Virus record (IMG/VR): IMGVR_UViG_3300020578_000037
Location: 20,689-84,688 of that record
Direction: 5' to 3' (one strand)
Source: a virus
DNA: 64,000 nt
This document shows, piece by piece, positions 1 through 64,000 of the stretch. Every line of letters starts with the position of its first letter. Positions within the stretch are counted from its first letter, which is position 1. The position numbers were made by a program, and so were the translations under genes. Below the pieces are notes generated by a model. It worked only from the letters and a program-made list of their open reading frames with translations, was not told the origin of the DNA and ran no database searches.

Positions 1-607
1 AATGAAGTGGTAGCTGTCTAGGTGCTTCAAATAATTCAGCTATATACCTATTTTGTATTAATGTATGCTGTTCCAGGCAAATTGCGAATAATTTCTCGAG
101 ATTAGGTTTTAAAGTTCTCTCAACAAGCGAGCTATTAAATAAATCATAATTATACCACTGGTCATACTGTGGATCTCCTGTGTTATTTCTTCTAAATCTT
201 TGAGGAAATAAACCATGATGCGAAAGCCCTGCATCAATCCAATAAAAATATTCACTATTGAAAGGGTTGCTAGTGACCACTTCATTGAGCCAATCGGTCT
301 TCGAATACATAATTTCGTAGCATCTCATTGGCTCGAGTAAATTACTCGATTTAATTGGTTTCAATCTATCATATAGTTTGGTAGATTTAAGATCCAGTGG
401 TAATATTTTAATATTCTTATTGTGAGATGGCTCTAAAAACCTAGTAACTTTTGGTATGTGTTCTTCTGACGTATAAAGACATAAATTTACATCTGTATTC
501 AATATATTACGCAATGAATATAAGTAATGTAGTTCTCTAGACGTACGTCCGTTAAACTCTGTCTCGTATAAATCATAATATACGCATGAGATAAAGGTTA
601 CGCTCAT
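1..607 (-). CDS. HtrL/YibB-like putative glycosyltransferase (partial)
   Basis: Reads in from an ATG at 605-607 and runs off the window edge, so the C-terminus is missing; about 202 residues are visible. The stretch YWIDAGLSHHGLFP near the middle resembles the conserved core of the HtrL/YibB family, proteins linked to surface-sugar synthesis and thought to be glycosyltransferase-like. It follows the glycosyltransferase at 620-1954 with a 12-nt gap and has no promoter motif of its own, so it is probably its operon partner. Acting on a virion or host surface glycan is inference. The family call rests on a short motif and overall feel, not on an alignment. Confidence 0.5.
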   Translation of the reverse strand, partial: MSVTFISCVYYDLYETEFNGRTSRELHYLYSLRNILNTDVNLCLYTSEEHIPKVTRFLEPSHNKNIKILPLDLKSTKLYDRLKPIKSSNLLEPMRCYEIMYSKTDWLNEVVTSNPFNSEYFYWIDAGLSHHGLFPQRFRRNNTGDPQYDQWYNYDLFNSSLVERTLKPNLEKLFAICLEQHTLIQNRYIAELFEAPRQLPLH

Positions 608-619
608 TATATTATGAGT

Positions 620-1954
620 TTACCCGTCGTGGTTTAATATACCGGTAATAGGGTCTGCCCACCCCTTACTAATACTATGAGGCCATACAATCCAGCTATG
701 TGGCGGCTCTTCAATATTAAACTCTCTCCAAACCTTACAATACTTGTCAGGATCCGCAAACATTCTATCAATCTCACCTCTATCGGCATCTTTACGGTAA
801 ACATCATTACCGTTTTTATCCTTAAACGCTACGCACCAAAAATCATAGTCTTTCTCAGGTACTTGCTCGTATCTAATATCAATACAATGTTTAAAGATTC
901 TTAAGAAAGATTGCTCATATTCTTCCTTAGTCTTAAAATTATTAGGATTAGGCGCTAAATTATTATCCAGCGTAAATCTCTGCACTGCCCTTCTTTTAAA
1001 ATGAAGACCAGAGTAAGCCTCGTAATCAGAAACTGAACGTTCTGTACCAAACCCATACTTACCGAATTTAATTTTCTTGGTATTAGGATCCATTCCAAAG
1101 AGAATTCTATTTCTTTGATGTGAAAGTTTATTTAACTCATACCACTGCTTAACGTCGTCCCAATGCTTTGATCTACCGCGACGAGTATACTCATGCCAGG
1201 CAACAACAATGTGTGGATGGAAGAGATCGTAGCCGTGTGTGAATGACCTTACAGCTAAGTTAATCTCTTCTCCGTGAAAATAATAATAAGGATCATAAGG
1301 AACTTCCTTAATCCACTTACCTAGAGTAAAAATAAAATGGGCTGAAACAAAGCGAGAAGGTATTGGCTCGGATCTCTGCTTATAGTCATCTATTGATGCA
1401 GGGAGAAAAAATACTGCACCTTCAGGAATAAATCTATCAAAATTCATTTTCCAAGGAATCATAATACGTTCAGCAGGATCATTATCAGGATTGAAGCTAG
1501 AAATATAGCCTGTAAGCAAAGGCTTTTTATGTCCTTTATCTTGAAGCTGCTTTATCATATTAATGCACTTTTCATCCCAATCCTTTACAAACCTATGATG
1601 GCTATCAATCTGTAAATGATATTCTTCATCTTGATATTTGTCCTGTATCATACTACGGGCCCAGCATGTACCTTTGCTTTCCATACATGGAATGGGTATT
1701 ACCCTAAATCTTTTATCATCCGTAAATTCTGCTAACGTTTCAGTATCATCTCGCTGCCAGCAAATACCGAAAACTAGATTGTCAGGATTTTTAGCATTAG
1801 CGATACAATCTCTTATTGTAGGTAGTAACTGAGGATCGCGGTATGAAGCAATAGATATAAATATTTTATCACTTCCTGAAGACTTTTTAGTTGTCGATTT
1901 TGATTTAGTTAAAGATTTAGATACAGCTTTAGATTTAGTAATTTTTCTTTTCAC
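620..1954 (-). CDS. GT60-like glycosyltransferase
   Basis: The 444-residue product starts at a GTG placed exactly 6 nt after a -10 element. Residues 1-28 are a Lys/Ser/Thr-rich tail. From about residue 31 it has SIASYRDPQLLPTIRDC, the signature of the UDP-GlcNAc glycosyltransferase family related to Skp1 glycosyltransferase (GT60). IDSHHRF at about 116-122 is the expected metal-binding D-x-H region, and YFHGEEINLAVR lies in the C-terminal half. It probably transfers a sugar to a phage or host acceptor, unknown here. It lies next to the long T/P-rich adhesin at 1985-3766, whose many Thr residues would be plausible O-linked targets (inference). The early-type promoter contrasts with the late tail genes beside it. 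Confidence 0.75.
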   Translation of the reverse strand: MKRKITKSKAVSKSLTKSKSTTKKSSGSDKIFISIASYRDPQLLPTIRDCIANAKNPDNLVFGICWQRDDTETLAEFTDDKRFRVIPIPCMESKGTCWARSMIQDKYQDEEYHLQIDSHHRFVKDWDEKCINMIKQLQDKGHKKPLLTGYISSFNPDNDPAERIMIPWKMNFDRFIPEGAVFFLPASIDDYKQRSEPIPSRFVSAHFIFTLGKWIKEVPYDPYYYFHGEEINLAVRSFTHGYDLFHPHIVVAWHEYTRRGRSKHWDDVKQWYELNKLSHQRNRILFGMDPNTKKIKFGKYGFGTERSVSDYEAYSGLHFKRRAVQRFTLDNNLAPNPNNFKTKEEYEQSFLRIFKHCIDIRYEQVPEKDYDFWCVAFKDKNGNDVYRKDADRGEIDRMFADPDKYCKVWREFNIEEPPHSWIVWPHSISKGWADPITGILNHDG

Positions 1955-1960
1955 TAAATT

Positions 1961-1988
1961 ATTTTATTAGATAGTCAGCAAAAATCAA
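1961..1988 (-). promoter_or_regulatory. sigma70-type promoter of the 620-1954 gene
   Basis: On the minus strand: -35 TTGATT (1983-1988), 16-nt spacer, -10 TAAAAT (1961-1966), then 6 nt to the GTG. It overlaps the end of the upstream adhesin gene. The predicted +1 is the first base of the start codon. Confidence 0.65.
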
Positions 1989-3766
1989 TAGTAGTAAATC
2001 GTTATAGTAACACTGACTATAGTACCTGAATCTCTAGGAGTAAAGTCTTCTATATATAATTTCCAAGTACCGTTAATATTTGCTGGTGTAGCATTATTAT
2101 ATACGCCTAAATTAGCAACATACGGCCCTGCAGGGCATCCATTTATCAGATCAAAGTCTACCTCACTAGATGCGGTAAATGGTTTAAATGTACCTGCTGA
2201 AGTACCATCCCATACTTGAGAAGCTAATTGATCGAAGGTAACTGTTATTGGCGTATCTCCTATTCCTTCTCCTGTATTATAAGAAAGCAAAGTAGCAACA
2301 CCTGCAGGTGAAACTAAAAGTATTCCTAAGTCTTCATTATAGCTATGAGTTAAATTATTAAGTGTAACAGTAATATTATATGCATTGCTAGGTACACCAG
2401 AGACATTAATATTAAGCGGGTAGGGAGTTGCTATACCGAAAGAGGGTATTGCAATACCACCGGTAGATGTAAATGAAAGAGCAGCTTTAGGTGACGGCGT
2501 CATAGTAGGTGTTGCGGTAGGCGTTCTAGTATTTGTCGGTGTAATAGTAGGGGTTCTAGTTACTGTTGGTGTAGAGGTGTTCGTAGGTGTACTCGTACGT
2601 GTAGGGCCAGGTGTTCTAGTCACTGTAGGAGTATTAGTGGGCGTTCTTGTATTTGTTGGTGTGTTAGTTGTTGTTCTTGTCACTGTAGGAGTGTTAGTGG
2701 GCGTTCTTGTAGTAGTAGGTGTGGGTGAAGGTGATCTTGTAAAAGTAGGTGTGTATGTAGGGGTAAAGGTATATGTAGGGGTAACGGATGGAGTTCTAGT
2801 GTATGTTGGTGTATTTGTTGGTGTTGGTGTGTTTGTAGGTGTCTCAGTAGGTGTACTAGTGTTTGTTGGGGTTATAGAAATTGTAGGGGTTAATGAAATT
2901 GTTGGTGTGTTTGTGGGTGTTTCTGAGGGTGTTAATGAAAGTGTAGGTGTAAGAGACGGTGAAACAGAAATAGTAGGTGTATTAGATGGTGTAGAAGTAT
3001 TTGTGGGTGTAATAGAAGGTGTTGGTGTGGGTGTCAGGAAAAATGCATTAGCGTTAATACTCTTTATAGCTAATACAGCTGCATTAATATCAGTTGGAAA
3101 GTTCATGGGACCAAAGCTATAACCAATAGCAGGAAATACTGTTGGTGATATAGAATAGTTTAATTTATGGTCTACTATATTAATGAACCTATCTTTTATC
3201 TTATGATCTATTACAACTCTAGTACCTAAATCGGTAATTCTGACTCTAAAAGTTCTAAATGACGGTAATGGTTCTTTAGATGGGTCTACATTAGGAGTGA
3301 TTGTTTTTGGTATTTGCCTGTAAAGCTGAAAGGGTTCTGAAAAAGCAGAACTAGATAATGATTCTGTTCTATATAGGGGGTAGAAATCTTGTGATGTACC
3401 GCCTCTTAAAGTAATAGTGTTAGGTAAGGGCGATGCAAATCCACTTATAGTAGGTGTAAGGTTGGTTGAACCAAACTCACCGGTAGAATCGAAACCTATA
3501 GCAAGCTGACAATTTTGCGATCCTTGAAAATCTACTGTAGAAGCTCCTGTTAATGCTCTTAACCCTGCTACACCTAGAGCAGGCCCCGGGCCGCCTCCAG
3601 CAAGCTCTTTATTAGCATCAACAAAAAATAAGCTAAATCCATAATAACCTGATAGAGCATATCCAAAAAAAGCATACTCAAAAGTGACTATAAAATCTTT
3701 AGAAGTGTCTATGGTTTCATAGAAATATAATACTGATGATTTATCTAATGTAGAGAGTGTATACAT
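1985..3766 (-). CDS. Tail adhesin/fibre: lectin-like N-terminus, T/P-repeat stalk, P-domain
   Basis: 593 residues in three parts. Residues 1 to about 243 look like a beta-sandwich sugar-binding (L-type lectin-like) domain, with aromatic beta-strand segments such as [11 protein letters not shown]. Residues 245-426 are a long Thr/Pro/Ser/Asn tract built on a roughly ten-residue unit ([10 protein letters not shown]-like), an extended stalk. Residues 430-593 resemble a proprotein-convertase P-domain, with [29 protein letters not shown] and a final beta-strand. It is the last gene of the tail/baseplate run starting at gp25, so it is probably a distal fibre or decoration protein that recognises the host surface. 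Domain calls are by eye, and the lectin-like part is the least certain. Confidence 0.7.
2489..3034 (-). repeat. Degenerate tandem repeat encoding the T/P-rich stalk
   Basis: About 546 bp of imperfect tandem repeats (ACACC/ACTCC-type codons) encode residues 245-426 of the adhesin. The unit is near 30 bp, with 10-residue periodicity. Such tracts expand and contract by slippage or recombination, so copy number probably varies among relatives. Confidence 0.85.
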
Positions 3767-3767
3767 A

Positions 3768-6700
3768 TTAAGAATAAGGTTTAAAAATGAATACTCCTTT
3801 TTGAGTATCTAATTCTCCTGGAGGAGCATAACCGTTAAATGTAAATATATTTTTATCTAAATACTCGCCAGATACAACTGCGGCAAAATTAGAAAAGTTA
3901 GTACTATTTACATCGGTAACTAATTTATACATGGAATTATTAATATTAGTTATTTTACCGTTTATATATTTAAAGTACGTTTTAAAAATATAAAATATTT
4001 CTGAAATATCTTTGCCAAGATAACTAATACAGTAGGTACCTGTTTCATTATCGAAATTGAGTAGTGGTTTCTCTATTTCTACTATATTAACATTAATATT
4101 CTTTTCTAATAATGAGAAGTCTTTTAAATCATAATAGGTTAATTTTTCAGTATCAATAAGAGGATATAGTTTAGTGGTCTTAAGTGTATCTACATCTAGA
4201 GAGTAAATTTCAGGATATATCATTTTATAGTTTGTAGCACTAAGATCATAAAAAATAACGGTTTTACAGAAAATAAAATTATTTTCAGTCTCATTAAACC
4301 AAACTGTTGAGAATTTTTCAAAATTAGAATATATTCCTTTTAAGAAATAAGAATCGTTAGCGACAACACTCTTTATTTGGTTTGTATCGTAGTCAAACTG
4401 TATTTTTACAAAAGCTAGATAGTTAATAGTCTCAAATTGTATTACATCATATACAACATCAAAATTAATAATATTGTTATTAATTTCATTAGCTACTTCA
4501 TCATTATATCTTGCAATAACCCCGCTTAATGCTGTAGAAAGTGGTAATATAATAGAAGAATTAGAATTTCTATAATACATATCTCCTAATTCTTTAAATT
4601 TAGAATCAAATAACGATTTCTTTTTATCTAAACCAGTAATTCCTTCAATAACGGTTGTTTCTCTTAATGGTACTTTGTAATTTAGAAAATTATTGTCCTC
4701 GACATAAGATACGTTGAAGTCTAATCCGTTAGCGCACGGTGATACGCCATTAATAGTATAAACATACCCGTTAACTTGGTTAACAGCAGAATATGGAGGC
4801 ACGTACGTAAATATTGCGGGGTTAACATAAGAAGGTCTATAATTGGCATCATAAGGAGTGGCGCCTGCGTCTACTAAAATAGAATAATAAACTAAGATAT
4901 CTTTTGTGAAATCAGGGCTGTCTGATGGAAAATCTACTAAAAGTGTACTATCAGCAGATACAAAAGTTGTACCGTCGTATTCAGAGCATATATATTCATC
5001 TTTTATAATTGCATCACAAAAAGTTTCTGGCTGCATTCTATATGAAATTACAGGATCAATAGATCCTGATAAGAAAAATCTGGGTATGCCTAGATTATAA
5101 GAAGAAGGGTTAGCAAAATATCCTGATCCCGGGGGTATATTAAGTGTGGTTTTTAATGTAACGCCTGAATAGCCGAGATTATCATTAATCACATCGTAGT
5201 TAAATTTAAATCCTGATATAGGGTCAAAAAATAAATGCCCATCTAATGCAAGGCATTTAAGAATATCTAGCTCATTATTATTACGCACATTTGTTAACGC
5301 TTTTTGAGGATTAATATCTTTAAATAAGATATATTCATTGCCGTAAATATCGTTTTTATATTGTACAACGGTTTTAAATTTTGATAAAAGCTTTTCATTT
5401 CTTAAATCTATAGGTAGTTCATTCTGTGGTATAGCTGGGTATATATCAGCGTTAGCCCAAATGTTTCTAATATCAGTTTTAAAAAATTCTTGCGGATCTG
5501 TATATCTTATTACTCCCTGAACTGCAGTATTTAGCGTCTGGTCTCTGCTTTCATATCCTCTAAAAGTTTGATAGTAAGAATGTGTGGTCGGATCACCAAA
5601 TTTAAACTGATTTGAGAAATCTGTTTTTAAAAAATAGCTTAATTCATAGAAATCTATTGGAGTAAAAAATTCTTCTTCTGTAAGCCCAGATACATTACCG
5701 TATTTCTTAGGATCAGGAAAAATATATATCGTGTTTTCTTTGAGTTTAGTTGTGTCGATCTTGTATCTTAATCCAAAATTATTAAAAACGGATAGGCCTA
5801 TTTTATCAGGCTTAAAGAATAATCCTATTTCTTTTGCAGTTTTTATATATTCGGTACTCGGTACTGCAGCTACTGAAGGGTACCTTTTATTTAAATAATT
5901 AGCAAAATCATTATTAGCGGAAAAAAGCATTCCGGAAAGTATTTCGCTGCTTGTCGAGCCTGTAGATACGTAATAAAAATCAGTACCTATAAATTTTTCA
6001 ATACCTGTTTTAATTAAATTTAGATTTAAATTTTCCTGTACTTCTGTGTTTACAGTATTAATAAAATTGCTATCTTTTAGATAATTTAATTGTGATGGGG
6101 TTAGCTGAGGATCAATAGAAAAATTATTATTACCTAGCTCTAGCAAAAAGAACGGATATGAAGATATAGCAGTGACTATACTTTGATTGAAATTTAAAAA
6201 TAAAGTGGGGTCGATATCATATTGATTGAAACTGAACATATCATTTCGTTCCCCTACGCTAACATCATAAGCTGACGCGGGTTTACTTGGGCTTATATCT
6301 AGATAGTTGGTATAAGTGTCGTATAAGTCCTCTACATCAATAATAAGATTGTTTTTTAAAGCGGACAAATCTAAGTTTAATGTACGGGTTAGTTCTGTGA
6401 GGTCATCTGTCTCTAAGCTCTTAGATATTTCATTATAAATCAATTTACCTATGCCAAAATTAGATCCTTTTAAATTATATCTAGTTGTAGCAGATTTTGT
6501 ATCGTCGCGTAATGTACTGTAATACAAACAGATATCTTTTATTTTTTTTGCAAAAAACGGTATAGCTATAGCTAGGTCTCTATTATTAGTATAATCGAGA
6601 TTTTTTAAAAATCTTTTTTCTTCTAATGATGTAAAAGACAATACAATTTCATTGATAAGAGATGTGTATAATAGCTTAGACGTATCTACTTGATCTTTTT

Positions 6701-6908
6701 TAGATAAATTTTTTACTTCATACCAATTGTTTAAGTAAGACTGATATCTATTTAAAAAGTCATCAGCATTAGTAAAAAGGTTGGTGTTATATTTTAGCCA
6801 CTCTTGAAAAGTTAATGGTGAATTAGCATCTACCGGATTATTTGGCTTTTCAAAGGATGTTATTGAAACAGATAATCTTTCATCAATAAATCTGCTAGAA
6901 TTTGACAT
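3768..6908 (-). CDS. Large virion protein of unknown fold (baseplate/fibre region)
   Basis: 1046 residues, unrecognised. No signal peptide or membrane segment; rich in Asn, Tyr, Asp and Phe, as phage fibre and baseplate proteins often are. It sits between the PKD/propeller protein and the adhesin on the same strand, with a 1-nt gap to the adhesin gene and 8 nt from its upstream neighbour. It has its own late-type octamer ATTAAATA ending 5 nt before the ATG, supporting late virion expression. A baseplate-periphery or fibre-connector role is inferred from position alone. Confidence 0.6.
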
Positions 6909-6913
6909 GTAAG

Positions 6914-6921
6914 TATTTAAT
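6914..6921 (-). promoter_or_regulatory. T4-late-like promoter octamer, 3768-6908 gene
   Basis: Minus strand ATTAAATA, ending 5 nt before the ATG at 6908; fits the window-wide NWTAAATA pattern. Confidence 0.5.
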
Positions 6922-9900
6922 TGTTATATACTATGTTACTACCACTAAGAAACAGGCGTAATCCTTTAGTAAGCTCGTAGCTAATCATATTTTGCATAAT
7001 ACCGTTGTCTTCTGACCAGTTCTTAAAAGAACTGTTATTAAACTGAAGCGTGGTCATTTTATTATTCCAATCAATAATATTGTTAAAAATTGTGTTGTCG
7101 GGTACATAAACGTATTCATAAAACTTATAATAATCAGAAATTTCACTACCAGATAGTTTATTAGGAGCAATTAATCCCCATCCCCAATCATAACTATAGC
7201 TCGAAAGAGGAATTAATGTATTATATGGTGTAGGGGTATTACCTTTATAAATTAAATCTGTATTAACAAGTTTATAGATATCTGAAAATACTTCGTACGC
7301 GACTAACGGAACACCTGAAGATATTGAACTAGTTAATGTATTGAGCTCTGTACCTATATTAACTGGATTAGTTACTGTACCTAAGCTATTGTTAAAAGCT
7401 TCTGCAAATTTATTTGTATCGCCCCATAGATTTTTGTGCTTAATAGATAATAAGTTAACCAATCTCGTTAACTGTGGAGGAAATGGATAGTTATATTGCT
7501 CAAATTGAATAGAAAGTTCATTACAAAATGAAACTAGTTGATCTAAGTTACATTTATCAATATCAGAATTATTATTAACATAGTTTGCTATTTTTTCATA
7601 AATAGTTTTTCCTAATTCATAAGGTTGTGCACTTACATTACCTACAATAGTCCCCAAGAAGTCATCAAAAAATCTATTTTTATCTTCTAAAGATTCAGTA
7701 AAAATAAGTGACTTGTAAAATTCTTGAGCGTTAAAATCTTCATTTACTTTAGAAATATTATACTCTCCGGAAGTAGGATATATGTTAAACGGTGTAGATT
7801 GACCAGATATAGTTCTTGTTATTGTATTAGTATTTACATACTTGTTGACCCATCTTCCGCCTAACCAGTCGCCGTATGCCTGGAAGAGCTTATCTTCAAA
7901 TGTTGATAATTCATTAACTGTAATATTAGGAAAAGCGAGGTCTACATTAGGTAATAAGTTTGCTCCGGTTACAGAAGGTAAGGTAGTATCTATAAAATAC
8001 ATTTTTTTATTAAAATTGTTTATTACCCAAACGAAATCGGAAGAATCGCAAGCTATGCCGCCTATACTGCCGATATAGTTTGTAAAGTTTCCTGATCCGC
8101 CTATAAAGTTTGTTATAGCTCCAGTACCGCCATCAATTCTTGTAAGTGTATCACGATTCTGCACAACCCAAGCGTTTTGCTTACCGTCTACAGTAATATT
8201 ACCTATTAATCTAAAACCAGTCTTCGGATACCCGGGTATTAAATTACCGTTTGAATCAAATTTATAAAGATAATCATCTCTCCCGGTTAAAGTCTTTACA
8301 TTTGTTTTACTTAAATTATATGCTGTTATCCAAACAAATTTATTTCTATCTACACATATCTCTACCGGCGATATAAGTGTAGGGAAAGGAATAACTTTTA
8401 ATAAAGTACCGTAAGGGTCATACTTTACAACAAAATTTGATATAGGGTGTGTATAAGAGACCCATACATTATTCTGTACATCTGTTTCTACTGATGAAGG
8501 TAAAAGTATATTTTCACCCGCAAATCCGCTTAAAGAAGGTATATTATAATCAGAACTAAGAGCATATACTATATTACTCACGTTAGGGTAGGCTACAGAT
8601 TTAATGTAGCCATCGATTGCATCAATTTTTATAGCTGATACAGAGTCAAAAAGTGCTATCCATACATCGCCATTACCATCCATCGCCATACTACCGGGTG
8701 CAGCGCTTTCGAGTTCAGGTGACAATAGATTAGTAGATACAATACCTGTATTAGTAAGCAGAGGATATGAAGAAAGTGAGAATGATGATAATAGTGCTCC
8801 ATTAACATCAAACTTAATTAGAGTATCGTTAGTACCATCAGCAAACCACGTAGTATATTCATCACCTTTGCCTGAACCGGAGGTAGAAACTTGAATAGAA
8901 TATACATTTCTATTTTGTCTTGCATCAAAGTATTTGTTGGATGCAGATATAGATAATGTTAAGAAACCAGGACAAAAGCTATATATTTGCTGTCTGAAAA
9001 ATCTTAATAATAAATTGTATTGTGGTACTGCTATCCAGCCGACTAGAGTATCTTTTGGAAATGAAATAGGGTCTTCTATTACCATAGAAGCTGTTAAAAT
9101 ACAATTTGTAGTAGGTTCGTTAACAGTAAAATACCCTTTATAAAATGCTCCTATCGATTGAGGAATTTCGTCATTAAAATCCTCATAAAATTTTACGCCA
9201 GTGACAGGAGATAATATATTATTTTCGTTTTTAGCTATTCCTATTTTTAAATTATAACCTGTAGGTGGTTGCACGTACGTAACGACAGATGAAGAGGAAA
9301 GAGGTGGATATGTTTTTGTTGTATAGTTCTCATCATCCTTCATTCTAATAACAAACGGAATTTCAGTGTTTTGCCAGCTTATAACTGGCATATTAAAATT
9401 AGTTGCAGAAAGAGCGCCTTCACCATCGATACCATTGCTAGTGATTGATAATGATTGAGCTGGGTTATGTCTTACTTTGATTATAGGCATTACTGCTGGT
9501 TTTAAATTTTGAAAACCAAATTCCGTATATGGAATATATTCATAAGAATTATTATAAAGTGTATATTTGTCATTAAATTTAGAATTATCAAAAGATGCAA
9601 AAATAAAGATTGGTGCGTCGCGTGATGTGTAGTTTTTAGCTGCATCATCAACATAGTAAAAACTAGCGGACCCTGTAGTACCACAAAAAACACTACCTTC
9701 ATCATCTTTACCACAGATTTCTATTTTTTTATTTTGGTTTATTCTTGCGTAAATTTCTGTATTAGAAGTTACTACTCTATCTACTGTTACTAATTCAAAA
9801 TTATCCCCTATTTGTTGAAGTTGATAGAATCTACTTAATGCTCTTAAATGGGACCATTTATCACTTTGAGCTATATTAACATCTAAGTATTCACCATAAG

Positions 9901-10381
9901 CACCAGAAGCATATAAAAATAATGTATATCCTGATCCGCTCAATGCATTGTAAGATTGCCAACTGTTATGTCTTTTTATAATGAGCGGGTCAACTATTTT
10001 GCTAGCAGGAACATCATATATAAATTTTGTATAGTCTTCAAATAATAATTGATCATATATAAAATCGTAAATCTGCACTGTAGGTGAAAAAGAGCTATCA
10101 TATGCATTGCCGTTTTTACCAAATACAGTTAATTTTACAGTGTAATTTCCAGGCCATTTATATTGATGTACGGGAGAAAATGTATTGGATGTTTCACCGT
10201 CACCGAAATCCCAAAATACCTTTTTGTTAGATAAATCATCAGTTTTAAATAATTCTGCGCCTTCTAAAACAGGTGTAAATTTTAAAGGAGTATTGCTTAA
10301 TGTATAGGAAGACAATGTCCTGGTATTAGAATAGTCTCGTATATCAAAATATACGTATGTGTAATTAACACTCTGAGCCAT
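6917..10381 (-). CDS. Large virion protein with PKD domain and NHL-like beta-propeller
   Basis: 1154 residues. Residues about 30-105 match a PKD immunoglobulin-like domain: VFWDFGDGETSNTFSPVHQY followed by the GNYTVKLTV strand. Residues about 560-785 contain repeated blades (DGNGDVWIAL, DVQNNVWVSY, DRNKFVWITAY, DGKQNAWVVQ, DSSDFVWVIN), an NHL/streptogramin-lyase-like propeller. The C-terminal third is unrecognised and may attach to the baseplate. The gene abuts gp6, and its ATG follows an AAGGAG Shine-Dalgarno by 5 nt at the overlap with the gp6 end, as expected for an internal operon gene. Both domain types suit adhesion to polysaccharide or protein. The virion role is inferred from position. 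Confidence 0.7.
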   Translation of the reverse strand: MAQSVNYTYVYFDIRDYSNTRTLSSYTLSNTPLKFTPVLEGAELFKTDDLSNKKVFWDFGDGETSNTFSPVHQYKWPGNYTVKLTVFGKNGNAYDSSFSPTVQIYDFIYDQLLFEDYTKFIYDVPASKIVDPLIIKRHNSWQSYNALSGSGYTLFLYASGAYGEYLDVNIAQSDKWSHLRALSRFYQLQQIGDNFELVTVDRVVTSNTEIYARINQNKKIEICGKDDEGSVFCGTTGSASFYYVDDAAKNYTSRDAPIFIFASFDNSKFNDKYTLYNNSYEYIPYTEFGFQNLKPAVMPIIKVRHNPAQSLSITSNGIDGEGALSATNFNMPVISWQNTEIPFVIRMKDDENYTTKTYPPLSSSSVVTYVQPPTGYNLKIGIAKNENNILSPVTGVKFYEDFNDEIPQSIGAFYKGYFTVNEPTTNCILTASMVIEDPISFPKDTLVGWIAVPQYNLLLRFFRQQIYSFCPGFLTLSISASNKYFDARQNRNVYSIQVSTSGSGKGDEYTTWFADGTNDTLIKFDVNGALLSSFSLSSYPLLTNTGIVSTNLLSPELESAAPGSMAMDGNGDVWIALFDSVSAIKIDAIDGYIKSVAYPNVSNIVYALSSDYNIPSLSGFAGENILLPSSVETDVQNNVWVSYTHPISNFVVKYDPYGTLLKVIPFPTLISPVEICVDRNKFVWITAYNLSKTNVKTLTGRDDYLYKFDSNGNLIPGYPKTGFRLIGNITVDGKQNAWVVQNRDTLTRIDGGTGAITNFIGGSGNFTNYIGSIGGIACDSSDFVWVINNFNKKMYFIDTTLPSVTGANLLPNVDLAFPNITVNELSTFEDKLFQAYGDWLGGRWVNKYVNTNTITRTISGQSTPFNIYPTSGEYNISKVNEDFNAQEFYKSLIFTESLEDKNRFFDDFLGTIVGNVSAQPYELGKTIYEKIANYVNNNSDIDKCNLDQLVSFCNELSIQFEQYNYPFPPQLTRLVNLLSIKHKNLWGDTNKFAEAFNNSLGTVTNPVNIGTELNTLTSSISSGVPLVAYEVFSDIYKLVNTDLIYKGNTPTPYNTLIPLSSYSYDWGWGLIAPNKLSGSEISDYYKFYEYVYVPDNTIFNNIIDWNNKMTTLQFNNSSFKNWSEDNGIMQNMISYELTKGLRLFLSGSNIVYNN

Positions 10382-12237
10382 TAATACTCCTTAGTAATAG
10401 ACTGTATAGAAGGTGTAATGATTGTTATCTTATTCTTAAAATCTAGTTTATTATTTAAATATGGAAATTTAAAAAACGGTAATTTAAGATCTTGAGTAGT
10501 TATTTGAATGTCATTAAAAGAATAAACGGGATTATAGATTAATAAGCTTATACCAGGTGTTAAAATTGATCTACCATTTTCATTTCTAACTGTATTAATA
10601 GATTTAACACCATCAAGAGCTAAAATTTGATTCGTAATATCTGTTAAACTTATAAAAAGACCTAAATTGTCGTTAACAGTTGAAAAATAATTACTAAAAA
10701 CATCAGATATTTGCTGTTTTAAAGCTTCAGGATTTTTTTTAGCAGTAATATCTCTTGTTATTTCTAGAAAAGAATTTTCAGAGACAGACGGTGATAATAT
10801 TTCTTCTGTGTATTTTACACCGATATCTATAGCCATATATACGGGGTCGTTAATAACTATTTCAGCAGTAGTAAGCTTTACTTGCTGAAGATTATTCATA
10901 ATTAATTGTTTTTGAGCAGAATTTAAATAATTTGCTCTAGATGTAATTGATGTTAATTTTTCTAATTTTGGTACTGCATATATATAGACATTATTAAAAT
11001 TGCAAGAATCAGAAAACTTAACTTGGTTAAAAAGAACTCTACTTTCTTGATTTGGTTGTGTTACCCCGAGATCAAAATAATATTTTACGTGTTCAGATAG
11101 ATAATCCCAATTATTAACAGCTTTTACAGATGAAATAATGTTACTATAATTTTTAAAAAGAAAGTTAGTAAAATCGTCTGATGTTATAAGTCTATACTGG
11201 CTTCTAAAAGTATTGATTGCATTACTTTTTATACTAGATGTATCTTCTATAGATACAAAAGGAGTAGAATCGTCGATGTTTGTAAAATCTATAAGGCTTG
11301 CTTGAGCCGGTGTAAGTAAGTTAAGGTTTTGCGCAATAGTATCGTTTAATACTGTATTAAATTTGGGTGTATTATAGAAAAAGAGCTTATTATTATTTAA
11401 AAGACCTGCACTTACTTCACCTCTAGTACCATCAGACTTTAAATAGTAAATAGCAACTTCATCACCTACATTTAGTTGTTTGCCAGTTACATTATTACCA
11501 AATTTAATTTCATACCTTTGATTTTCGTTTAATCTAATTTCATAAACCTTAGAATCTGCACGCTCTAAAAATAAAGATTGTACCGGTGACCATTTTTCCC
11601 ATTTTGGTGTAGTGACCGTATTATCTTTTACATAAACATCAATATTAAAATGATCAATTAATATATTATCGCCGTTTGTATCTACTAACGTTATTGTAAC
11701 TAATTCAAATGGCTCACCCACCGCGGTATAAGGGGGGTATTCTGAATACTTGCCTTGAAAGAGTAGATTGTTTTCTTGCAAATCGGTAAGAGCTTCAACT
11801 AAAGACGTGCTCTTTGCAAACGTAACATCTGTATTAAAAGAATAAGATATACCGTTAACAGTAAAAAAGGAATATCTAGGTATAGTATATATACCTTGTA
11901 GTAATGCTGATTGACCGGTAGCTAGAAAAGATAGTACGGGGGTTTGATTACCTATAGGATTGTAATTTATAAGCTTAACTATTTTATTAATATTTTCATA
12001 AAGCTCGGCGGTAGTAAAAGTACTCTCAGAACTAGTACGGTTAAGATAGAAAATAAGCACGTTATACGCATAAGCTATAATATCAATTATAGAAGAAATA
12101 TTGCTGCCTTCAAAATTCTGGTCAGTAAAATAATTATTTGTATTTAACCGAGTAGTAATTAAGCTTTTTAAACTTTTAGCATCAAAAGCCACATACCCGT
12201 CTGTAGGTATTTCATAATTATTAAAATTATTGGCCAT
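10381..12237 (-). CDS. gp6: Baseplate wedge subunit gp6-like
   Basis: 618 residues, close to T4 gp6 (660). The N-terminus (Asn-rich start, then FDAKSLKSLITTRLN and SNISSIIDIIAYAYNVLIFY) is typical of the gp6/Baseplate_J family in T4-like phages: a conserved helical start, then a beta-rich ring-forming body. In T4, gp6 dimers join the wedges into the inner baseplate ring that switches from dome to star on contraction. It directly follows gp25 (5-nt gap), a conserved T4 pairing. Start at the ATG at 12237; no Shine-Dalgarno is obvious. Confidence 0.85.
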   Translation of the reverse strand: MANNFNNYEIPTDGYVAFDAKSLKSLITTRLNTNNYFTDQNFEGSNISSIIDIIAYAYNVLIFYLNRTSSESTFTTAELYENINKIVKLINYNPIGNQTPVLSFLATGQSALLQGIYTIPRYSFFTVNGISYSFNTDVTFAKSTSLVEALTDLQENNLLFQGKYSEYPPYTAVGEPFELVTITLVDTNGDNILIDHFNIDVYVKDNTVTTPKWEKWSPVQSLFLERADSKVYEIRLNENQRYEIKFGNNVTGKQLNVGDEVAIYYLKSDGTRGEVSAGLLNNNKLFFYNTPKFNTVLNDTIAQNLNLLTPAQASLIDFTNIDDSTPFVSIEDTSSIKSNAINTFRSQYRLITSDDFTNFLFKNYSNIISSVKAVNNWDYLSEHVKYYFDLGVTQPNQESRVLFNQVKFSDSCNFNNVYIYAVPKLEKLTSITSRANYLNSAQKQLIMNNLQQVKLTTAEIVINDPVYMAIDIGVKYTEEILSPSVSENSFLEITRDITAKKNPEALKQQISDVFSNYFSTVNDNLGLFISLTDITNQILALDGVKSINTVRNENGRSILTPGISLLIYNPVYSFNDIQITTQDLKLPFFKFPYLNNKLDFKNKITIITPSIQSITKEY

Positions 12238-12242
12238 ATATT

Positions 12243-12722
12243 TTATTCATTTAAAAAGAATCCTGAATTACTTAATGTTCCAACTAATATGAAGCTAGAA
12301 TTATCTATGTTTGTCATAGATAATATTAATTCTACTATATACTGTTGGTTTGCTTCGTCAGCAATAACATTTATTTTTTGAACTGTGACTCTAGGCTCAA
12401 AAGCAGTTATACCCGCTAAGACTTCATTACCTATGCTTAGCGCTACTGATTCACTAATCCTTAAGAAAAGATATTTTGGCAAATTAAGCCCGTATTCTGG
12501 ATTTAATATCCTTTGACCGGGTACTGTAGTGACTAAATTGTATATTGAATTACGTATAGCTGCGTAGTCATAATCTATTTGAATATCTTTTATCTCTCTT
12601 CTCTTCAAAAATTCATTGTTTTTTGTATAACCTAGTTGAAGATCAAGCTTTAAGTCGGTGTATGTATAATCGCTCTGTGTCCTTTCTGGCTGCGCTATTG
12701 TCTGTATATTAATATTAGCCAC
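12243..12722 (-). CDS. gp25: Baseplate wedge subunit gp25-like
   Basis: 159 residues, within the GPW/gp25 family range. VPGQRILNPEYGLNLPKYLF is the family signature around residues 67-86, and SIGNEVLAGITAFEPRV follows. gp25 staples the first sheath ring to the baseplate and nucleates sheath assembly. The start is GTG, chosen because a perfect T4 late octamer TATAAATA ends 5 nt upstream. It heads the operon gp25, gp6, PKD/propeller, 1046-residue protein and adhesin. Confidence 0.92.
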   Translation of the reverse strand: MANINIQTIAQPERTQSDYTYTDLKLDLQLGYTKNNEFLKRREIKDIQIDYDYAAIRNSIYNLVTTVPGQRILNPEYGLNLPKYLFLRISESVALSIGNEVLAGITAFEPRVTVQKINVIADEANQQYIVELILSMTNIDNSSFILVGTLSNSGFFLNE

Positions 12723-12727
12723 ATAGT

Positions 12728-12735
12728 TATTTATA
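12728..12735 (-). promoter_or_regulatory. T4 late promoter TATAAATA, gp25 operon
   Basis: Exact T4 late consensus octamer on the minus strand, 5 nt before the GTG of gp25. In T4 the octamer spans about -13 to -6, so the predicted +1 is the start codon itself. Confidence 0.75.
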
Positions 12736-12777
12736 TTACTTTTATTCTTTTAAAAATGGTTTTCTAGTAAGTAAAAC

Positions 12778-12785
12778 AATAAATA
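12778..12785 (+). promoter_or_regulatory. Late-type octamer AATAAATA, 12792 gene
   Basis: AATAAATA ending 6 nt before the ATG at 12792. It stands divergent to the gp25 late promoter about 43 bp away, so both strands are driven late from this short gap. Confidence 0.65.
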
Positions 12786-12791
12786 ATTTAA

Positions 12792-13397
12792 ATGAACAAG
12801 AAGTTTGTTAAACTATACGAATCAGCATTGCAAAGATTTACTAATGGCGGGTTTTTAGCGGGAGATGTAGTGGTTTTTATGAAAGATGCGCTGTCAGATC
12901 CGTGGTTTAAGTCGTTAGGCACCAATACACAAGAAAAAATTAAGAGCATGATTAATAGCGGTCTTAATCTAAGAATTTCTGCAATAAAGAATGTACGTCC
13001 TAATGTCATGGGAGCCGGTAATACAGATTATACCGGTACAGAAGTAAATGTAGATATTACTTCAGAGATTGCACCTGGCAGGTATATGGATTTCGTGACA
13101 GTCCCTGGCAGATTATTAGAACCTGTAAGTTCGTACCCAAATTTACCTGAAGTCCCTGAAATTTTTAAGAAAAATGATCCTTCAAAGAGAGTTAACATTA
13201 AACCTAAAAAGGTTAAGGATGAAGCGGAAGAAGTTCCTTTTCTTAAGCCTGGTGAAACTAGAAAATCAGATATTGGTGGAAAACTGGATACAGGAGATAG
13301 ATCACTTTTAAATAAAAATGTTTCAATACCTTCATCACCTGCTGTGAATCATAAAGACCCAGCCAGCTATACAGCAGCATATTTACCTAAGCGCTAA
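12792..13397 (+). CDS. Late protein with capsid-leader-like N-terminus, unknown function
   Basis: 201 residues, unrecognised. It opens MNKKFVKLYESALQRF: a short amphipathic start containing LYE before Ser, the form of a T4-type prohead-protease site ([LI]xE). The N-terminal half looks globular (FMKDALSDPWFKSLG). The C-terminal half is low-complexity, rich in Pro, Lys and Glu, with PKRVNIKPKK-like basic patches. It is a single late gene inserted on the plus strand among minus-strand genes, and its TAA overlaps the TAG of gp44. An internal head protein is the best guess, by leader and promoter only. Confidence 0.55.
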   Translation: MNKKFVKLYESALQRFTNGGFLAGDVVVFMKDALSDPWFKSLGTNTQEKIKSMINSGLNLRISAIKNVRPNVMGAGNTDYTGTEVNVDITSEIAPGRYMDFVTVPGRLLEPVSSYPNLPEVPEIFKKNDPSKRVNIKPKKVKDEAEEVPFLKPGETRKSDIGGKLDTGDRSLLNKNVSIPSSPAVNHKDPASYTAAYLPKR

Positions 13398-14320
13398 TAA
13401 TTAGCTAAATTAATTAAACAACTATAGCAATTAATTTCTTGATCTACTACAAAACTGCTTCTATATAAATGCTCAGCAATTACTAATAAAAAATGCTTTT
13501 TAAGCTTTAAATCTTTTTCATTACTGTCAATAAAATTAAATAAATTTCTTAATAACGTAACATAGTCGTTATTAAATTTTGATTCATTTTCTATTAATGC
13601 TTTTCTTAATAAGATAATGTTTTTCTTTTTTATTTCATTAAAGATAAGGTCTAGCACTTCATTATTCTTTATGTTATCTAAGATTAATTTTCCTGTACTT
13701 GAATGCTTTTGCATCTCGTTAATACATTTTCTAAGGTCGGGGTAATTAGATTTAATAAAATCTAATAAAATTGTTTTTTGCGACTGATCAATTTCTATCT
13801 TTTCTGCTTTTAGTATAGATGCACATCTTTTCACAACACCTTCAAGCGGTGGGGTTAAGTCGATACTCTGACACCTGCTTTGTAAAGGTGGTATTACTCT
13901 GTATCTATAATTAGCAGTAAGTATAAATCTTGTAATTTTTGCAAATTCTTCCATTGTATTACGTAAAGCTCTTTGTGCATCTGGTGACAGCCCATCCGTT
14001 TCATCTAATATTATAACCTTAATAGAGCCGTCTATACTTTTTGTTTGTGCAAAGCTAGTAACTTTGTTGCGAATGGTATCGATACCGTTTTCATCACTAG
14101 CATTAATATAAAGGTATTGACATTCTAGAATACTATTAACAATAATTTTAGCTAGAGATGTTTTACCTAAGCCTGGAGTACCTGTAAATAATAAGTTAGG
14201 TATTTCTTTTTTGTTTTTAAATGACTCTATAATTGCTTTATTAGTATCAGATATTATAAAATCATCTAAAGTTTTAGGTCTATACTTTTCAACCCATAAA
14301 TTATTAAAATCTACTTTCAT
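13394..14320 (-). CDS. gp44: Sliding-clamp loader large subunit gp44-like (AAA+)
   Basis: 308 residues (T4 gp44 is 319). NLWVEKYRPKTLDDFI at 7-22 is the RFC-family opening. The Walker A P-loop GTPGLGKT is at 47-54, Walker B IILDETDG at 103-110, sensor 1 ILTANYRYR at 133-141, and the arginine-finger box QSRC at 147-150. With a small partner (gp62 in T4) it loads the gp45 clamp at primer ends using ATP. No gp62 was recognised in the window. The ATG overlaps the dut stop by one base, so the two are co-transcribed from the dut promoter. The gene ends in a 4-nt CTAA overlap with the convergent gene. Confidence 0.93.
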   Translation of the reverse strand: MKVDFNNLWVEKYRPKTLDDFIISDTNKAIIESFKNKKEIPNLLFTGTPGLGKTSLAKIIVNSILECQYLYINASDENGIDTIRNKVTSFAQTKSIDGSIKVIILDETDGLSPDAQRALRNTMEEFAKITRFILTANYRYRVIPPLQSRCQSIDLTPPLEGVVKRCASILKAEKIEIDQSQKTILLDFIKSNYPDLRKCINEMQKHSSTGKLILDNIKNNEVLDLIFNEIKKKNIILLRKALIENESKFNNDYVTLLRNLFNFIDSNEKDLKLKKHFLLVIAEHLYRSSFVVDQEINCYSCLINLANY

Positions 14321-14793
14321 TATTTACCTGAAGAACCAAAACCCTTTTCACCTCTTTGAGATTCTTCTACTTCACCCCATTCAACAGGCATAGAGAGTGT
14401 AAAATAAAGAGCGAATTGCGCGACTCTATCACCTACTTTGACTTGATAATCGGTATCTGTAAGATTATACAGTTTTACTCCTGCGTCGCCTCTGTAGCCA
14501 CTGTCAATAATACCTGGATGCGCCATAATTCCGTGCTTAAAACCTAATCCACTACGAGATTCGACTTTAATCCAATAGCCTTCTGGTATAGATGCAAATT
14601 TAAGCCCAACATCTACTATAGCGCTACCCTTTGCAGGGATTATCTTATCTTCTATAGAATAAACATCGTAACCTGTATCAGATTCATGATTTTTAAACGG
14701 TAATTTTGCAAGCTCATGTATCTTTTTAAACTTTAAGACAGGTAAAAACTTTAAATTAGGATCATTTTCATTAATAATCTTATTATTATACAT
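14320..14793 (-). CDS. dut: dUTP diphosphatase
   Basis: 157 residues, the normal trimeric dUTPase length. The five motifs are visible in order: SDTGYDVYS (about 38-46), SRSGLGFKHG (about 80-89), GIIDSGYRGDAGV (about 95-107, with the catalytic Asp in ID/YRGD), RVAQF (about 122-126), and the C-terminal RGEKGFGSSGK arm. It hydrolyses dUTP to dUMP and diphosphate, limiting uracil in phage DNA and feeding dTMP synthesis. First gene of the dut-gp44 operon, with an early-type promoter. Confidence 0.96.
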   Translation of the reverse strand: MYNNKIINENDPNLKFLPVLKFKKIHELAKLPFKNHESDTGYDVYSIEDKIIPAKGSAIVDVGLKFASIPEGYWIKVESRSGLGFKHGIMAHPGIIDSGYRGDAGVKLYNLTDTDYQVKVGDRVAQFALYFTLSMPVEWGEVEESQRGEKGFGSSGK

Positions 14794-14799
14794 ATTTCG

Positions 14800-14827
14800 A
14801 TTATAAAAGTGAGTTTATAAAAATCAA
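14800..14827 (-). promoter_or_regulatory. sigma70-type promoter, dut-gp44 operon
   Basis: -35 TTGATT (14822-14827), 16 nt, -10 TATAAT (14800-14805), 6 nt to the ATG. It lies back to back with the late octamer of the 14846 gene. Confidence 0.72.
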
Positions 14828-14832
14828 TAGTA

Positions 14833-14840
14833 AATAAATA
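14833..14840 (+). promoter_or_regulatory. Late-type octamer AATAAATA, 14846 gene
   Basis: AATAAATA ending 5 nt before the ATG at 14846. Early transcription of dut leaves leftward from the same gap. Confidence 0.65.
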
Positions 14841-14845
14841 TTATT

Positions 14846-15310
14846 ATGAGCGAAGAGCTTAATGAAATGGTCGGTGATTTGTTGTCACAGCTTAATGACG
14901 CGACTGAAAAAGCAAAACAAGCAGAAAAAGAGAAGAATCCGCTAACAAAAGAAAATATGGAAAAGTTTGTTATTGAAAAAGCAGGTAAACTTGTAGAGGA
15001 GAGTATTGAAGTTGTGTCAAATGTGAAGGATTACATATCTTCTGCTCCTGAGAGCAAGGATGTAGGGTCTCTTGCTGAGCTTATTGGTGCTACGGCAACT
15101 GCTATAGAGACACTCAACAAGATAATAGTTACGGACAAAAGAAATGATACAGTTATAAAAGCCAAAGAGATGGATATAGCGTCGCGAAAAGAATTAAAAG
15201 AAGTTGATAGTCAAAATAAACTACTGGCTACTAGAGAACAAGTATTTAAAATGCTAATAGACAGCGCGAATAAGAGTGCTAAAATTATTGATGCTGAGGT
15301 AATTGACTAA
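14846..15310 (+). CDS. Helical late protein, possibly small terminase (gp16-like)
   Basis: 154 residues, mostly helical, acidic at the start and with long charged helices. The second half (TVIKAKEMDIASRKELKEVD, then LATREQVFKMLIDSANK) looks like a coiled coil. Length and helical character resemble T4 gp16 (164 residues), the small terminase subunit that regulates gp17 during packaging, and no other gp16 candidate was seen. It is not beside gp17 as in T4, so this is a guess from shape. It lacks the capsid-leader pattern of other plus-strand late genes. Its stop overlaps the convergent gene by CTAA. Confidence 0.4.
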   Translation: MSEELNEMVGDLLSQLNDATEKAKQAEKEKNPLTKENMEKFVIEKAGKLVEESIEVVSNVKDYISSAPESKDVGSLAELIGATATAIETLNKIIVTDKRNDTVIKAKEMDIASRKELKEVDSQNKLLATREQVFKMLIDSANKSAKIIDAEVID

Positions 15311-17259
15311 TAATCGTTTTTATTTTTACAGTCAAATAGCTTTGAATTAAATCCTTTCCATAATTCATTAAAATTTGGTATTAATGAAGTAAGTGAACTT
15401 ACAAAACCGTCTAGCTTAGGCAGATTAAACGAAAAGCCCCCTAATTTTGATAATAGAGAAGTAGGATTAAAGTCGACATTTGAATTTGTAAGTAAATCAA
15501 AATTTATATCTGGCGGTTCAGGTAGTTTGAAGTCACAAGCAACGTTTTTAGCTTGTTCAATATTAGAAAGCGAAGCACTTATATTAGGATCTCCGGGTTG
15601 AAGCCCTGTAGCGATTGATCCAATACTAGAAAATTCTGATGAGTTTTTAGACGGTAGAGTGTTAGGTGTATCAAGAGTAGGTTTTTGTGTGGTTTTCTCA
15701 TTATTAGCAACAGTAGATGCCATGTTATTATCGTTTTTTGACTCTTTTAGACCTTGTTTTTGAATATTGGAGTTTAAATTAACTAATTTAGCATTGGGTT
15801 CCTTAACTTTATTTACGGATGCTGCGTTTTTAGCTTTTGCAGATGATGAATTAGATACAGGTATCGGTAGTCTAGTATCATTTTCTTTATTAAGAAATGT
15901 ATTGTTTATAGATTGCGTGTTTTTTGTATTGCTTGTTGTTGCAACGCTTACATTAAGAGAGCTTTTTATCGTTTTATCCTTTAATGAAGGTATAGAAATA
16001 TTTTGTAAGAGATCTAACTGCACTATTTTGTTTTCTATATTTTTTTGAAAATAAATATTTTCTATTTTTTGAATGTTTTTTAAAGTATCTCTAGGATTGT
16101 AAGCTGTATTATCGTTAAAATTACTAAAAAACGCAATGTAAGGCAGGGTGTTTTTAAATTTATCCGTTAAGATACTAACAAGACTGCTTAAGTTATTATA
16201 GAAATCTAAATAAAATTTATAGTCAGTTACAAGATTAGTACCGTGAGCTACTGTAGTATCGGATTTTAGATTTGTTAGTGCGTCGTCTTCTGAAACTTTT
16301 TGAATGTTAATTAAATTATTTCGCTGCAGCGATGTTGTTTTAATATTTAAATCATCATAAACACTTCTAGAAACAGCGCTTAATTTATTTAATACTGAAG
16401 CAGGTAATTGATTAGGCCCTCCCATACTACAAAAAACATCAAAATAAGGTGATACATTATCATTAAATTTAATTTTGCTATTTACAATACTGCCTACACT
16501 ATCGCTAGGACCGCTTAAAACAGAGTCTAACTTTAAAGATAATGAATCTTTTATTTCATTTAATGTGTTGTTAAATTTTTTAAACCAATAAAAAATAAAA
16601 TCGTTGTTTAGGTCATTAAAAACCGTATTATTTAACTGTAAGTAAAACTTTTTTAAGCTAGTTACAGGGTCACCAGATCTTAAAGCTTTCCAATAATTTA
16701 AAGCTAAAGACATCTGCAATGATAGATCACCGGCGTCGAAAGAATTAGCTTCTGATTCTATACCTTTTTGCTTTTTAGATGGCAATACCTGTTGAGGAAT
16801 ATTTTGCGGTGTAACGGTAACTGTTACTTCTTTACTATTAGCTCTTAAGAATGATGTTGCTTCTTCCTTAGTATTAAAAAATAGACATATTACTGGCACG
16901 TTACCTGTGATTTCAATTACCTGAGGTATGATATCGTCTGCTATTCTTTGACCTGCACCTGGTATGTCTACTCTGCTACCTATAGGTATAATAGAGCTAT
17001 TAACAGCTAAACTATTACTTGTTAATTTTTCGTTAGTTATAGAAGAAATTCTTCCCTTATCTGCATTGCTAGAGAAATATGCATCTAGCTTAACATTAAC
17101 TGAATAAGAGGTGCTAGTACTGTTGTTAGAAGAAAGAGGTGAACTAATACTACCAATACTTTCAAGATAATTTGAGTAAAGTTTTATAAACTCTATTGAA
17201 TTGCAGATAGGGTTATCAACTAAATCAGGATAAATAGTTTTTGTTGTTGTTTTTAACAT
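15307..17259 (-). CDS. Virion protein of the baseplate-hub region, unknown
   Basis: 650 residues, not recognised. The N-terminal third is Ser/Asn/Thr-rich and beta-like; about residues 110-150 contain GAGQRIADDIIPQVIEITGN and a compact alpha/beta stretch. Residues about 430-560 are low-complexity Asn/Ser/Lys/Thr, a likely linker. The C-terminus has aromatic and Pro-rich short repeats. It follows the hub-like gene at 17259 with a one-base overlap and an AAGGA-type Shine-Dalgarno. T4 places spike/hub proteins (gp5, gp27) in this neighbourhood, but no lysozyme motif is visible. Hub or spike association is inference. Confidence 0.45.
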   Translation of the reverse strand: MLKTTTKTIYPDLVDNPICNSIEFIKLYSNYLESIGSISSPLSSNNSTSTSYSVNVKLDAYFSSNADKGRISSITNEKLTSNSLAVNSSIIPIGSRVDIPGAGQRIADDIIPQVIEITGNVPVICLFFNTKEEATSFLRANSKEVTVTVTPQNIPQQVLPSKKQKGIESEANSFDAGDLSLQMSLALNYWKALRSGDPVTSLKKFYLQLNNTVFNDLNNDFIFYWFKKFNNTLNEIKDSLSLKLDSVLSGPSDSVGSIVNSKIKFNDNVSPYFDVFCSMGGPNQLPASVLNKLSAVSRSVYDDLNIKTTSLQRNNLINIQKVSEDDALTNLKSDTTVAHGTNLVTDYKFYLDFYNNLSSLVSILTDKFKNTLPYIAFFSNFNDNTAYNPRDTLKNIQKIENIYFQKNIENKIVQLDLLQNISIPSLKDKTIKSSLNVSVATTSNTKNTQSINNTFLNKENDTRLPIPVSNSSSAKAKNAASVNKVKEPNAKLVNLNSNIQKQGLKESKNDNNMASTVANNEKTTQKPTLDTPNTLPSKNSSEFSSIGSIATGLQPGDPNISASLSNIEQAKNVACDFKLPEPPDINFDLLTNSNVDFNPTSLLSKLGGFSFNLPKLDGFVSSLTSLIPNFNELWKGFNSKLFDCKNKNDY

Positions 17260-18797
17260 TATTTGCTTTCCTTATTAATAAAAATATCTTTTGAAGAATA
17301 TGTTTTAATACATCTAAGCTCATTATAATAGTCACCGCCTGAAAAAATATGCTTGACTTCAACTATAAAGTATACGCCTAACATTTTATTATCGAAATCT
17401 GTGTATTCATAAGACCCATCTCTATCTATACCTATAAATTTACCAGCTTCTCTATGGGTAGATCCTGGAACTTTAAATAAAACCGTATTATTGAGAAATA
17501 TACTATTAAACAAAACACTATTTCTACCGGCATTTAATCTTTGATTGGGGTTATCGGAAACTGTAAAAGAATGTTTAACGTTTTTATTTTCTTCCCTGTA
17601 TTTTCCAATTAAAAAATTCGAATACGCGCTTTGTTTTGCATACTTACTGAAAGGTAATACATAATTTTGGTTATATGTACTCAGAGAACTAGATGCAGTG
17701 TTGCGTTCTTCTTCTATAGAAAACGTTTTATCATCAAAATCATAGCTATGCACGAGAAAGGTAGCTATCTCTTGTTGAGAATAAAGCCCTGGCATAAAAT
17801 CGTAAGAAAAATTTTGAATAGTACCAAATTTTTGAAAAAATAATGCATTGGAAGGTGTAAATTGTAATTTTTCAAGTGTATATTCATTATTCACATCAGA
17901 GTATGTACCGATTTTAAAGGTTTCTAAATAATACTCGCCGAGCTTTATTCCGCTAGAATCTACACTTACTGATTTAGAGAATATGTCTTTTAAGCTTTCG
18001 AATTTAAATACGGGATTTCCTCTCCCTAATCTTAAAAAAGCTCTGTCGTAATTCGAATCTGCAGAAGATACATGTCTTGATAAAAGATACTCTAAGCAAT
18101 CAATACCTTTAAATTTTGCGGGCGCTGAAAAAAACACGTTAGTACTGCCTTGATCAAACGGCTCACCTATTGTAATAGGTAGTCCGTCTTCTGGAGAAAA
18201 GAATTCTTGTAAAAAATTCTTTACTGCATCACCGGTAAAGACTGTTCTTTCTGTATTATCTGCATTATTACCGGATAAACTTACATAATTTCCTGTTGAA
18301 AAATATGAATTTTTTTCAAGTAAAAGTTCATAATAAAGATCCCAAAAAAATAATTTTTTAAATTTTTCTCCTGCGTTTTCACCGGGTATTTCTTCTGAAT
18401 TATAGATAGCAAAATTAAAAAACAATCTAAATATCTCATCACCTTGTTTAGAATTTTTTGATGAAAAAGGCTGTTCATCGAGTTTAGGCATTATATCTAT
18501 AGAAAGAATATCTCTAGAATCACCTTTAAAAATAAACCCTCTTCCTTGCTGTTGTTTAAGAGAAGAGGGGTTAGATCCAACAGTAATTCCTGAAACTCTT
18601 TCTACTGCGTCAAATGTATTGTTTAAGATAATATAACCTTTGTGAAAATAATTAAAAAATATATCTTCTATTACTAATTGTTTTATAGCGCCGGGTTTTA
18701 ATTCTTGATATCTATTATCGGTATTAAACAATCCTACTTTAAATCTAAATTTCGAAGAATTAATAATAGTATCAAAATCTATAATAGAAGTAGACAT
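17259..18797 (-). CDS. Putative baseplate hub protein (gp27-like position)
   Basis: 512 residues, beta-rich, without signal or membrane segments. It resembles hub proteins of contractile tails in size, and in a late region where a GLFNTDNRYQELKPG-type start and a C-terminal LGVYFIVEVKHIFSGGDYYN strand pair bracket two barrel-like halves. It lies between gp53 and the 650-residue protein, inside the baseplate run, overlapping the latter by one base. In T4, gp27 forms the trimeric hub that adapts the sixfold tube to the threefold spike. The identification is synteny plus general look, not firm homology. Confidence 0.45.
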   Translation of the reverse strand: MSTSIIDFDTIINSSKFRFKVGLFNTDNRYQELKPGAIKQLVIEDIFFNYFHKGYIILNNTFDAVERVSGITVGSNPSSLKQQQGRGFIFKGDSRDILSIDIMPKLDEQPFSSKNSKQGDEIFRLFFNFAIYNSEEIPGENAGEKFKKLFFWDLYYELLLEKNSYFSTGNYVSLSGNNADNTERTVFTGDAVKNFLQEFFSPEDGLPITIGEPFDQGSTNVFFSAPAKFKGIDCLEYLLSRHVSSADSNYDRAFLRLGRGNPVFKFESLKDIFSKSVSVDSSGIKLGEYYLETFKIGTYSDVNNEYTLEKLQFTPSNALFFQKFGTIQNFSYDFMPGLYSQQEIATFLVHSYDFDDKTFSIEEERNTASSSLSTYNQNYVLPFSKYAKQSAYSNFLIGKYREENKNVKHSFTVSDNPNQRLNAGRNSVLFNSIFLNNTVLFKVPGSTHREAGKFIGIDRDGSYEYTDFDNKMLGVYFIVEVKHIFSGGDYYNELRCIKTYSSKDIFINKESK

Positions 18798-18798
18798 A

Positions 18799-19161
18799 TT
18801 AAATTAAATTATTTGAAATTTCGTTTAAAATTTGAGTAACATACTGAGGTTTAATAATTTTAATTAAAGATCCTTCTTCCGGAAACTTTATAGGATTAAA
18901 AATATTGTTTGCTAAACATATTAACCACCATAAATCTGTAGTTTTATATGCGTTGTAACTAATCACTGTCCAAGGCATTTTTGTGGTTGCCTGTTGATAA
19001 TAAATCGTAGTTTCGTCTATGTTTTCGGGTAAGTATATTGATTGTAAAAGATTGTAAAAGTAAAAATTATCTTCTGTTTTATATAATTTAAATATATTTT
19101 CATATCTAGTTGTTTTTAGCGGTGGTAGAGATGAAATACTATTTTGATAGTCGCCTTCCAT
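18799..19161 (-). CDS. gp53: Baseplate wedge subunit gp53-like
   Basis: Read from the ATG at 19161 the product is 120 residues. A TTG start at 19185 would add eight hydrophobic residues (MYFLISIL), but neither start has a Shine-Dalgarno or promoter, so the ATG is preferred. The core MPWTVISYNAYKTTDLWWLI, then PEEGSLIKIIKPQYV, is the LysM-like body of gp53, which in T4 clamps wedges together around the hub. It sits between the gp48-like and hub genes; the gap to the gp48-like stop is 36 nt. Confidence 0.75.
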   Translation of the reverse strand: MEGDYQNSISSLPPLKTTRYENIFKLYKTEDNFYFYNLLQSIYLPENIDETTIYYQQATTKMPWTVISYNAYKTTDLWWLICLANNIFNPIKFPEEGSLIKIIKPQYVTQILNEISNNLI

Positions 19162-19197
19162 AAGAATACTTATTAAAAAATACAATTAGACAAACCA

Positions 19198-20559
19198 TTA
19201 ACTGTTAGAAGTGTTTATATCAGGTGACAAAATATTAGTATCTACTGATCTAAGGTTAATAGATTCTTGATTGTTTTGTTGTGTCTTAGAGAATGGATTG
19301 AGAATGCTATTAACATTAGGTGAGAGCGTGCTTGCAGATACTACCGGCTCTTTATTTAAAACAGAATACATAAAATTCTTAGTGTCAGGCAATAAACTTT
19401 TTAAGGATATTTGTATTTCATATGCGTCTGGAATAATTGTAGTAATATTTCTTACTGTAGATATGTTAGAAAATCCTCTTACTGTCTTTTTAATTGTATC
19501 TAATCTTAGTTGCCCTGGACCACCTTTACGACTTTCTGTAGTTTTATCAACGCTTAGACTGTCTATAGTAGATAATTCAAAAGAAAGTTCACGTCTAGAT
19601 CCTTTAAAATTAATATTAATTCCTGCTATATAGCAAAATGGTAAAAATTTAACACCAGGTATTTCTACTTGATAAATTACTGGTGGATCGATAATTGCAA
19701 CGTTTTTACGCGATGGTTTATTATTATAAAGTAATAAGAACAATAATTCCCAATTCTTAATTACGTCATTAAATGATGCACTGCCTGTATTAATTAGGGG
19801 AAATGAAAATGAAAGCTCTTCACCTTCGGTTGGGTAATTATAAAATTTTGTTTTTTCTGTAAAAGATATTTGTGTAGGGTTTCTTAGTACGCTAGTTATC
19901 TCAGCAACACCGCCCACAAGATCTGCACCTTTTTGCAGTAACCCGAGTACGGGATTATTAGCATCTGAAGCAAAAGTGTTGCTTTGAGAATTGTTATAGT
20001 TTTCAAAATAAGGTATTAAGAATTGCCATCCAGTAGGCTCTGTTATATATAAATTTTGATAGGGCAGAAGATAGGGATTCTTGTCGTAAATTGAGTTATT
20101 ATCCTGTAAAAAATCAATTTGATTTATTTTACTTTTAACAGCATCGGATGAATTACCTAGGCTTTTACCGGCATCGCTTTGCTTGACCTGGTTTATAAAA
20201 TTGTAAAGGGGATTTTTAATACCATCTGGCAAATTATTAACTATACCTTTAATATTATCTGCAGACGCTCCTAAAGAATACTTGAGCTGAGATATTAAAG
20301 CATTGGTTTTAAGTTTTCTTTCTGTTAAAATTATTTTTGGTACTTCTTGTCTTGATTCTCTTAATTTAGAATAAGTCCAGTAAAAATCAGAAACAACGTC
20401 TACTACTCCGCCTTGTGGTGTCGCCAAGCTTTTACCTATACCAGAGCCTAAAGGTGTGTTATTTGGTGATACTAATAAAGGTGGTTCAACATCAACGTTA
20501 TTATTTTGTGAAAAAGTATTAAAATCTCTTACTCTAGCTATTGAAAATACGTGATCCAT
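19198..20559 (-). CDS. gp48: Tail-tube cap / baseplate tube protein gp48-like
   Basis: 453 residues, longer than T4 gp48 (364). The C-terminal half carries tube-like strands: FYNYPTEGEELSFSFPLINT, then IDPPVIYQVEIPGVKFLPFC, FKGSRRELSFELSTIDSL, and the closing IPDAYEIQISLKSLLPDTKN, typical of the gp48/gp54 group that starts the tail tube on the hub. The N-terminal 150 residues are Asn/Ser-rich and may contact the tape measure. A late octamer CTTAAATA lies 7 nt before the ATG. It follows the tape-measure gene (10-nt gap). Which of gp48 and gp54 it represents is less sure than the group. Confidence 0.65.
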   Translation of the reverse strand: MDHVFSIARVRDFNTFSQNNNVDVEPPLLVSPNNTPLGSGIGKSLATPQGGVVDVVSDFYWTYSKLRESRQEVPKIILTERKLKTNALISQLKYSLGASADNIKGIVNNLPDGIKNPLYNFINQVKQSDAGKSLGNSSDAVKSKINQIDFLQDNNSIYDKNPYLLPYQNLYITEPTGWQFLIPYFENYNNSQSNTFASDANNPVLGLLQKGADLVGGVAEITSVLRNPTQISFTEKTKFYNYPTEGEELSFSFPLINTGSASFNDVIKNWELLFLLLYNNKPSRKNVAIIDPPVIYQVEIPGVKFLPFCYIAGININFKGSRRELSFELSTIDSLSVDKTTESRKGGPGQLRLDTIKKTVRGFSNISTVRNITTIIPDAYEIQISLKSLLPDTKNFMYSVLNKEPVVSASTLSPNVNSILNPFSKTQQNNQESINLRSVDTNILSPDINTSNS

Positions 20560-20566
20560 AAATTAT

Positions 20567-20574
20567 TATTTAAG
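20567..20574 (-). promoter_or_regulatory. Late-type octamer CTTAAATA, gp48-like gene
   Basis: Minus strand CTTAAATA, 7 nt before the ATG at 20559, overlapping the stop codon region of the tape-measure gene. Confidence 0.45.
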
Positions 20575-22645
20575 TTTGAAGTGTTCCAAACCTATTAGAA
20601 AAGTCTCTTCTAAATTCTAGGTTAGATGCTCCTTTTTCACTAAACACAATATTACTATTATTATTACTTACAACAACATTAGAAGAAGCAGATTTTTTGT
20701 CGCTAATATCTTGCAACTTTTCTACACTAGTAGACGCTAATGTTGTTTGTTTTTGCTGCAGTTCTATCGATTGACTAAATTTGCCTTTAATTTCTTTTAA
20801 AACAGCAGTCAATTCTACTACGTTTTTATCAAGTGAAGTAGTAGATGAATACAGATCATTAAAGCTACTAATACTCTTCTCTGTAACATTGCTGGAAGTT
20901 TCTCTAATGCTTTGTGTTTTAACGTTAAACTCAGCCATAGGTTTAGAGAGAGCCTCTTTTAATTGTGTAATCTTTCGTAGTTTCGAAAGCTCCTCTTCGC
21001 TTAACGAAGATGCAAGTGTTGTAATACCTTCTTTAACCTTGGTCATCTCATCTTTAAATGCATCTCCGTATTTTTTCTCGGAAACACTAGCTAATAATGT
21101 GGTTAAACTATCTATTCCTTTAGTAGCTTTATCGATATTTTCAGCATTTTTAGCTAAACTAAGTATTACTTCTGTGGGGCCACCGCCGCCCACTTTACCA
21201 ACTAAACCCCCTACAGCAGACGCTACTCCTCCTCCTAGTGTCGCAGCACCAAACCCTGCAATAGCAAATCCTAGTGTGGTTATAGCTCCTGCAGTTGCAA
21301 GTATTCTAGTGGGCTCTAAATCTAAAAGCCATTTTAGCCCATCAGAAAACTTCTGAAAGATATCTTTTACTGTATCTAATACTTTAGTAGCCACCCTTTC
21401 AAAGAAACCAATAAGTTTATCAAATATATTAAACACACCATTGACTGCATCTTTTAATGCGTTTGCTGCAATAACTAAAGCTTCACCTAGATAAGGGATT
21501 AACAGTTTTATAGCATCGAGTAAATTATTAATAACAGATTTAAGTGTTTCAAAAGCTGCTACTAAAATATCCTTTACATAAGGTGCAAGTTCTTTTATTT
21601 TTTTCAAAACTAACGTTAGTATTCTTTCTAAGGGTGGTATTAATTCTAAAACAATATCTTTTATTGTTTTTATAACAGGTAGTAAAAAATCACTTATAAT
21701 TTTTAAAATTTCAGGTAATTTATCTATAAGCTTTAAAACTACATCCCGTATCATTTCACCTATTTGTACCACAAAAGGTAGTATTGCTGGCAATCTATCT
21801 AAAATAGCTATTACTATGTCTCTAACCCCGCCAAAAAACTTTTCTAAAACAAGAGGTATATTTGCTATTATATATTTAAAAAAATCTACTACCTTCTCGA
21901 TTATTGGTAAAACAATTTTTCCTATAGAATCGATTATCGGTGGTAAACCTGACAATACATTTTTTACTAAGTTATTAATAAAATCAAAAACAATCTTTAA
22001 TGTAGGTATAATTTTTACAAAAAATTTACCTATACTCTCAAAAGCCACTGGCAGTGTCTTTACTAGAAAATCGCCTATAACAGGAATTATTTTAGCTAAA
22101 AAATTGCCTATCTTATCTATGTTTTTTATCAGCATGTAAATTATAGCAACCCCACCTATTGCAGCAATTGCAGCTATTAAAACACCGAATGGGCCACCAC
22201 CACCCATTAATCCGCCGAGCATCCCGAGTATACCACCACCGCCTCCCGATTGCGGCTCTTTCTTTTTTTGCTTTAAAATGTCTGCTTGTTGCTCGGAAAA
22301 CACTCTTTTTAAACTATTAATAGCATTATTAGAAACTCTATCTAAACTTACTTTTATTAAATTTTTCTTTAAAAGATCTTTTGTTTTAGATTCACCGGAC
22401 TTTAAATTTTGCTCAAACTCATCAAGCATTTTATTAAATGCTTTAGCATAAATAGTACCCTTTTCTTCTTCTATCTTTTTTTCACCGGGGGAAAGGCGTG
22501 ATTCTTTTTTACCAGTTAAAGCACTGTATTCGGGTTTTTTAGGATCTTTTTTGGGATCAACTTCACTGTTTTTAACTAGTTGTTCAATTGATACCCCTAT
22601 TTGATTTAGTTTATCTATAAACTGCTGGAACTGTATTTGATCCAT
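20570..22645 (-). CDS. Tape-measure protein (gp29 role)
   Basis: 691 residues. A charged coiled N-terminus is followed by a Gly-rich hydrophobic segment at about 130-190 (GILGMLGGLMGGGG, VLIAAIAAIGGVAIIYMLIK). A long run to about residue 440 repeats amphipathic helices of the form I-x-x-IG-x-IV-P-I, then a second Gly/Ala hydrophobic patch, then a Ser/Thr/Lys coiled tail. This is the usual build of tape-measure proteins, which set tail length and exit the tube ahead of DNA. It lies between the gp48-like gene and the two hub-assembly genes, as gp29 does in T4-like phages. Length compares with T4 gp29 (590). Sequence identity to gp29 was not established. Confidence 0.7.
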   Translation of the reverse strand: MDQIQFQQFIDKLNQIGVSIEQLVKNSEVDPKKDPKKPEYSALTGKKESRLSPGEKKIEEEKGTIYAKAFNKMLDEFEQNLKSGESKTKDLLKKNLIKVSLDRVSNNAINSLKRVFSEQQADILKQKKKEPQSGGGGGILGMLGGLMGGGGPFGVLIAAIAAIGGVAIIYMLIKNIDKIGNFLAKIIPVIGDFLVKTLPVAFESIGKFFVKIIPTLKIVFDFINNLVKNVLSGLPPIIDSIGKIVLPIIEKVVDFFKYIIANIPLVLEKFFGGVRDIVIAILDRLPAILPFVVQIGEMIRDVVLKLIDKLPEILKIISDFLLPVIKTIKDIVLELIPPLERILTLVLKKIKELAPYVKDILVAAFETLKSVINNLLDAIKLLIPYLGEALVIAANALKDAVNGVFNIFDKLIGFFERVATKVLDTVKDIFQKFSDGLKWLLDLEPTRILATAGAITTLGFAIAGFGAATLGGGVASAVGGLVGKVGGGGPTEVILSLAKNAENIDKATKGIDSLTTLLASVSEKKYGDAFKDEMTKVKEGITTLASSLSEEELSKLRKITQLKEALSKPMAEFNVKTQSIRETSSNVTEKSISSFNDLYSSTTSLDKNVVELTAVLKEIKGKFSQSIELQQKQTTLASTSVEKLQDISDKKSASSNVVVSNNNSNIVFSEKGASNLEFRRDFSNRFGTLQT

Positions 22646-22681
22646 AAGATTTAAATACTTATGGAATTTTTAGATTTCTAA

Positions 22682-23461
22682 CTACTCTCTAGTAAAAAAA
22701 CCTGAATCTATAGTCAGGTTAACTTCTTTATTGTTAACAACTACCTTTAATGGTAAATTTTCGATCTCCCTAATTTTTGTTATTTTTTCTACTATCTTAT
22801 CTGTAATAACCATTGGTAGTGCTTCTAACGTCTCAACTCTTTGCTTTACAGTGAGTTCTTTAAACTTTACTTCTTCAGAAGAAGTGCCTTCAGTAAGCTT
22901 AACACTGTCAATAAACTTAATTAACTCATAAATGTAAATTTCGCCTACTAAATCTTTTACTTTATCTTCATCTTTAGATTTTTTAGCTTCTAGACTAGAT
23001 AAACATTCAAGATTAATTTTATAGTCTTCCTCTAAAGTAGGTATTTTAAGTACAATTTCTAGGTTGCCTACATTTACTACCCCTGTAAAAGCAGTTAAAT
23101 CAATTTTATCCTTTAAATTCAAATTTGCAGAAAAATCAACGACAACCTTTTCATTGTTATCTACTACTGTGGTAATAGGTCCTAAGGAGTTGGCTCTTAA
23201 AGCTAGTAAAACTAGTGGTTTATCTAAAATTGTAAGAGCTGCTTTGGACTCAAGGTTGCTATTAATAATATTAGTTGTAGCGTTAGAGAAGGTAATAGGT
23301 GATAAAGCTAAATCTAATGCAGTTTTAATAATGTCTTTTTGCTGCTTAATTGAAAGGGGTAATAATGTTATATCTGTACCTAGAGATCTGCTAAATGTAG
23401 TGACTTTATTTTGCTGAGATAGCTGTTTTACCTTAGATAAGAAATTAGATGCACTGCTCAC
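22682..23461 (-). CDS. Baseplate hub protein, T4_baseplate family (gp26-like)
   Basis: 259 residues from a GTG. The segment DITLLPLSIKQQKDIIKTAL near residue 30 is characteristic of the T4 baseplate hub family that includes gp26, in which phages use a short protein to bring the hub and tape measure together. The C-terminal half is acidic and helical, then a beta hairpin. It follows the 23470-24330 gene (8-nt gap) and precedes the tape measure by 36 nt. No late octamer is visible, so it is probably read from upstream. gp26 versus gp51 cannot be settled by eye. Confidence 0.6.
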   Translation of the reverse strand: MSSASNFLSKVKQLSQQNKVTTFSRSLGTDITLLPLSIKQQKDIIKTALDLALSPITFSNATTNIINSNLESKAALTILDKPLVLLALRANSLGPITTVVDNNEKVVVDFSANLNLKDKIDLTAFTGVVNVGNLEIVLKIPTLEEDYKINLECLSSLEAKKSKDEDKVKDLVGEIYIYELIKFIDSVKLTEGTSSEEVKFKELTVKQRVETLEALPMVITDKIVEKITKIREIENLPLKVVVNNKEVNLTIDSGFFTRE

Positions 23462-23469
23462 TAAATTAA

Positions 23470-24330
23470 TTATACTCCGTTAAAGGGTTTGCCAGGTAAT
23501 CCAGGTCCTGGTGATTTTTTAGACGCTTCTTCTTGTTTTTTTAGCTCACTTTCATACAGCTTAAGCAAAATAATATTTTCTACAAACGTTTGATTATCAG
23601 TATATTCAGGGGTAAACCCTAGCTTACTGACAAGCAGATATTGCATTTCGTATAACCCGTTTAAATTTGTTTTAAAAATTATTTTTAAAAATTCGATTAA
23701 AGAACTATCGAACGGATTTAATTTAATAGGCTCTTCAATTGTGGGTAATGTAAGTTTTAATGCTTCAAATTCTTCATTTAATAAATCAAAAAACTGTTTT
23801 AAATCATTCATAATAGTTGCAGGTAAGCTATCTACTATTTGCTTTTTTTGATCTAATGAAATATTGGTAAAATCAATAAAGTCGTTATCTACAGATACAT
23901 TTTTAATGAGAAAATTAGATAAATTTAAAAATGTATCAAATAAAAACGTTTTTGGTATCTCGAGTGTTATTTTAAATGGGCCTGAAATAATCTCTTTATT
24001 GAAAGTAGCCTTAAAATTACAGCATGTGTTTAAAAACTTCATTAAGCTAGTTTGTATTGTAGTTTTTTTGTCTATTAATTCTATCTCTGACGAAACACTG
24101 ACACATCTTAACATAAACAAGCAGCAAAATTTATCAAAATTTGATAGAACTTTAAAATCGTGCTTAGAATGAAGGTTTTCTTTTAAAATTTTATTAAAAT
24201 AATCTTCAATAAGATTGTTGTTGTTGTTAAGAATATATTTATTAAGTTCCCTATACTGCTTAAAGCTTAGCTCTTTAAGCTGTAATGTATTTTTACTAAC
24301 TGGCGATTCAAAATTTAAATAGAACGACAT
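23470..24330 (-). CDS. Baseplate hub assembly protein (gp26/gp51-like)
   Basis: 286 residues. LQLKELSFKQYRELNKYILN at 16-35 parallels the LPLSIKQQKDIIKT element of the next gene, suggesting the two are distant paralogues of the T4 hub family (gp26, gp51). The C-terminal portion NLNGLYEMQYLLVSKLGFTP and an ExELKKQEE tail also fit that family, in which gp51 (249 residues in T4) catalyses hub assembly. The protein ends in a Pro/Gly-rich tail. It starts 4 nt after the methyltransferase-like gene stop. Confidence 0.55.
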   Translation of the reverse strand: MSFYLNFESPVSKNTLQLKELSFKQYRELNKYILNNNNNLIEDYFNKILKENLHSKHDFKVLSNFDKFCCLFMLRCVSVSSEIELIDKKTTIQTSLMKFLNTCCNFKATFNKEIISGPFKITLEIPKTFLFDTFLNLSNFLIKNVSVDNDFIDFTNISLDQKKQIVDSLPATIMNDLKQFFDLLNEEFEALKLTLPTIEEPIKLNPFDSSLIEFLKIIFKTNLNGLYEMQYLLVSKLGFTPEYTDNQTFVENIILLKLYESELKKQEEASKKSPGPGLPGKPFNGV

Positions 24331-24334
24331 TATA

Positions 24335-25078
24335 TTATTTTAATTTAAGATAACATAACCAAGTATAATCTTTTCTTTCATCAAAAAACAGGGGGTACTT
24401 GTTTATATCTTTTTCAGACAAAAGTGGCTCAGGTGTATTATATTTTTCATCCCAAGGTGTATTCCATCTAGTAAAATTATCTGTAAATATAGGGTATGCT
24501 TCTTGATAAAATTCTAAATTTGAAGTAAGATAAGCTATATCATTTAAATTCTTACTGTGATATGTAACTTCCCCGTTAACATCAATAACATAATCTTGAT
24601 TTGACAGTATTTTCTTAGGGCTATAACAATCACCTTGAAAAGATGGATAGTTATCTTCAACAATAATATTTTTAAAGCCAATTTCTTTACATTTTTTTAT
24701 CCGTTCAAAAGAATTTTGATGATCATCAAAAAATACTAAAACATTTTTATCTTTTACTTCTGTCCAATCAGTAACTAAAAAGTCTTGTGTTTGATATTTT
24801 GCTTTTTTACTTGTATATTCTCTGAGCTGAGGCACAGGGTCAATTGCATAAATCTCGCTCTCTGGGCTAGCGTTTTCAAACAACCAAGTACTTTGCCCTT
24901 TCCATACCCCGCTTTCTATTATAATCTCCGGTTTTAGCTTTTTTGTAATTACCCAGGTTGCAAACATGTGTGGCGATTTCATACCGCCTTGATTATTTTT
25001 GATAGGCTTATTTAAATAGAGAGAGTAAAATTCGTCTAAACAAGAAAGCGCTTCTTCACGCGAGTAAAATTGATTCAC
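24335..25078 (-). CDS. Class I SAM-methyltransferase-like protein
   Basis: 247 residues from a GTG. EIIIESGVWKGQSTWLFENA is a motif I loop (E-x-G-x-x-x-G), EIYAIDPVPQLRE is the acidic end of strand 2, and DKNVLVFFDDHQNSFER is strand 4, giving a Rossmann methyltransferase of the Methyltransf_24/cephalosporin-hydroxylase-like type. Target unknown; these often act on sugars or small metabolites. It lies unexpectedly inside the tail region between the hub-assembly genes and a tube-like gene. A late-type TTTAAATA lies 6 nt upstream of the GTG. It may modify a virion component or surface sugar (inference). Confidence 0.6.
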   Translation of the reverse strand: MNQFYSREEALSCLDEFYSLYLNKPIKNNQGGMKSPHMFATWVITKKLKPEIIIESGVWKGQSTWLFENASPESEIYAIDPVPQLREYTSKKAKYQTQDFLVTDWTEVKDKNVLVFFDDHQNSFERIKKCKEIGFKNIIVEDNYPSFQGDCYSPKKILSNQDYVIDVNGEVTYHSKNLNDIAYLTSNLEFYQEAYPIFTDNFTRWNTPWDEKYNTPEPLLSEKDINKYPLFFDERKDYTWLCYLKLK

Positions 25079-25084
25079 AAAAAA

Positions 25085-25092
25085 TATTTAAA
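25085..25092 (-). promoter_or_regulatory. Late-type octamer TTTAAATA, methyltransferase-like gene
   Basis: Minus strand TTTAAATA ending 6 nt before the GTG at 25078. Confidence 0.4.
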
Positions 25093-25098
25093 CAGTAA

Positions 25099-26013
25099 TT
25101 ATAAGAATCCAAGTGGGTTAATGCTACCGATGCCATTCTGAAAGCTTGTAACTCTTGGTATAGATCCGTTTGAAATTCTATTAACAATATCAGCAATAGG
25201 TAGATAGAGATTGTTTTCAACAGTATAATTTGAATAAGCCCATCTAGTACTATATGTTGTCAGCTTTGCATCTTCGTAGTCATATGATTGTTCCGCTATT
25301 TGATATGGCATACAATTATAAAAAGTAAATACCTTGTAAGGTATCATTGAAATGCTATGGTAAGTTTTAGTGTAATTTAAAAGTGTCATATTAACTTTCA
25401 TATTCTTAGGATCTTTTTTATTACCAGTGTCCCCAGGTCTAGCCGCCATACCGTAGTGTGATCCGAGTATTACCCAGGGTCTTAGAACAAAATCAATAAA
25501 AGATGTATTCGTTTCACGAAACTCTATTTGTAGTCCTTGCGTAGAAGTAGAGATATCTCTCTTACTACCTAAAACACCGGGTAAAAAGCCTCTGTTGTTG
25601 TTGACCGAGGCAACATCAACTTCATACTGTTCAGTGGGTATAGTAATTGCATGTGCAAATAAACATCCAACTATTTTTTGAAAGGGAAAACTTTTTAAAA
25701 TATTTACTGCAGCTGAGATATTATATCCTTTTTTACTTCCGTCTGTTCGTTCAAGCCCTTGAATTACACTCGATCTTATAGCGGGTGGATATCTATCGAT
25801 TACTATCAACCACTGGGATGAATTAGGTATGGAGGTGAACCACGACTCCATTTGCACAAGGAAATAATCCCTTGCACTAATAATCGGTACACCAGGAATA
25901 TTAAATCCAAATAAATTTACTGCTTGAGGAGCTATTAAAGAATTTGTACCTGCACCAATTCCAGTAAAATTATCGCCTATAGAATTAAGTGCACTAGTAA
26001 ACGGGTTGTTCAC
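25099..26013 (-). CDS. Tail-tube-like baseplate protein (gp54-like)
   Basis: 304 residues from a GTG that lies 5 nt after a late octamer. T4 gp54 is 320 residues. The core SQWLIVIDRYPPAI, FPFQKIVGCLFAHAITIPTEQYEV and YKVFTFYNCMPYQIAEQSYDYEDAKL has the strand order of tube-fold proteins, ending in a dimension-setting strand SNYTVENNLYLPI. It probably starts or caps the tube at the baseplate. Lies beside gp19 (25-nt gap) rather than next to the gp48-like gene, a rearrangement from T4. gp54 is the best fit but not proven. Confidence 0.55.
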   Translation of the reverse strand: MNNPFTSALNSIGDNFTGIGAGTNSLIAPQAVNLFGFNIPGVPIISARDYFLVQMESWFTSIPNSSQWLIVIDRYPPAIRSSVIQGLERTDGSKKGYNISAAVNILKSFPFQKIVGCLFAHAITIPTEQYEVDVASVNNNRGFLPGVLGSKRDISTSTQGLQIEFRETNTSFIDFVLRPWVILGSHYGMAARPGDTGNKKDPKNMKVNMTLLNYTKTYHSISMIPYKVFTFYNCMPYQIAEQSYDYEDAKLTTYSTRWAYSNYTVENNLYLPIADIVNRISNGSIPRVTSFQNGIGSINPLGFL

Positions 26014-26018
26014 CTAAT

Positions 26019-26026
26019 TATTTAAT
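26019..26026 (-). promoter_or_regulatory. Late-type octamer ATTAAATA, tube-like gene
   Basis: Minus strand ATTAAATA ending 5 nt before the GTG at 26013. Confidence 0.55.
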
Positions 26027-26038
26027 CGGTAACTAATA

Positions 26039-26587
26039 TTAGGACAATTTTCTCCAGTAATGATACGAAACGGTGACAGTAAATTCAACAACACTTCCAG
26101 TGCCTTCAGCTATTGTGTAGCTTAAGGGCCCTACATTTCTTACTGAAACACCTACTAACTGATATTGTGCTACTTTGTTTAGCTCATTATCTAATTGAAC
26201 TAAATCTATGATAGCTGTTTGCTTAGGTGAAAAATAGTTACCGGTAGAATTTGAATCGTCAAAAATATCTGTTGACCATTGTTCAAACTTTTGACGAATT
26301 TGCGAATTTGCGTCAGCATAGAATGTCATCTCATAGCTATCGCTTCCAGGGTAATCAACATTACCAGGAATATTGAATTTTAACCCCATGTACGGTACTT
26401 GAACATTAGTTATATTTCTTCCAGGTAGGCTAGCTGTTTTACAATATACTAAATCGTTTTCATCAAACGTTACAGTGCTTGCTCCGCCAGTATTAATAGA
26501 TAATACTCTAAAGTTAAAATCGCGGGCGAATTCACGCGTTGTTGCTACCCTGTAAAAGTCTGTTATTAATTGATTTACGTCTGCCAT
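26039..26587 (-). CDS. gp19: Tail tube protein gp19-like
   Basis: 182 residues (T4 gp19 is 163). FARDFNFRVLSIN, DLVYCKTASLPGRNITNVQV, PYMGLKFNIPGNVDYPGSDS and a C-terminal VVEFTVTVSYHYWRKL are the tube-fold strands and loop of the T4 gp19 family, the hexameric-ring protein that forms the inner tail tube. It directly follows the sheath gene, as 18-19 do in T4. A late octamer GATAAATA lies 5 nt before the ATG. Confidence 0.88.
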   Translation of the reverse strand: MADVNQLITDFYRVATTREFARDFNFRVLSINTGGASTVTFDENDLVYCKTASLPGRNITNVQVPYMGLKFNIPGNVDYPGSDSYEMTFYADANSQIRQKFEQWSTDIFDDSNSTGNYFSPKQTAIIDLVQLDNELNKVAQYQLVGVSVRNVGPLSYTIAEGTGSVVEFTVTVSYHYWRKLS

Positions 26588-26592
26588 AAAAT

Positions 26593-26600
26593 TATTTATC
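26593..26600 (-). promoter_or_regulatory. Late-type octamer GATAAATA, gp19
   Basis: Minus strand GATAAATA ending 5 nt before the ATG at 26587, within the short gp18-gp19 gap. Confidence 0.65.
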
Positions 26601-26602
26601 TA

Positions 26603-28894
26603 TTACGATACAATCTCCTGGAAGTTTGTACCTGTTCTAGTTGCATAGAAGTTGCAAAGTATGAATTCCGCGGCTCTTACAGGCTTTACATAGATATCAA
26701 TGACAATGGTATTGTCATCAATAATAGCTGATGTGTTGTTTCTTTCATCGCAGATAATTAGATAATCGTAAATGCCTTGTGTATTTTTAGCATTATCAAA
26801 TATTGGTGTAATACTATTGATAATCTGCGTCCTTGTAAAGAGTGTATTGGGTTCAAATACGAAATACTTTAATGTATCTCTTGTAGCTGTCTCAAGATTT
26901 AAGAAAAGACGGCGAACATTGATTCTATCAAATGCGCTTGGTTTTTTCTGTAACGTCTTTTGACCGAAGATAACAAATCCTTCTGCAGGGAAAAACGCTA
27001 CAGGGTTTAAGTTGATCTTATAGAGTTGATCGCGCTGTTTTTGTTTTGGATAAATGCCTATATCTGTTACTCCTGTAAGAACACCTCTTGTAAAGCCTGC
27101 AGGGGCATACCAGGGTTGGAAGTTGTTGTCTGTATTAGCCATTGCAGTTGCTGCAAAGCCTGAGAATGGAACCCAGACTTGCTGATTCGATGCAACGTCA
27201 GCTACTTTAGCAACATTTGCAAATGCGCAAGCGTAGCTTGAATTAATACCCATAAACTGATTCTTTAATGGCCAGTAAATGTCATTTGAGAACGTCTTGC
27301 TAGCAAGATCTAGTGTTTTAATGTTTGATCCTTGAACAAATATATTTGTAATAGCATCAGCAATGAAAAGATGATCTTTTCTATTAAGAGCTAGATTCAA
27401 GAATACATTAGCAACAGCATTATATTTGCTAACCGCATCAGGAACGACTGATGGGTTTTGTACAGCAAGAGATTCAACCATGCTATCATAAGGAACTGTA
27501 TCATCAAAATAACCATTGGTTAAAGGGTTGAATGAATTGACATATACAGTACCCAATCCTGCTTCTAAAGTTACATTAATTGGATATAGATCAACGTTAT
27601 TAAGCTTATCTGTAGCTAATTGAAGTTTGGCGGGTATATTACCGATTACTTTAGTTGTAAGATCGGTGCTTGTATAATCACCCAAGGCAAATAAAGCGCT
27701 TGTAGTACCTAGATCGTCAAGCATTGTTCTGACTGCTCCTGAAGGGGCACCAACACGCGTTTCATACTGTGATGATGTTTCACCTGCTAAAGGTAAATAC
27801 ATTGGCTCGCTTAATAAACGAGCTTTCTTTGTAGGTACACCACTTAAATCAAGCCATGTTGTCCCATTTTTATTAGAGATAGCAGGGTGTACAACAACAG
27901 TAACATTTGTTGATGTTGCGTTTGCTTGTTCAATTGAAAAGCTTACGGGCGGACCACCGTTGGTGCTATTAATTTGTCTGTTAGCATCAAGAGAGCCTGT
28001 ATAGCCTTCTTGTAGTACAAAATCTAGCGCAATTGTATCTGGTGAAAACACCGATTGACGTAATTTAAATACCCCTAAAGTAACTGTATCGTCGAACTGA
28101 TTTGATGAAATATCAAATGTAGGTATATTTTCAACAACTTCTGATACGCTTCCCTGTAAACCTGTTGATGTTGCGCTTAGCGCAAAATTTAATCTTACGT
28201 CAGGTATATTAACATAATCAGAGCCGTAGATCGAAGCTTGTGTTGAATTAATGGATAGTACTTGATTAAAATCGTTAAAAGATGTTGCGGGGTTGAGGTT
28301 TAAGTTATCTATTGCACCGATGTAAGTACCCTCAAATTTTGTATTGATGGAAGATTGTGATTTATTAAGAACAATCATACCAGCAGCGCTTAGTGATGAG
28401 ACATTATTAAATGTCTTTCTGCCGTCAGTATCGTTAGCCCATGAAAAACCATCACCACGTAAAATTGAAAGATATTCAGACTGAGTCAATTTTAAGTGTG
28501 TAGGGCTTCCAAAAAAGTAAGAGCTGTTAGCTAGATTTAATTCTGTTGTAACTGTACCGCTTACATAAGCTTGTACCGGGTAAACTAATGCGCTATAATC
28601 ATCAGATGTATCAATTCCGGTCCCTGCGCCATAAGGTAGTCTGTAAACTAGTAGGTTAGCAGCGGTTCCGAGAACTGCTTTAACTGAATGATAAAAATAA
28701 CGTTCAGCAGCATTTGAAGGTATACCGAAAATTTGCTCGAACTCAGATAATGAAGTAATGCTAATTACTTCGGAAGTAGGTCCTTTTGATGCGAATCCTG
28801 TAACTAATATTGTAGTTGAAGGTGTTCCAACGCTTCTTAATGAAAGATCTATTTCTTGAATTACAACTCCAGGGCTTTGAATTGTGCGTGCCAT
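26603..28894 (-). CDS. gp18: Tail sheath protein gp18-like
   Basis: 763 residues (T4 gp18 is 659). It opens RTIQSPGVVIQEIDLSLR and TPSTTILVTGFASKGPTSEV, the standard sheath N-terminus that forms the strand exchanged between subunits. The conserved C-terminal domain has FVIFGQKTLQKKPSAFDRIN, NVRRLFLNLETATRDTLKYF and a final NFYATRTGTNFQEIVS strand. The sheath contracts to drive the tube into the host. The extra length lies in the middle, where surface domains vary. A late octamer CATAAATA lies 6 nt before the ATG. Downstream partner is gp19. Confidence 0.95.
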   Translation of the reverse strand: MARTIQSPGVVIQEIDLSLRSVGTPSTTILVTGFASKGPTSEVISITSLSEFEQIFGIPSNAAERYFYHSVKAVLGTAANLLVYRLPYGAGTGIDTSDDYSALVYPVQAYVSGTVTTELNLANSSYFFGSPTHLKLTQSEYLSILRGDGFSWANDTDGRKTFNNVSSLSAAGMIVLNKSQSSINTKFEGTYIGAIDNLNLNPATSFNDFNQVLSINSTQASIYGSDYVNIPDVRLNFALSATSTGLQGSVSEVVENIPTFDISSNQFDDTVTLGVFKLRQSVFSPDTIALDFVLQEGYTGSLDANRQINSTNGGPPVSFSIEQANATSTNVTVVVHPAISNKNGTTWLDLSGVPTKKARLLSEPMYLPLAGETSSQYETRVGAPSGAVRTMLDDLGTTSALFALGDYTSTDLTTKVIGNIPAKLQLATDKLNNVDLYPINVTLEAGLGTVYVNSFNPLTNGYFDDTVPYDSMVESLAVQNPSVVPDAVSKYNAVANVFLNLALNRKDHLFIADAITNIFVQGSNIKTLDLASKTFSNDIYWPLKNQFMGINSSYACAFANVAKVADVASNQQVWVPFSGFAATAMANTDNNFQPWYAPAGFTRGVLTGVTDIGIYPKQKQRDQLYKINLNPVAFFPAEGFVIFGQKTLQKKPSAFDRINVRRLFLNLETATRDTLKYFVFEPNTLFTRTQIINSITPIFDNAKNTQGIYDYLIICDERNNTSAIIDDNTIVIDIYVKPVRAAEFILCNFYATRTGTNFQEIVS

Positions 28895-28900
28895 ATAAAG

Positions 28901-28908
28901 TATTTATG
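28901..28908 (-). promoter_or_regulatory. Late-type octamer CATAAATA, gp18
   Basis: Minus strand CATAAATA ending 6 nt before the ATG at 28894. Confidence 0.65.
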
Positions 28909-28935
28909 TTTTTTAGGATAAAACTTTTTATTTTT

Positions 28936-29559
28936 TTACAAACTATCTGTCTGATTTACCATTAAAACTTCTAATTGAGAGTAATTAAAAGAAAAGTTTG
29001 TTTCGATTTCGCCATGATCTCTATTATTAAAGTCAATGCCACCTAATGCTGTTGGAAAAGCGTTAATGTATTTAAATTCAAGTGTTCTTTTGTCGTATTC
29101 GTCTAGAGCAAATATTGAAAAGTTAGCTCTATATTGAAGATAGTCAGCTCCTGCTAAATTAGCTTTATTTGCAGGTGTACTCTTGATAAGATTGTCCTGA
29201 TCAAATGCACCTGTCCTTACATTGTTTAGAATGTCTAGCCATTTGTATATAATCCAGTAATTATTAAATCTATTATCTACAGTAAAATTTACGGTTACAG
29301 TTGGATAAGGCTCGCGTGAATAACTTGAACTTACTAAAGTCTGACCTGCATAACGAACATTAACAGGTAATACTTCTATAGTAGGTACAATAATGCCATA
29401 AACAGAAAATTGAAGAGCATCAGGTATTACCTTTTCATTATTACGCTCAAACTTAGTAGATATATCCTTTAAGCATTTTGGTAGATTAAGAATAAATAAA
29501 AATTTATCTTTTCTAGATTTATTAAATGGGCTTTGAGTATAATTTTCTAAATTAGCCAT
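28936..29559 (-). CDS. Second tail-tube-like protein (gp19 fold)
   Basis: 207 residues. SRKDKFLFILNLPKCLKDIS, then VYGIIVPTIEVLPVNVRYAG, SREPYPTVTVNFTVDNRFNN and WIIYKWLDILNNVRTGAFD follow the strand order of the tube family and match gp19-like paralogues between terminase and sheath. It could be a second tube, a tail-terminator-adjacent ring or a minor tube variant. It follows gp17 by 3 nt. A near-late octamer ATTAAATT lies 5 nt before the ATG (29565-29572). Confidence 0.6.
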   Translation of the reverse strand: MANLENYTQSPFNKSRKDKFLFILNLPKCLKDISTKFERNNEKVIPDALQFSVYGIIVPTIEVLPVNVRYAGQTLVSSSYSREPYPTVTVNFTVDNRFNNYWIIYKWLDILNNVRTGAFDQDNLIKSTPANKANLAGADYLQYRANFSIFALDEYDKRTLEFKYINAFPTALGGIDFNNRDHGEIETNFSFNYSQLEVLMVNQTDSL

Positions 29560-29562
29560 ATA

Positions 29563-31275
29563 TTAATTTAATCTTCTCCATCCTTGTGATTCTAATTCTA
29601 TAATATCATCAGATGTAGAGTTTGAAAGATTTTGAGGTATTATAATTGGCATGGGTCTTATACCTTCTTCAGTTAGTTTTTCATTGCTGTAAATAGAGGT
29701 GGGGTTAAGAAAATATTTTATACCATAATCAAGTGATTTTATTTTTAATGGTTTTTTATTTTGATCAAATTGCTCAATTTCAAAATGTTTTTCAACGAGT
29801 TCATTTTCTAATATCATTAATGCCCATATTAAGCTCATCACTCTATCATCCCAGCTGTCAGCACCGGGTTTTGCAGCCCATGTACCGTTAGGATATCTTA
29901 CAAAGTTTTTTAATTCATTTAATGTTTTTAAATCTCTGATTTTTACTGATTTGACTTCGTTTATCCAATAGCGCATATTAATAACGCCTTTGTATTTTGA
30001 ATTAGTATGTGCTAATACACCTAGTTTGTTGAATACTGTACCGCCGATTTTAGGTCCGTAGGAAACAATATTTTCATATGAATGTATATTTCTTAATGAA
30101 TCGACGACTTGTGCCCCGCAATTATTTCTCTCAATAAGAGCAAGAGGAGATCCCCAATGTTGTAATATTTCATGCAACTTAGCGGTAAAATTATAAGGGC
30201 TTATCATTCTATTATGGTATGTTGCAACTTGCTTTATTTCACGAAGATTTGTCATATCTAAAATCTGAATCACGCTTGCTGCTTGGCTAACCCCCTCACT
30301 TATGTCTACCCCTGCAACATAAATTTTTTCTTTATCGGGCTCTTCCCAAAGCAAGTAATGACCTTCATCAAAAACAAATTTTGGTTCAGTGCAATCGGAT
30401 TTCATTTCTTCAAATAATTTTTCATCTAACGCGCTCTCGCCTGTCTGTAAAAAGACGTTACCGAATTCTTGATCAAATGCATCTTTACTGCCTAGTGTTC
30501 TAATTGTATCTTCTTTCCACTTCTCATCACGCCCGGGAAATTCCCACCAATCTACTTTTTCAGCATGCCAGTTATTCTTTTTTTCAACCGCACCAGAATA
30601 AAGTTCATGAAATAAATTACCTGTTCCATTGGGAGTACTTGCAATAAAGATTTTTGATTTTTTAGAAGAAGAAATGATAGGGTATACAGAGTTCCAAAAG
30701 TCCATGACTAAATGATTATCAATAAATGCAAGCTCGTCCAAAATAAGAACATTACAGCTATCACCTCTACCTGCATCACTGCTTGTCGTCGAAATACCTA
30801 TGCTAGATCCGTTTCCTAGTGACATCGATGTTTTACCGTATTCTACTGTTCCCGGTTTAAGGTAATTAGGTAGTTTTTCATAAGCTAATCTAACTCTCTT
30901 AAAAATATTAATAGCGGTTTGCTCTTTGTTGGCTACTATAAGAATACGTTGATCTTCAAAAAAACAAGATATCCATAATGCATAAATGGTCATTAATGTG
31001 GTTTTGCCTATCTGTCTTGATGCTAAAAGAACGACAAACCTTTCATCTCTAAGACTTCTCAAAATCTTTTTTTGATAATTATGAAGTTTTATCTTCATTT
31101 TACCTTGATCTAAATTAGTAATAAAGAAGAATGTTTCTGCAAAATAAATTATATTTTTTCTGCATTTAGCTATATCTTCAACCCATTCCGGATGATCTTC
31201 GTAATTAAAAACTGCCTCGGTTGTAGGTAGATTTTGATTACCCAAATAAAATTGCTTTTCATGTTTTTTAGGCAT
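29563..31275 (-). CDS. gp17: Terminase large subunit gp17-like
   Basis: 570 residues (T4 gp17 is 610). ATPase: Walker A ASRQIGKTT at 85-93, Walker B VLILDE at 176-181, and coupling motif ASTPNGTGN at about 212-220. Nuclease domain: first acidic loop GVDISEG at 322-328, later GADSWDDRVMSLIWAL with the Asp pair near residue 480. It pumps DNA into the prohead and cuts concatemers. It stands divergent to the plus-strand head cassette, only 20 nt from its start. No clear promoter octamer was found directly upstream. gp16 is not adjacent, unlike T4. Confidence 0.97.
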   Translation of the reverse strand: MPKKHEKQFYLGNQNLPTTEAVFNYEDHPEWVEDIAKCRKNIIYFAETFFFITNLDQGKMKIKLHNYQKKILRSLRDERFVVLLASRQIGKTTLMTIYALWISCFFEDQRILIVANKEQTAINIFKRVRLAYEKLPNYLKPGTVEYGKTSMSLGNGSSIGISTTSSDAGRGDSCNVLILDELAFIDNHLVMDFWNSVYPIISSSKKSKIFIASTPNGTGNLFHELYSGAVEKKNNWHAEKVDWWEFPGRDEKWKEDTIRTLGSKDAFDQEFGNVFLQTGESALDEKLFEEMKSDCTEPKFVFDEGHYLLWEEPDKEKIYVAGVDISEGVSQAASVIQILDMTNLREIKQVATYHNRMISPYNFTAKLHEILQHWGSPLALIERNNCGAQVVDSLRNIHSYENIVSYGPKIGGTVFNKLGVLAHTNSKYKGVINMRYWINEVKSVKIRDLKTLNELKNFVRYPNGTWAAKPGADSWDDRVMSLIWALMILENELVEKHFEIEQFDQNKKPLKIKSLDYGIKYFLNPTSIYSNEKLTEEGIRPMPIIIPQNLSNSTSDDIIELESQGWRRLN

Positions 31276-31281
31276 AAATCT

Positions 31282-31289
31282 AATAAATA
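31282..31289 (+). promoter_or_regulatory. Late-type octamer AATAAATA, 31296 gene
   Basis: AATAAATA ending 6 nt before the ATG at 31296, in the 20-nt gap shared with the divergent terminase gene. Confidence 0.65.
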
Positions 31290-31295
31290 CTTAAT

Positions 31296-32213
31296 ATGAA
31301 CGGCACAAGAACACTAGTAGAAATGGGTAATTTCTATGAAAAGCGTGTAATTGAAGAAAAGAAGTCGGTTTTCCCTCCTAAGGATACTTTTAAATTAGCA
31401 GATTCTAAAAAACCTGAAGAGGCACAAGCAGATAAAAAAGCTTTTGTAAAAAATACGGGTCCAGAAAATGCTCAAGGTGTTAATAAAGACATAATAGACA
31501 CCAAAGATAAAAAAATTGCTAAAAAAGAAAACTTTTTTGAACCTGAAAAATTCTCTCAAAATCTTGAAAAAACTGAAACACAAACAATAAATACTTTTAT
31601 GAGTAAATCTATTTTTGACAAGTTGTATGAGGACGTAATGTCCGGTGCACCTGAGGATCTTGAAGCACACGACGCCGAAGCTCTCGGTTTGCCTGGTGAT
31701 AAAGAAGAAGGTGCTGGTGAAGAAGTAACATTCACTCTACCTCGTGATGTTGCACAGAAGCTTTGCGACGTTCTTCAGGCTGCTATAGGTGAAGAAGAAG
31801 CAGGTGATGAAGATAGCGGTGAAGAATCTTCAGCTGGTTCAGAAGAAGCTTCCTCTGATGAAGCTAACGAAGAGAACGCTGAAGAAAAGAAAGACGAAAA
31901 GAAAGACGAGAAAAAAGACGAAGACAATCAAGAAGTTGCCAAAGAAGGCACAGAATTGAAAGAACTTCCCTCGTCAGCTGGCCAGAGTCTACAAAAGAAA
32001 GATAATAAGGTCGGCGATGTAACGAAAAGTTTAACTTCCAGTGGTTCTGGTGATGGTAAAGTCACAGATAAAGTTGGAAATGATGGTGAGAAGGGTCATG
32101 CCCTAGTAGGTGCTGGTGTAAAAGGTGGTGCACCAACATCTCCTAAAGGCAAGGCTAATGTAGTTAACAGCAAGACATCAAAAGTAGGTGCTTATCTTGC
32201 TGGTCTAAAATAA
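31296..32213 (+). CDS. Acidic head/core protein, likely prohead-associated
   Basis: 305 residues, very charged. Residues 1-100 are Lys/Glu-rich and disordered. MSKSIFDKLYEDVM at about 102-115 repeats the capsid-leader style (LYE before Asp) internally, followed by a small domain (EEVTFTLPRDVAQKLCDVLQ). Then comes an extremely acidic Glu/Asp/Ser tract with three KKDE repeats, and a Gly/Lys/Ser tail. Similar acidic proteins in marine T4-like phages accompany the head. A prohead-core or DNA-associated internal protein is plausible. The internal MSKS may be the ancestral or alternative start, since the first 100 residues look like an added segment. A strong terminator follows. Confidence 0.5.
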   Translation: MNGTRTLVEMGNFYEKRVIEEKKSVFPPKDTFKLADSKKPEEAQADKKAFVKNTGPENAQGVNKDIIDTKDKKIAKKENFFEPEKFSQNLEKTETQTINTFMSKSIFDKLYEDVMSGAPEDLEAHDAEALGLPGDKEEGAGEEVTFTLPRDVAQKLCDVLQAAIGEEEAGDEDSGEESSAGSEEASSDEANEENAEEKKDEKKDEKKDEDNQEVAKEGTELKELPSSAGQSLQKKDNKVGDVTKSLTSSGSGDGKVTDKVGNDGEKGHALVGAGVKGGAPTSPKGKANVVNSKTSKVGAYLAGLK

Positions 32214-32241
32214 CATACAATAGTCAAAAATAGTAAAAATT

Positions 32242-32273
32242 GGGCCTTAATTTAAATTAAGGCCCTTTTTTTT
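32242..32273 (+). terminator. Rho-independent terminator
   Basis: A perfect 24-nt palindrome (32242-32265, arms starting GGGCCTTAA) is followed by eight T (32266-32273). It ends the 31296 transcript, just before the late octamer of the next gene. This is the only convincing intrinsic terminator seen in the window. Confidence 0.9.
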
Positions 32274-32274
32274 G

Positions 32275-32282
32275 CTTAAATA
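32275..32282 (+). promoter_or_regulatory. Late-type octamer CTTAAATA, 32288 operon
   Basis: CTTAAATA ending 5 nt before the ATG at 32288, beginning 2 nt after the terminator T-run. Confidence 0.55.
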
Positions 32283-32287
32283 TCTAT

Positions 32288-32629
32288 ATGACGTTTAGAG
32301 ATTTTTTTGGAAAGCAGTCCGTTAAAGGAAAAAATATAGGTACTAAGAAGCGTCATATGCATCCTGTATTAAGAGATGTATCTTCACACTCAAAGCATCC
32401 CGGGCGTGTTGTACCACATATGCATAGAGCTAAGATGAATAATAGCAAAGTAGAGAGGCTTAAAAGAGTCAATACTGGAAGATATACAATTAATAAAAAC
32501 GAATTAGTACAAATAGAAAAAGAATACAATTTAAAATATGATTTTAAAACGCCTAAAGCTTTAGGTAATACGGGCATTATCTTAAAGCACGACCCGGTAT
32601 TAGGAGTACCTGTAATAGAGAAAAAATGA
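32288..32629 (+). CDS. Small basic His-rich protein, unknown
   Basis: 113 residues, strongly basic. KRHMHPVLRDVSSHSKHPGR and VVPHMHRAKMNNSKVERLKR form a His/Lys/Arg-rich N-terminal half. The rest is compact (RYTINKNELVQIEKEYNLKY) and ends in a Gly/Pro loop. The stop overlaps the next ATG by 4 nt (ATGA), so translation is coupled to the neck protein gene. Basic charge and late head context suggest a nucleic-acid-contacting head protein. No family recognised. Confidence 0.5.
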   Translation: MTFRDFFGKQSVKGKNIGTKKRHMHPVLRDVSSHSKHPGRVVPHMHRAKMNNSKVERLKRVNTGRYTINKNELVQIEKEYNLKYDFKTPKALGNTGIILKHDPVLGVPVIEKK

Positions 32630-33351
32630 GTGTACAATATTATACAGGTAATAAAGACCCTAAAGTTTATCCTTTCTTTTTTGAAGATAATCCCTGCTTT
32701 AGATATACAGATAAAGCAAAAAATAACTGTGAAAGAGAAACGATTTCAAACTACTGGAGAGAGCAAATTAACCTTTATGGGCAAAATGTAGGTTATATTG
32801 TTAATAATACAACAACACTTAGTGCAGATATGCTTTATGGTGAGCAGCCTACACAGAGGTATTCACCACCTCAAAACCTTGTTATAGCAATTAATTTACA
32901 GGAAAATGCATTAATGTTAAGTAAGTTCGGTCTAGTTTCGGATGATGAGGTTACAGCCTTTGTACATATTAGTACATTTTATGCGGTATTTGGATCAGGC
33001 GCAGAGCCTAAATCTGGCGACTTGTTTCAATTAGTAGAATACGGAAGTGATAGGCCTGGAGGTAGAAATGGTAATATATATGAAATAACTCAAAGACTTG
33101 ATCAAGATATAGCGCAAATAAATCCTTTAGCAGGTCATTATGTTTGGTTAATTAAAGCTAAGCGTTTTGAATATTCTTTTGAGCCAGGAGTCGAGCAAGA
33201 AGCGCAAAACCAACAAGTTTTTGATGATACAAAAAATACAACAGTATCAGGTGCAGATAAGCCTTATGCATTTACTGTTGATGATGCTTCGAAAGAAATA
33301 TTTGATTACTCTAAAACAGATTATTCAAATATTTACGGCGGATATTACTAA
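32626..33351 (+). CDS. gp14: Neck protein gp14-like
   Basis: 241 residues (T4 gp14 is 256). EQINLYGQNVGYIVN near residue 48, SADMLYGEQPTQRY near 67, a strand LVIAINL, KFGLVSDDEVTAFVHISTFY near 107, and SGDLFQLV then NIYEITQRLDQD follow the order of the T4 neck-protein family. gp14 with gp13 seals the head-tail joint after packaging. The C-terminal 45 residues are Asp/Tyr-rich and variable. It is coupled to the basic protein before it. Its TAA overlaps the TAG of the convergent 33348-33632 gene by CTAA. gp13 was not identified. Confidence 0.7.
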   Translation: MSVQYYTGNKDPKVYPFFFEDNPCFRYTDKAKNNCERETISNYWREQINLYGQNVGYIVNNTTTLSADMLYGEQPTQRYSPPQNLVIAINLQENALMLSKFGLVSDDEVTAFVHISTFYAVFGSGAEPKSGDLFQLVEYGSDRPGGRNGNIYEITQRLDQDIAQINPLAGHYVWLIKAKRFEYSFEPGVEQEAQNQQVFDDTKNTTVSGADKPYAFTVDDASKEIFDYSKTDYSNIYGGYY

Positions 33352-33632
33352 TTCTCTAAAGGGAAAGAAGCTTCTAAATTATCTGAGTAATAATTAGGTA
33401 AAATTTCTTTTCTTAAAATTGAAATAAATTTATCTCCTTCACTACAAGAATTAAAATTCATTTCTATTTTAGATTTATCACTGCCGTAAAACGTATAAAC
33501 TACTTTATCGTCTTTCTTAGAGATGTTTATTAATGAATATAATATTCCTTGGTTAAAGCCTCTAGTATTTACTAAAGCTCCATAGCGCGCGCCAGGTATT
33601 ATTGAAAAACAGGTTCCGATAATGTAGTGCAT
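33348..33632 (-). CDS. Small protein, unknown
   Basis: 94 residues, not recognised. It looks like a small all-beta fold: GTCFSIIPGARYGALVNTRG, then ILYSLINISKKDDKVVYTFYG, a KOW/SH3-like run of strands, and a short helix at the end. No membrane segment. A weak late-like CTTAAATA lies 10 nt before the ATG, outside the usual spacing. It overlaps the end of the next gene upstream by 34 nt, so it may be read from that operon. Confidence 0.5.
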   Translation of the reverse strand: MHYIIGTCFSIIPGARYGALVNTRGFNQGILYSLINISKKDDKVVYTFYGSDKSKIEMNFNSCSEGDKFISILRKEILPNYYSDNLEASFPLEN

Positions 33633-33913
33633 TTATTACTTTTATTTAAGCTTATAGTAACATTATGCTCGTTTTGCATTACTTCATCTATCATAGATTC
33701 GAATCTTTCAACAATATACTTTTGAAAGGCTAATGGCTTGACCCAATCTACTTCTTTACCGTTAAGATCCATTTTGAATTGATATGCTTTTCTGCTTATA
33801 ATATCTAGCGCTTCAAGTAAGCAAAGCCATCTTGCATATTCTTCATTCTTAAGCTTATGGCTTTTACTCTTAGCTTCTACCGTTACATATTTTTTTAAAG
33901 GTTCCGATTGCAT
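33599..33913 (-). CDS. Small helical protein, unknown
   Basis: Read from the ATG at 33913 the product is 104 residues, beginning MQSEPLKKYVTVEAKSKSHK. A longer reading from 34021 would add a hydrophobic stretch lying wholly inside the upstream gene and is less likely. Helical and charged (NEEYARWLCLLEALDIISRK). No family recognised. It overlaps the stop of the 33870 gene by 44 nt and that of the 33348 gene by 34 nt, showing tight packing. Confidence 0.45.
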   Translation of the reverse strand: MQSEPLKKYVTVEAKSKSHKLKNEEYARWLCLLEALDIISRKAYQFKMDLNGKEVDWVKPLAFQKYIVERFESMIDEVMQNEHNVTISLNKSNKCTTLSEPVFQ

Positions 33914-34328
33914 ATCCAAGAATAATAAGGGTAATATCTTTGACATCAAGCAAATTCTTATCTTTATTAAGTGTAGAAAGAATATTATATAAATATTCAA
34001 CAACTGTAGATATACCGACAACTAGTTGTTTGGTGTTGACTTTTATTTGAGATTTATATTCTTCATTAACATCGCTAGTAGTAAGAGTTTGATTCAAAAT
34101 TTCGTTTAACAGATTAATAAAATTTTTAATAATTTGTTTATCACTACTAACATTTGGTTGTAAGAAGGCTAAGCCTTTTTCAAAACTTGCTAATTGCTGT
34201 GTACTTAGTGATTTTTTTATTAGAAGAACTATTTCATCTAATGGCATGGGGGGTATCTCATTCTTTATACTTAAAGAAGTAGACGGTACATCTGCAGTTA
34301 ACTTAGCTATACTTTCAGGTATTTCCAT
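33870..34328 (-). CDS. Helical protein, unknown
   Basis: 152 residues, mostly predicted helix, neutral to acidic, with hydrophobic heptads (LVVGISTVVEYLYNILSTLN) but no clear membrane anchor. PPMPLDEIVLLIKKSLSTQQ is a possible helix-turn stretch. No family recognised. The ATG overlaps the end of the membrane-protein gene 34315-34731 by 14 nt, so it belongs to the operon with the sigma70-type promoter at 34737-34764. Confidence 0.5.
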   Translation of the reverse strand: MEIPESIAKLTADVPSTSLSIKNEIPPMPLDEIVLLIKKSLSTQQLASFEKGLAFLQPNVSSDKQIIKNFINLLNEILNQTLTTSDVNEEYKSQIKVNTKQLVVGISTVVEYLYNILSTLNKDKNLLDVKDITLIILGYAIGTFKKICNGRS

Positions 34329-34731
34329 TTGGGTTGGCTAATGTAGGTAAATCTGTAGTTACGGGCTCGGTTACTACAGCAGTCTCTGAATTTATTAATA
34401 CACTAATAGTTTTCTTACAATCGCTGCATTTATAATAGTTAGGGGTATTTAAACGCACGGGAATAAAATCTTTAATTTTTTTAAAGCATGGGCATTCAAC
34501 TTCTAGTCCTTGAAAAGATAATTCTTGTAGTCTTTCATTTTCTAGTTTTTTATTTTTTAAAGCGACAACGGCGTTGAGAATAGTACTAAAAGCAAAAAAC
34601 CCTACATACTGAAAAGCGATACCAAATAAAACACCAATAAAAAAACTAAAGTTAAATGCATAGAATGCTGCCCCAAATAATATTGAAATGGCAATAAAAG
34701 GAATTAATTGACTTATAAGTTTTTTAACCAC
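34315..34731 (-). CDS. Membrane protein with C-terminal zinc-ribbon-like domain
   Basis: 138 residues from a GTG. Two hydrophobic helices: about 8-28 (LIPFIAISILFGAAFYAFNF) and about 30-55 (FFIGVLFGIAFQYVGFFAFS). Then a charged linker and a domain with ECPCFKK at about 79 and YKCSDCKKT about 23 residues later, giving two CxC/CxxC pairs that could bind one zinc. The tail is Thr/Pro-rich. It would put a zinc-binding domain at the inner face of the host membrane during infection (topology inferred). Heads an operon with a sigma70-type promoter, so it is probably made early. No family recognised. Confidence 0.6.
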   Translation of the reverse strand: MVKKLISQLIPFIAISILFGAAFYAFNFSFFIGVLFGIAFQYVGFFAFSTILNAVVALKNKKLENERLQELSFQGLEVECPCFKKIKDFIPVRLNTPNYYKCSDCKKTISVLINSETAVVTEPVTTDLPTLANPNGNT

Positions 34732-34736
34732 AACTT

Positions 34737-34764
34737 ATTATATACTATTCTTGCTTTTTTGCAA
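34737..34764 (-). promoter_or_regulatory. sigma70-type promoter, 34315-34731 operon
   Basis: -35 TTGCAA (34759-34764), 16 nt, -10 TATAAT (34737-34742), 5 nt to the GTG. It lies inside the C-terminal end of the upstream 34745 gene. Confidence 0.6.
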
Positions 34765-35128
34765 CCGGCGTTTCAACGTTTTTAGCAATACTGTCTATGA
34801 TTTGAACTATATGTTCAAGCTTTTTGTAGATATCGATTACTTTTTCTTTTGCAAGTTCATTTTTCTTTATAACAGGGTTAGATAGTGCCATTTTAAAAAG
34901 TCTTTTAGAGTTTGTAGCATACAAGTATAATTGACCTATTTGTTCTATTACGTTGGGTAAAGGATATGGAAGTATTTTATCGGCCTTAGCAAAGTTAGGA
35001 TTTTGATCTGTAGTTTTATTAAAAAGATCTCTTAATGTAACTTTTTGAGATGCAAGGTCTCTTGAAGCTATACCTGATACCCACTTATTAAATTGCATTA
35101 CTTCTTCAAATAAAAGCTTTCGTTTCAC
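34745..35128 (-). CDS. Late small protein, unknown
   Basis: 127 residues from a GTG that lies 5 nt after a late octamer. Helical, Lys-rich, ending VETPVAKKQE. The start MKRKLLFEEVMQFNKWVSG contains LFE before Glu, faintly like the capsid leaders of other late genes, but the body continues as a normal helix. No family recognised. It is divergent to the 35165 gene across a 36-nt gap with two opposed late octamers. Confidence 0.5.
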   Translation of the reverse strand: MKRKLLFEEVMQFNKWVSGIASRDLASQKVTLRDLFNKTTDQNPNFAKADKILPYPLPNVIEQIGQLYLYATNSKRLFKMALSNPVIKKNELAKEKVIDIYKKLEHIVQIIDSIAKNVETPVAKKQE

Positions 35129-35133
35129 TAAAT

Positions 35134-35141
35134 TATTTATT
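35134..35141 (-). promoter_or_regulatory. Late-type octamer AATAAATA, 34745-35128 gene
   Basis: Minus strand AATAAATA ending 5 nt before the GTG at 35128. Confidence 0.65.
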
Positions 35142-35149
35142 CATTTATT

Positions 35150-35157
35150 AATAAATA
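35150..35157 (+). promoter_or_regulatory. Late-type octamer AATAAATA, 35165 gene
   Basis: AATAAATA ending 7 nt before the ATG; divergent partner of the octamer at 35134-35141. Confidence 0.62.
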
Positions 35158-35164
35158 ATAATAT

Positions 35165-35572
35165 ATGAATTTATTCGAACGTAAATTTAGTGTAGTTTTA
35201 GAAGCAGACGCAGCGCCAGCAGCACAAGAACCAACACCCCCTCAAGACGATAAAGAAGCTATGGCTCAAACATTAAATACAGCTACCCCAGAAGATTTTG
35301 ACATTAAGGGCAGAGAGCAAGTAGTTGATCAAAGAAAAGGTGAGCAAATTCAAGCACTTAAGGGATGGATTGAGCAGATTGATTCATTTATTACTTTTTT
35401 AAACGGTACAGATCAAGGGTCAATACAGATGCAATTACACGCTGCTCCGTGTGATTCTATTTTTGAAGATATGGCAAGAAGTGAGAAAAAGAAAATAGCT
35501 AGACTTGCTGCAGAGCTAAGCTCACTAAGCGAAGCTATGAAGGGTTATCTAATTTCGGCTAACGACAGATAG
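35165..35572 (+). CDS. Late protein with capsid-leader-like N-terminus, unknown
   Basis: 135 residues. It opens MNLFERKFSVVLEADAAPAA: an amphipathic leader ending VLE before Ala-Asp, close in form to the T4 major-capsid cleavage context FLTE before AE. Then an Ala/Pro/Gln linker and a helical body (LKGWIEQIDSFITFLNGTDQ, then KKKIARLAAELSSLSEAMKG). The first 20 residues, linker and late promoter match the 58424 protein, so the two are of one kind. Likely packaged in the head and trimmed (inference). It overlaps the primase gene end by 14 nt. Confidence 0.55.
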   Translation: MNLFERKFSVVLEADAAPAAQEPTPPQDDKEAMAQTLNTATPEDFDIKGREQVVDQRKGEQIQALKGWIEQIDSFITFLNGTDQGSIQMQLHAAPCDSIFEDMARSEKKKIARLAAELSSLSEAMKGYLISANDR

Positions 35573-36593
35573 AAGTTAATAAAAGCTTTGCTTTAATACC
35601 ATCAAAAGAGTTTTTAATAAAGAAATCTGGTTCTACATAATTTAACTTTTTATCAATTACCATTTCGTTAATATCTTTATATTGTTTCCCTATATCTTCA
35701 GGCCATATAAAAACGGTTTGATTGCTATCAATTAATTTTTGCGTCTTTTTTAAGCTTGCACTATCCTTCCACTGACTATCAAGAACCCATATTTTCTTAT
35801 GAAGCTTAAAAGCAGATATTTGTTCTTCTTGTAATGGAGAGAACATTGTATGGCTATTTTCCTGAATACCGGCAACTGCAGTTCCGTTCTGAACAAAAAA
35901 CGAATCAATTGGACCTTCAAAAATGAAGATATAGTCTAAATTAGAGGAGATTTTATTTATATTATAAAGTGACTTTTCACCATTTATCTTACTTAGATAC
36001 TTTGGATAAAACTTTAAATCTTCATTATATATAGCTCGTGACTGATAAAATATAATTTCATTTTTTAAGTCATAAAACGGTATAACAAGCCGTCTCTTAT
36101 GTGTTTTGTCCTTAAGAGATACCCACAAAGTATCGGGCTTATTAATCGCTGTGGTTAGTCTTCTTTTTTCTGCTAATCCTAGCGCTTCTTGTACGTCTTT
36201 TTGGTCATAATAATATACAATTTGATTTTTATCTAAAATATTAATTGAATCTTTAGGAAGTTTTTCCGGAATTGGTTTAGTTGTTGTATTGACTTTTTTC
36301 TCTAATGCTTCTAATGGAAGGATGTCAAACGATTTAGATTCATCTACAATTTCATTAAAATTGAGATTAGATACTTCTTGAATCCATTTAATAGGGTCGC
36401 TATACCAACCGCAATTATGACAGCAAATCTTATTTTCATCAACTAAATATACACATCGTCTTTTTTTACCCCATGACTTACCTTCACGGCAAATAGGACA
36501 CCCTGCTATAAATGTATTGCTTATTTTCTTAAATTTTGGATAGCCAGCGTACTGATAAAATTTCTGCAGAATATATTCGTGAGGTATAAGCAC
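35559..36593 (-). CDS. gp61: DNA primase gp61-like
   Basis: 344 residues (T4 gp61 is 342). Zinc ribbon: C32PIC35 and C58HNC61 with KRRCVYLV between. TOPRIM core at about 215-237: YIFIFEGPIDSFFVQNGTAV with the catalytic Glu and Asp, then a later acidic WVLDSQWKD strand. It makes RNA primers for lagging-strand synthesis with gp41. The GTG start is supported by a -10 box 6 nt upstream. gp41 is about 6.6 kb away in the same direction. No fusion of helicase and primase, as in T4. Confidence 0.88.
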   Translation of the reverse strand: MLIPHEYILQKFYQYAGYPKFKKISNTFIAGCPICREGKSWGKKRRCVYLVDENKICCHNCGWYSDPIKWIQEVSNLNFNEIVDESKSFDILPLEALEKKVNTTTKPIPEKLPKDSINILDKNQIVYYYDQKDVQEALGLAEKRRLTTAINKPDTLWVSLKDKTHKRRLVIPFYDLKNEIIFYQSRAIYNEDLKFYPKYLSKINGEKSLYNINKISSNLDYIFIFEGPIDSFFVQNGTAVAGIQENSHTMFSPLQEEQISAFKLHKKIWVLDSQWKDSASLKKTQKLIDSNQTVFIWPEDIGKQYKDINEMVIDKKLNYVEPDFFIKNSFDGIKAKLLLTSICR

Positions 36594-36599
36594 ACTTAT

Positions 36600-36627
36600 A
36601 GTATAAAAGTTATATTAATAAAAACAA
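36600..36627 (-). promoter_or_regulatory. sigma70-type promoter, gp61
   Basis: -35 TTGTTT (36622-36627), 16 nt, -10 TATACT (36600-36605), 6 nt to the GTG. Confidence 0.65.
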
Positions 36628-36630
36628 GCT

Positions 36631-36834
36631 TTACTTTTCTTCGGGAGTTACAGGCGAGGCTTTATTAAGTTCTTTAATAGAAACTACGCCTTTTTGCAAA
36701 AAGGTGCCTGAAGCAGGGTCTATATAATGTGCTTCAGTAATTTCCTGATTGCCGCGAATGTAAGTCTTGAACGTAGGGCGTACTGGCTGACCACTTATAG
36801 GCGAGACTATTATTTTTGGTGATATCATGTCCAT
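36631..36834 (-). CDS. Small late protein, unknown
   Basis: 67 residues, not recognised. IIVSPISGQPVRPTFKTYIR then EAHYIDPASGTFLQKGVVSI reads as a compact beta fold, with a Pro/Glu tail. A perfect late octamer TATAAATA lies 5 nt before the ATG, so despite sitting among replication genes it should be expressed late. A small virion or assembly protein is possible. Confidence 0.5.
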   Translation of the reverse strand: MDMISPKIIVSPISGQPVRPTFKTYIRGNQEITEAHYIDPASGTFLQKGVVSIKELNKASPVTPEEK

Positions 36835-36839
36835 ATTTT

Positions 36840-36847
36840 TATTTATA
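36840..36847 (-). promoter_or_regulatory. T4 late promoter TATAAATA, 36631-36834 gene
   Basis: Exact T4 late octamer on the minus strand, 5 nt before the ATG at 36834, overlapping the end of the upstream gene. Confidence 0.7.
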
Positions 36848-37139
36848 CTGTCGTACTAGAAAAAACAGTCTTGTTTTTATAATATTGTTTTTTGCAGACT
36901 TCAAATACTTCTTTTGGCAGCTTTTCTACTACATCTATAATTTTATTTTCTATACCAAAATCAAATTTTTCAGACGGTATATCTCTTATTTTCATGTCAG
37001 GTAAAGATAGGAAACTAAACGTATCGTTTTTATCTTCAATAAAAACAAATAATTCACCGAGATACTTACCACCTGTAATAGCGTAAAGATATCTTTTTAC
37101 AGGATGCTTTTTTTTAAAGATCATAAAGCTTTTATACAT
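36843..37139 (-). CDS. Small protein, unknown
   Basis: 98 residues, not recognised; basic N-terminus (MIFKKKHPVKRYLYAITGGK), then a beta stretch (GELFVFIEDKNDTFSFLSLP) and a C-terminal helix with CKKQYYKNK. The ATG overlaps the stop region of the reductase gene by 19 nt, so it is read from that operon. Confidence 0.45.
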   Translation of the reverse strand: MYKSFMIFKKKHPVKRYLYAITGGKYLGELFVFIEDKNDTFSFLSLPDMKIRDIPSEKFDFGIENKIIDVVEKLPKEVFEVCKKQYYKNKTVFSSTTV

Positions 37140-37957
37140 TTTAGTAATGATAGCTCCGTATCTGGTAGCTGAAAATTCAATTTATTAATTTTTTCAGTTG
37201 AAAGACAAGTATTAGATCTTTGAGCTACAATATTTAAATCCGAAGGAGTAACAAAAGACCAATTAGCATTTACCTTGCCATTTTTTTTAAGTAAGTTTGT
37301 TATTTCCAAGGCATTCATAGGCTGTGGATTGACGACATTAAAAATACCAGGAACGAAGTTTTGAATTAATTTATCTACAAATTCACAAAAATCTTCAACA
37401 CAAGTTAAACTATTATTATAGCTAATCAATTTATCGTATTTTAATATCTTTAATAAATAATTTCTTTCTAAATTTAACTTACAAAAAGGCATTCTAATTC
37501 TTAATATCGCGTTGTTTTTTGTATTAGCGACGGTTTCAAATGCATGTTTACTTTTAGAATAAAAGCTTGAGTTAGGATTAAAAACTCCAAAATTAGGTAT
37601 ATCTTCTTCCGTAAAAGCCTTCTCGTAGCCAGTGTATATACAGCCGCTAGATACGTGAATACACTTTCTATCGAAGACCGTACAAAGCTTATCAATTAAA
37701 TTACCTACTGTTACATTATAAAACCAACATTCATTTTTATTGTGCTCGCATCCATCTACGTTAGGTCGACCTGTATATCCGCAGCAATTAATAACATATT
37801 CGAATTTATATGTTTTAAGAATATGTGTTAGTATTTTTTCGTCTGTATAATTTGCTGTGCTTTGCTGAATAGCAATTACATTATAATTTTTAGTTTTTAA
37901 AAATTCTTTTAAAAAAGTACCGATAAAGCCGGTGCCTAATATTAATACATTGGTCAC
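37121..37957 (-). CDS. NAD-dependent sugar epimerase/reductase (RmlD-like SDR)
   Basis: 278 residues from a GTG. The Rossmann start VLILGTGFIGTFLKEFL has GxGxxG. INCCGYTGRPNVDGCE and HVSSGCIYTGYEKAFTEEDI are the typical middle strands, and FYSKSKHAFE carries the YxxxK catalytic pair. This is the extended short-chain dehydrogenase group that includes dTDP-4-dehydrorhamnose reductase and related epimerases. It probably makes a nucleotide-sugar for the glycosyltransferases elsewhere in the window. It is the only sugar-nucleotide enzyme recognised here, so substrate and pathway are unknown. Confidence 0.75.
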   Translation of the reverse strand: MTNVLILGTGFIGTFLKEFLKTKNYNVIAIQQSTANYTDEKILTHILKTYKFEYVINCCGYTGRPNVDGCEHNKNECWFYNVTVGNLIDKLCTVFDRKCIHVSSGCIYTGYEKAFTEEDIPNFGVFNPNSSFYSKSKHAFETVANTKNNAILRIRMPFCKLNLERNYLLKILKYDKLISYNNSLTCVEDFCEFVDKLIQNFVPGIFNVVNPQPMNALEITNLLKKNGKVNANWSFVTPSDLNIVAQRSNTCLSTEKINKLNFQLPDTELSLLKCIKAL

Positions 37958-37963
37958 TATATA

Positions 37964-37991
37964 ATTTTATACTACAGATAATTAATCTCCA
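37964..37991 (-). promoter_or_regulatory. Weak sigma70-type promoter, 37121-37957 gene
   Basis: -10 TAAAAT (37964-37969), 6 nt from the GTG; 16 nt upstream is TGGAGA (37986-37991), a poor -35. Geometry fits the class; sequence is weaker. Confidence 0.4.
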
Positions 37992-38311
37992 TAGTTATCT
38001 TTTTGAGAATTAAAGATAAATTTATTCATTAGTGTGCCAAGAGAATCGGCTTCCTGTTGATTGTGAGCTGATATCATGCTGACCGGTTCGCCATTAAAAT
38101 TATAACCTATAAGAATAAAACAATTTAAAAACTCTAAAATTTGACTAGTAAGGACATCGAGATCGGCTTTATTTGAAGCTCTTTCTTTTAACTGATCTCT
38201 TAAATAGGAAACCAATGCTTTGTGAGTGAGGTCTTTTACATCCTTATTTTGATTAGGATCAAAGCCTTTACTAGCACTTTCATCCTTGGATGGCTTTTTG
38301 TCTTTCATCAT
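37982..38311 (-). CDS. Small protein, unknown
   Basis: 109 residues, not recognised. A disordered, Lys/Asp/Ser-rich first 28 residues precede a helical domain (DLTHKALVSYLRDQLKERAS, then LTSQILEFLNCFILIGYNFN). Its ATG lies inside the end of the 38280 gene (32-nt overlap), so the run gp45, 38280, 37982 is probably one operon. Confidence 0.45.
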   Translation of the reverse strand: MMKDKKPSKDESASKGFDPNQNKDVKDLTHKALVSYLRDQLKERASNKADLDVLTSQILEFLNCFILIGYNFNGEPVSMISAHNQQEADSLGTLMNKFIFNSQKDNYGD

Positions 38312-38660
38312 TATTATTTAATCTCCTCGACAAATATCTGCTCTTACCTTGATACTCAACATTATTAGTAATACCGTGTCTTATTAGATAATCAACAATA
38401 ACTTCTATACTATCTGTTTTTATAAAGAAATTTTTAGGTATTCTTCTTCCACCATCATCTATTTCAAATAAAATTTCATTTATATTATTTTTATTTGCAT
38501 AGCATGTTATTAATACAGATGTTTCGCTAGGATTAACCATTATTGTCCACTGACGTGGATCAGACTTACTGTAAACAGCAAATAGCTTTATAACTATAAA
38601 GCCGTTGTCTCTAAGTCTTTTAATAAAATAACTGGGTGTTCTAAGTTTATTCTTACTCAT
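38280..38660 (-). CDS. Small protein downstream of the clamp gene, unknown
   Basis: 126 residues, basic, alpha/beta: PSYFIKRLRDNGFIVIKLFA, then RQWTIMVNPSETSVLITCYA and a helix SIEVIVDYLIRHGI. Not recognised. It starts directly at the gp45 stop (gap zero) and is co-transcribed. In T4 the genes following gp45 are gp44, gp62 and regA, but this protein matches none of them by eye. A DNA- or RNA-binding helper of replication or transcription is possible from charge and place. Confidence 0.5.
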   Translation of the reverse strand: MSKNKLRTPSYFIKRLRDNGFIVIKLFAVYSKSDPRQWTIMVNPSETSVLITCYANKNNINEILFEIDDGGRRIPKNFFIKTDSIEVIVDYLIRHGITNNVEYQGKSRYLSRRLNNNDERQKAIQG

Positions 38661-39392
38661 TTAATTTGATAGTGCAGAAATAACAAATTTAAATTGTGTT
38701 TTTTCAAAACTTAAATCCATTACAACTACACCCATTTTAGTAACTAAATTAACATTTAGTTCTTTACATCTCATAGAAGAAATTATTCTAAATATTTCAA
38801 AATTCAAGGGTAAGGGTATAGCGAACTGTGTGCCTGAATAATTATCAGAAATTTGAATTCCGTAAGAGTCAATGTTAGGTCTAGTTTTATCAGTTAACTC
38901 GCCAAAAACAATATTATTTTTAACGCTCAAATAAATCTTATTAGATTCAGTTGTAATAGAGCTGCCTTTAATCAAATTAATAATAGAACTGTATGGTAAT
39001 GTAAACTTACCATCAAATTCTAATGAATCGAGCTTGCTAATATTAAGTTTTGGTGTTGAAATAATATTATCATCATAAAGATGGTATTTGAATCTAATAT
39101 TACTATTCGAATAACCTATATGATTTAATGCTACGTCTAGGGTTAAATCTTCTGTTTCTATACAACTAAGGACTCTATACAGTTTCTTTAGATCAGGTAT
39201 ATTAAGAACCTTTTCAAGGTCAATTAAGTTATCATTATAATCACCGCTAACAACTATAGTATTATCGCTTGTAGCAATTAAGCAGTGTAACTTACCTTTA
39301 GAAACGTTAATAACAGCTGAATCGGCAACCCTGCTTAATAAAGAAATATAGGTATTTAAAAAAGCGTCCTTTGAGGATAATTTAAGCTGCAT
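38661..39392 (-). CDS. gp45: Sliding clamp gp45-like
   Basis: 243 residues (T4 gp45 is 228). It opens MQLKLSSKDAFLNTYISLLS and SAVINVSKGKLHCLIATSDN, a typical PCNA-like first domain with the T-x-D-N loop; FKYHLYDDNI and a repeated second half (KIYLSVKNNIVFGELTDKTR, then MGVVVMDLSFEKTQFKFVIS) complete the two-domain monomer of a trimeric ring. It holds gp43 on DNA and activates late transcription through gp55/gp33-type factors. First gene of its operon, with a strong sigma70-type promoter. Confidence 0.87.
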   Translation of the reverse strand: MQLKLSSKDAFLNTYISLLSRVADSAVINVSKGKLHCLIATSDNTIVVSGDYNDNLIDLEKVLNIPDLKKLYRVLSCIETEDLTLDVALNHIGYSNSNIRFKYHLYDDNIISTPKLNISKLDSLEFDGKFTLPYSSIINLIKGSSITTESNKIYLSVKNNIVFGELTDKTRPNIDSYGIQISDNYSGTQFAIPLPLNFEIFRIISSMRCKELNVNLVTKMGVVVMDLSFEKTQFKFVISALSN

Positions 39393-39398
39393 TAAAAT

Positions 39399-39426
39399 AT
39401 AATATTAGATAAAAATTAAAAATCAA
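39399..39426 (-). promoter_or_regulatory. sigma70-type promoter, gp45
   Basis: -35 TTGATT (39421-39426), 16 nt, -10 TATTAT (39399-39404), 6 nt to the ATG. The -35 overlaps the end of the upstream gene. Confidence 0.72.
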
Positions 39427-39824
39427 TTATTATCTATTAATTTCGAAAGCTTTCTATCAATAGAATCTAGTCTATCAAATATTAGCTTTGCGTAATTACT
39501 GCTATTAAAATCAAACTCTAATTGATTAGGATCGTTGACTATAGGTGATTGTACAACAACTGCTGCTGCGGGAGCCAAATTTACAGGTACTTGTGGTTGA
39601 GTTACATTAATACCGGCATTAACTGTAGTAGAATAAGTGTTAGGCGCGCTTGAAGGTATGGTGTTTAATACCCTATTAGGGTCCATACTTAGATTGCTTA
39701 GTGTTGCACTCTTACTAACTAAGTTGTTGTTTAGTTCTTTAATTTCTGAAGATAAATGCTGGCCCATAAATTGTAATGTGACTAGCTTTATTTCTTCTGG
39801 AGATAAAGACCTAAAAGAATCCAT
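39423..39824 (-). CDS. Small protein between gp32 and gp45, with clamp-binding-like motif
   Basis: 133 residues. Helical first 45 residues (SPEEIKLVTLQFMGQHLSSE), a flexible Pro/Ala/Val/Asn middle, then NQLEFDF at about residues 102-108 followed by a short helix (YAKLIFDRLDSIDRKLSKLI). NQLEFDF resembles the QLxLF-type peptides that dock on sliding clamps. Position between gp32 and gp45 suggests a replication or late-transcription helper. The motif is short and could be chance. The ATG precedes the gp32 stop by one base, so it follows gp32 in the same operon. Confidence 0.5.
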   Translation of the reverse strand: MDSFRSLSPEEIKLVTLQFMGQHLSSEIKELNNNLVSKSATLSNLSMDPNRVLNTIPSSAPNTYSTTVNAGINVTQPQVPVNLAPAAAVVVQSPIVNDPNQLEFDFNSSNYAKLIFDRLDSIDRKLSKLIDNN

Positions 39825-39825
39825 A

Positions 39826-40677
39826 TTATAAGTCTTTTAACAGCTCATTAATAGATTCATCATCTTCCTTAGAAACAGGCTTAGCTAGTTTCTTAGCTAC
39901 TACGGGAACTGGAGCAGCTGTATTAACAGTTGCTTGTGTACTCTCAATAACATCGCTCTCTTCTTCCTTAGTACCGAAATAATGAACGTCAAGAATAGAC
40001 TTCAATTCATCATAACTCTTTACCGTGACATAGGATTCTAAATCAAACGCTGAATTATAAATTTGCTTATGCGAATCGTCGTCAAGACCTTCGATCTCTT
40101 TAGGAGTAGAAAACTTAGATGAGACGTATGTAGGGTATTCTCCCTGCTTTTCTACTTTAATCTTTAGATTACATCCCTTAGCGGATAAATCAAAAATGCG
40201 AGGACCGAGTTCAGAAGCTTCCTCACCTTCAATAGCATCCATAATAATCTTATGAAGCTGGCGACCAAACCTTAATACCTTTACTTTTCCGTTATTATCA
40301 GAATTAACAGGGTCATTAACTACATAAACATTTACTAACCAATTTTCGCGTCTGCGAATGGCTAATGCCTTTTCTTTTTCCTTTTCAGTACCATTTCTTA
40401 GGATTCTATATCTTTCTTCAGCAATAGGGTCGCGCTGATTCCAAGTAGTCGGGCTTACTGCAGTAACTAGCTGCCCAGTAGTAAAACTATTCCAGCCATA
40501 GGAATAATAATGAAAAAATGTCTTCGAAGGGTCTTTTACGTTAGGTAAAAGGCGTACTGTATAGGTGTTTCCAACATCACACTTTAAATAATCCTTAATT
40601 TTAGAATTTGTAGATTCATTGCTCTTAGTCAAAGCTCCTTTAATACTTTCAAACATCGACGTGGTAAATGTACTCAT
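39826..40677 (-). CDS. gp32: Single-stranded DNA-binding protein gp32-like
   Basis: 283 residues (T4 gp32 is 301). N-terminal cooperativity arm; OB core with TYTVRLLPNVKDPSKTFFHY and YGWNSFTTGQLVTAVSPTTW, RRRENWLVNVYVVNDPVN, VKVLRFGRQLHKIIMDAI and FDLSAKGCNLKIKVEKQG; and a C-terminal acidic tail ending DDESINELLKDL, as in T4. The Cys residues of the T4 zinc site are absent from the matching loop, so it is probably a zinc-free type. It coats ssDNA and recruits gp59/gp41, gp43 and UvsX/Y. Confidence 0.93.
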   Translation of the reverse strand: MSTFTTSMFESIKGALTKSNESTNSKIKDYLKCDVGNTYTVRLLPNVKDPSKTFFHYYSYGWNSFTTGQLVTAVSPTTWNQRDPIAEERYRILRNGTEKEKEKALAIRRRENWLVNVYVVNDPVNSDNNGKVKVLRFGRQLHKIIMDAIEGEEASELGPRIFDLSAKGCNLKIKVEKQGEYPTYVSSKFSTPKEIEGLDDDSHKQIYNSAFDLESYVTVKSYDELKSILDVHYFGTKEEESDVIESTQATVNTAAPVPVVAKKLAKPVSKEDDESINELLKDL

Positions 40678-40683
40678 AATTTA

Positions 40684-40711
40684 ATAATAAATTATATTAT
40701 AAAAAAATCAA
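40684..40711 (-). promoter_or_regulatory. sigma70-type promoter, gp32
   Basis: -35 TTGATT (40706-40711), 16 nt, -10 TATTAT (40684-40689), 6 nt to the ATG. The -35 overlaps the end of the upstream gp59-like gene. Confidence 0.72.
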
Positions 40712-41346
40712 GAACAATTTATTATTTTTTTTAAGCCAAGTGTGACTAAATTAATAGCTTTTTTTGAATTAAAGAGCTTTGTCTTAAAAGTAGATATATT
40801 ATTATATGTATCTTCTCCTAAAATAAACTTTATAACCTGTGGGTCTCTTAGCTTAATATTTTTTTCAAAATCATTAAATCCTAGTAAAGCAAAAAGATTG
40901 ACTTTATGTTCTTTTAAATGCAAAATAAAAGAGTACTCATTATTAGTTTTATGAGAAATATAATTTGATGGTGAAATATTATGTTGTTTGCAGAAATTGT
41001 ATATGTACTTTAAGCTGTTTTTAATATTTAAAAGCTGCTCATCGCTATCAGGATCTAAACTTTCTCTTTTTTTCATGTAGAGGGTATAGGCTTTTGTTGC
41101 CTTTAAAGATGTATAATAGTCTAAAGGAAAATAAGACTCGTCAGGGTATATTTCGTAAGGTGCTCTGAAATAATCCTCCTGATTAATATAATTAAATTTT
41201 GTAAAAAAAAGCTTTAGTTTTTTAACTAGTATAAATTTATTTTCATCAAACTTATCAAAATTCTTTCTAAAACGAAAAGGTTGTTTATTAGCAATCTTAG
41301 ATATTTTTAAGAAATTATTATAAATCTGCTTCTCTGAAAACGTCAT
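40708..41346 (-). CDS. Possible helicase loader (gp59-like)
   Basis: 212 residues (T4 gp59 is 217), basic and helical. It sits immediately upstream of gp32, as gp59 does in T4. By eye, LKYIYNFCKQHNISPSNYIS and EYSFILHLKEHKVNLFALLG line up in order and spacing with T4 gp59 segments reading DIRNIYYFSKKVEVS and SYIFKLLQSNIISF. gp59 loads the gp41 helicase on gp32-coated forks. The likeness is faint, so this is a synteny-led call. The start ATG touches the bS21 stop. Confidence 0.5.
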   Translation of the reverse strand: MTFSEKQIYNNFLKISKIANKQPFRFRKNFDKFDENKFILVKKLKLFFTKFNYINQEDYFRAPYEIYPDESYFPLDYYTSLKATKAYTLYMKKRESLDPDSDEQLLNIKNSLKYIYNFCKQHNISPSNYISHKTNNEYSFILHLKEHKVNLFALLGFNDFEKNIKLRDPQVIKFILGEDTYNNISTFKTKLFNSKKAINLVTLGLKKIINCS

Positions 41347-41562
41347 TCAATAATTGTAGTACTTCCACTTAAATTTTGCAAGCTCTTTTTTAACCTTTTT
41401 AAGTACGCTAGGCTTATAAAAACATCTTTTTAATTTTAACTGCTCTATAACACCCGATTGCATAAATTCTCTATTAAACTTATTATACATTTTTTCAAAA
41501 TAAGCTTTGTCAGTGCTCTTCTTGGTGTTTAATTTAACTTCTGCGTGTACTATATAACTCAT
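41347..41562 (-). CDS. rpsU: Ribosomal protein bS21 homologue
   Basis: 71 residues, exactly the size of bacterial bS21. The core YFEKMYNKFNREFMQSGVIE then KLKRCFYKPSVLKKVKKELA matches the bS21 pattern (ALRRFKRSCEKAGV then RREFYEKPTxxRKRA), including the FYKP box and basic tail. bS21 sits on the 30S near the anti-Shine-Dalgarno and affects initiation. Phage copies are known in some aquatic phages, pelagiphages among them. Here it lies in a replication operon, between the 41534 gene (29-nt overlap) and the gp59-like gene. It may bias host ribosomes toward the leaderless-type phage mRNAs proposed below (inference). Confidence 0.8.
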   Translation of the reverse strand: MSYIVHAEVKLNTKKSTDKAYFEKMYNKFNREFMQSGVIEQLKLKRCFYKPSVLKKVKKELAKFKWKYYNY

Positions 41563-41854
41563 AAGATTTATTTTTCTTTTTTGCGTTGTTTAAATATTTC
41601 ATTACATATTTACTTTTATATAAGCTAGAATCAAATTGTAAAAAGAATTTTACAGCTGTAAAATCATTTTTTAAATCACAATATAAAGTAAAAAGATCTC
41701 TTACTACTTGGTCTTTTAAAATGCATATAAACACATTAGCTAAATTAAGCTTTTTTGTGTGTATAAGTGTTACAAAAGAGCAAAAAGATAGAAATAGATG
41801 TGTAAGCTCGTAATCTGTAATATGTTCTGAGGGATCAAAGCCTTTCACAATCAA
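41534..41854 (-). CDS. Small protein upstream of bS21, unknown
   Basis: About 106 residues if read from the TTG at 41854; a GTG at 41848 (giving MKGFDPSEHITDYELTHLFL) is an equally good start. Helical, mixed charge, with a Lys/Arg/Ser-rich end. Not recognised. In T4 gene 33 (a late-transcription co-activator, 112 residues) lies before 59 and 32, so position and size would suit gp33, but no gp33 motif was seen. A TATAAT lies at 41874-41879 without a clear -35. Confidence 0.4.
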   Translation of the reverse strand: MIVKGFDPSEHITDYELTHLFLSFCSFVTLIHTKKLNLANVFICILKDQVVRDLFTLYCDLKNDFTAVKFFLQFDSSLYKSKYVMKYLNNAKKKNKSYELYSTRRS

Positions 41855-41889
41855 TCTTAATTATTGACTATTTATTATAAATCCATCTA

Positions 41890-43212
41890 TTACAACGATA
41901 ATTTAGTTAATGTGTTTATTGACGATGCGCTCCCTTCTGTATCATTAATATGTTCATCCTCAGTAATGGTTAATGTAGAGTAATCTATTCGCATAGAACA
42001 GTGTCCAAAGTTAGGTCCAAACCGGTTTTTCATAAGTCCCATCTTTATAACTCCTAGTTCTTTATCAGTATCTTCTTGCCAAATACTTAATATTACGTCG
42101 CCTGTCATAGCAAGCCCTATACTTTCTGAAATTGTCTTAAGACCGGGGTCAGATATTTCATATCCATCTCTGTTCAACTGTGTCGCAGATACTACAGGAC
42201 AGTTAAATTGATAGGATAAAGCTCTGAGTTGTTCTGTACATATCTTAATTCTCTCATAACTAGTATCCCCTACAGTAGATAGAAGCAGGTTAACGTAATC
42301 TAGTACAATAGCGTCAATCTTAATGCCTTTTTGTGTAAGTTTTTTTATGAAAGCTTTAAGATTATTTACAGTAATTGATGCAGGAGGAAATTCTTTAATA
42401 ATTATTTTTGATGTGGGGTTCTCTACACAGTATTCAGATATCTGACTTTGTAACGTGCTTGATTCTATCTTGAGCTGGCTTAATGGAATCTTTGAAACAC
42501 TAGAGCATAGTCTCTTTGCATATATCATTTCTGGCATTTCTAGAGAGACGAGAAGAACAGTCTTGCCTTGACTTGCTAAATTTATGGCAACGTTTCCTAA
42601 AAAGATACTTTTACCTATGTTTGTCTCTCCTGCAAACAAATACAATGATCTTCCATTTTCTAAAAGCCCGCCGCCGATTTTATCATCAAGCCATTTCCAT
42701 TTCGTTGGTATATATTTTTCAGTGGTGTTTAAATCATCAACAATCTTATCAATATCTACAAATAAATCTAAACCAATGTCTGTTGCTAAGGAAATATTAC
42801 AAGCTTTTTCAAATTTAGTTAAAATTTTAGATGTATCTACTGAATTTTTATTAATGTCATCCACCACATCCATCATGGTATGATAAACGGCTTTCTCTTT
42901 TAAAAACACTTCTGTGTTTGTAGAGAGTTCATCATTATTCAGATTTTTATCTATTCCTGCAAACAAACTGACAACATTTTTTAAAGATGTCTTGAGTTCA
43001 TCAGTAACTAAGTATGATTTTATTTCAGTTATAGTTGGCTTTGTACTTCTCTTTTCGTAAAAGTCGCTAATAATTTGAAAAATGGCTTTAATATCATTAT
43101 TTTTAAAATATATAGGTTTAATGTAATCAACAACAGAAGCTAGATATGTTTCATCTGTAAGACTCTTGTACGCTATTACTGTCTCAAAATAATCTAAATC
43201 TAATTTCCCCAT
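41890..43212 (-). CDS. gp41: Replicative DNA helicase gp41-like (DnaB family)
   Basis: 440 residues (T4 gp41 is 475). Walker A LFAGETNIGKSIFLGN near residue 196, Walker B IDAIVLDYVNLL near 300, then VVSATQLNRDGYEIS (the Gln of motif H3) and MKNRFGPNFG with the arginine-finger region. The N-terminal helical hairpin domain is present. A hexameric 5'-3' helicase that unwinds the fork and partners gp61 and gp59. A TATAAT lies 6 nt before the ATG. Downstream of a glycosyltransferase gene on the same strand. Confidence 0.92.
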   Translation of the reverse strand: MGKLDLDYFETVIAYKSLTDETYLASVVDYIKPIYFKNNDIKAIFQIISDFYEKRSTKPTITEIKSYLVTDELKTSLKNVVSLFAGIDKNLNNDELSTNTEVFLKEKAVYHTMMDVVDDINKNSVDTSKILTKFEKACNISLATDIGLDLFVDIDKIVDDLNTTEKYIPTKWKWLDDKIGGGLLENGRSLYLFAGETNIGKSIFLGNVAINLASQGKTVLLVSLEMPEMIYAKRLCSSVSKIPLSQLKIESSTLQSQISEYCVENPTSKIIIKEFPPASITVNNLKAFIKKLTQKGIKIDAIVLDYVNLLLSTVGDTSYERIKICTEQLRALSYQFNCPVVSATQLNRDGYEISDPGLKTISESIGLAMTGDVILSIWQEDTDKELGVIKMGLMKNRFGPNFGHCSMRIDYSTLTITEDEHINDTEGSASSINTLTKLSL

Positions 43213-43218
43213 AATCCC

Positions 43219-43224
43219 ATTATA
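43219..43224 (-). promoter_or_regulatory. -10 element of gp41
   Basis: TATAAT, 6 nt before the ATG, as in the other sigma70-type promoters here, but no TTG-type -35 at 16 nt (TAGTAA is there). Confidence 0.45.
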
Positions 43225-43233
43225 TATACAGTT

Positions 43234-43905
43234 TTACTTGTTACTACTGTATTCTGATAAAAATTTTTCTTGACTAGCTACAAATCTTTCATCATTCACG
43301 TCAAGGAGACCAGGAGAAATATGGACCACCCATAGAGGTGCTACTCCTAATCTAAGTTGTTTTTTATTTGCATCTATACAGCTAGCAATATCATAATGAT
43401 GAAAGTCGTAATTTTCATTAAACTTCCAGCCTACTGAATTTACTCTTCTTACATCAACACTTAAAAAAAGTCCGTCCAAAATTGCAACTCTATCAGGCGA
43501 AGGGCCAAAATTGGTAACCATTAACTGTTCTTTAGAGCAAGGATGTGCCACCGCACCTCGGAGATTACCGCCGCTAAACCCTCCGCACATCAAGTGCCAT
43601 AATGCAGGTTGAGTTATTTTTGGATTTAAACCACCAGCTAGCCCTACAATATCATAAGCTTTATGAGCTCTCGAAAGTTTTTCAACCATTCTTTTATCAT
43701 CTAAAAATACATCGTCATGAACAAAGACAACATAATCATATTCCTTGCCTTTTGTTGATAAAAATAAATTATACCTCTTACTAAGTCCTGTTGTATTGTC
43801 TTCTGTGCAGTAAAAGTCAAATGTTTTATCTAAAGGATAAACGCTCTTATGTAAGATGGTATCAGTAATTTTATTTCTTGTTACACTGTATACAGCTATT
43901 TTCAT
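43234..43905 (-). CDS. GT2-like glycosyltransferase
   Basis: 223 residues. GLSKRYNLFLSTKGKEYDYV then VFVHDDVFLDDKRMVEKLSR has the GT-A donor-side DxD-like DDV motif. IVGLAGGLNPKITQPALWHL, a FLSVDVRRVNSVGWKFNENY strand and FHHYDIASCIDANKK complete the fold of the short GT2 group often found in phages and in capsular operons. Overlaps the glutamine amidotransferase gene by 4 nt. Substrate unknown; probably acts in the same sugar pathway as the other glycosyltransferases here (inference). Confidence 0.7.
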   Translation of the reverse strand: MKIAVYSVTRNKITDTILHKSVYPLDKTFDFYCTEDNTTGLSKRYNLFLSTKGKEYDYVVFVHDDVFLDDKRMVEKLSRAHKAYDIVGLAGGLNPKITQPALWHLMCGGFSGGNLRGAVAHPCSKEQLMVTNFGPSPDRVAILDGLFLSVDVRRVNSVGWKFNENYDFHHYDIASCIDANKKQLRLGVAPLWVVHISPGLLDVNDERFVASQEKFLSEYSSNK

Positions 43906-44582
43906 GTAAAAAATGGTGAGTTGGTCGTAAATTTACCAACGCTGGTTATTCCTTCTTTTGTGAGAAGATAGAGCAGTCCTTCTTCAAGTGCAACATAATC
44001 TTTTTCGGGTAGAGAGGAAAATGAATTATTCAAGAAATCTGCATACAATGTACTACCAGAGCGAGCAATATAAATGTTACCGGATTTTTGATTAAAAATC
44101 CAAACACCAAACGTTCCTTGTAAACTTGAAAGCGCTTTTACTATGGCAGTAATTTCATCATCATATTTTAAGAAATTCATCTCAATTAATGGAGCAATAA
44201 CAGAAGAGTCAACTGTGTTATATGATTTTTTGTTTGGTAATTTATTCTTAATACCCTTATCATTCGTAAGAACCCCATTGTGGGCTATTATCCAATCCTT
44301 GTATTGAAAAGGATGTGATGTTTGTGGTGTATAAGATCTTTGTGCAGAGGTTGGTGCTTGTGTATGTCCTAGAAAATAGTTAAAATCGGTAATAGACTTT
44401 TTCTTCTTACCGTATTCAATGGTAAGCTTATTAGAGAGACTAGTAACACCAGCTGTTTTAAGGATAGCATGTACCTTTGTGTTTATCAAAAGCCCGCCGT
44501 AAGAGAAAGTACCTCTTTTCTTATTATTCTTATAGAGTTTAACATAATTGTTAAACTCTTTAGATCCAAATATTCCGCAAAT
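43902..44582 (-). CDS. Class II glutamine amidotransferase domain, ATT start
   Basis: 226 residues. The first possible codon after an in-frame TAA is TAT, then ACT, ATT and TGC. Starting at ATT (44580-44582) gives M-C-G-I-F-G, the class II amidotransferase N-terminus in which Cys2 becomes the nucleophile after Met removal. GHTQAPTS, AHNGVLTN (oxyanion hole) and VDSSVIAPLIE (the Asp that binds glutamine) are all present, so the domain looks active. No synthase domain follows, so it must pass ammonia to a separate partner. Shine-Dalgarno GGAGG lies 8 nt upstream. Any later start (ATG/TTG) would lose the catalytic Cys. It precedes a glycosyltransferase (4-nt overlap), which fits amino-sugar or amide formation, but the partner is unknown. 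Confidence 0.85.
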   Translation of the reverse strand: MCGIFGSKEFNNYVKLYKNNKKRGTFSYGGLLINTKVHAILKTAGVTSLSNKLTIEYGKKKKSITDFNYFLGHTQAPTSAQRSYTPQTSHPFQYKDWIIAHNGVLTNDKGIKNKLPNKKSYNTVDSSVIAPLIEMNFLKYDDEITAIVKALSSLQGTFGVWIFNQKSGNIYIARSGSTLYADFLNNSFSSLPEKDYVALEEGLLYLLTKEGITSVGKFTTNSPFFT

Positions 44583-44590
44583 AGTATATT

Positions 44591-44599
44591 ACCTCCTTA
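44591..44599 (-). promoter_or_regulatory. Strong Shine-Dalgarno deciding the ATT start
   Basis: Minus strand TAAGGAGGT, 8 nt before the ATT at 44580-44582; the clearest ribosome-binding site seen in the window. Confidence 0.85.
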
Positions 44600-44602
44600 A
44601 AT

Positions 44603-44630
44603 ATTATAATAGAAACAATAAATAATTCAA
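44603..44630 (-). promoter_or_regulatory. sigma70-type promoter, glutamine amidotransferase operon
   Basis: -35 TTGAAT (44625-44630), 16 nt, -10 TATAAT (44603-44608). The predicted +1 (about 44596) is the first G of GGAGG, giving a 14-nt leader instead of none. Confidence 0.7.
44617..44624 (+). promoter_or_regulatory. Late-type octamer AATAAATA, 44632 gene
   Basis: AATAAATA ending 7 nt before the ATG, lying in the spacer of the divergent sigma70-type promoter. Confidence 0.62.
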
Positions 44631-44631
44631 G

Positions 44632-45549
44632 ATGAACAAAGATACAAAGTTTATTTTCGAAGCCTATTTAAATAAGAAAGTCGTATCAGAAGCACCTATT
44701 TACGCGGACGACTTAGGGTATACCGGTGATATAGAAAAGGCCCCGGGTAAAGGCTATGGTATAGGCAAGGCTGCAGCTAGAGAAAATAAATCAAAGACAG
44801 AGATAGCAAATCATTTATTAAATGTTATAAAGACTAAGCTCTTTAAGCCCGAAGCACATACAGTTGATGGTAAAGAATATCAGCTTTATTACCCTGGAAG
44901 TAAAATGAAATTTAGATCTGAATTAGAAAATCTCATTAAAAATGAGCTTAAACTCGGATCAACAGAAGCGAGATATACAGCAAGAGTGGTTGACAACTTA
45001 CTAAATGTATTGAGAGTTGATGTTGAAGGTGGTGCTGTTGCTAGCCCGGTTCAGGTTAAGCAAGCTGTAACTGCAGGTGTAGAGGGTAAAGCTACTAATG
45101 CACCGGTAGGTGATTCAACCCCTGCGACTCCTACGACACCTGCTTCAGTATCGGGTGAAAAATCTTTTGTAAAAAATTCTGCAGTCAGATTTATTAAAGA
45201 GTGGCAGCCTATATTTGTTGAATTGCCTGATGAAATTACTGTTAGTAAGGGTGATTTATATGATTCACCGGAATTAAGAAATGAGGTTATTGAAGCTATA
45301 ACTAGAGCCTTTGATGAGTCTAAAGCTAAAGATAAAGAATTGGTTACTGATTTTATAGACTCTTTAAAATATAAAAACAGTTATATACCTTCAGAAGAAG
45401 CTAAGCAAAAAGAGGGTGAAGGTACCGGTGAGGCGCCAAATGTTGAAGATTATCCTGAGGATGATGATGTAACTAGTGAGTTAAGATCCATGGGCGCTAT
45501 AGGCGGTCGTCGTGGCTATGATGCAGGTGGTTTTAGTTACGGAGATTAA
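44632..45549 (+). CDS. Late protein with capsid-leader-like N-terminus, unknown
   Basis: 305 residues. It opens MNKDTKFIFEAYLNKKVVSE: IFE before Ala and VSE before Ala are two candidate prohead-protease sites. A helical domain follows (IANHLLNVIKTKLFKP, then FRSELENLIKNELKLGS), a Thr/Pro/Ala/Val linker at about 145-185, a second domain (VKNSAVRFIKEWQPIFVELP, then EVIEAITRAFDESKAK), and an acidic, Gly/Arg/Asp-rich tail. Unrecognised. The two-domain-plus-linker plan fits an internal head protein. Late octamer upstream; alone on the plus strand between early minus genes. Confidence 0.55.
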   Translation: MNKDTKFIFEAYLNKKVVSEAPIYADDLGYTGDIEKAPGKGYGIGKAAARENKSKTEIANHLLNVIKTKLFKPEAHTVDGKEYQLYYPGSKMKFRSELENLIKNELKLGSTEARYTARVVDNLLNVLRVDVEGGAVASPVQVKQAVTAGVEGKATNAPVGDSTPATPTTPASVSGEKSFVKNSAVRFIKEWQPIFVELPDEITVSKGDLYDSPELRNEVIEAITRAFDESKAKDKELVTDFIDSLKYKNSYIPSEEAKQKEGEGTGEAPNVEDYPEDDDVTSELRSMGAIGGRRGYDAGGFSYGD

Positions 45550-45563
45550 TTTAGTTTCAAAAA

Positions 45564-46307
45564 TTAAACAGTAATATTTTTACACTTATATTTTTCCCAA
45601 GGTATTGAAATTTTATAGGGTAATGGGTCTATATAACCGGCATCTATAAAGCCTTTTATTCTTAAAGAACAAGCTGTACATTCACCACAAGCTCGTTCTT
45701 CTCCTTCATAACATGTCCAGGTATTCTTAAAATTTACTCCTAGTTTTATACCTAATTTTATAATTTCTGCTTTAGATTTATCGATTAACGGTGCTTGAAT
45801 GGTAATCTTGTTTCTTCGGTTTAAAGCCGATACTTTATTAATTTGCTCTAAGAATTCTTCACTACCATCCCAGAACCCGGCAACGCTATCGGCCTGTGCT
45901 GCTCCATGAAAAACAGTGCTAGCCCCTACGTTCTCTGCTATTGCCAGAGATATACTAAGAAGCATTAAGTTACGGTAAGGTACATAGTTTACCGTTTGTG
46001 GATCGCCCATTACGTCTTTGGCTTTAGCAACTGCAATCTTGTTGTTAAGGAGAGATGAAATCTGACAAATATCCTTAAAAAACGGTAATTTAATGGATTG
46101 ATATGTCACTGGCATGTCCAGTGATTCAATCTGTAGAGTAGCGCATAATAGCTCTTTATCTCTGTGCTTTTGACCGTAGTCATAGTTTACAGCTATGATC
46201 TCATCATACCTACTAGCAGCTAAATGTAGTAGTACAGAGCTGTCCATTCCCCCGGAAATAGGGACTACAGCTTTACTCGACGGGTTCTTCTTCGCCTTGC
46301 GCTTCAT
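45564..46307 (-). CDS. queC: 7-cyano-7-deazaguanine (preQ0) synthase
   Basis: Read from the ATG at 46307, 247 residues. A longer reading from 46403 lies inside uvsX and adds no family sequence. PP-loop SGGMDSS at 18-24, NYDYGQKHRDKE near 40, a middle GAAQADSVAGFWDG, and the C-terminal zinc-binding CGECTACSLRIKGF with an upstream Cys (TCYEGEE). QueC makes preQ0 from CDG, ammonia and ATP. In phages this feeds 7-deazaguanine DNA modification or tRNA queuosine. QueD, QueE, FolE and DpdA were not recognised in the window. It overlaps uvsX by 35 nt. Confidence 0.93.
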   Translation of the reverse strand: MKRKAKKNPSSKAVVPISGGMDSSVLLHLAASRYDEIIAVNYDYGQKHRDKELLCATLQIESLDMPVTYQSIKLPFFKDICQISSLLNNKIAVAKAKDVMGDPQTVNYVPYRNLMLLSISLAIAENVGASTVFHGAAQADSVAGFWDGSEEFLEQINKVSALNRRNKITIQAPLIDKSKAEIIKLGIKLGVNFKNTWTCYEGEERACGECTACSLRIKGFIDAGYIDPLPYKISIPWEKYKCKNITV

Positions 46308-47391
46308 TTGCGTTATACTTGTATTCTTCAGCCAAGCGCTTGTCGAGTTCAGGGATAATAAATTCCTCGTAGAAAGCGGGATCTTTTGCAAATGTCTTTG
46401 CATATCCTAGTTTATCGCCCTTCTTATACTTACCACTTGTGATACCGACGGTATAAGTTGCACCATTTTGTTCAACGATGCCTCTCACTGCTGCCATACC
46501 AAGTAAACCGCTATACTTGTTAAGACCGGTCTTAAAGGATAGATACATTTCTGTCTCTAAAAACGGGGGAAGGAAGCGATTCTTTACAGTTAACGCTCTA
46601 AGCGTTGTACCGCTATATTTGTTAGCTTCAGCTAACTTCTTATCTTCAGCATCCATGGAATCACCTTCACCTTCTTTTTCATGACGCTTAGCTAGCTGTA
46701 CTAAAATACTAGCCATATATACAGGTCCTGAGCCTCCAGCTTGGTTTTTTACAAGACTGGGAAACATTGAAGCCGGGTCATCATATGTATGATTAGTAAA
46801 CAAAATTGTAACGCCGGCTTTAGCGGCTTTAAAGGTCAGAGTACGAAACATACTCTTTAATGATTTTGCACGAAGACCCATATCAGATGCAGATTTATCC
46901 TTAGCTACGTCATCTAGCTCTTTCTGCGATGCTAGGTTACCAAGACTATCAATACTAATAATAAACTTACCTTTTGCATTGTTTTCAATAATACTATCAA
47001 GTAATGCGCTAACTTGATTACGACACTGATCAATAGTATCTACTGGTACATATTTGACATTTTCAGGATCTAAGCCTACACCCTTAGTACTATTCTCATC
47101 AATAGCAATTTCGGTATCAAATATAACAGGGGTAAGGCCTTTCTTTTGCGCGGTAGCAAGGATCTTATTTACAATAAATGTCTTACCTGTCTGACTAGGT
47201 CCAGAGAATCCGGTTATTCTCCCTTTAGGTACACCACCAGCCCTACAACTACCACCAAGTATAGCGTTAAGAGCGTAACATCCAGTATCAAACCACTCAT
47301 CAACTTTGCTAAGTGCATTTTCGTTTAAAAAAGAAGCTTCACTGTTAAGCTTATCTAATGATGCAAATATCTTACTAAGGTCTTTACTCAT
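46273..47391 (-). CDS. uvsX: RecA-like recombinase UvsX
   Basis: 372 residues (T4 UvsX is 391). Walker A GPSQTGKT at 64-71, preceded by GGVPKGRITGFSG. GKFIISIDSLGNLASQKELD is Walker B with the adjacent L1 region, and FTNHTYDDPASMFPSLVKNQ then AGGSGPVYMASI is the DNA-binding/L2 neighbourhood. Acidic C-terminus EEEPVE. It catalyses strand exchange in recombination-dependent replication with UvsY, gp32 and gp46/47. sigma70-type promoter, ATG start. Confidence 0.95.
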   Translation of the reverse strand: MSKDLSKIFASLDKLNSEASFLNENALSKVDEWFDTGCYALNAILGGSCRAGGVPKGRITGFSGPSQTGKTFIVNKILATAQKKGLTPVIFDTEIAIDENSTKGVGLDPENVKYVPVDTIDQCRNQVSALLDSIIENNAKGKFIISIDSLGNLASQKELDDVAKDKSASDMGLRAKSLKSMFRTLTFKAAKAGVTILFTNHTYDDPASMFPSLVKNQAGGSGPVYMASILVQLAKRHEKEGEGDSMDAEDKKLAEANKYSGTTLRALTVKNRFLPPFLETEMYLSFKTGLNKYSGLLGMAAVRGIVEQNGATYTVGITSGKYKKGDKLGYAKTFAKDPAFYEEFIIPELDKRLAEEYKYNANEAQGEEEPVE

Positions 47392-47397
47392 AGTCCT

Positions 47398-47425
47398 AGT
47401 ATAATGGAATGTTTAGAGAAAACAA
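47398..47425 (-). promoter_or_regulatory. sigma70-type promoter, uvsX
   Basis: -35 TTGTTT (47420-47425), 16 nt, -10 TATACT (47398-47403), 6 nt to the ATG. Same hexamers as the gp61 promoter. Confidence 0.68.
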
Positions 47426-47431
47426 GTAAAA

Positions 47432-47788
47432 TTATTCGTCAAACAACTTAATTACTTGCTCACCGTTATTAGTAGTAGGAGCGGCAACAGGAGCAAATAA
47501 CTTATTATACTGCTCAATCAAGCGAGGATCATTATCTACATCGAGTCCAATAACAATTGTGTCTAGGCTAAACTTCCAAGAAGTTCCATTATTACGCGAC
47601 TTCTCGCCAACAAACTCTCTAAAATAAAGCGGAATAGTTTGTACATTAAGCTGACCATTTTGCGTAGGCTGTACATGAATAATAGCGGGATTCTTAACAG
47701 TAAGAGAATTTTTGTCTGATTCTACTTGTTCAGCTAGAATTGTTCTTCCGATGTGATCAATAAAAGTAATAAGGTTCTTTTGGCTCAT
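47432..47788 (-). CDS. Small beta-rich protein downstream of gp43, unknown
   Basis: 118 residues. FIDHIGRTILAEQVESDKNS, then LTVKNPAIIHVQPTQNGQLN and TIPLYFREFVGEKS look like an Sm/Lsm-type beta barrel, and proteins of this appearance are common beside replication genes in marine T4-like phages. The flexible end closes EQVIKLFDE, which could be a clamp-binding peptide (weak). It has its own sigma70-type promoter, and uvsX follows. RNA or protein binding is a guess. Confidence 0.5.
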   Translation of the reverse strand: MSQKNLITFIDHIGRTILAEQVESDKNSLTVKNPAIIHVQPTQNGQLNVQTIPLYFREFVGEKSRNNGTSWKFSLDTIVIGLDVDNDPRLIEQYNKLFAPVAAPTTNNGEQVIKLFDE

Positions 47789-47794
47789 AAATAT

Positions 47795-47821
47795 ATTTTA
47801 TATGTTTCTTTAAAAAATCAA
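47795..47821 (-). promoter_or_regulatory. sigma70-type promoter, 47432-47788 gene
   Basis: -35 TTGATT (47816-47821), 15 nt, -10 TAAAAT (47795-47800), 6 nt to the ATG. Confidence 0.58.
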
Positions 47822-50401
47822 CTATACTTTTAGTAGTTCAAATAAATCAGTTTGAACTTGGCTTCCGGGTGATTGAAGCTTCCAGTTCACAGCTTCATAA
47901 AATCTTTCTATTACTGAAAATATAATTTTCTCGAACATCAATTCATGATCGGGTTCAAAAATATCTGCAAATTCTTTAGGATAATTATATTTGTATCCTA
48001 TAGTAGATAAGCCGAATTTGTTAGGCTGCCTAGCATAAAAATATCTAACTTTATCACCTGATGATATTTTTTCATATTTTGTTTTAGTGGAGAACCTGTC
48101 CAATAAGAGATTATAAAAATAAGCAGCTTTAACATGAATAGGCATGTGCTTTGCGGTATTAAAGCCATCGCACTGTGAAGCATATTTTTCATATCCCTTA
48201 ATTCCCATAACGAAAGCTATATCTTCTACAGGCAATTTTTTAAATATATCATAAGTTTCATTAAAAACTTTATTTGTTAAGCTAAGATCTTTTGTAAGTA
48301 GCATGGTTTCAATAATTCTTTTTACATATGGTTTGATAGGTGCGGGCATTGTTGTACGCACAACTTCGACGCCCGTATACTTAAATTTATTACAGGGAAT
48401 ACCCTCTTCATCTAATACATGTAATACATATCGTTTCTTCTGAAGAAATAATCCAGAATCAGCTATAGCTTCTCTTTTAAATACAAATCTACAATCTATA
48501 GAACCTAATGCCTGCTCACCCCATTTAACAATATTTTCATTTAAATAGTCTTCAATATCTTGAACTTGCTTATAATATTCAGGTGCTATTTTTTTATTTT
48601 TATCAAACATTCTTAAACCCGTTCTATCTACTAAGTGCTTTATAGAAATATAAGAGCTATCAGTATCATTGTATATAATAGGGCTCTCCTGCTCTATTTC
48701 TTTGTCTGTTAAATTAGCTTTTTCTTTTATATACAGTTCTAAAAGTCTGTTAGATTCCTTAATAACAGCTTGACCTGTTAGTGTAATAGACTCTGCTAAT
48801 TCGTCATCACCAAGAGGGCTATGCTTATTACCAAAGTAGCCATAAATCGTGTTAATTAAAATCTTGATAGTGTGTTGCGTTATGTTAAGATTATCCATCT
48901 CATGCTTAACCGCTTCTTTTTCTTGATCTGTACTTGTTATGTTTTTTCTTTTTAAAGAATTTAATTTCTTTTTAATTTCGACCCTCTTTTTATAATAATG
49001 GTCCACAATAGAAGGAATAATACCTTTTTCTTTTTGTGTAAAAAGTACTTTTGCTTTAGAGATAGATATTTTTTCTTTTTTAATAAACTCCATAAAACTA
49101 CTGTGTGATAGATTAAAAGTCTGGCCATTAATATGCTTTATGACGATTTCTTTATCATTTTTGTCTATAATTGTACCGACCTTAGTTTCGGGTGATAGGT
49201 TTAAAGTAATCATCACATTAGGATATAGACTGTTAGCATCAAAAGATATAATATGCTCTTGAAATCCTTTTTTCGGCTCAGCGACATATGCACCTGCGTT
49301 TTGTTCCTCAGTAAATCCTGTCTTATTAAAAGTAGGTATGCGTTGATTCTTACTACGTGATCTTATAGCGCATAGACCAGTAATAACAGACAATGATCCA
49401 AGTGCGCCTTCAAACGTAGTAAGACCTGCGTAAGCTATCATTCTTAAAAGCTGTAAGTATTGAAGCTTTTTCTCTAGATTAACGAGCAAATTAACGTCCT
49501 GAATATTATAATCGACAAATAGCTCCCAATTATCATCTGCTAGAGAAGCGAGATTGGTATCGCCGTAATCTACTTTGTTTGCACCGAGCTCTATTTCACC
49601 AATATTGTCTAATTTATATGAATCGCGTAAAGTGGGGCAAAATCTTTTATATATGTCTAGATAGTCTACACACGATACACCTTCAATATGCCAATGTACT
49701 TGTTCTTTACCAAACTTACCAGTAAAAACTATAGGCCTTATATATCCGACTGGAGAGAGTCTTTTAACTTCATCTTCACCTAAAATTCTTGTAATTCTAT
49801 TAATAATGTAAGGTACATCGAAAAATTCGCTATTCCATCCTGAAAGAATATCCGGATAATCAGATGTAAAGTAACTTAGAAATTTTGATAGTAAATCTTT
49901 TTCGGTCTTACAATATATATAAGTACAATTTTCTTTTTTAGTATGATAAGGTTTTAATCCCCACGTTATAAATTGCTTTCTTAACGTATCATAAACAGTT
50001 ATAATATTAATTACATGCTGCGGATCAGAAGGTATAGGGAACGAATCAGGACTATAAGTTTCAATATCAATAAACAGCACTCTTAACTCATTTTTACTAA
50101 ACTCATTTAGCTCGTTTTTTTCCCAAAAAGTGTCAATAAGAAATTGCTGCTGTACGTTAATATTTTCAAAGATTCTTGTTATTTTGTTGTCTTTAATATA
50201 TCTTGAGCGCTCTGCTTGATTCTTGAATCTTTTTTTCTTTAAAGGCGTATTAAAAATACTCTTGCAATCGCTATGATTATTTGTTTCTAAGAAAATATAA
50301 GGTTCAAATGTTGTATCATATGAAATACGTTTGCCCTCCGCGTCCCATGTAAATAGACGCATAACTTGGTCTCTAGGAATATAGGCAACATTACGATACA
50401 C
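47822..50401 (-). CDS. gp43: Family B DNA polymerase gp43-like
   Basis: 859 residues (T4 gp43 is 898), intact. Exonuclease I VLFIDIETYSPDSFPIPSD (about 110-130), exo II SGWNSEFFDVPYIINRI, exo III DYNIQDVNLLV. Polymerase motif A SFDANSLYPNVMITL (about 385-400), motif B KILINTIYGYFGN, motif C YNDTDSSYI (about 576). The C-terminus QVQTDLFELLKV holds QTDLF, a probable clamp-binding peptide matching the role of the T4 gp43 tail. Start GTG, 6 nt from a -10 box. Not split or interrupted by introns or inteins. Confidence 0.96.
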   Translation of the reverse strand: MYRNVAYIPRDQVMRLFTWDAEGKRISYDTTFEPYIFLETNNHSDCKSIFNTPLKKKRFKNQAERSRYIKDNKITRIFENINVQQQFLIDTFWEKNELNEFSKNELRVLFIDIETYSPDSFPIPSDPQHVINIITVYDTLRKQFITWGLKPYHTKKENCTYIYCKTEKDLLSKFLSYFTSDYPDILSGWNSEFFDVPYIINRITRILGEDEVKRLSPVGYIRPIVFTGKFGKEQVHWHIEGVSCVDYLDIYKRFCPTLRDSYKLDNIGEIELGANKVDYGDTNLASLADDNWELFVDYNIQDVNLLVNLEKKLQYLQLLRMIAYAGLTTFEGALGSLSVITGLCAIRSRSKNQRIPTFNKTGFTEEQNAGAYVAEPKKGFQEHIISFDANSLYPNVMITLNLSPETKVGTIIDKNDKEIVIKHINGQTFNLSHSSFMEFIKKEKISISKAKVLFTQKEKGIIPSIVDHYYKKRVEIKKKLNSLKRKNITSTDQEKEAVKHEMDNLNITQHTIKILINTIYGYFGNKHSPLGDDELAESITLTGQAVIKESNRLLELYIKEKANLTDKEIEQESPIIYNDTDSSYISIKHLVDRTGLRMFDKNKKIAPEYYKQVQDIEDYLNENIVKWGEQALGSIDCRFVFKREAIADSGLFLQKKRYVLHVLDEEGIPCNKFKYTGVEVVRTTMPAPIKPYVKRIIETMLLTKDLSLTNKVFNETYDIFKKLPVEDIAFVMGIKGYEKYASQCDGFNTAKHMPIHVKAAYFYNLLLDRFSTKTKYEKISSGDKVRYFYARQPNKFGLSTIGYKYNYPKEFADIFEPDHELMFEKIIFSVIERFYEAVNWKLQSPGSQVQTDLFELLKV

Positions 50402-50407
50402 AAATAG

Positions 50408-50435
50408 ATTATATATTATTCAATTAAAGGTGCAA
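50408..50435 (-). promoter_or_regulatory. sigma70-type promoter, gp43
   Basis: -35 TTGCAC (50430-50435), 16 nt, -10 TATAAT (50408-50413), 6 nt to the GTG. It lies in the 3' end of the 59-residue membrane gene. Confidence 0.7.
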
Positions 50436-50603
50436 AACTATTTTAAATAAAACTATTGCTGAACATATAGCGGCGACTAAGCTAGTAAATGTCCTTAAAA
50501 GCTCTAACTTATGATTATGACGGTCGACCCATATTTCAACCAAATCTCTAAGTCTACCTTCTTCTTCTAATTTTCTAATTTCTTTTTTAGTTAGGTTTTT
50601 CAT
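50424..50603 (-). CDS. 59-residue single-pass membrane protein
   Basis: ATG at 50601-50603, TAA at 50424-50426. Residues 1-38 are strongly charged (KKEIRKLEEEGRLRDLVEIW), then FTSLVAAICSAIVLFKIVLH forms one C-terminal hydrophobic helix of about 20 residues: a tail-anchored layout. It fills the gap between a glycosyltransferase (17-nt overlap with its 3' end) and gp43. Unrecognised. Small phage membrane proteins of this kind may be host-modifying. Real coding status rests on the fit in the gap and the clean amphipathic/hydrophobic plan. Confidence 0.55.
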   Translation of the reverse strand: MKNLTKKEIRKLEEEGRLRDLVEIWVDRHNHKLELLRTFTSLVAAICSAIVLFKIVLHL

Positions 50604-51819
50604 AACTATTTAATGAATTTAATAGCTTTCTATTAGAATCCCCACAAGGAAAATTATATAGTTCATAATACTTCATATAATTGTCGTCATTTTCAAGCCA
50701 CCTTTCTTCAGCAACTTTTCTTGCCTTAGCACACATATTCATGTATCTACCTTTCTTAGAGAGGGTGTCCTCAATTTGACCAATCATTTGCTCACCAGTG
50801 TCAAATTTTATTGGAGCATTTTCATAAGTAACTAAATTTTGACATGCAATTGGTAGCCCGAAGCAACAAGCTTCTATGTATTTTAAATCACTCTTAGCTT
50901 TATTAAATGTGTTGTTTTGAAGTGGTGCGACGAACATATTAGCTTTAAGATTATAAAGCTTCTCAGGATAATTATAGAGATGTTGCCACTGATGGAACTC
51001 TAAATCACCATTGGCGACGTACTGTCTTAATGGCAGGGGAAATGCGCCTAAGAATATCCATCTGTACTTGTGTCTTGTATCAATAATAGCTTTACATACA
51101 TGTGCAAAATCATCTTGTTGATTGATGCGGTTTTCTACATCAAAATGTGCACCTGACCCGGCATATATAATTCTTGGTCTTTTATCAAACTCATCATAAT
51201 TATCAGATATTTTTTTCTCATTATAAAAATGCCCCATCCAATATTTTGGTGGGTAATTTGGAATAATTGTTATGTTTTTGTGCTTTGTTTTATCAAAATA
51301 ATAATCCTTCATGAATTTACATGTCACAGTAATTTCATCACACAAACTCATAATTTGCTGTGCAGTTTCACGAATCTGAGGATCAGTAAATGCTGGCTTA
51401 AACTTATTATAATCGGGAATGTCTTCTTTAAAAACTAAATCATCAATTTCGTAAATTATTCTAAATCCGTGTTGCTTGCTAACTTCTTTTAAAAACTGCA
51501 CAAACCTTAACTGACTCGCTGTAGCTTGTCTTTGAATTCTAACAGCTTTAACGCCTCTAAAATAATTAGGATCAAAGCACATTACTGTACTGCCGTGAAT
51601 AACCATCTTTTGATAAGCATTAAGCATATGCTCTGGCCATATCATTCTCCAGAACCCACAGCCGCTGTAATCTGCGTAATAATTTAATCCTCTAGTAAGT
51701 TCTAATTCTGGTGGCCTAGGAGGGGTCTGCTTTGTGGGGGTGCGTTGACCTTGATTAATAGGTACAAACGGCTGCACAGTAGGCGAAACAAAAGGCGAAA
51801 CGTAAGGAGAGACAACCAT
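50587..51819 (-). CDS. GT4-like glycosyltransferase
   Basis: 410 residues. The first 30 residues are a Pro/Ser/Val-rich repeat (VSPYVSPFVSPTVQPFVP), unusual for the family and perhaps an anchor or linker. Then a GT-B fold: GFRIIYEIDDLVFKEDIPD, DEITVTCKFMKDYYFDKT, the inter-domain RPRIIYAGSGAHFDVENR and the donor-site region KSDLKYIEACCFGLPIACQN, with E-x-x-x-x-x-P before a typical C-terminal helix. Retaining sugar transferase, acceptor unknown. Lies between gp46 and gp43, far from other sugar genes; it has a plausible early promoter. Confidence 0.8.
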   Translation of the reverse strand: MVVSPYVSPFVSPTVQPFVPINQGQRTPTKQTPPRPPELELTRGLNYYADYSGCGFWRMIWPEHMLNAYQKMVIHGSTVMCFDPNYFRGVKAVRIQRQATASQLRFVQFLKEVSKQHGFRIIYEIDDLVFKEDIPDYNKFKPAFTDPQIRETAQQIMSLCDEITVTCKFMKDYYFDKTKHKNITIIPNYPPKYWMGHFYNEKKISDNYDEFDKRPRIIYAGSGAHFDVENRINQQDDFAHVCKAIIDTRHKYRWIFLGAFPLPLRQYVANGDLEFHQWQHLYNYPEKLYNLKANMFVAPLQNNTFNKAKSDLKYIEACCFGLPIACQNLVTYENAPIKFDTGEQMIGQIEDTLSKKGRYMNMCAKARKVAEERWLENDDNYMKYYELYNFPCGDSNRKLLNSLNSYEKPN

Positions 51820-51826
51820 ATATTAT

Positions 51827-51853
51827 ATTATATGCTAACCTCTTTATAATCAA
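51827..51853 (-). promoter_or_regulatory. sigma70-type promoter, 50587-51819 gene
   Basis: -35 TTGATT (51848-51853), 15 nt, -10 TATAAT (51827-51832), 7 nt to the ATG. It lies inside the 3' end of gp46. Confidence 0.55.
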
Positions 51854-53639
51854 CTTTACGGGTAATACCATTACTTTTTTCTAGATATATAATATCTCCG
51901 GTAGCCGCTTTAATGCTTTCTTTTCTATGACTTATAACCATGATACATTCATTAAATTTTTCTACTCTTTCTCTTAATATACCAATAACCAACTCCACAC
52001 CCTTTTCATCGAGACTCGAGTCAAATAATTCATCATATATACTAAAATTAAAAGATATATCTCCTTGAAGACGTCTGATGTCCATAAAGGTGAAAAGACA
52101 TGCTAAGTCAATATTTTTTCTCTCAGCACCGCTAAAATTAAAGTAAGAGCAGGGCTTACCCTTATTATCAACAATCTCTTCTTCAAAATATTCATTAAAC
52201 GTACAGATACAATTTGCGTCCATTTTCTTAAGGTAATAAGCAAGCTTACTATTAAACAGCTGCAACATTTTCTTTACAATATATGATTTTACACCTTCTT
52301 CGGATACAATAAACTTAACTACATCTAAGTTATTTAAAGATATTTTTAATTCCTCAATCTCATTCTTAACTGTCTCTAGCCTTTCGTTTTGTTCTTTAAT
52401 AAATGCATCAAATGAATCGTTGTCCTTTTCAATATCTTTAAGATCTTGTTCCAATTCTACTTGCCACTGGTTTAATTGATTTAATCTTTGCTGTAAGTTT
52501 TCTTTTTCTTTTAGTTTATGCTTATATGCATTGGTATCTTCTCTTAGTAACAGTAGCTTACTTTCAACAGTCTCGCGTGCTTTTTTAAATGTACTTTCAT
52601 CTTTCTTACCGCTCTCAATATCCAAATTATATGTATCTATTTCGGTATTAATCTTATTCTTTTCTGTTTTAATGTGATTTCTATCTGTATCCTTAATTGG
52701 GCGCAAACAAGTAGGGCATACATCTTTATCGGTGCCTACGTTAAGCAGCTTTTTATTAAGCTGTGTTATTAAGGTTGATTTTTCTGAAATAGAATGACGG
52801 ACTTCTTGCAGTTTTTTATCAATCTTTTCTATATTTTTCTCTTGTTCTATAATTTGCTTACCTAAGTCATCAACATTAGGTAGTTCAAAGTTAGTTAATT
52901 TTTTGCTTATATCATTTATTTCAACAATATTATTTTGCTTACGTGTTTCGTATTTTTCTTTCTTTCTTTGTTTTTCAATCAAGAAATTTTCTTTTTGTTT
53001 TTTATGATTTAAGATAGTTTTAGTAATTTCATCATGTTTCGCTACTTCTATATCATAAGTTTTCTTCTTTTCAGCTATATCTACCTTGAGCAAATTTAAC
53101 ATGTTTCCAAAAACACTAAGATTAAAGATATCTTCAATAAATTTTCTTTTCTCTTGCTTTTTCTTAGCCATAAACGGTATAGTATTATTAACCGTCATTA
53201 TTACGCAGTTTTGAAATACTTCAGGTGTACAGTTAAATTTTGATGTTATAAAAGCGTTAGTGTTTGAAATTGAATCTCTGGTTTTATCGTCTCCGTTTAT
53301 ATATATAAAACATTTTGATGGTTCTAATGTTCTTATAATTTGAAGTTCTTCCTTGCTATCAAAATTCTGAATAGTTACATCTAAAATAATTTCACAATTT
53401 TTTTTATTAATATTATTAATAATATTTTCCTTTTTGAGGTCACGTAAAGTCTCACCAAACACACCAAAATAAATTGCATCTGCTACTGTAGATTTACCTA
53501 CGCCGTTTCTTCTGTCTTCCTTATCCTTATTAATACCTGTAATAATATGAAGGCCTTTTTTAAAATCTATTACAACTGGCTGATTACCAACAGATAAAAA
53601 ATTCTTGATACTAATCTTATTAAATTGAATATGTCTCAT
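51828..53639 (-). CDS. gp46: Recombination exonuclease subunit gp46-like (Rad50/SbcC)
   Basis: 603 residues (T4 gp46 is 560). Walker A within RRNGVGKSTVADAIYFG near residue 45; long antiparallel coiled coils at about 180-300 and 320-430 with the zinc hook CPTC near residue 311; ABC signature FSGAERKNIDLACLF; Walker B FNFSIYDELFDSSLDEKG. With gp47 it resects DNA ends for recombination-dependent replication and degrades host DNA. The ATG overlaps the gp47 stop by 4 nt. Confidence 0.95.
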   Translation of the reverse strand: MRHIQFNKISIKNFLSVGNQPVVIDFKKGLHIITGINKDKEDRRNGVGKSTVADAIYFGVFGETLRDLKKENIINNINKKNCEIILDVTIQNFDSKEELQIIRTLEPSKCFIYINGDDKTRDSISNTNAFITSKFNCTPEVFQNCVIMTVNNTIPFMAKKKQEKRKFIEDIFNLSVFGNMLNLLKVDIAEKKKTYDIEVAKHDEITKTILNHKKQKENFLIEKQRKKEKYETRKQNNIVEINDISKKLTNFELPNVDDLGKQIIEQEKNIEKIDKKLQEVRHSISEKSTLITQLNKKLLNVGTDKDVCPTCLRPIKDTDRNHIKTEKNKINTEIDTYNLDIESGKKDESTFKKARETVESKLLLLREDTNAYKHKLKEKENLQQRLNQLNQWQVELEQDLKDIEKDNDSFDAFIKEQNERLETVKNEIEELKISLNNLDVVKFIVSEEGVKSYIVKKMLQLFNSKLAYYLKKMDANCICTFNEYFEEEIVDNKGKPCSYFNFSGAERKNIDLACLFTFMDIRRLQGDISFNFSIYDELFDSSLDEKGVELVIGILRERVEKFNECIMVISHRKESIKAATGDIIYLEKSNGITRKVDYKEVSI

Positions 53640-54706
53640 AGAGCTAATGCTTTTTTATACAGATCTAAACAATACTTTGATACATTGTTTTTATTCTCGA
53701 TGTCCAGAAGATTGACAAATTCTTCAATTGCTTTATTCATATCAACGCCAGATAAATCAAAATTTTGATCGTCAATAACAGCGATAGAATCATCATAAAG
53801 AGAATAATCAACGCTTAAGCTAAACGGCTTATAAGATGATATTTTTTGTATTAATGCATCGATTGTATCACTCGATATTTTTTTATCTATTATAAGTTTT
53901 ATAATATTATTTTCAATTTGCGCCTTTAAATTTTCAGATTTAGAAGCTTTTTGATCAACGAGATTAGAGATTGATATTTTTTTATGCTTAGGTGAGAGAG
54001 CGTTTTCATGAAAATCATATTTTAAATTAGGTATATCGAGAATGTAATACCCTTTAGAAGATTCTATATCACCGAAATCCATTTCAAACGGATTACCAAC
54101 GTAAACTATAGTCTTGTCATTATATTTACGTTCATCACGGAGATGAAAATGCCCGGTCATAATAAGAGTACCTTTATCTAGTAAATCCTTGGTTTTTAGC
54201 CCATGATCGCAAAGCTTGTGTAAATTCATTTTAAAACTTTCGATTTCCAAATGACCAAAAATAATATCGCTCGTCTCAATATTAGATATATCAGCACCCC
54301 AGGGCAAAAACGTGCATTTCTTACCGTACAGATTATGGTTTTCTATATTACTAATAATTCTAATATTTTTCCAGCCGTTTAAAATAGAAAGTGAATTAAT
54401 ATCTGTCCTGTCTTTATAAAACGAATCATGATTGCCTACTAATATTACAATATTAAAATTTTCCCATTCTTTTAAAATCTGATTAACGATATGGATGGTA
54501 TTAACAGCTATTTCATCTCTATAGTGATATACATCGCCAAGAATAACAATATCTTTTATATTTTTAGCTATAAGCTCTTGCTTAAGCCAGGTAGCCCATT
54601 TAATAGCAGTATCGTGCCATAAATTGCTATTTTGATGCACACCAATGTGTAAATCACCAATACAGCAAACCTGACTTTTATTAAGATTAATTTCCTCTGA
54701 CTTCAT
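53636..54706 (-). CDS. gp47: Recombination nuclease subunit gp47-like (Mre11/SbcD)
   Basis: 356 residues (T4 gp47 is 339). Metallophosphoesterase motifs in order: CIGDLHIGVHQ (about 15-25), VILGDVYHYRDE, LVGNHDSFYKD, and TGHFHLRDE, carrying the Asp/His/Asn ligands for two Mn ions. Helical C-terminal part binds gp46. The start overlaps the gp55 stop by 4 nt, so sigma factor and nuclease are translationally coupled. Confidence 0.95.
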   Translation of the reverse strand: MKSEEINLNKSQVCCIGDLHIGVHQNSNLWHDTAIKWATWLKQELIAKNIKDIVILGDVYHYRDEIAVNTIHIVNQILKEWENFNIVILVGNHDSFYKDRTDINSLSILNGWKNIRIISNIENHNLYGKKCTFLPWGADISNIETSDIIFGHLEIESFKMNLHKLCDHGLKTKDLLDKGTLIMTGHFHLRDERKYNDKTIVYVGNPFEMDFGDIESSKGYYILDIPNLKYDFHENALSPKHKKISISNLVDQKASKSENLKAQIENNIIKLIIDKKISSDTIDALIQKISSYKPFSLSVDYSLYDDSIAVIDDQNFDLSGVDMNKAIEEFVNLLDIENKNNVSKYCLDLYKKALAL

Positions 54707-55314
54707 GAAGCGGTGTTATAATTATCGTCATCGACCTTATCTGGCTCTACGTATATGTGTGCGCCACCCATTAGCTCCGGATTAATCATGTGTTCTGTAT
54801 AAACCTTTGCTCTATATTCATCTAATGCAGCGTGATGCTTATTTTCCTTCTTAATTCTATTAATAAAGGCATGAAACGCAATAGTTGTAAAGTACGAAAA
54901 AGGACTAAACCCTGTATCAAGCTTAAATTTTTTATTCCTTAATGCAGAGAACATTTTTACTATAGCATCTCCTATCATATCATCTTTATAAGAATAATTG
55001 ATAAAGTTGGGAGCATAAGATAGACCGTTAGCAATTTTAGTGAGGCTTTCTCCGAGCTTTGTTGTTATATGCCCAGATTTATAATACTGTCTTATTTCTT
55101 CTTCGAATTCTTTTCCGTTAACATAATGCACCTTATCTTTAGCTGCAGTTTTTTTAGCTGATGGTGTAACTACTGGTACCTGTATTACTCCAGTTTCAAT
55201 TATTTTCTTCAGCTCGGGATCGAGCTGAGATGTATTACTCTTCTTTTTTAAAGAGCTGGTTTTCTTAACTTTCAATAATTTCTCTGGTAGAGTATTTAAT
55301 TTTTTCTTTTTCAT
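54703..55314 (-). CDS. gp55: Late-transcription sigma factor gp55-like
   Basis: 203 residues (T4 gp55 is 185). The first 65 residues are a basic Lys/Ser extension overlapping uvsW by 50 nt. The conserved core YKDDMIGDAIVKMFSALRNK, then FKLDTGFSPFSYFTTIAFHA and FINRIKKENKH, is the sigma region 2-like element that in T4 recognises TATAAATA. The many NWTAAATA octamers in the window are its expected targets. The C-terminus (ending NYNTAS) lacks an obvious hydrophobic clamp-binding tip as in T4. No earlier alternative start was seen. Confidence 0.9.
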   Translation of the reverse strand: MKKKKLNTLPEKLLKVKKTSSLKKKSNTSQLDPELKKIIETGVIQVPVVTPSAKKTAAKDKVHYVNGKEFEEEIRQYYKSGHITTKLGESLTKIANGLSYAPNFINYSYKDDMIGDAIVKMFSALRNKKFKLDTGFSPFSYFTTIAFHAFINRIKKENKHHAALDEYRAKVYTEHMINPELMGGAHIYVEPDKVDDDNYNTAS

Positions 55315-56728
55315 AAAGGTTTATACGTTTGCCCATGTGAGCATGACTATACTTAAATTCATCAGCAATGTCGAATATTATAAGCTTATCCTTATCCTTA
55401 TGCAAGCGAAGGCCTCTACCTATCGATTGGACGATCTTAATTTTAGCTTTGCCTCCGCATGCAAAAATAATAAAATGCAAATTTTTAATATTAATGCCTG
55501 TTGAAAATATTTTCGAAATAGCTACAACAACAATATCATTTCTATTTTCCATTAATGTTCTAATCTTTTCTCTTTCAGCTACTTCTACTTCACCGCGAAT
55601 AAAATAAACCTGCTTATCCGGACATACTTCTTTTATAACTCTATAAAGAGCTTCACCGTGTTCTATAAAATCGACGAGTATTAACGAATTGTTAGTTAAT
55701 TTACATGCGACTTTTGCTATAACCTGATTTCTAAAATTATTTCTAATTAAAAATTTTTGCTCTTCTCTGTAGAGATTGGTTGATGAAATAACAACATCTT
55801 TAAACGGGTCTTCCTTATACTTCAAAATTAAGATTTGTACTTGTACATTACTTACATAGTTTTCTAAGCGTAATTCATGACTATGTTTTTCATAAATTAT
55901 AGGTCCTATCTTACCTATAATATTCCATTGATCTATTAAACCTTCAGGCATAGTTCCTGTAAACCCGAATCTTACGGGTGTTTTAATAATCTTAATAATC
56001 TTATTAATTTCATTTCCTTTTCTAATTTTATGTACCTCATCTACAAATAATGCATCAATAGACGAGATCCAGGATAGATCAGTATTCTTACTTTGTAATA
56101 TTCCAAGATTTGCTATGACAACATTACCGAGATTATTGGTATCTAAATGAGAACTACCTGTCCATTTTTGAATTTTAAAAGGAACATTATAGCTTGTAAA
56201 GTCACCGTATGTTTGCTCTACTAACCCAAGATCGGGTACTATGTACAGGCATTTAAACTTATTACCATGAAGTAAAAATAGTTTAGTTAAAAGAGAAGCT
56301 GCTGTAAGTGTTTTTCCGCCTGCAGTTGCTAGTACAATTGTACCTCTCCCAACAGAAAGCGCTTTTTTTACTATATCGGTTTGATAATCACGAAGCGGTA
56401 TAGATAGAGGGACTATTTCAGTGTTGAACTGTGTATTATTACACCATGTTTTTGATGGTCTTACTATATCATACAATTCATCGTCTGTCTTAACATCACC
56501 AACGTATTGAGTATTAACTAAATGCTTTCTAATTTCATAATAAAGACCGGAATCAAATCTACCTGTAGGAGTAATACAATATGTGCGCTGCGGAAGAAAT
56601 CTTCCATATTTTCGCCTTACAAAAAAAGCAGCTTCATTTTTTACAGAAAAAGCTTCGCGAATATCTTCTAGATTGTCTCCAGAAATTATGCCACAGTTTT
56701 TTTTAGTATCATAAGAAAATGTGATCAT
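55265..56728 (-). CDS. uvsW: UvsW-like recombination helicase
   Basis: 487 residues (T4 UvsW is 503). SF2 motifs: Q-like PLRDYQTDIVKKA, motif I ATAGGKTLTAASLL near residue 140, motif II FVDEVHKIRKGNEI near 229, motif III GFTGTMPEG, IV-VI NSLILVDFIEHGEALYRVI and IVQSIGRGLRLHKDKDK. T4 UvsW unwinds R-loops and branched DNA, switching replication from origin- to recombination-driven. Overlaps gp55 by 50 nt and abuts uvsY. Confidence 0.93.
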   Translation of the reverse strand: MITFSYDTKKNCGIISGDNLEDIREAFSVKNEAAFFVRRKYGRFLPQRTYCITPTGRFDSGLYYEIRKHLVNTQYVGDVKTDDELYDIVRPSKTWCNNTQFNTEIVPLSIPLRDYQTDIVKKALSVGRGTIVLATAGGKTLTAASLLTKLFLLHGNKFKCLYIVPDLGLVEQTYGDFTSYNVPFKIQKWTGSSHLDTNNLGNVVIANLGILQSKNTDLSWISSIDALFVDEVHKIRKGNEINKIIKIIKTPVRFGFTGTMPEGLIDQWNIIGKIGPIIYEKHSHELRLENYVSNVQVQILILKYKEDPFKDVVISSTNLYREEQKFLIRNNFRNQVIAKVACKLTNNSLILVDFIEHGEALYRVIKEVCPDKQVYFIRGEVEVAEREKIRTLMENRNDIVVVAISKIFSTGINIKNLHFIIFACGGKAKIKIVQSIGRGLRLHKDKDKLIIFDIADEFKYSHAHMGKRINLYEKEKIKYSTREIIES

Positions 56729-57117
56729 GTAGTTTCAAGCTTAATAATGTCTACTAAATTCTTAATGTCGTATGATGTAGAGCTGAGTGTTTTCTCAGAC
56801 TTTTCAAGCAATTCAATAATTAATTCTGTTTGCTTTATCTTTGTATCAGCTTCTACAATATCACTATGCTTTTCTGCTGTGCGCTCTATTACTGGGATTG
56901 CTAATTTAACAGGGCTTTGTTCTTGAATCTTTTCTACTAATTCTTTCTTAATAAGTTCTCTTCTTTTCTTTAAATCAATTAGTTCTAACTTATGTCTTAT
57001 GCATCTGCCTGCCCATTTATGCTTAATACCGGGTAATTTTAACTGATAATCTTTAAGAATAAGCTCGTCTATTTTTAAGTCGTTCTCTAGTTCTTTTATA
57101 TATTCGTCTAACAGCAT
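56725..57117 (-). CDS. uvsY: UvsY-like recombination mediator
   Basis: 130 residues (T4 UvsY is 137). Helical: LLDEYIKELENDLKIDELIL, LKLPGIKHKWAGRCIRHKLE with a KW core matching the T4 KWLN region, then KRRELIKKELVEKI, and EADTKIKQTELIIELLEKSE, SYDIKNLVDI at the end, matching T4 in order. UvsY loads UvsX on gp32-coated ssDNA. The ATG overlaps nothing upstream and is first in the uvsY-uvsW-gp55-gp47-gp46 operon, a grouping expected for the recombination machinery. Confidence 0.72.
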   Translation of the reverse strand: MLLDEYIKELENDLKIDELILKDYQLKLPGIKHKWAGRCIRHKLELIDLKKRRELIKKELVEKIQEQSPVKLAIPVIERTAEKHSDIVEADTKIKQTELIIELLEKSEKTLSSTSYDIKNLVDIIKLETT

Positions 57118-57118
57118 T

Positions 57119-57126
57119 AATAAATA
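57119..57126 (+). promoter_or_regulatory. Late-type octamer AATAAATA, 57142 gene
   Basis: AATAAATA, 15 nt before the ATG, sharing bases with the minus-strand -10 of the uvsY promoter. The larger spacing may be forced by the overlap. Confidence 0.5.
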
Positions 57127-57151
57127 ATAACATAAAGTATTATGAAATCAA
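57124..57151 (-). promoter_or_regulatory. sigma70-type promoter, uvsY operon
   Basis: -35 TTGATT (57146-57151), 16 nt, -10 TATTAT (57124-57129), 6 nt to the ATG. The -35 lies inside codons 2-4 of the divergent 57142 gene. Confidence 0.72.
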
Positions 57152-57399
57152 TAGGTTTATTTGAAGCTGCTTTTATAAAAACACTTAATGAAGATAATGT
57201 TGCAGGTGGTATTGGTAGTGTTTTCGGTCCTGGAACTTTATTTGCAATAGGTACCTCGGGCAATCAATTTCCTTCTCAAACTGACAATGCATATGCCCCG
57301 GGAGATTCAAGGGTGCCTAAAGCTTTAGGGCTTAAGAAAAAGGGTAAAAAAACAAAATTAAAAATACAAAGAAGGCCTTTGCCAGGCTTAGAGCTGTAA
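57142..57399 (+). CDS. Small basic late protein with capsid-leader-like N-terminus
   Basis: 85 residues. It opens MKSIGLFEAAFIKTLNEDNV: LFE before Ala and LNE before Asp are candidate processing sites. The middle is Gly/Ser/Thr-rich, and the end is very basic (GLKKKGKKTKLKIQRRPLPG), suited to binding packaged DNA. Unrecognised. It starts a plus-strand late run. Its promoter shares bases with the uvsY promoter, so early leftward and late rightward transcription are probably exclusive here. Confidence 0.55.
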   Translation: MKSIGLFEAAFIKTLNEDNVAGGIGSVFGPGTLFAIGTSGNQFPSQTDNAYAPGDSRVPKALGLKKKGKKTKLKIQRRPLPGLEL

Positions 57400-57406
57400 G
57401 TAAATA
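57399..57406 (+). promoter_or_regulatory. Weak late-type octamer, 57412 gene
   Basis: AGTAAATA, 5 nt before the GTG, spanning the stop of the previous gene; position 2 departs from the window pattern. Confidence 0.3.
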
Positions 57407-57411
57407 GTTAA

Positions 57412-57831
57412 GTGGAACTAGGACATTGGATTCTCGGAGATTCAGTAAAACTGGAAGAATCTACGTTCGGCTTTATTTACGAAATAACTAATACCGCAAC
57501 AAATAAAAAGTATATTGGTAAAAAACAATGTAAGTCGAAGCTTAAAAGAGCTCCGTTAAAAGGAAGAAAGAATAAGCGAATTGAAATAAAAGAATCTGAT
57601 TGGAGAGAATATACCAGCTCTTCTACAGAGCTAAATGAAGATATAAAAAAATACGGTAAGGATAAATTTATTTTTAAAATTTTAAAAACTTGTAATTCAA
57701 AATGGGAGTTAGCCTATTTTGAAATATTTGAGCAAATTAAAAATAATGTTTTATTAAGAGATGATTATTATAATGGTATTATAAATGTAAGAATAGGTCG
57801 ACCGCCAAAAAAATTTCTTGAACAAATTTAA
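57412..57831 (+). CDS. GIY-YIG-family nuclease domain protein
   Basis: 139 residues from a GTG. GFIYEITNTATNKKYIGKKQ is the GIY-YIG strand pair, WREYTSSSTELNEDIKKYGK and DKFIFKILKTCNSKWELAYF, then EIFEQIKNN with a probable catalytic Glu, complete the domain. Free-standing phage proteins of this form include Seg-type homing endonucleases, but this one is short, has no clear DNA-binding tail, and sits among late genes. It could instead act in DNA repair or cut host or rival DNA. Start GTG at 57412 is 12 nt after the previous stop. Confidence 0.7.
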   Translation: MELGHWILGDSVKLEESTFGFIYEITNTATNKKYIGKKQCKSKLKRAPLKGRKNKRIEIKESDWREYTSSSTELNEDIKKYGKDKFIFKILKTCNSKWELAYFEIFEQIKNNVLLRDDYYNGIINVRIGRPPKKFLEQI

Positions 57832-57843
57832 ATTACATATATT

Positions 57844-58407
57844 ATGATTCGTAAAATGGAATTTAAACAATATAATTTTAGGTTAATAAATTTTAATCAT
57901 TTATTTGAAAAAAAGATAGAAGTTAATATTATTAATGATCTGCATAAATTTAACCTTATAAAGCCTAAAATCGGCACGCAAGCAAAAAAATTCTTCTATC
58001 ATCATATTATTTTTGGTATTTGCGAACAGCTTCTTAATGAAAAAACAAGTGAGAAAAATGTTGTGTATTTTAATAATACGCAAATCGAAAGTATGCAAAT
58101 TTTAAAATATTTTTCAGAAAAAGACGTTTTGACAGCAATTAATAATATTCTTTTAAAAATAAGAAAACTTCTTCCTATTAAAATTTTTACTACAAATATT
58201 TCCTTTGAATTTTTATCTCATCTACTTTCTAAAAATGATGGTAGAGGCAGCGAAATAGTACTGAGCGTAAGGAATTATCTAGATAAATTTGATATTGAAA
58301 AGTTTACATTTAGTAAAATAAAGACGTTTACTAAGAAAAATGATTTAATTTTCTTAAATAAAGATTACTTTAATCGTCTTAAAACAAAGCAACTTCTTAT
58401 AGTTTAA
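57844..58407 (+). CDS. Basic protein, unknown
   Basis: 187 residues, basic, alpha-rich with many Lys, Asn, Ile and Phe. FNHLFEKKIEVNIINDLHKF, then AKKFFYHHIIFGICEQLLNE; RKLLPIKIFTTNISFEFLSH, then a Lys-rich end. Not recognised. It follows the GIY-YIG gene by 12 nt and precedes a late promoter; no leader-type N-terminus. The start ATG is supported by position only. Confidence 0.45.
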   Translation: MIRKMEFKQYNFRLINFNHLFEKKIEVNIINDLHKFNLIKPKIGTQAKKFFYHHIIFGICEQLLNEKTSEKNVVYFNNTQIESMQILKYFSEKDVLTAINNILLKIRKLLPIKIFTTNISFEFLSHLLSKNDGRGSEIVLSVRNYLDKFDIEKFTFSKIKTFTKKNDLIFLNKDYFNRLKTKQLLIV

Positions 58408-58410
58408 TAA

Positions 58411-58418
58411 GATAAATA
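58411..58418 (+). promoter_or_regulatory. Late-type octamer GATAAATA, 58424 operon
   Basis: GATAAATA ending 5 nt before the ATG at 58424. Confidence 0.65.
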
Positions 58419-58423
58419 TATAC

Positions 58424-58870
58424 ATGGGGTTTATTGATTCATTTAACAAATACATGTCTCTTGTAACAGAAGCAGATATGCAGCCTCAAGACGCTGCAGC
58501 GCCAGCACCGGCCGCAGAGGCACCTCAGCCTAATGTCGCGCCTCAGGAAGCTCCTAAAGCAAATTCCGTGCCCCCAGAAGGCTACGTAGATATTGTTAGG
58601 TTGCTAGCAAAAGCCCTGGTAATGAACATACCTGCAGGTTCAATAGACGATCTCTTTACTACACCGATAACTAAAGAAAATGCTACTGAGGTTAGAGAAG
58701 GTCTGCAGGCTGCAATAGCTGCAAACGAAAATTATCAGGATAATCCTCAAAAAATTGAAAATCCACATTTTAAAAAGTTTGTGAATTCAATAAATGAAAA
58801 TAATTTTATGGCAAAGTATAAAGAAATTCTCAATATAATGAAACGGTACAGCAATGATATTGCTGCATAA
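58424..58870 (+). CDS. Late protein with capsid-leader-like N-terminus
   Basis: 148 residues. It opens MGFIDSFNKYMSLVTEADMQ: an amphipathic helix with VTE before Ala-Asp, closely like the T4 capsid-cleavage context. An Ala/Pro-rich linker at about 22-60 follows, then a compact helical body (YVDIVRLLAKALVMNIPAG, then KKFVNSINENNFMAKYKEIL). Same plan as the 35165 protein. Likely internal head protein (inference). First gene of a run leading into the nuclease-like, ligase-like and nucleotidyltransferase-like genes. Confidence 0.55.
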   Translation: MGFIDSFNKYMSLVTEADMQPQDAAAPAPAAEAPQPNVAPQEAPKANSVPPEGYVDIVRLLAKALVMNIPAGSIDDLFTTPITKENATEVREGLQAAIAANENYQDNPQKIENPHFKKFVNSINENNFMAKYKEILNIMKRYSNDIAA

Positions 58871-58875
58871 TAAAA

Positions 58876-60171
58876 ATGAAGTCGAAGCCTTACAGGAGCT
58901 TAGATCAAGTTTATCTTTCTGAATCTTTTGCTAAGTCTGTACCCCTATTACCGAGACAACAAGTTTTAAGAGAAGAGCTTAAGCAAGGGAGGGAGAAGCA
59001 TTATACGCAGCCTTCCGTACAATTTCATTTGCCTGGTATAGAGCCTGAAGAAGGAAGAACACTTCCTAAGGCAGAAATGGGAAGGATACTCGGTAGAAAA
59101 ATTAAGAAAACAGAAACTCCTATAGCGTATACTACCCCGGAAGAAGAAAAACAAGGTGAAAGCGAATTAATTGATATAGCTAAAAAAATTATCGGAGGAG
59201 GTGGGGAGGGAGCTGAAGATGCCGCAATGATTATAGTAGGTAAACTTAGAAAAATGAATAATAATAAAGATAAAAATATAGAATACGCAAATGTTAAAGG
59301 TATTTTGGTAGATTTAAGTAAACCTGCAAATAAAATTAATAACCTACCACCGCAGGGTAGAAGTAATTTAGTTGATGTAATATATAAAGAAACAAAAAAT
59401 AAATATCTCACCTCTCCGGAATTGATTAGAGCAATGCTTAATACTGTTGGTAGGGGAAGTGCTAATCTGGGTAAGGTTGAGTTAGGATTAACTATTTTTT
59501 ATAAAAATGCAAGGAAGGCCATAGGCGGGGGTGATATAGAAATTCAAAGAGGTGATTATAATAGCATACCCCTGCAAATTGGAACAGTAACTTATGAAGT
59601 AAAGGGCACCGATGGTAGAATGGGTAAGGGCAACCCTACATTGGCTTTAAAGAATATAGAAACATATATGAATAATTTTTATAAAAAATATAATATTAAT
59701 AAGCAATTTGGTCAAGTAAATAGCGCTGGAGGAGATAATACTACTTTAATTACTAATATTTACATGTGTTTAAATGAAATTGTTAGTATAGAAAGTTCTA
59801 CCATAAAAGATATTTTTGGTCTTATTTTTTATAGTTCACCTAAAGAGATAAAAGATAGCAGTATTAAAAATACTATTTTTAATCAATTTATTGAAGCTTC
59901 AAATAATTTTAAAAAAGAAGCTTTTTCGGGTGCGCTTGGTGAAGAGTTAATTAAGCTACTGTCAACAGCACTACAAATGCAAACATATAAGCTTACTGAT
60001 GGTCAAGACTTTGATAATCTTCTTGCATTTAATGATAACTTTAATGCTTTTATTGTAGATGTAAATGGTTTTGATTTTATGAAATATTATAATATTGTTG
60101 ACAAATATTTTATTATATCTAGACCGAGCTCTGACCAGCAACATGGTACTTTTGGTATTTCATTAAAATGA
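58876..60171 (+). CDS. PD-(D/E)XK-like protein with possible capsid leader
   Basis: 431 residues. N-terminus MKSKPYRSLDQVYLSESFAK has LSE before Ser, a candidate leader. Residues 20-95 are a charged linker. GKVELGLTIFYKNARKAIGG (E202), GGGDIEIQRGD (D220), and then TVTYEVKGTDGRMGKGNP (E241, K243) look like the E...D...ExK arrangement of PD-(D/E)XK nucleases, with the ExK followed by a Gly/Arg loop. Whether it cuts DNA or is structural is unknown. Its stop overlaps the ligase-like start by ATGA, so translation is coupled. Late promoter is upstream of 58424. Confidence 0.5.
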   Translation: MKSKPYRSLDQVYLSESFAKSVPLLPRQQVLREELKQGREKHYTQPSVQFHLPGIEPEEGRTLPKAEMGRILGRKIKKTETPIAYTTPEEEKQGESELIDIAKKIIGGGGEGAEDAAMIIVGKLRKMNNNKDKNIEYANVKGILVDLSKPANKINNLPPQGRSNLVDVIYKETKNKYLTSPELIRAMLNTVGRGSANLGKVELGLTIFYKNARKAIGGGDIEIQRGDYNSIPLQIGTVTYEVKGTDGRMGKGNPTLALKNIETYMNNFYKKYNINKQFGQVNSAGGDNTTLITNIYMCLNEIVSIESSTIKDIFGLIFYSSPKEIKDSSIKNTIFNQFIEASNNFKKEAFSGALGEELIKLLSTALQMQTYKLTDGQDFDNLLAFNDNFNAFIVDVNGFDFMKYYNIVDKYFIISRPSSDQQHGTFGISLK

Positions 60172-61382
60172 TCACATTCGCACAGTTTATTACTGAGGGT
60201 GGTGTAGCTGGGCATATGGCGCATCCTTTCGATTTACCTGGAGCTAACAGTGGTAGCGGTCTTGTTTCAATTTTTAAAAAAATAGTAAAAAGCTTGCAAA
60301 CAAAACCTTCTGCAGTAAAGATAGATGGTCTTAATACGTCTATTAAATTAATAACAAACCAAGAAGGTAATAAAGAGTTTGCTATGGATAGGGGTTCTAA
60401 TAAAGTAGAAGATGTAGAGGGTGTTACTGTATCAAGATTAGCGCAAAGATTTCCAGAAGGACATGGTATGATTACAACGGGTAAAATAGTATTAGATATT
60501 TTTAACTCTGCTATACCTACAATAGAAAAAGAATTAAAAAAGCTTAAGATGTGGGATAACAATAAAATTCTTTTTAATATGGAATATGTTCAAGGCTCGA
60601 CAAATGTGATAGGCTATGCAAATAATTTTTTAGCTATACACGGTTTAAATGAAATAATAAAAGTCAGAAGCCCAGTAAGAGGAAGTGTAAGCAGAGCATC
60701 GCGTGAAATTTCATATGATAAGAAAGCATTAATGTCACTTATTGAGAAAGTTAAGCCTATAGCATTAAAACAGAATTTTGATGTCGTAAATGAAATAGGT
60801 GTAGAATTAAAAAAGAATGTTGACTTTAATTCTGTTTTAAATTCTGAGTTTGCTGTGACTAAGGATTCAAGGACGTTTGATAAAAAGCCCTTACAATCAT
60901 GGTTATCAAAAGCAAAAAACCCTAGAGCTGAAAAAATTACTCTTGTAGATGGAAGGAAGATATCAGCTATGAGTTTAGAGAATTATAAAAATATTAAAAC
61001 AGGTGTACCTTTAAATTCTTATGCAAAAACTCCTAAAGATGTGCAGAAGGCTATAGATGGTGCAGTATTTTATCACGCAACTATTGTATTAGGAGATGCT
61101 ATAAAAACACAGGCTTCATCAAAACTAGGTGAATTAGATAAGCAAGAAGGTATAGTTGTACGTGATCCTTCTATATCTTCTAACCCAGTAAAAATTACCG
61201 GTAGTTTTATAACTGGAAAAGAATTAGGTAAATTTGCTAGGCGCGGTGAAAATGAAGAGTATGGTGTTCAAGGTCAGCTTGCTAATTCTGACAGAGTTAA
61301 TAAAAATAATAATTATATAACATCACCTCCTTACAGTAAAAACATCTTACATGGTCATCTTACACCGGGAATGAATATATGA
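60168..61382 (+). CDS. Ligase-like covalent nucleotidyltransferase with capsid leader
   Basis: 404 residues. Leader MITFAQFITE before Gly-Gly is almost the T4 internal-protein form. GHMAHPFDLPG follows. Motif I K51-I-D53-G54, motif Ia-like MDRGS at 73-77, motif III FNMEY at 136-140, motif IV EGIVVRD at 327-333 and a VKITG motif V near 341 fit the RNA/DNA ligase and capping superfamily. The wide III-IV gap holds an insertion. It should form an enzyme-AMP and seal or cap nucleic acid, exact substrate unknown. Coupled both ways by ATGA overlaps to the nuclease-like and nucleotidyltransferase-like genes. Confidence 0.7.
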   Translation: MITFAQFITEGGVAGHMAHPFDLPGANSGSGLVSIFKKIVKSLQTKPSAVKIDGLNTSIKLITNQEGNKEFAMDRGSNKVEDVEGVTVSRLAQRFPEGHGMITTGKIVLDIFNSAIPTIEKELKKLKMWDNNKILFNMEYVQGSTNVIGYANNFLAIHGLNEIIKVRSPVRGSVSRASREISYDKKALMSLIEKVKPIALKQNFDVVNEIGVELKKNVDFNSVLNSEFAVTKDSRTFDKKPLQSWLSKAKNPRAEKITLVDGRKISAMSLENYKNIKTGVPLNSYAKTPKDVQKAIDGAVFYHATIVLGDAIKTQASSKLGELDKQEGIVVRDPSISSNPVKITGSFITGKELGKFARRGENEEYGVQGQLANSDRVNKNNNYITSPPYSKNILHGHLTPGMNI

Positions 61383-62032
61383 AATTCTACGAGCTTGTCC
61401 TAGAAATTCTTCAACATCAAAAAAATAATCTTATTGTTGTTTTTCCGGGTAGATTTCAACCTTTTCATGAAGGGCATAAGAAAATTTACGATTTAGCTAA
61501 AAAACAATTTCCTGGTGCAGATTTTTTTGTAGCTACATCTGATGAAATAGCTAAGGCAAAAGACCCTGAGCGCTATCCATTTAATTTTGCTGAAAAAAAA
61601 GCAATCATGATAGCCGCCGGTGTTCCAGAGAATGAAATTAAATTAGTGAAGCAACCTTACAAGCCTTTAGAAATTTTAAAAGAGTATGATCAAAATATAG
61701 CGAAAGTTATTTATTTAGTAGGTAAAAAAGATATGGAATCGGATCCTAGGTTTGCATTTGGTACTACTACTAAAGGTACACCTACTTACTTTCAACCTTT
61801 TACAGACTTAAACTCAATGCAACCATTTAAAGAACAAGGTGGGCATGGATACATTTACGCACCAACAACTGTAGAATTTAATTTAAATGGTAGAAAAATT
61901 ACAAGCGCTTCGGAGTTGAGGAATCTATATAAAAATTCAAACAATATACTGAGAAAAGATATTATTAAAGCAGTCTTAGGCGGAAAATTTAATCCAAAAA
62001 TCTATAATTTGTTTAACAATAAAATAAAATAA
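61379..62032 (+). CDS. NMNAT/cytidylyltransferase-like nucleotidyltransferase
   Basis: 217 residues. GRFQPFHEGH at 24-33 is the HxGH nucleotide-binding motif of the cytidylyltransferase/NMN adenylyltransferase superfamily; VIYLVGKKDM near 110-119 and ITSASELR at 174-181 (the ISxTxxR-type motif) complete it. It joins NMP to a small phosphate compound, for example NMN to ATP for NAD+, but the substrate is not decided by sequence here. The first 16 residues (MKFYELVLEILQHQKN) precede the family start and end in a VLE-like element, a possible short capsid leader. ATGA overlap with the ligase-like gene. Confidence 0.75.
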   Translation: MKFYELVLEILQHQKNNLIVVFPGRFQPFHEGHKKIYDLAKKQFPGADFFVATSDEIAKAKDPERYPFNFAEKKAIMIAAGVPENEIKLVKQPYKPLEILKEYDQNIAKVIYLVGKKDMESDPRFAFGTTTKGTPTYFQPFTDLNSMQPFKEQGGHGYIYAPTTVEFNLNGRKITSASELRNLYKNSNNILRKDIIKAVLGGKFNPKIYNLFNNKIK

Positions 62033-62035
62033 TTT

Positions 62036-62602
62036 TTATTTTTTATTCTCTAAAAGAACTATTGTTTCAAAAAGAACTTTCTCTAGCGTTTCGCGTGATT
62101 CTCTTTTTAAAACGCTCTGTAATTGCCTAACTAAATCCTCTCCGCCTGCTGAAATAGCCTTAAAAAGATCCTCTTCATTATTTTCTTCTAGGTTACCTCC
62201 GCATACCGCATCTGTGGGTTCAGTTACAGCTTTATAATCCTCATAGCCAAATACCGATTGTATTTGATCATGAGCATTGGTAAGTTTGCTTAAGATCCAT
62301 GCTTCTACATTATCTTTACCGTTCAATATATCATGTAGCATTGCTGAAACTTTATGTATTCTAAATAACAATTGCCGGCACATTTCACCATTACTTTCTG
62401 ATTCATCATTTACTCTGCCTTCACAACCTTCTTCATGTCCTCCCTCACAATTACAATTCTTATTAGGAGGTACTACTTGTGCCATTTTATCAGGAGAAGG
62501 AATAACACCAGAGTTATCAGCCTTAGGGCCTAAGCCCACGCTTTCATTAACGATCTTTTTGTTATATAGATCATTTAATGCATTAAAATCTTTGGCAAAC
62601 AT
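62036..62602 (-). CDS. Late protein with capsid-leader-like N-terminus, Cys cluster
   Basis: 188 residues. It opens MFAKDFNALNDLYNKKIVNE before Ser, the leader pattern again. A short cysteine cluster NCNCEGGHEEGCEG near 48-62 could bind a metal. Then a helical domain CRQLLFRIHKVSAMLHDILN, AWILSKLTNAHDQIQSVFGY and an acidic end. Proteins with this helical domain occur widely in marine T4-like phages without known function (impression). The only minus-strand member of this terminal late cluster; divergent to 62635. Late octamer ATTAAATA, 5 nt upstream. Confidence 0.5.
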   Translation of the reverse strand: MFAKDFNALNDLYNKKIVNESVGLGPKADNSGVIPSPDKMAQVVPPNKNCNCEGGHEEGCEGRVNDESESNGEMCRQLLFRIHKVSAMLHDILNGKDNVEAWILSKLTNAHDQIQSVFGYEDYKAVTEPTDAVCGGNLEENNEEDLFKAISAGGEDLVRQLQSVLKRESRETLEKVLFETIVLLENKK

Positions 62603-62607
62603 GTAAT

Positions 62608-62615
62608 TATTTAAT
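62608..62615 (-). promoter_or_regulatory. Late-type octamer ATTAAATA, 62036-62602 gene
   Basis: Minus strand ATTAAATA ending 5 nt before the ATG; divergent pair with 62622-62629. Confidence 0.6.
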
Positions 62616-62621
62616 CAATTG

Positions 62622-62629
62622 AATAAATA
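62622..62629 (+). promoter_or_regulatory. Late-type octamer AATAAATA, 62635 gene
   Basis: AATAAATA ending 5 nt before the ATG at 62635, back to back with the opposite late octamer 6 nt away. Confidence 0.66.
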
Positions 62630-62634
62630 ATTTT

Positions 62635-62922
62635 ATGTTATTTGAAAGAGCGTTTCTAAATGCATTAGAACGGGATATACTAGAAGAAAGTAAAGGCTCA
62701 CGTTGCACTAAAGTAACAGGACAACAATCATCAACGCGCTCTGACAAAAAATATATGAGATGTGTAAAGTCGGGTAGTGGTTATAAAAAAATACATTATG
62801 GTGATCCGAATTTAAGAATTAAAAAATCAAATCCTAAAAAAAGAAAATCTTTTAGAGCTAGACATAAGTGCTCTTCTGCAAAACCCGGTACACCTAAGTA
62901 TTATAGCTGTAAAAACTGGTAG
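62635..62922 (+). CDS. Small basic Cys-containing late protein with capsid leader
   Basis: 95 residues. Leader MLFERAFLNALERDILEESK has ILE before Glu. Then a very basic body with four Cys (RCTK, RCVK, KCSS, SCKN) and the ending KSFRARHKCSSAKPGTPKYY-SCKNW, a motif I recall from several marine T4-like phages (impression). Possibly a small zinc-binding, DNA-contacting head protein. Late octamer 5 nt upstream. Overlaps the convergent deaminase-like gene by 22 nt. Confidence 0.55.
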   Translation: MLFERAFLNALERDILEESKGSRCTKVTGQQSSTRSDKKYMRCVKSGSGYKKIHYGDPNLRIKKSNPKKRKSFRARHKCSSAKPGTPKYYSCKNW

Positions 62923-63308
62923 CCGTTACTTGTTGAGTAGTAAATCTTTTTAAAATTTAACTGATCTAGAAGAGAGCTGCATCCGGTACAGGGTTTAGAA
63001 AAATCTAATTGATTGTTTCTATTAATACGGGTATTAACAATAGTATATTTAGAACAATCCTCTTCTCCAAGCTTTAAAATAGCCGATAATTCTGAATGTA
63101 CACCTATTGTATGTGATATATCTTCACCTTTTCTATTAAAAAAACCAATCTTTAAATTTTTTGGATGAGTTTTATTGGGATTATTAATACCTATTGAAAT
63201 TAGCCGATTCCTTTGAAAAATGAACGAGAAATGCTTACAGCGATAATTACCATGCTTCTTTAGAAGCGCATAAGAAATTTCAGTGCATTTCTTAAAAATA
63301 TTGTCCAT
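62901..63308 (-). CDS. Cytidine/deoxycytidylate deaminase-like protein
   Basis: Read from the ATG at 63308, 135 residues: a -10 box TATAAT lies exactly 6 nt upstream of it, whereas the ATG at 63323 has no such box. VHSELSAIL carries the zinc-site H-x-E and PCTGCSSLL the PCxxC pair, the two deaminase motifs. Strand KIYYSTSN follows. The expected role is dCMP or cytidine deamination feeding dTTP synthesis, alongside dut. HSE for the usual HAE is a mild change. Substrate not decided. Confidence 0.75.
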   Translation of the reverse strand: MDNIFKKCTEISYALLKKHGNYRCKHFSFIFQRNRLISIGINNPNKTHPKNLKIGFFNRKGEDISHTIGVHSELSAILKLGEEDCSKYTIVNTRINRNNQLDFSKPCTGCSSLLDQLNFKKIYYSTSNGYQFLQL

Positions 63309-63314
63309 TATTAC

Positions 63315-63343
63315 ATTATACATGAAAACATCTTTTTAATCAA
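63315..63343 (-). promoter_or_regulatory. sigma70-type promoter, deaminase-like gene
   Basis: -35 TTGATT (63338-63343), 17 nt, -10 TATAAT (63315-63320), 6 nt to the ATG at 63308; selects that start. The -35 abuts the divergent late octamer. Confidence 0.62.
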
Positions 63344-63349
63344 TAAATA
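63342..63349 (+). promoter_or_regulatory. Late-type octamer AATAAATA, 63355 gene
   Basis: AATAAATA ending 5 nt before the GTG at 63355, which helps define that non-ATG start. Confidence 0.64.
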
Positions 63350-63354
63350 TTATA

Positions 63355-64000
63355 GTGCAACCATTTAAAGATTTTTATAAAAACCCTATTTTTGGCGTTA
63401 ATGAATTTATTGAAATTGACGGCTTGGGTAAGCTTAAGGCAAAAATTGATAGCGGTAATGAGGCTTATAACGTATTGCACGGAGTGGATATCTCGGAAGA
63501 CGGTGAAAATATTTCTTTTACTACCGTAGATAATAAAAAAATAAAAGCGCCTCGTGCTGGTGATATTAAAATCCATATTGGTAGCGGGGTAAAAGAAGAT
63601 AGACCTATAGTAAAATTAAATATAAAAATTAATGGTAAAGAATATAAAGATGTGCCTTTTAGTATTGCAGATCGCACAGAGAATGAAGATCCAATTTTAG
63701 TGGGCGAGCCATTTTTAAAAAAGCTAAACGCTCTTATTGATGTAAACAAGCAAGTTCAAGAATCGACAAAATATAGAGTAATTGCTATCGATAAGAAAGA
63801 TCCTCTAGCTAAAGCATGGTTAAAGCCTAACTTTAGTGAAAAGGCGATAAGAAATATAGCAAACAGGCAAAAGACGTTAATTGTTACAAAATCGGGTAGT
63901 CCCAAATTTAAAGGCAAAAATGTTTTAAAAATAGTTAATCCTAATACAAAAAAAGCGTTTGTTGTGTTTAAGAAGAAATCAGAAGCCTCTGAAACCGATA
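63355..64000 (+). CDS. Retropepsin-like aspartic protease (partial)
   Basis: Open from a GTG at 63355 to the window edge, 215 residues visible. KAKIDSGNEAYNVLHGVDIS carries D-S-G in the setting of the retropepsin-like family that also covers bacterial proteins labelled ATP-dependent zinc protease. DRTENEDPILVGEPFLKKLN then ALIDVNK is the second, flap-to-C-terminal hallmark (ILxGxxFL...LIDV). The N-terminus MQPFKDFYKNPIFGVNEF may be another capsid leader, though without an LxE site. Late promoter. The rest is Lys-rich and may bind nucleic acid. A maturation role in heads or early infection is possible, but unproven. Confidence 0.7.
   Translation, partial: MQPFKDFYKNPIFGVNEFIEIDGLGKLKAKIDSGNEAYNVLHGVDISEDGENISFTTVDNKKIKAPRAGDIKIHIGSGVKEDRPIVKLNIKINGKEYKDVPFSIADRTENEDPILVGEPFLKKLNALIDVNKQVQESTKYRVIAIDKKDPLAKAWLKPNFSEKAIRNIANRQKTLIVTKSGSPKFKGKNVLKIVNPNTKKAFVVFKKKSEASETD

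What the first reader, a model, noticed from the sequence alone, without database searches (positions are those of the whole stretch)
57117..57151. Overlapping early and late promoters as a one-way switch
The uvsY -10 (57124-57129) and the late octamer (57119-57126) share bases, and the uvsY -35 lies in codons 2-4 of the divergent late gene. RNA polymerase cannot occupy both, so gp55-dependent late firing here would shut the recombination operon that itself encodes gp55: a possible negative feedback.
Basis: partly seen in the sequence, partly recalled or inferred. Interest (0 to 1): 0.6.

Follow-up and report, generated by a model that had tools for sequence, protein, structure and literature searches.

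The report
Back-to-back early and late phage promoters
In a large family of uncultured freshwater viruses of bacteria, the early promoter of the DNA-repair genes that also encode the late-gene switch protein shares bases, on the opposite strand, with a late promoter, so turning on late genes should physically shut that early operon; nothing has been measured in the laboratory yet.

Summary
TTGATT-N16-TATTAT precedes uvsY on the minus strand, AATAAATA lies on the plus strand, and they share 57124-57126. It is more than chance. The uvsY promoter follows a rule seen across this phage: 8 early-type promoters have spacer 16 and lie exactly 6 nt from the start codon. Typical late octamers lie 5-7 nt from it. 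Both spacings put the predicted +1 at or within about 2 nt of the start codon (leaderless mRNA); T4 and S-PM2 show nothing like it. In 71 non-redundant relatives, 59 keep an NWTAAATA octamer overlapping the uvsY -10, in four registers; among other early promoters of five genomes only 2 of about 107 do. gp55 lies downstream on the same strand in 59 of 60 relatives with enough sequence. So the overlap is conserved and specific to uvsY. The switch/feedback reading fits and is sharpened by one anomaly: the octamer keeps its place relative to the uvsY -10, not to the divergent start codon (gaps mostly 15 or 23-26 nt). Whether late firing silences the operon is untested, and the operon may have other promoters. 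Known kind (competing divergent promoters), new variant.

The parts
57119..57126 (+). T4-type late promoter octamer AATAAATA; predicted late +1 at 57132
   Evidence: octamer first base = -13 as numbered in PMC2988020
57124..57129 (-). uvsY early promoter -10, TATTAT; shares 57124-57126 with the octamer; predicted +1 at 57117, the A of the uvsY ATG
   Evidence: strongly conserved in relatives
57146..57151 (-). uvsY early promoter -35, TTGATT, inside codons 2-4 of the divergent ORF
   Evidence: kept at spacer 16 even where the divergent start codon has moved
57121..57123 (-). TTA discriminator triplet right after the -10; it completes TAAATA on the + strand and is the base evidence for selection on the late strand
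   Evidence: 1.56/1.07/1.67 bits; other early promoters favour A at the first position, 68%
56725..57117 (-). uvsY recombination mediator
   Evidence: phrog_231 E 5.7e-12, PF11056
55265..56728 (-). uvsW helicase
   Evidence: phrog_16 E 3.8e-64
54703..55314 (-). gp55 late sigma factor, same operon
   Evidence: phrog_234 E 1.7e-26; same strand downstream of uvsY in 59 of 60 relatives
53636..54706 (-). gp47 (SbcD-like)
   Evidence: phrog_100
51828..53639 (-). gp46 (SbcC-like)
   Evidence: phrog_77
57142..57399 (+). divergent 85-aa gene, presumed late; N-terminus ends in a LNE/AGG motif resembling a prohead-protease site (inference)
   Evidence: no family; homologues opposite uvsY in most relatives

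Best explanation
The intergenic region is a compact back-to-back early/late promoter. Early in infection host sigma70-type polymerase starts the uvsY-uvsW-gp55-47-46 operon from TTGATT-16-TATTAT, with +1 at the uvsY start codon (leaderless mRNA). Once gp55, with the clamp, makes late polymerase, that polymerase opens the AATAAATA box on the other strand and transcribes the divergent gene. Because the two -10 boxes share three base pairs and the predicted starts are 15 bp apart, one polymerase excludes the other, so strong clamp-activated late firing should shut the early operon, including gp55. Shown: the elements, their overlap, their conservation and specificity, the operon. Inferred: that the octamer is an active promoter here, the exclusion, the shut-off and the feedback.
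For: Early rule TTGNNN-16-TANNNT-6-start in 8 genes of the record, those identified being replication, recombination or nucleotide genes plus one glycosyltransferase (dUTPase, primase, gp32, UvsX, gp43, UvsY). Late rule NWTAAATA-5..7-start in front of gp18, gp19, gp25 among others. Overlap in 59 of 71 non-redundant relatives, 28 of 33 after thinning, in registers +3, +2, -4 and +5; the UvsY tree needs several register changes, though it is short and poorly resolved in places. Control: 2 of about 107 other early promoters. The TTA completing the octamer is nearly as conserved as the promoter itself, most spacer bases are not. Octamer position is locked to the uvsY -10 while its gap to the divergent start varies: 15 in 24 loci, 23-26 in 27, 10 or less in most of the few others. 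gp55 downstream on the same strand in 59 of 60. Competition at bidirectional promoters when one side is activated is measured in E. coli (PMC12825309).
Against: No transcript data. The octamer gap of 15 (23-26 in others) is atypical for the late genes of this clade, so it may be weak or not a promoter for that gene. Five relatives keep TAAATA but have C at the W position. Early-like matches lie inside the operon, one just upstream of gp55, so occlusion need not remove gp55. If sigma70 transcription ends globally in late infection, the overlap adds little. Relatives are not independent.
Confidence: 0.55

Rival explanations
1. Both promoters are real and overlap, but the overlap is only genome compaction: a divergent late gene needs a promoter in a 24-36 bp gap, and AT-rich boxes share bases. 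Exclusion happens but has no regulatory weight because sigma70 transcription ends anyway.
For: Short intergenic regions (mostly 24-36 bp); several other divergent early/late or late/late promoter pairs in the same genomes.
Against: Compaction would put the octamer at the usual 5-7 nt from the divergent start, i.e. in the uvsY spacer; L203 (about 5 nt) and L200-L202 (8 nt) show that positions near this are possible. Most relatives instead keep it on the -10. Other early promoters do not overlap an octamer (2 of about 107).
Confidence: 0.3
2. The + strand TAAATA is not a late promoter; the conserved TATACTATTATTTA block is a site for another regulator of uvsY, or a special discriminator.
For: The octamer is oddly far from the divergent start; TATAC next to the -10 is also fairly conserved; five relatives have C at the W position.
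Against: TAAATA survives when the -10 itself changes to TATATT or TATAAT and the register shifts (+2, -4), with perfect TATAAATA in the -4 loci L200-L203. In the window TATTATTTA is not enriched (9 against 7.4 expected) and at least three of its other copies are late octamers read backwards.
Confidence: 0.12
3. Chance resemblance in AT-rich DNA.
For: Window is 68% A+T; single octamers are common by chance.
Against: NWTAAATA and TTG-16-TANNNT are sharply placed before start codons and the overlap is kept in 59 of 71 relatives.
Confidence: 0.03

Closest known systems
Bacterial bidirectional promoters (E. coli; PMC12825309)
   Same: Overlapping -10 boxes on opposite strands; one polymerase excludes the other; repression of one side when the other is activated
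   Different: There both sides are bacterial promoters; here one side would be sigma70 and the other the phage gp55 holoenzyme, giving an ordered early-to-late hand-over (inferred)
RB49 / S-PM2 genes with both early and late promoters (PMC2984593)
   Same: Early and late T4-type promoters combined at one place
   Different: There both promoters serve the same gene and are thought to give middle expression; here they face apart. No early promoter in five genomes of this clade overlaps a same-strand octamer (0 of 112)
T4 late promoters (TATAAATA, gp55/gp33/gp45; PMC2988020)
   Same: Octamer, gp55 homologue, octamers in front of structural genes
   Different: NWTAAATA consensus, usually 5-7 nt from the start codon (leaderless or nearly so) instead of 9 nt or more, mostly with a visible Shine-Dalgarno site, in T4
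phi29 early-late switch, promoters A2c/A2b and A3 (PMC3100819, abstract)
   Same: Early and late promoters close together, one turned off as the other is turned on
   Different: Done by proteins p4 and p6; here proposed as direct polymerase competition

Membership tests
sigma70-type early promoter | -35/-10 hexamers at 16-18 bp, ahead of an early gene | tested here: met
   TTGATT-16-TATTAT before uvsY; same architecture before the other early-type genes
T4-type late promoter | octamer close to TATAAATA | tested here: met
   AATAAATA; A at the first position also occurs at nine T4 sites
T4-type late promoter | phage encodes gp55 | tested here: met
   phrog_234
T4-type late promoter | usual spacing to the start codon in this clade (5-7 nt) | tested here: not met
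   gap 15 here; mostly 15 or 23-26 in relatives
T4-type late promoter | gp55-dependent start one helical turn downstream | not testable with these tools
   needs 5'-end mapping
T4-type late promoter | drives a late gene | tested here: inconclusive
   divergent gene has no family match
bidirectional promoter | overlapping recognition elements on opposite strands | tested here: met
   57124-57126 shared; 59 of 71 relatives
bidirectional promoter | measured divergent RNAs and competition | not testable with these tools
   no RNA data
RB49-type combined early/late (middle) promoter | late octamer overlapping the early promoter on the same strand | tested here: not met
   0 of 112 early promoters

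The most novel reading that the evidence does not exclude
The late octamer is kept by selection for blocking the uvsY-gp55 promoter rather than for expressing the divergent gene: a self-limiting switch in which the late sigma factor turns off its own early operon by competing for the same -10 DNA, in a phage clade whose early and late messages are mostly leaderless.
Probability: 0.33. Interest if true: 0.75.

Novelty: new variant of a known kind. Interest (0 to 1): 0.6.

Why it matters
If true, a phage sigma factor limits its own operon by direct promoter competition, with no repressor, and the arrangement is conserved through a diverse freshwater phage group. The start-codon-abutting promoters may also explain why standard late-promoter prediction failed in pelagimyophage genomes (failure reported in PMC7029224) and give a simple way to annotate start sites and early/late classes in uncultured T4-like phages.

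Tried and rejected
DNA search in public phage records found no relative of the region, and UvsY had no tblastn match there, so the comparison rests on IMG/VR contigs. An alternative start codon placing the octamer 5-7 nt from the divergent gene was looked for and not found: 57132-57134 is ATA and out of frame, and gaps 6 and 7 give TAA and AAA. The exact TATAAATA count is depleted in the window (5 against 20.8), so the strict T4 consensus was dropped for NWTAAATA. Chance was rejected on comparative data. Host could not be named: no tRNA in the window; the only genome contigs match was a distant one on a Lachnospiraceae MAG contig. HTVC008M, T4 and S-PM2 carry uvsY in other surroundings, so the divergent arrangement could not be studied in a cultured phage.

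Full report
What is there. The window is part of an 84,688-base IMG/VR virus record, a T4-like phage far from cultured phages. On the minus strand lies uvsY-uvsW-gp55-gp47-gp46 with overlapping ends. On the plus strand, 24 bp away, an 85-aa gene of no known family starts at 57142. Between them the sequence reads, on the plus strand, CAT TAATAAATAATAACATAAAGTATT ATG AAA TCA ATA.

A promoter grammar. Listing upstream sequences and measuring motif-to-start distances showed two sharp classes. TTGNNN-16-TANNNT stands exactly 6 nt before the start codon in 8 genes of this record (plus one at 5). Those identified are dUTPase, primase, gp32, UvsX, gp43, UvsY and a glycosyltransferase. NWTAAATA stands 5-7 nt before the start in 21 of the 27 octamers found within 50 nt upstream of a start, including gp18, gp19 and gp25. 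Four related contigs (140, 158, 129 and 162 kb, read mostly or nearly whole) show the same: 35 of 53, 38 of 55, 25 of 39 and 46 of 63 octamers at 5-7. T4 and S-PM2 stretches show none below 9; HTVC008M is mixed, with 7 of 14 at exactly 5 and no SD visible there, and the more distant ones (18 or more) with SD-like purine runs in most. With the -10 at -12 to -7 (general knowledge) and the late box starting at -13 (PMC2988020), gaps of 6 and 5 both place +1 on the start codon. The signature is the one used to call leaderless genes in bacteria (PMC3160421). Leaderless is an inference from spacing; no 5' ends were seen.

The overlap is conserved and specific. In 71 non-redundant uvsY upstream regions 59 have NWTAAATA on the opposite strand overlapping the uvsY -10: offset +3 in 42, +2 in 11, -4 in 5, +5 in 1. 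After thinning to below 80% identity it is 28 of 33. Among 112 early promoters in five genomes, 6 overlap, 4 of which are uvsY, so 2 of about 107 others. Where the register shifts, the -10 changes (TATTAT, TATATT, TATAAT) and the octamer survives, as perfect TATAAATA in L200-L203. A UvsY tree needs several changes of register, but it is short, has long branches and is only partly resolved. Column information peaks at the -35, the -10, the TTA that completes the octamer, and partly at TATAC in front of the -10; the rest of the spacer is weak.

The anomaly. The octamer keeps its distance to the uvsY -10, while its distance to the divergent start is 15 in 24 loci and 23-26 in 27; elsewhere in the clade 5-7 is the rule. 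In L203 (about 5 nt, taking the second ATG) and L200-L202 (8 nt) it sits near the usual place. This is what one would expect if position on the -10 itself matters, but a leadered late message, or descent from one ancestor with little room to change, are not excluded.

Mechanism. Best reading: competing back-to-back promoters that hand over from sigma70 to gp55 polymerase. In E. coli, bidirectional promoters compete when one direction is strongly activated (PMC12825309). gp55 lies downstream of uvsY on the same strand in 59 of 60 relatives with enough sequence, so the early shut-off would include gp55. Against a strict feedback loop: early-like and octamer matches occur inside the operon (e.g. 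55377-55405 upstream of gp55), gp55 already made would persist, and host-type transcription may end anyway.

Verdict. Observation confirmed and strengthened; interpretation plausible, partly supported, untested by experiment. The wider finding is the start-codon-abutting early and late promoters of this freshwater T4-like clade; a search of the open literature found no description of this in T4-like phages, but subscription papers were not searched.

Noticed in passing
whole window; contigs G001, G003, G005, G006: Early and late promoters sit 6 and 5-7 nt from start codons, implying mostly leaderless messages for promoter-proximal genes; Shine-Dalgarno-like sites are rare (4 of 84 genes in the own record).
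   Followed up: yes
HTVC008M (L079, L209, L210): Cultured pelagiphage with two kinds of late genes: octamer at exactly 5 nt without SD, and octamer 18-30 nt away, mostly with an SD-like purine run.
   Followed up: partly
57142-57399, 62635-62922, 35165-35572: Several late-promoter genes begin with a similar LFE..F N-terminus; in the divergent gene of many relatives it runs through L.E into an AGG-like stretch, resembling head-protease target sequences.
   Followed up: partly
57412-57831 (+): SegE-like GIY-YIG homing endonuclease next to the divergent gene (PF19835); T4 segE also lies next to uvsW.
   Followed up: no
55377-55405 (-): TTGCAT-17-TATAAT inside uvsW, about 60 nt before gp55: a possible second early promoter for gp55.
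   Followed up: no
whole window: Exact TATAAATA is depleted: 5 copies against 20.8 expected, as if avoided away from promoters.
   Followed up: no
14794-14845: Another divergent early/late pair (dUTPase early promoter, late octamer for the gene at 14846) without overlap of the boxes.
   Followed up: partly
61379-62032 (+): Protein with GRFQPFHEGHKK, a nucleotidyltransferase-like motif, seen by eye only.
   Followed up: no
L211: UvsY relative (37%) on a 239-kb contig of a goat-gut Lachnospiraceae MAG, probably a large phage.
   Followed up: no

What the first reader, a model, noticed from the sequence alone, without database searches (positions are those of the whole stretch)
58424..62032. Coupled nuclease-like, ligase-like and nucleotidyltransferase-like late operon as possible injected cargo
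58876 (PD-(D/E)XK-like), 60168 (ligase-like, KIDG to EGIVVRD) and 61379 (HxGH nucleotidyltransferase) overlap by ATGA junctions, follow a late promoter and start with capsid-leader-like sequences. A cutter, a sealer and an NMNAT-like enzyme made late suggest a virion-delivered nucleic-acid repair, circularisation or NAD+-replenishing set acting at the start of the next infection, perhaps against host defence. Gene order and motifs are seen; delivery and role are inference.
Basis: partly seen in the sequence, partly recalled or inferred. Interest (0 to 1): 0.85.

Follow-up and report, generated by a model that had tools for sequence, protein, structure and literature searches.

The report
Late phage operon: nuclease, ligase-like, nucleotidyltransferase
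An uncultured T4-like virus of bacteria makes, late in infection, a variable nuclease-like protein, an undescribed ligase-like enzyme and an adenylyltransferase-like enzyme; the last two are linked or fused in nearly every relative checked, and counterparts of the first and last have been found in other virus particles, so the set may be carried into the next cell to repair damage.

Summary
58424-62032 is one four-gene late operon: ATAAATA lies just before the start codon of the first gene in 27 of 30 loci and before none of the other three. 58876 keeps a PD-(D/E)XK signature; 60168 keeps covalent-nucleotidyltransferase motifs and models as a divergent ligase-like fold without a Pfam or PHROG family; 61379 is a HIGH-superfamily nucleotidyltransferase. 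Relatives add what one genome could not show. (1) The ligase-like domain has a HIGH enzyme beside it or fused to it, in both fusion orders, wherever flanks are intact. (2) The nuclease slot is hypervariable behind a conserved 28-residue leader (59% identity between families, bodies 23%), resembling T4 capsid-targeted internal proteins. (3) Cyanophages carry the same order with other families (PD-(D/E)XK-like, DUF6267, HIGH); published virion proteomes list the HIGH protein in four isolates and a slot nuclease in one. Fusions with a P-loop kinase, a Pol-beta nucleotidyltransferase and a poly(A)-polymerase domain favour RNA-end repair over NAD+ replenishment (no NadV-type gene found). Delivery is probable for nuclease and HIGH enzyme, unproven for the ligase; substrate and role remain inference.

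The parts
58412..58418 (+). late promoter-like ATAAATA, 5 nt before the start codon of 58424
   Evidence: 27 of 30 homologous loci keep it (26 at exactly 5 nt), none before the three downstream genes; most enriched upstream 7-mer in the window
58424..58870 (+). first gene of the operon, 148 aa, N-terminus MGFIDSFNKYMSLVTEAD, then an Ala/Pro-rich stretch; function unknown, possibly head-associated
   Evidence: homologue in the same place in 38 loci; no Pfam/PHROG hit above cut-off
58876..60171 (+). PD-(D/E)XK-like protein, 431 aa, in a hypervariable slot
   Evidence: invariant G199, E202, D220, E241, K243; AF2 pLDDT 75, with helix 202-208, strands 221-228 and 231-243 and helix 254-271 around the motif
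58876..58980 (+). conserved leader of the slot (KPYRSLDQVYLSESFAKSVPLLPRQQVLRE) with two candidate prohead-protease sites, LSE and LRE
   Evidence: leader 59% identical between families whose bodies are 23% identical; present on the ligase itself in L024; residues 24-91 disordered in the model
60168..61382 (+). ligase-like covalent-nucleotidyltransferase protein, 404 aa; candidate nucleophile K51 in KIDGLN, E327-G in motif IV, K342 in motif V; N-terminal element EGGxxGHMxHPFD
   Evidence: 158-sequence conservation; AF2 pLDDT 82, pTM 0.79; BFVD match to the S-PM2 DUF6267-NTase fusion E 2.8e-5
60168..60197 (+). T4 capsid-targeting-like N-terminus MITFAQFITE
   Evidence: CTS-like in 23 of 26 distinct stand-alone N-termini against 0.2 shuffled
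61379..62032 (+). HIGH-superfamily nucleotidyltransferase, 217 aa, GRFQPFHEGH ... TSASELR
   Evidence: PF01467 E 7.8e-8, TIGR00125, phrog_395; HxGH kept in all 25 adjacent-gene homologues
54703..55314 (-). gp55-type late sigma factor
   Evidence: phrog_234 E 1.7e-26
63355..63999 (+). retropepsin-like protein (RloA/PF05618-like), possible further member of the set, cut by the window end
   Evidence: NCBIfam and Pfam sub-threshold hits; the same kind of domain is fused with HIGH NTase, a Pol-beta NTase region and the ligase in L155

Best explanation
This is a late operon encoding virion cargo built round an enzyme pair: a divergent, probably RNA-joining covalent nucleotidyltransferase (60168) working with a HIGH-superfamily adenylyltransferase (61379), preceded by a swappable PD-(D/E)XK-like nuclease (58876). 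Proposed mechanism: the proteins are made late with head and tail proteins; N-terminal leaders take them into the prohead, where a gp21-type protease trims after (L/I/V)xE; they enter the next cell with the DNA. There the ligase adenylylates on K51 and seals broken nucleic-acid ends, most likely RNA cut by host defence; the HIGH enzyme supplies or recycles an adenylylated substrate for it; the nuclease acts on a host or competitor target that varies between phages. Shown by sequence and comparison: operon, late promoter, enzyme classes, near-obligate coupling of ligase and HIGH enzyme, leader conservation, variability of the slot. Shown by others in cyanophages: virion detection of the HIGH enzyme and of one slot protein. 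Inferred: packaging and injection in this phage, delivery of the ligase, RNA as substrate, target of the nuclease, anti-defence role.
For: Late single-promoter operon. Coupling: 82 NT-LIG fusions, 9 LIG-NT fusions, 25 LIG>NT and 1 NT>LIG adjacent genes; the apparent exceptions with intact flanks, L024, L038, L064, L065 and L077, have a different HIGH enzyme next door by motif. NT-LIG domains carry GxHH and SGTxxR, LIG-NT and adjacent ones HxGH and mostly SAxExR, so the two fusion orders look independent. S-SM1-type DUF6267 is followed by a HIGH enzyme in 36 of 37 loci, the other being cut, and is fused to one in S-PM2. RNA side: fused P-loop kinase, PolyA_pol_RNAbd E 5.9e-7 in L152 and a weak Pol-beta NTase region in L155; motif I is KxDGxN; first PDB fold hits include an archaeal RNA ligase and capping enzymes, none significant. 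Delivery: leaders; gp21 in 9 of 10 related records; virion detection of HIGH enzymes in S-SM1 (PMC3037559), S-CREM2 (PMC10665884), S-SZBM1 (PMC9146016) and S-SCSM1 (PMC9602691); slot nuclease SSCSM1_90 recorded as virion protein. These virion-detected HIGH enzymes start MKNFSSFLTEA, MKKFSAFLNEA, MRFRQFIIEA and MKSFLQFLKEA.
Against: No experiment on this phage; its record is an 84.7-kb fragment in which gp21 was not found. The DUF6267 counterpart has no capsid-type start and is not in the S-SZBM1 virion list; authors of two proteomes warn of possible carry-over. NT-LIG fusions have no leader (0 of 34), so delivery is not required for function everywhere. No significant PDB fold match for either model. 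No member reaches a Pfam ligase cut-off. Ten related records have no recognisable DNA ligase, leaving a DNA role open.
Confidence: 0.42

Rival explanations
1. DNA-end repair at the start of infection: the nuclease trims and the ligase seals breaks or nicks in the incoming genome, the HIGH enzyme supporting adenylylation; the pair is this lineage's replacement for gp30-type DNA ligase.
For: No ATP- or NAD-dependent DNA ligase in ten related records. NT-LIG fusions commonly follow a gp47/gp46-like gene. A nuclease directly precedes the ligase.
Against: Late promoter does not suit a replicative ligase; motif I is KxDGxN rather than the KxDGxR/A of DNA ligases (family knowledge); fused kinase, poly(A)-polymerase domain and Pol-beta NTase are typical of RNA repair; the records are mostly fragments.
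Confidence: 0.24
2. NAD+ replenishment: 61379 is an NMN adenylyltransferase delivered to restore NAD+ after host NADase defence; the ligase-like protein is ancillary.
For: NMNAT models are among the best NCBIfam hits; cyanophage authors propose it; phage NAD+ reconstitution pathways exist.
Against: All NMNAT hits are far below their curated cut-offs; no nicotinamide phosphoribosyltransferase in ten records, whereas NadM-containing phages reportedly always have NadV (PMC9503650); does not explain near-obligate linkage to a ligase or the altered HxGH motif in NT-LIG fusions.
Confidence: 0.17
3. Late but not delivered: the enzymes act in the producing cell (end-processing, packaging, assembly), and virion detection in cyanophages is carry-over.
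For: Authors of two proteomes raise carry-over; only two HIGH-enzyme peptides in S-SZBM1; NT-LIG fusions lack leaders.
Against: Repeated detection in four cyanophage isolates; leader conserved while the body is replaced; leader found on the ligase where the slot protein is absent (L024).
Confidence: 0.17

Closest known systems
T4 internal proteins with capsid targeting sequence (IPI, IPII, IPIII, Alt)
   Same: short N-terminal leader ending in (L/I/V)xE, conserved while the mature protein diversifies; late expression; gp21 protease in related genomes
   Different: the slot leader is about 33 residues with two candidate sites instead of about 10; cargo is enzyme-like; packaging here is not shown
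DUF6267 (PF19782; N-terminal half of phrog_455), T4-GC71 of cyanophages
   Same: HhxHPxD-type element about 30 residues before KxDG, EG(F/Y)V, final K; paired with or fused to a HIGH enzyme and preceded by a PD-(D/E)XK-like gene
   Different: no BLAST-level similarity; profile comparison only 9% probability (E 0.004) although above column-shuffled controls (score 30 against 21); viral structure match E 2.8e-5; no capsid-type leader
T4 Pnkp/Rnl1 and bacterial Pnkp-Rnl-Hen1 RNA repair
   Same: ligase with end-processing partners, including fused P-loop kinase and nucleotidyltransferases in relatives
   Different: ligase is a new divergent family; a HIGH enzyme is the constant partner; late and possibly virion-borne rather than early
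Phage NAD+ reconstitution (NARP2) and NadM/NadR
   Same: HIGH-superfamily adenylyltransferase
   Different: no nicotinamide phosphoribosyltransferase found; ligase partner instead of Nudix or NadR kinase arrangement in this clade
Polyvalent proteins of phages (Iyer et al. 2017, PMC5512222)
   Same: divergent relatives fuse kinase, HIGH NTase, retropepsin, Pol-beta NTase and ligase in proteins of about 1,000-1,400 aa
   Different: in this phage the domains are separate genes with separate leaders; the passages read do not describe this ligase family

Membership tests
T4 capsid-targeted internal protein | N-terminal CTS of T4 type followed by (L/I/V)xE cleavage site | tested here: met
   clear for 60168 and for virion-detected cyanophage HIGH enzymes; 58876 has a different, longer leader; 61379 weak
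T4 capsid-targeted internal protein | prohead protease gp21 in the genome | tested here: inconclusive
   9 of 10 related records; not found in the 84.7-kb own fragment
T4 capsid-targeted internal protein | present and cleaved inside the virion | not testable with these tools
   only literature on cyanophage counterparts
PD-(D/E)XK nuclease superfamily | E...D...(D/E)xK signature | tested here: met
   E202, D220, E241, K243 invariant
PD-(D/E)XK nuclease superfamily | fold similarity to a solved member | tested here: not met
   no Foldseek PDB hit; model pLDDT 75
Covalent nucleotidyltransferase (ligase/capping) superfamily | motif I KxDG with the other superfamily motifs | tested here: met
   K51xDGxN, N137xE139, E327G, K342 invariant in 158 sequences
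Covalent nucleotidyltransferase (ligase/capping) superfamily | fold similarity to a solved member | tested here: inconclusive
   archaeal RNA ligase, capping enzymes and human Lig1 in the top 50 but best E 0.08
RNA ligase PF09414 | score over the curated cut-off | tested here: not met
   one of 45 members at E 0.086
DUF6267 PF19782 | Pfam match | tested here: not met
   no hit; remote structural match only
HIGH-superfamily nucleotidyltransferase | HxGH and C-terminal (S/T)xSxxxR-type motifs, PF01467 | tested here: met
NMN adenylyltransferase | equivalog-level match or activity | tested here: not met
   NCBIfam scores about 26 bits against cut-offs of 127 or more; activity not testable
NARP2 / phage NAD+ salvage | nicotinamide phosphoribosyltransferase partner | tested here: not met
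   PF04095 absent from ten records, some of them fragments

The most novel reading that the evidence does not exclude
The pair is a self-contained, virion-delivered ligation machine with its own cofactor cycle: the ligase uses NAD+ (the invariant GHMxHPFD element before KxDG taking the place of the NMN-binding domain of NAD-dependent ligases), and the HIGH enzyme turns the released NMN back into NAD+ on the spot, so that sealing continues in a cell whose NAD+ is being destroyed. This would account for linkage in both fusion orders and recruitment of different HIGH branches.
Probability: 0.1. Interest if true: 0.88.

Novelty: new variant of a known kind. Interest (0 to 1): 0.72.

Why it matters
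Phages are known to inject inhibitors and modifying enzymes, but a virion-borne nucleic-acid repair set, present at time zero, was not described in what could be searched here. The ligase family is widespread in aquatic myoviruses and has no Pfam or PHROG model; its cyanophage counterpart is a widespread 'unknown' (DUF6267, phrog_455). The comparison gives the family a partner, a likely enzyme class and a short list of assays. The swappable slot behind a fixed leader is a ready catalogue of candidate injected nucleases.

Tried and rejected
Exact T4 late promoter TATAAATA: absent here and depleted window-wide (5 against 20.8); the relaxed, position-fixed ATAAATA replaced it. PADLOC: nothing convincing. 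Foldseek of the nuclease model: nothing. Genome-wide excess of CTS-like starts: clear in G003 (11 against 2.7), weak in the window (3 against 0.8) and not significant in G002 (5 against 2.9), so not used as main evidence. One common ancestor for all slot bodies: profile comparison links several families weakly through the PD-(D/E)XK core (A, C, D, I) but families B and G stay unlinked. Genome circularisation: no evidence found. Ligase-only exceptions: resolved as neighbours of another HIGH branch, on motif evidence.
Full report
What is there. The window is 64 kb of an 84.7-kb IMG/VR virus record, a T4-like phage far from cultured ones (DNA polymerase at most about 31% identical among the best hits, phage C48C1 and Pelagibacter phage HTVC008M). 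The four genes of the finding exist as given. ATAAATA at 58412-58418 stands 5 nt before the 58424 start; it is kept within 5-6 nt of the start in 27 of 30 homologous loci and is never found before the other three genes. It is the most enriched 7-mer upstream of genes in the window, near-consensus copies precede tail tube and tail sheath genes, and a gp55-type sigma factor is encoded nearby. So this is a late operon with one promoter and almost no untranslated leader.

The ligase-like protein. 60168 has no Pfam, PHROG or PDB sequence match but more than 460 relatives in IMG/VR. In 158 sequences the invariant residues are GG..GHM.HPFD, K51xDGxN, F95, G98, G100, N137xE139, N146, Y150, H158, E327G.V and K342xTGxF: the order of motifs of covalent nucleotidyltransferases, plus an N-terminal element of its own. 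The AlphaFold model is good over residues 13-354 (pLDDT 82, pTM 0.79). No PDB match is significant, though RNA ligase, capping enzymes and DNA ligase recur in the list. Among viral models 13 match at E of 1e-3 or better, several of them named cytidyltransferase-like, including the 591-residue S-PM2 protein, which is DUF6267 joined to a HIGH domain. DUF6267 shows the same layout (HLEHPED, KWDG, EG(F/Y)V, K). Profile comparison alone is not conclusive: 9% probability, E 0.004, score 30 against at most 21 for column-shuffled controls. I treat the two as probable distant relatives, not as one family.

The coupling. Of the loci examined, 82 carry NTase-ligase fusions, 9 ligase-NTase fusions, 25 adjacent genes in the order of the window and 1 in the reverse order. 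The remaining loci are either cut by a contig end or, in L024, L038, L064, L065 and L077 (and its near-copy L080), have another HIGH protein with a different motif (GGFKPPHKGH, GRMNPPTLGH or GSFKPYHAGH) next to the ligase. The HIGH domains of the two fusion orders differ in their signatures, so the fusions look independent. In S-SM1-like cyanophage loci DUF6267 is likewise followed by a HIGH protein, starting MKKFSxF(L/I)xEA in nearly all, wherever the downstream sequence is held (36 of 37). Linkage that survives replacement of one partner is strong evidence that the two act together.

The nuclease slot. 58876 has no database match, yet E202, D220, E241 and K243 are invariant against families at about 20% identity, and predicted secondary structure round the motif fits a PD-(D/E)XK core. 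Fold search did not confirm it. The slot is hypervariable: at least seven body families, behind a leader of 28 residues that is 59% identical between families while bodies are 23% (188 pairs). In L024 the slot protein is gone and the leader stands on the ligase. In cyanophages the gene before DUF6267 is again variable and again PD-(D/E)XK-like by motif, as I read it. The T-even internal proteins are described in the same terms: a diverse set of defence proteins with only the capsid targeting sequence conserved (PMC3012670).

Delivery. The HIGH protein was found in virions of S-SM1 (PMC3037559), S-CREM2 (PMC10665884), S-SZBM1 (PMC9146016) and S-SCSM1 (PMC9602691); in S-SCSM1 the adjacent slot protein is also recorded as a virion protein. 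All four HIGH proteins begin with T4 CTS-like sequences. The authors of two of these studies caution that carry-over is possible. For the ligase there is no such record: DUF6267 has no such start and is missing from the S-SZBM1 list. In the window's own clade the ligase does carry one. Reports that cyanophage virions carry NMNAT-like proteins are therefore prior art; the ligase partner, the slot and the leader logic are not described in the papers found (no held paper mentions DUF6267).

Role. In divergent marine relatives the pair is part of proteins of about 1,000-1,400 residues together with a P-loop kinase (L098, L102, L123), a poly(A)-polymerase RNA-binding domain (L152), or a retropepsin domain and a Pol-beta nucleotidyltransferase region (L155). 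Kinases and Pol-beta nucleotidyltransferases are known companions of phage RNA ligases (PMC7824862). S-CREM2 ORF156, listed as virion-detected, is the stand-alone counterpart of the Pol-beta region. This favours RNA-end repair. Ten related records lack a recognisable DNA ligase, which leaves DNA repair open, and lack a nicotinamide phosphoribosyltransferase, which speaks against a complete NAD+ salvage route; several records are fragments, so absence is weak evidence.

Verdict. Observation confirmed; interpretation partly supported. The new content is an undescribed ligase-like family tied to HIGH nucleotidyltransferases across marine T4-like phages, with a swappable leader-tagged nuclease before it. 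Enzyme activities, the packaging of the ligase and the anti-defence role all need experiments.

Noticed in passing
L033-L075, L093-L162 (NT-LIG fusions): HIGH domains in NT-LIG fusions carry GxHH instead of HxGH (66 of 67 readable cases) with SGTxxR; catalytic consequence unknown.
   Followed up: partly
window 63355-63999; L155 1450-5061: The retropepsin-like (RloA/PF05618-like) gene next to the operon has a counterpart fused in L155 with the HIGH enzyme, a Pol-beta NTase region and the ligase.
   Followed up: partly
window, several genes: Late promoter motif ends 5-8 nt before the start codon, so late mRNAs would be nearly leaderless; exact TATAAATA is depleted (5 against 20.8 expected).
   Followed up: partly
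window 57412-57831: SegE-like GIY-YIG gene kept at the same place in 39 loci, not behaving like a mobile homing gene; its PHROG (447) is named NAD synthetase, probably a mislabel.
   Followed up: no
window 62036-62602 (-): Conserved minus-strand gene of unknown function between the operon and 62635, kept in 33 loci.
   Followed up: no
L064 5079-5984: Extra 301-aa gene between the slot protein and the ligase, without family match.
   Followed up: no
G003 96494-101380: Run of late genes with T4 CTS-like starts (11 of 194 genes genome-wide against 2.7 expected), candidate set of internal proteins.
   Followed up: partly
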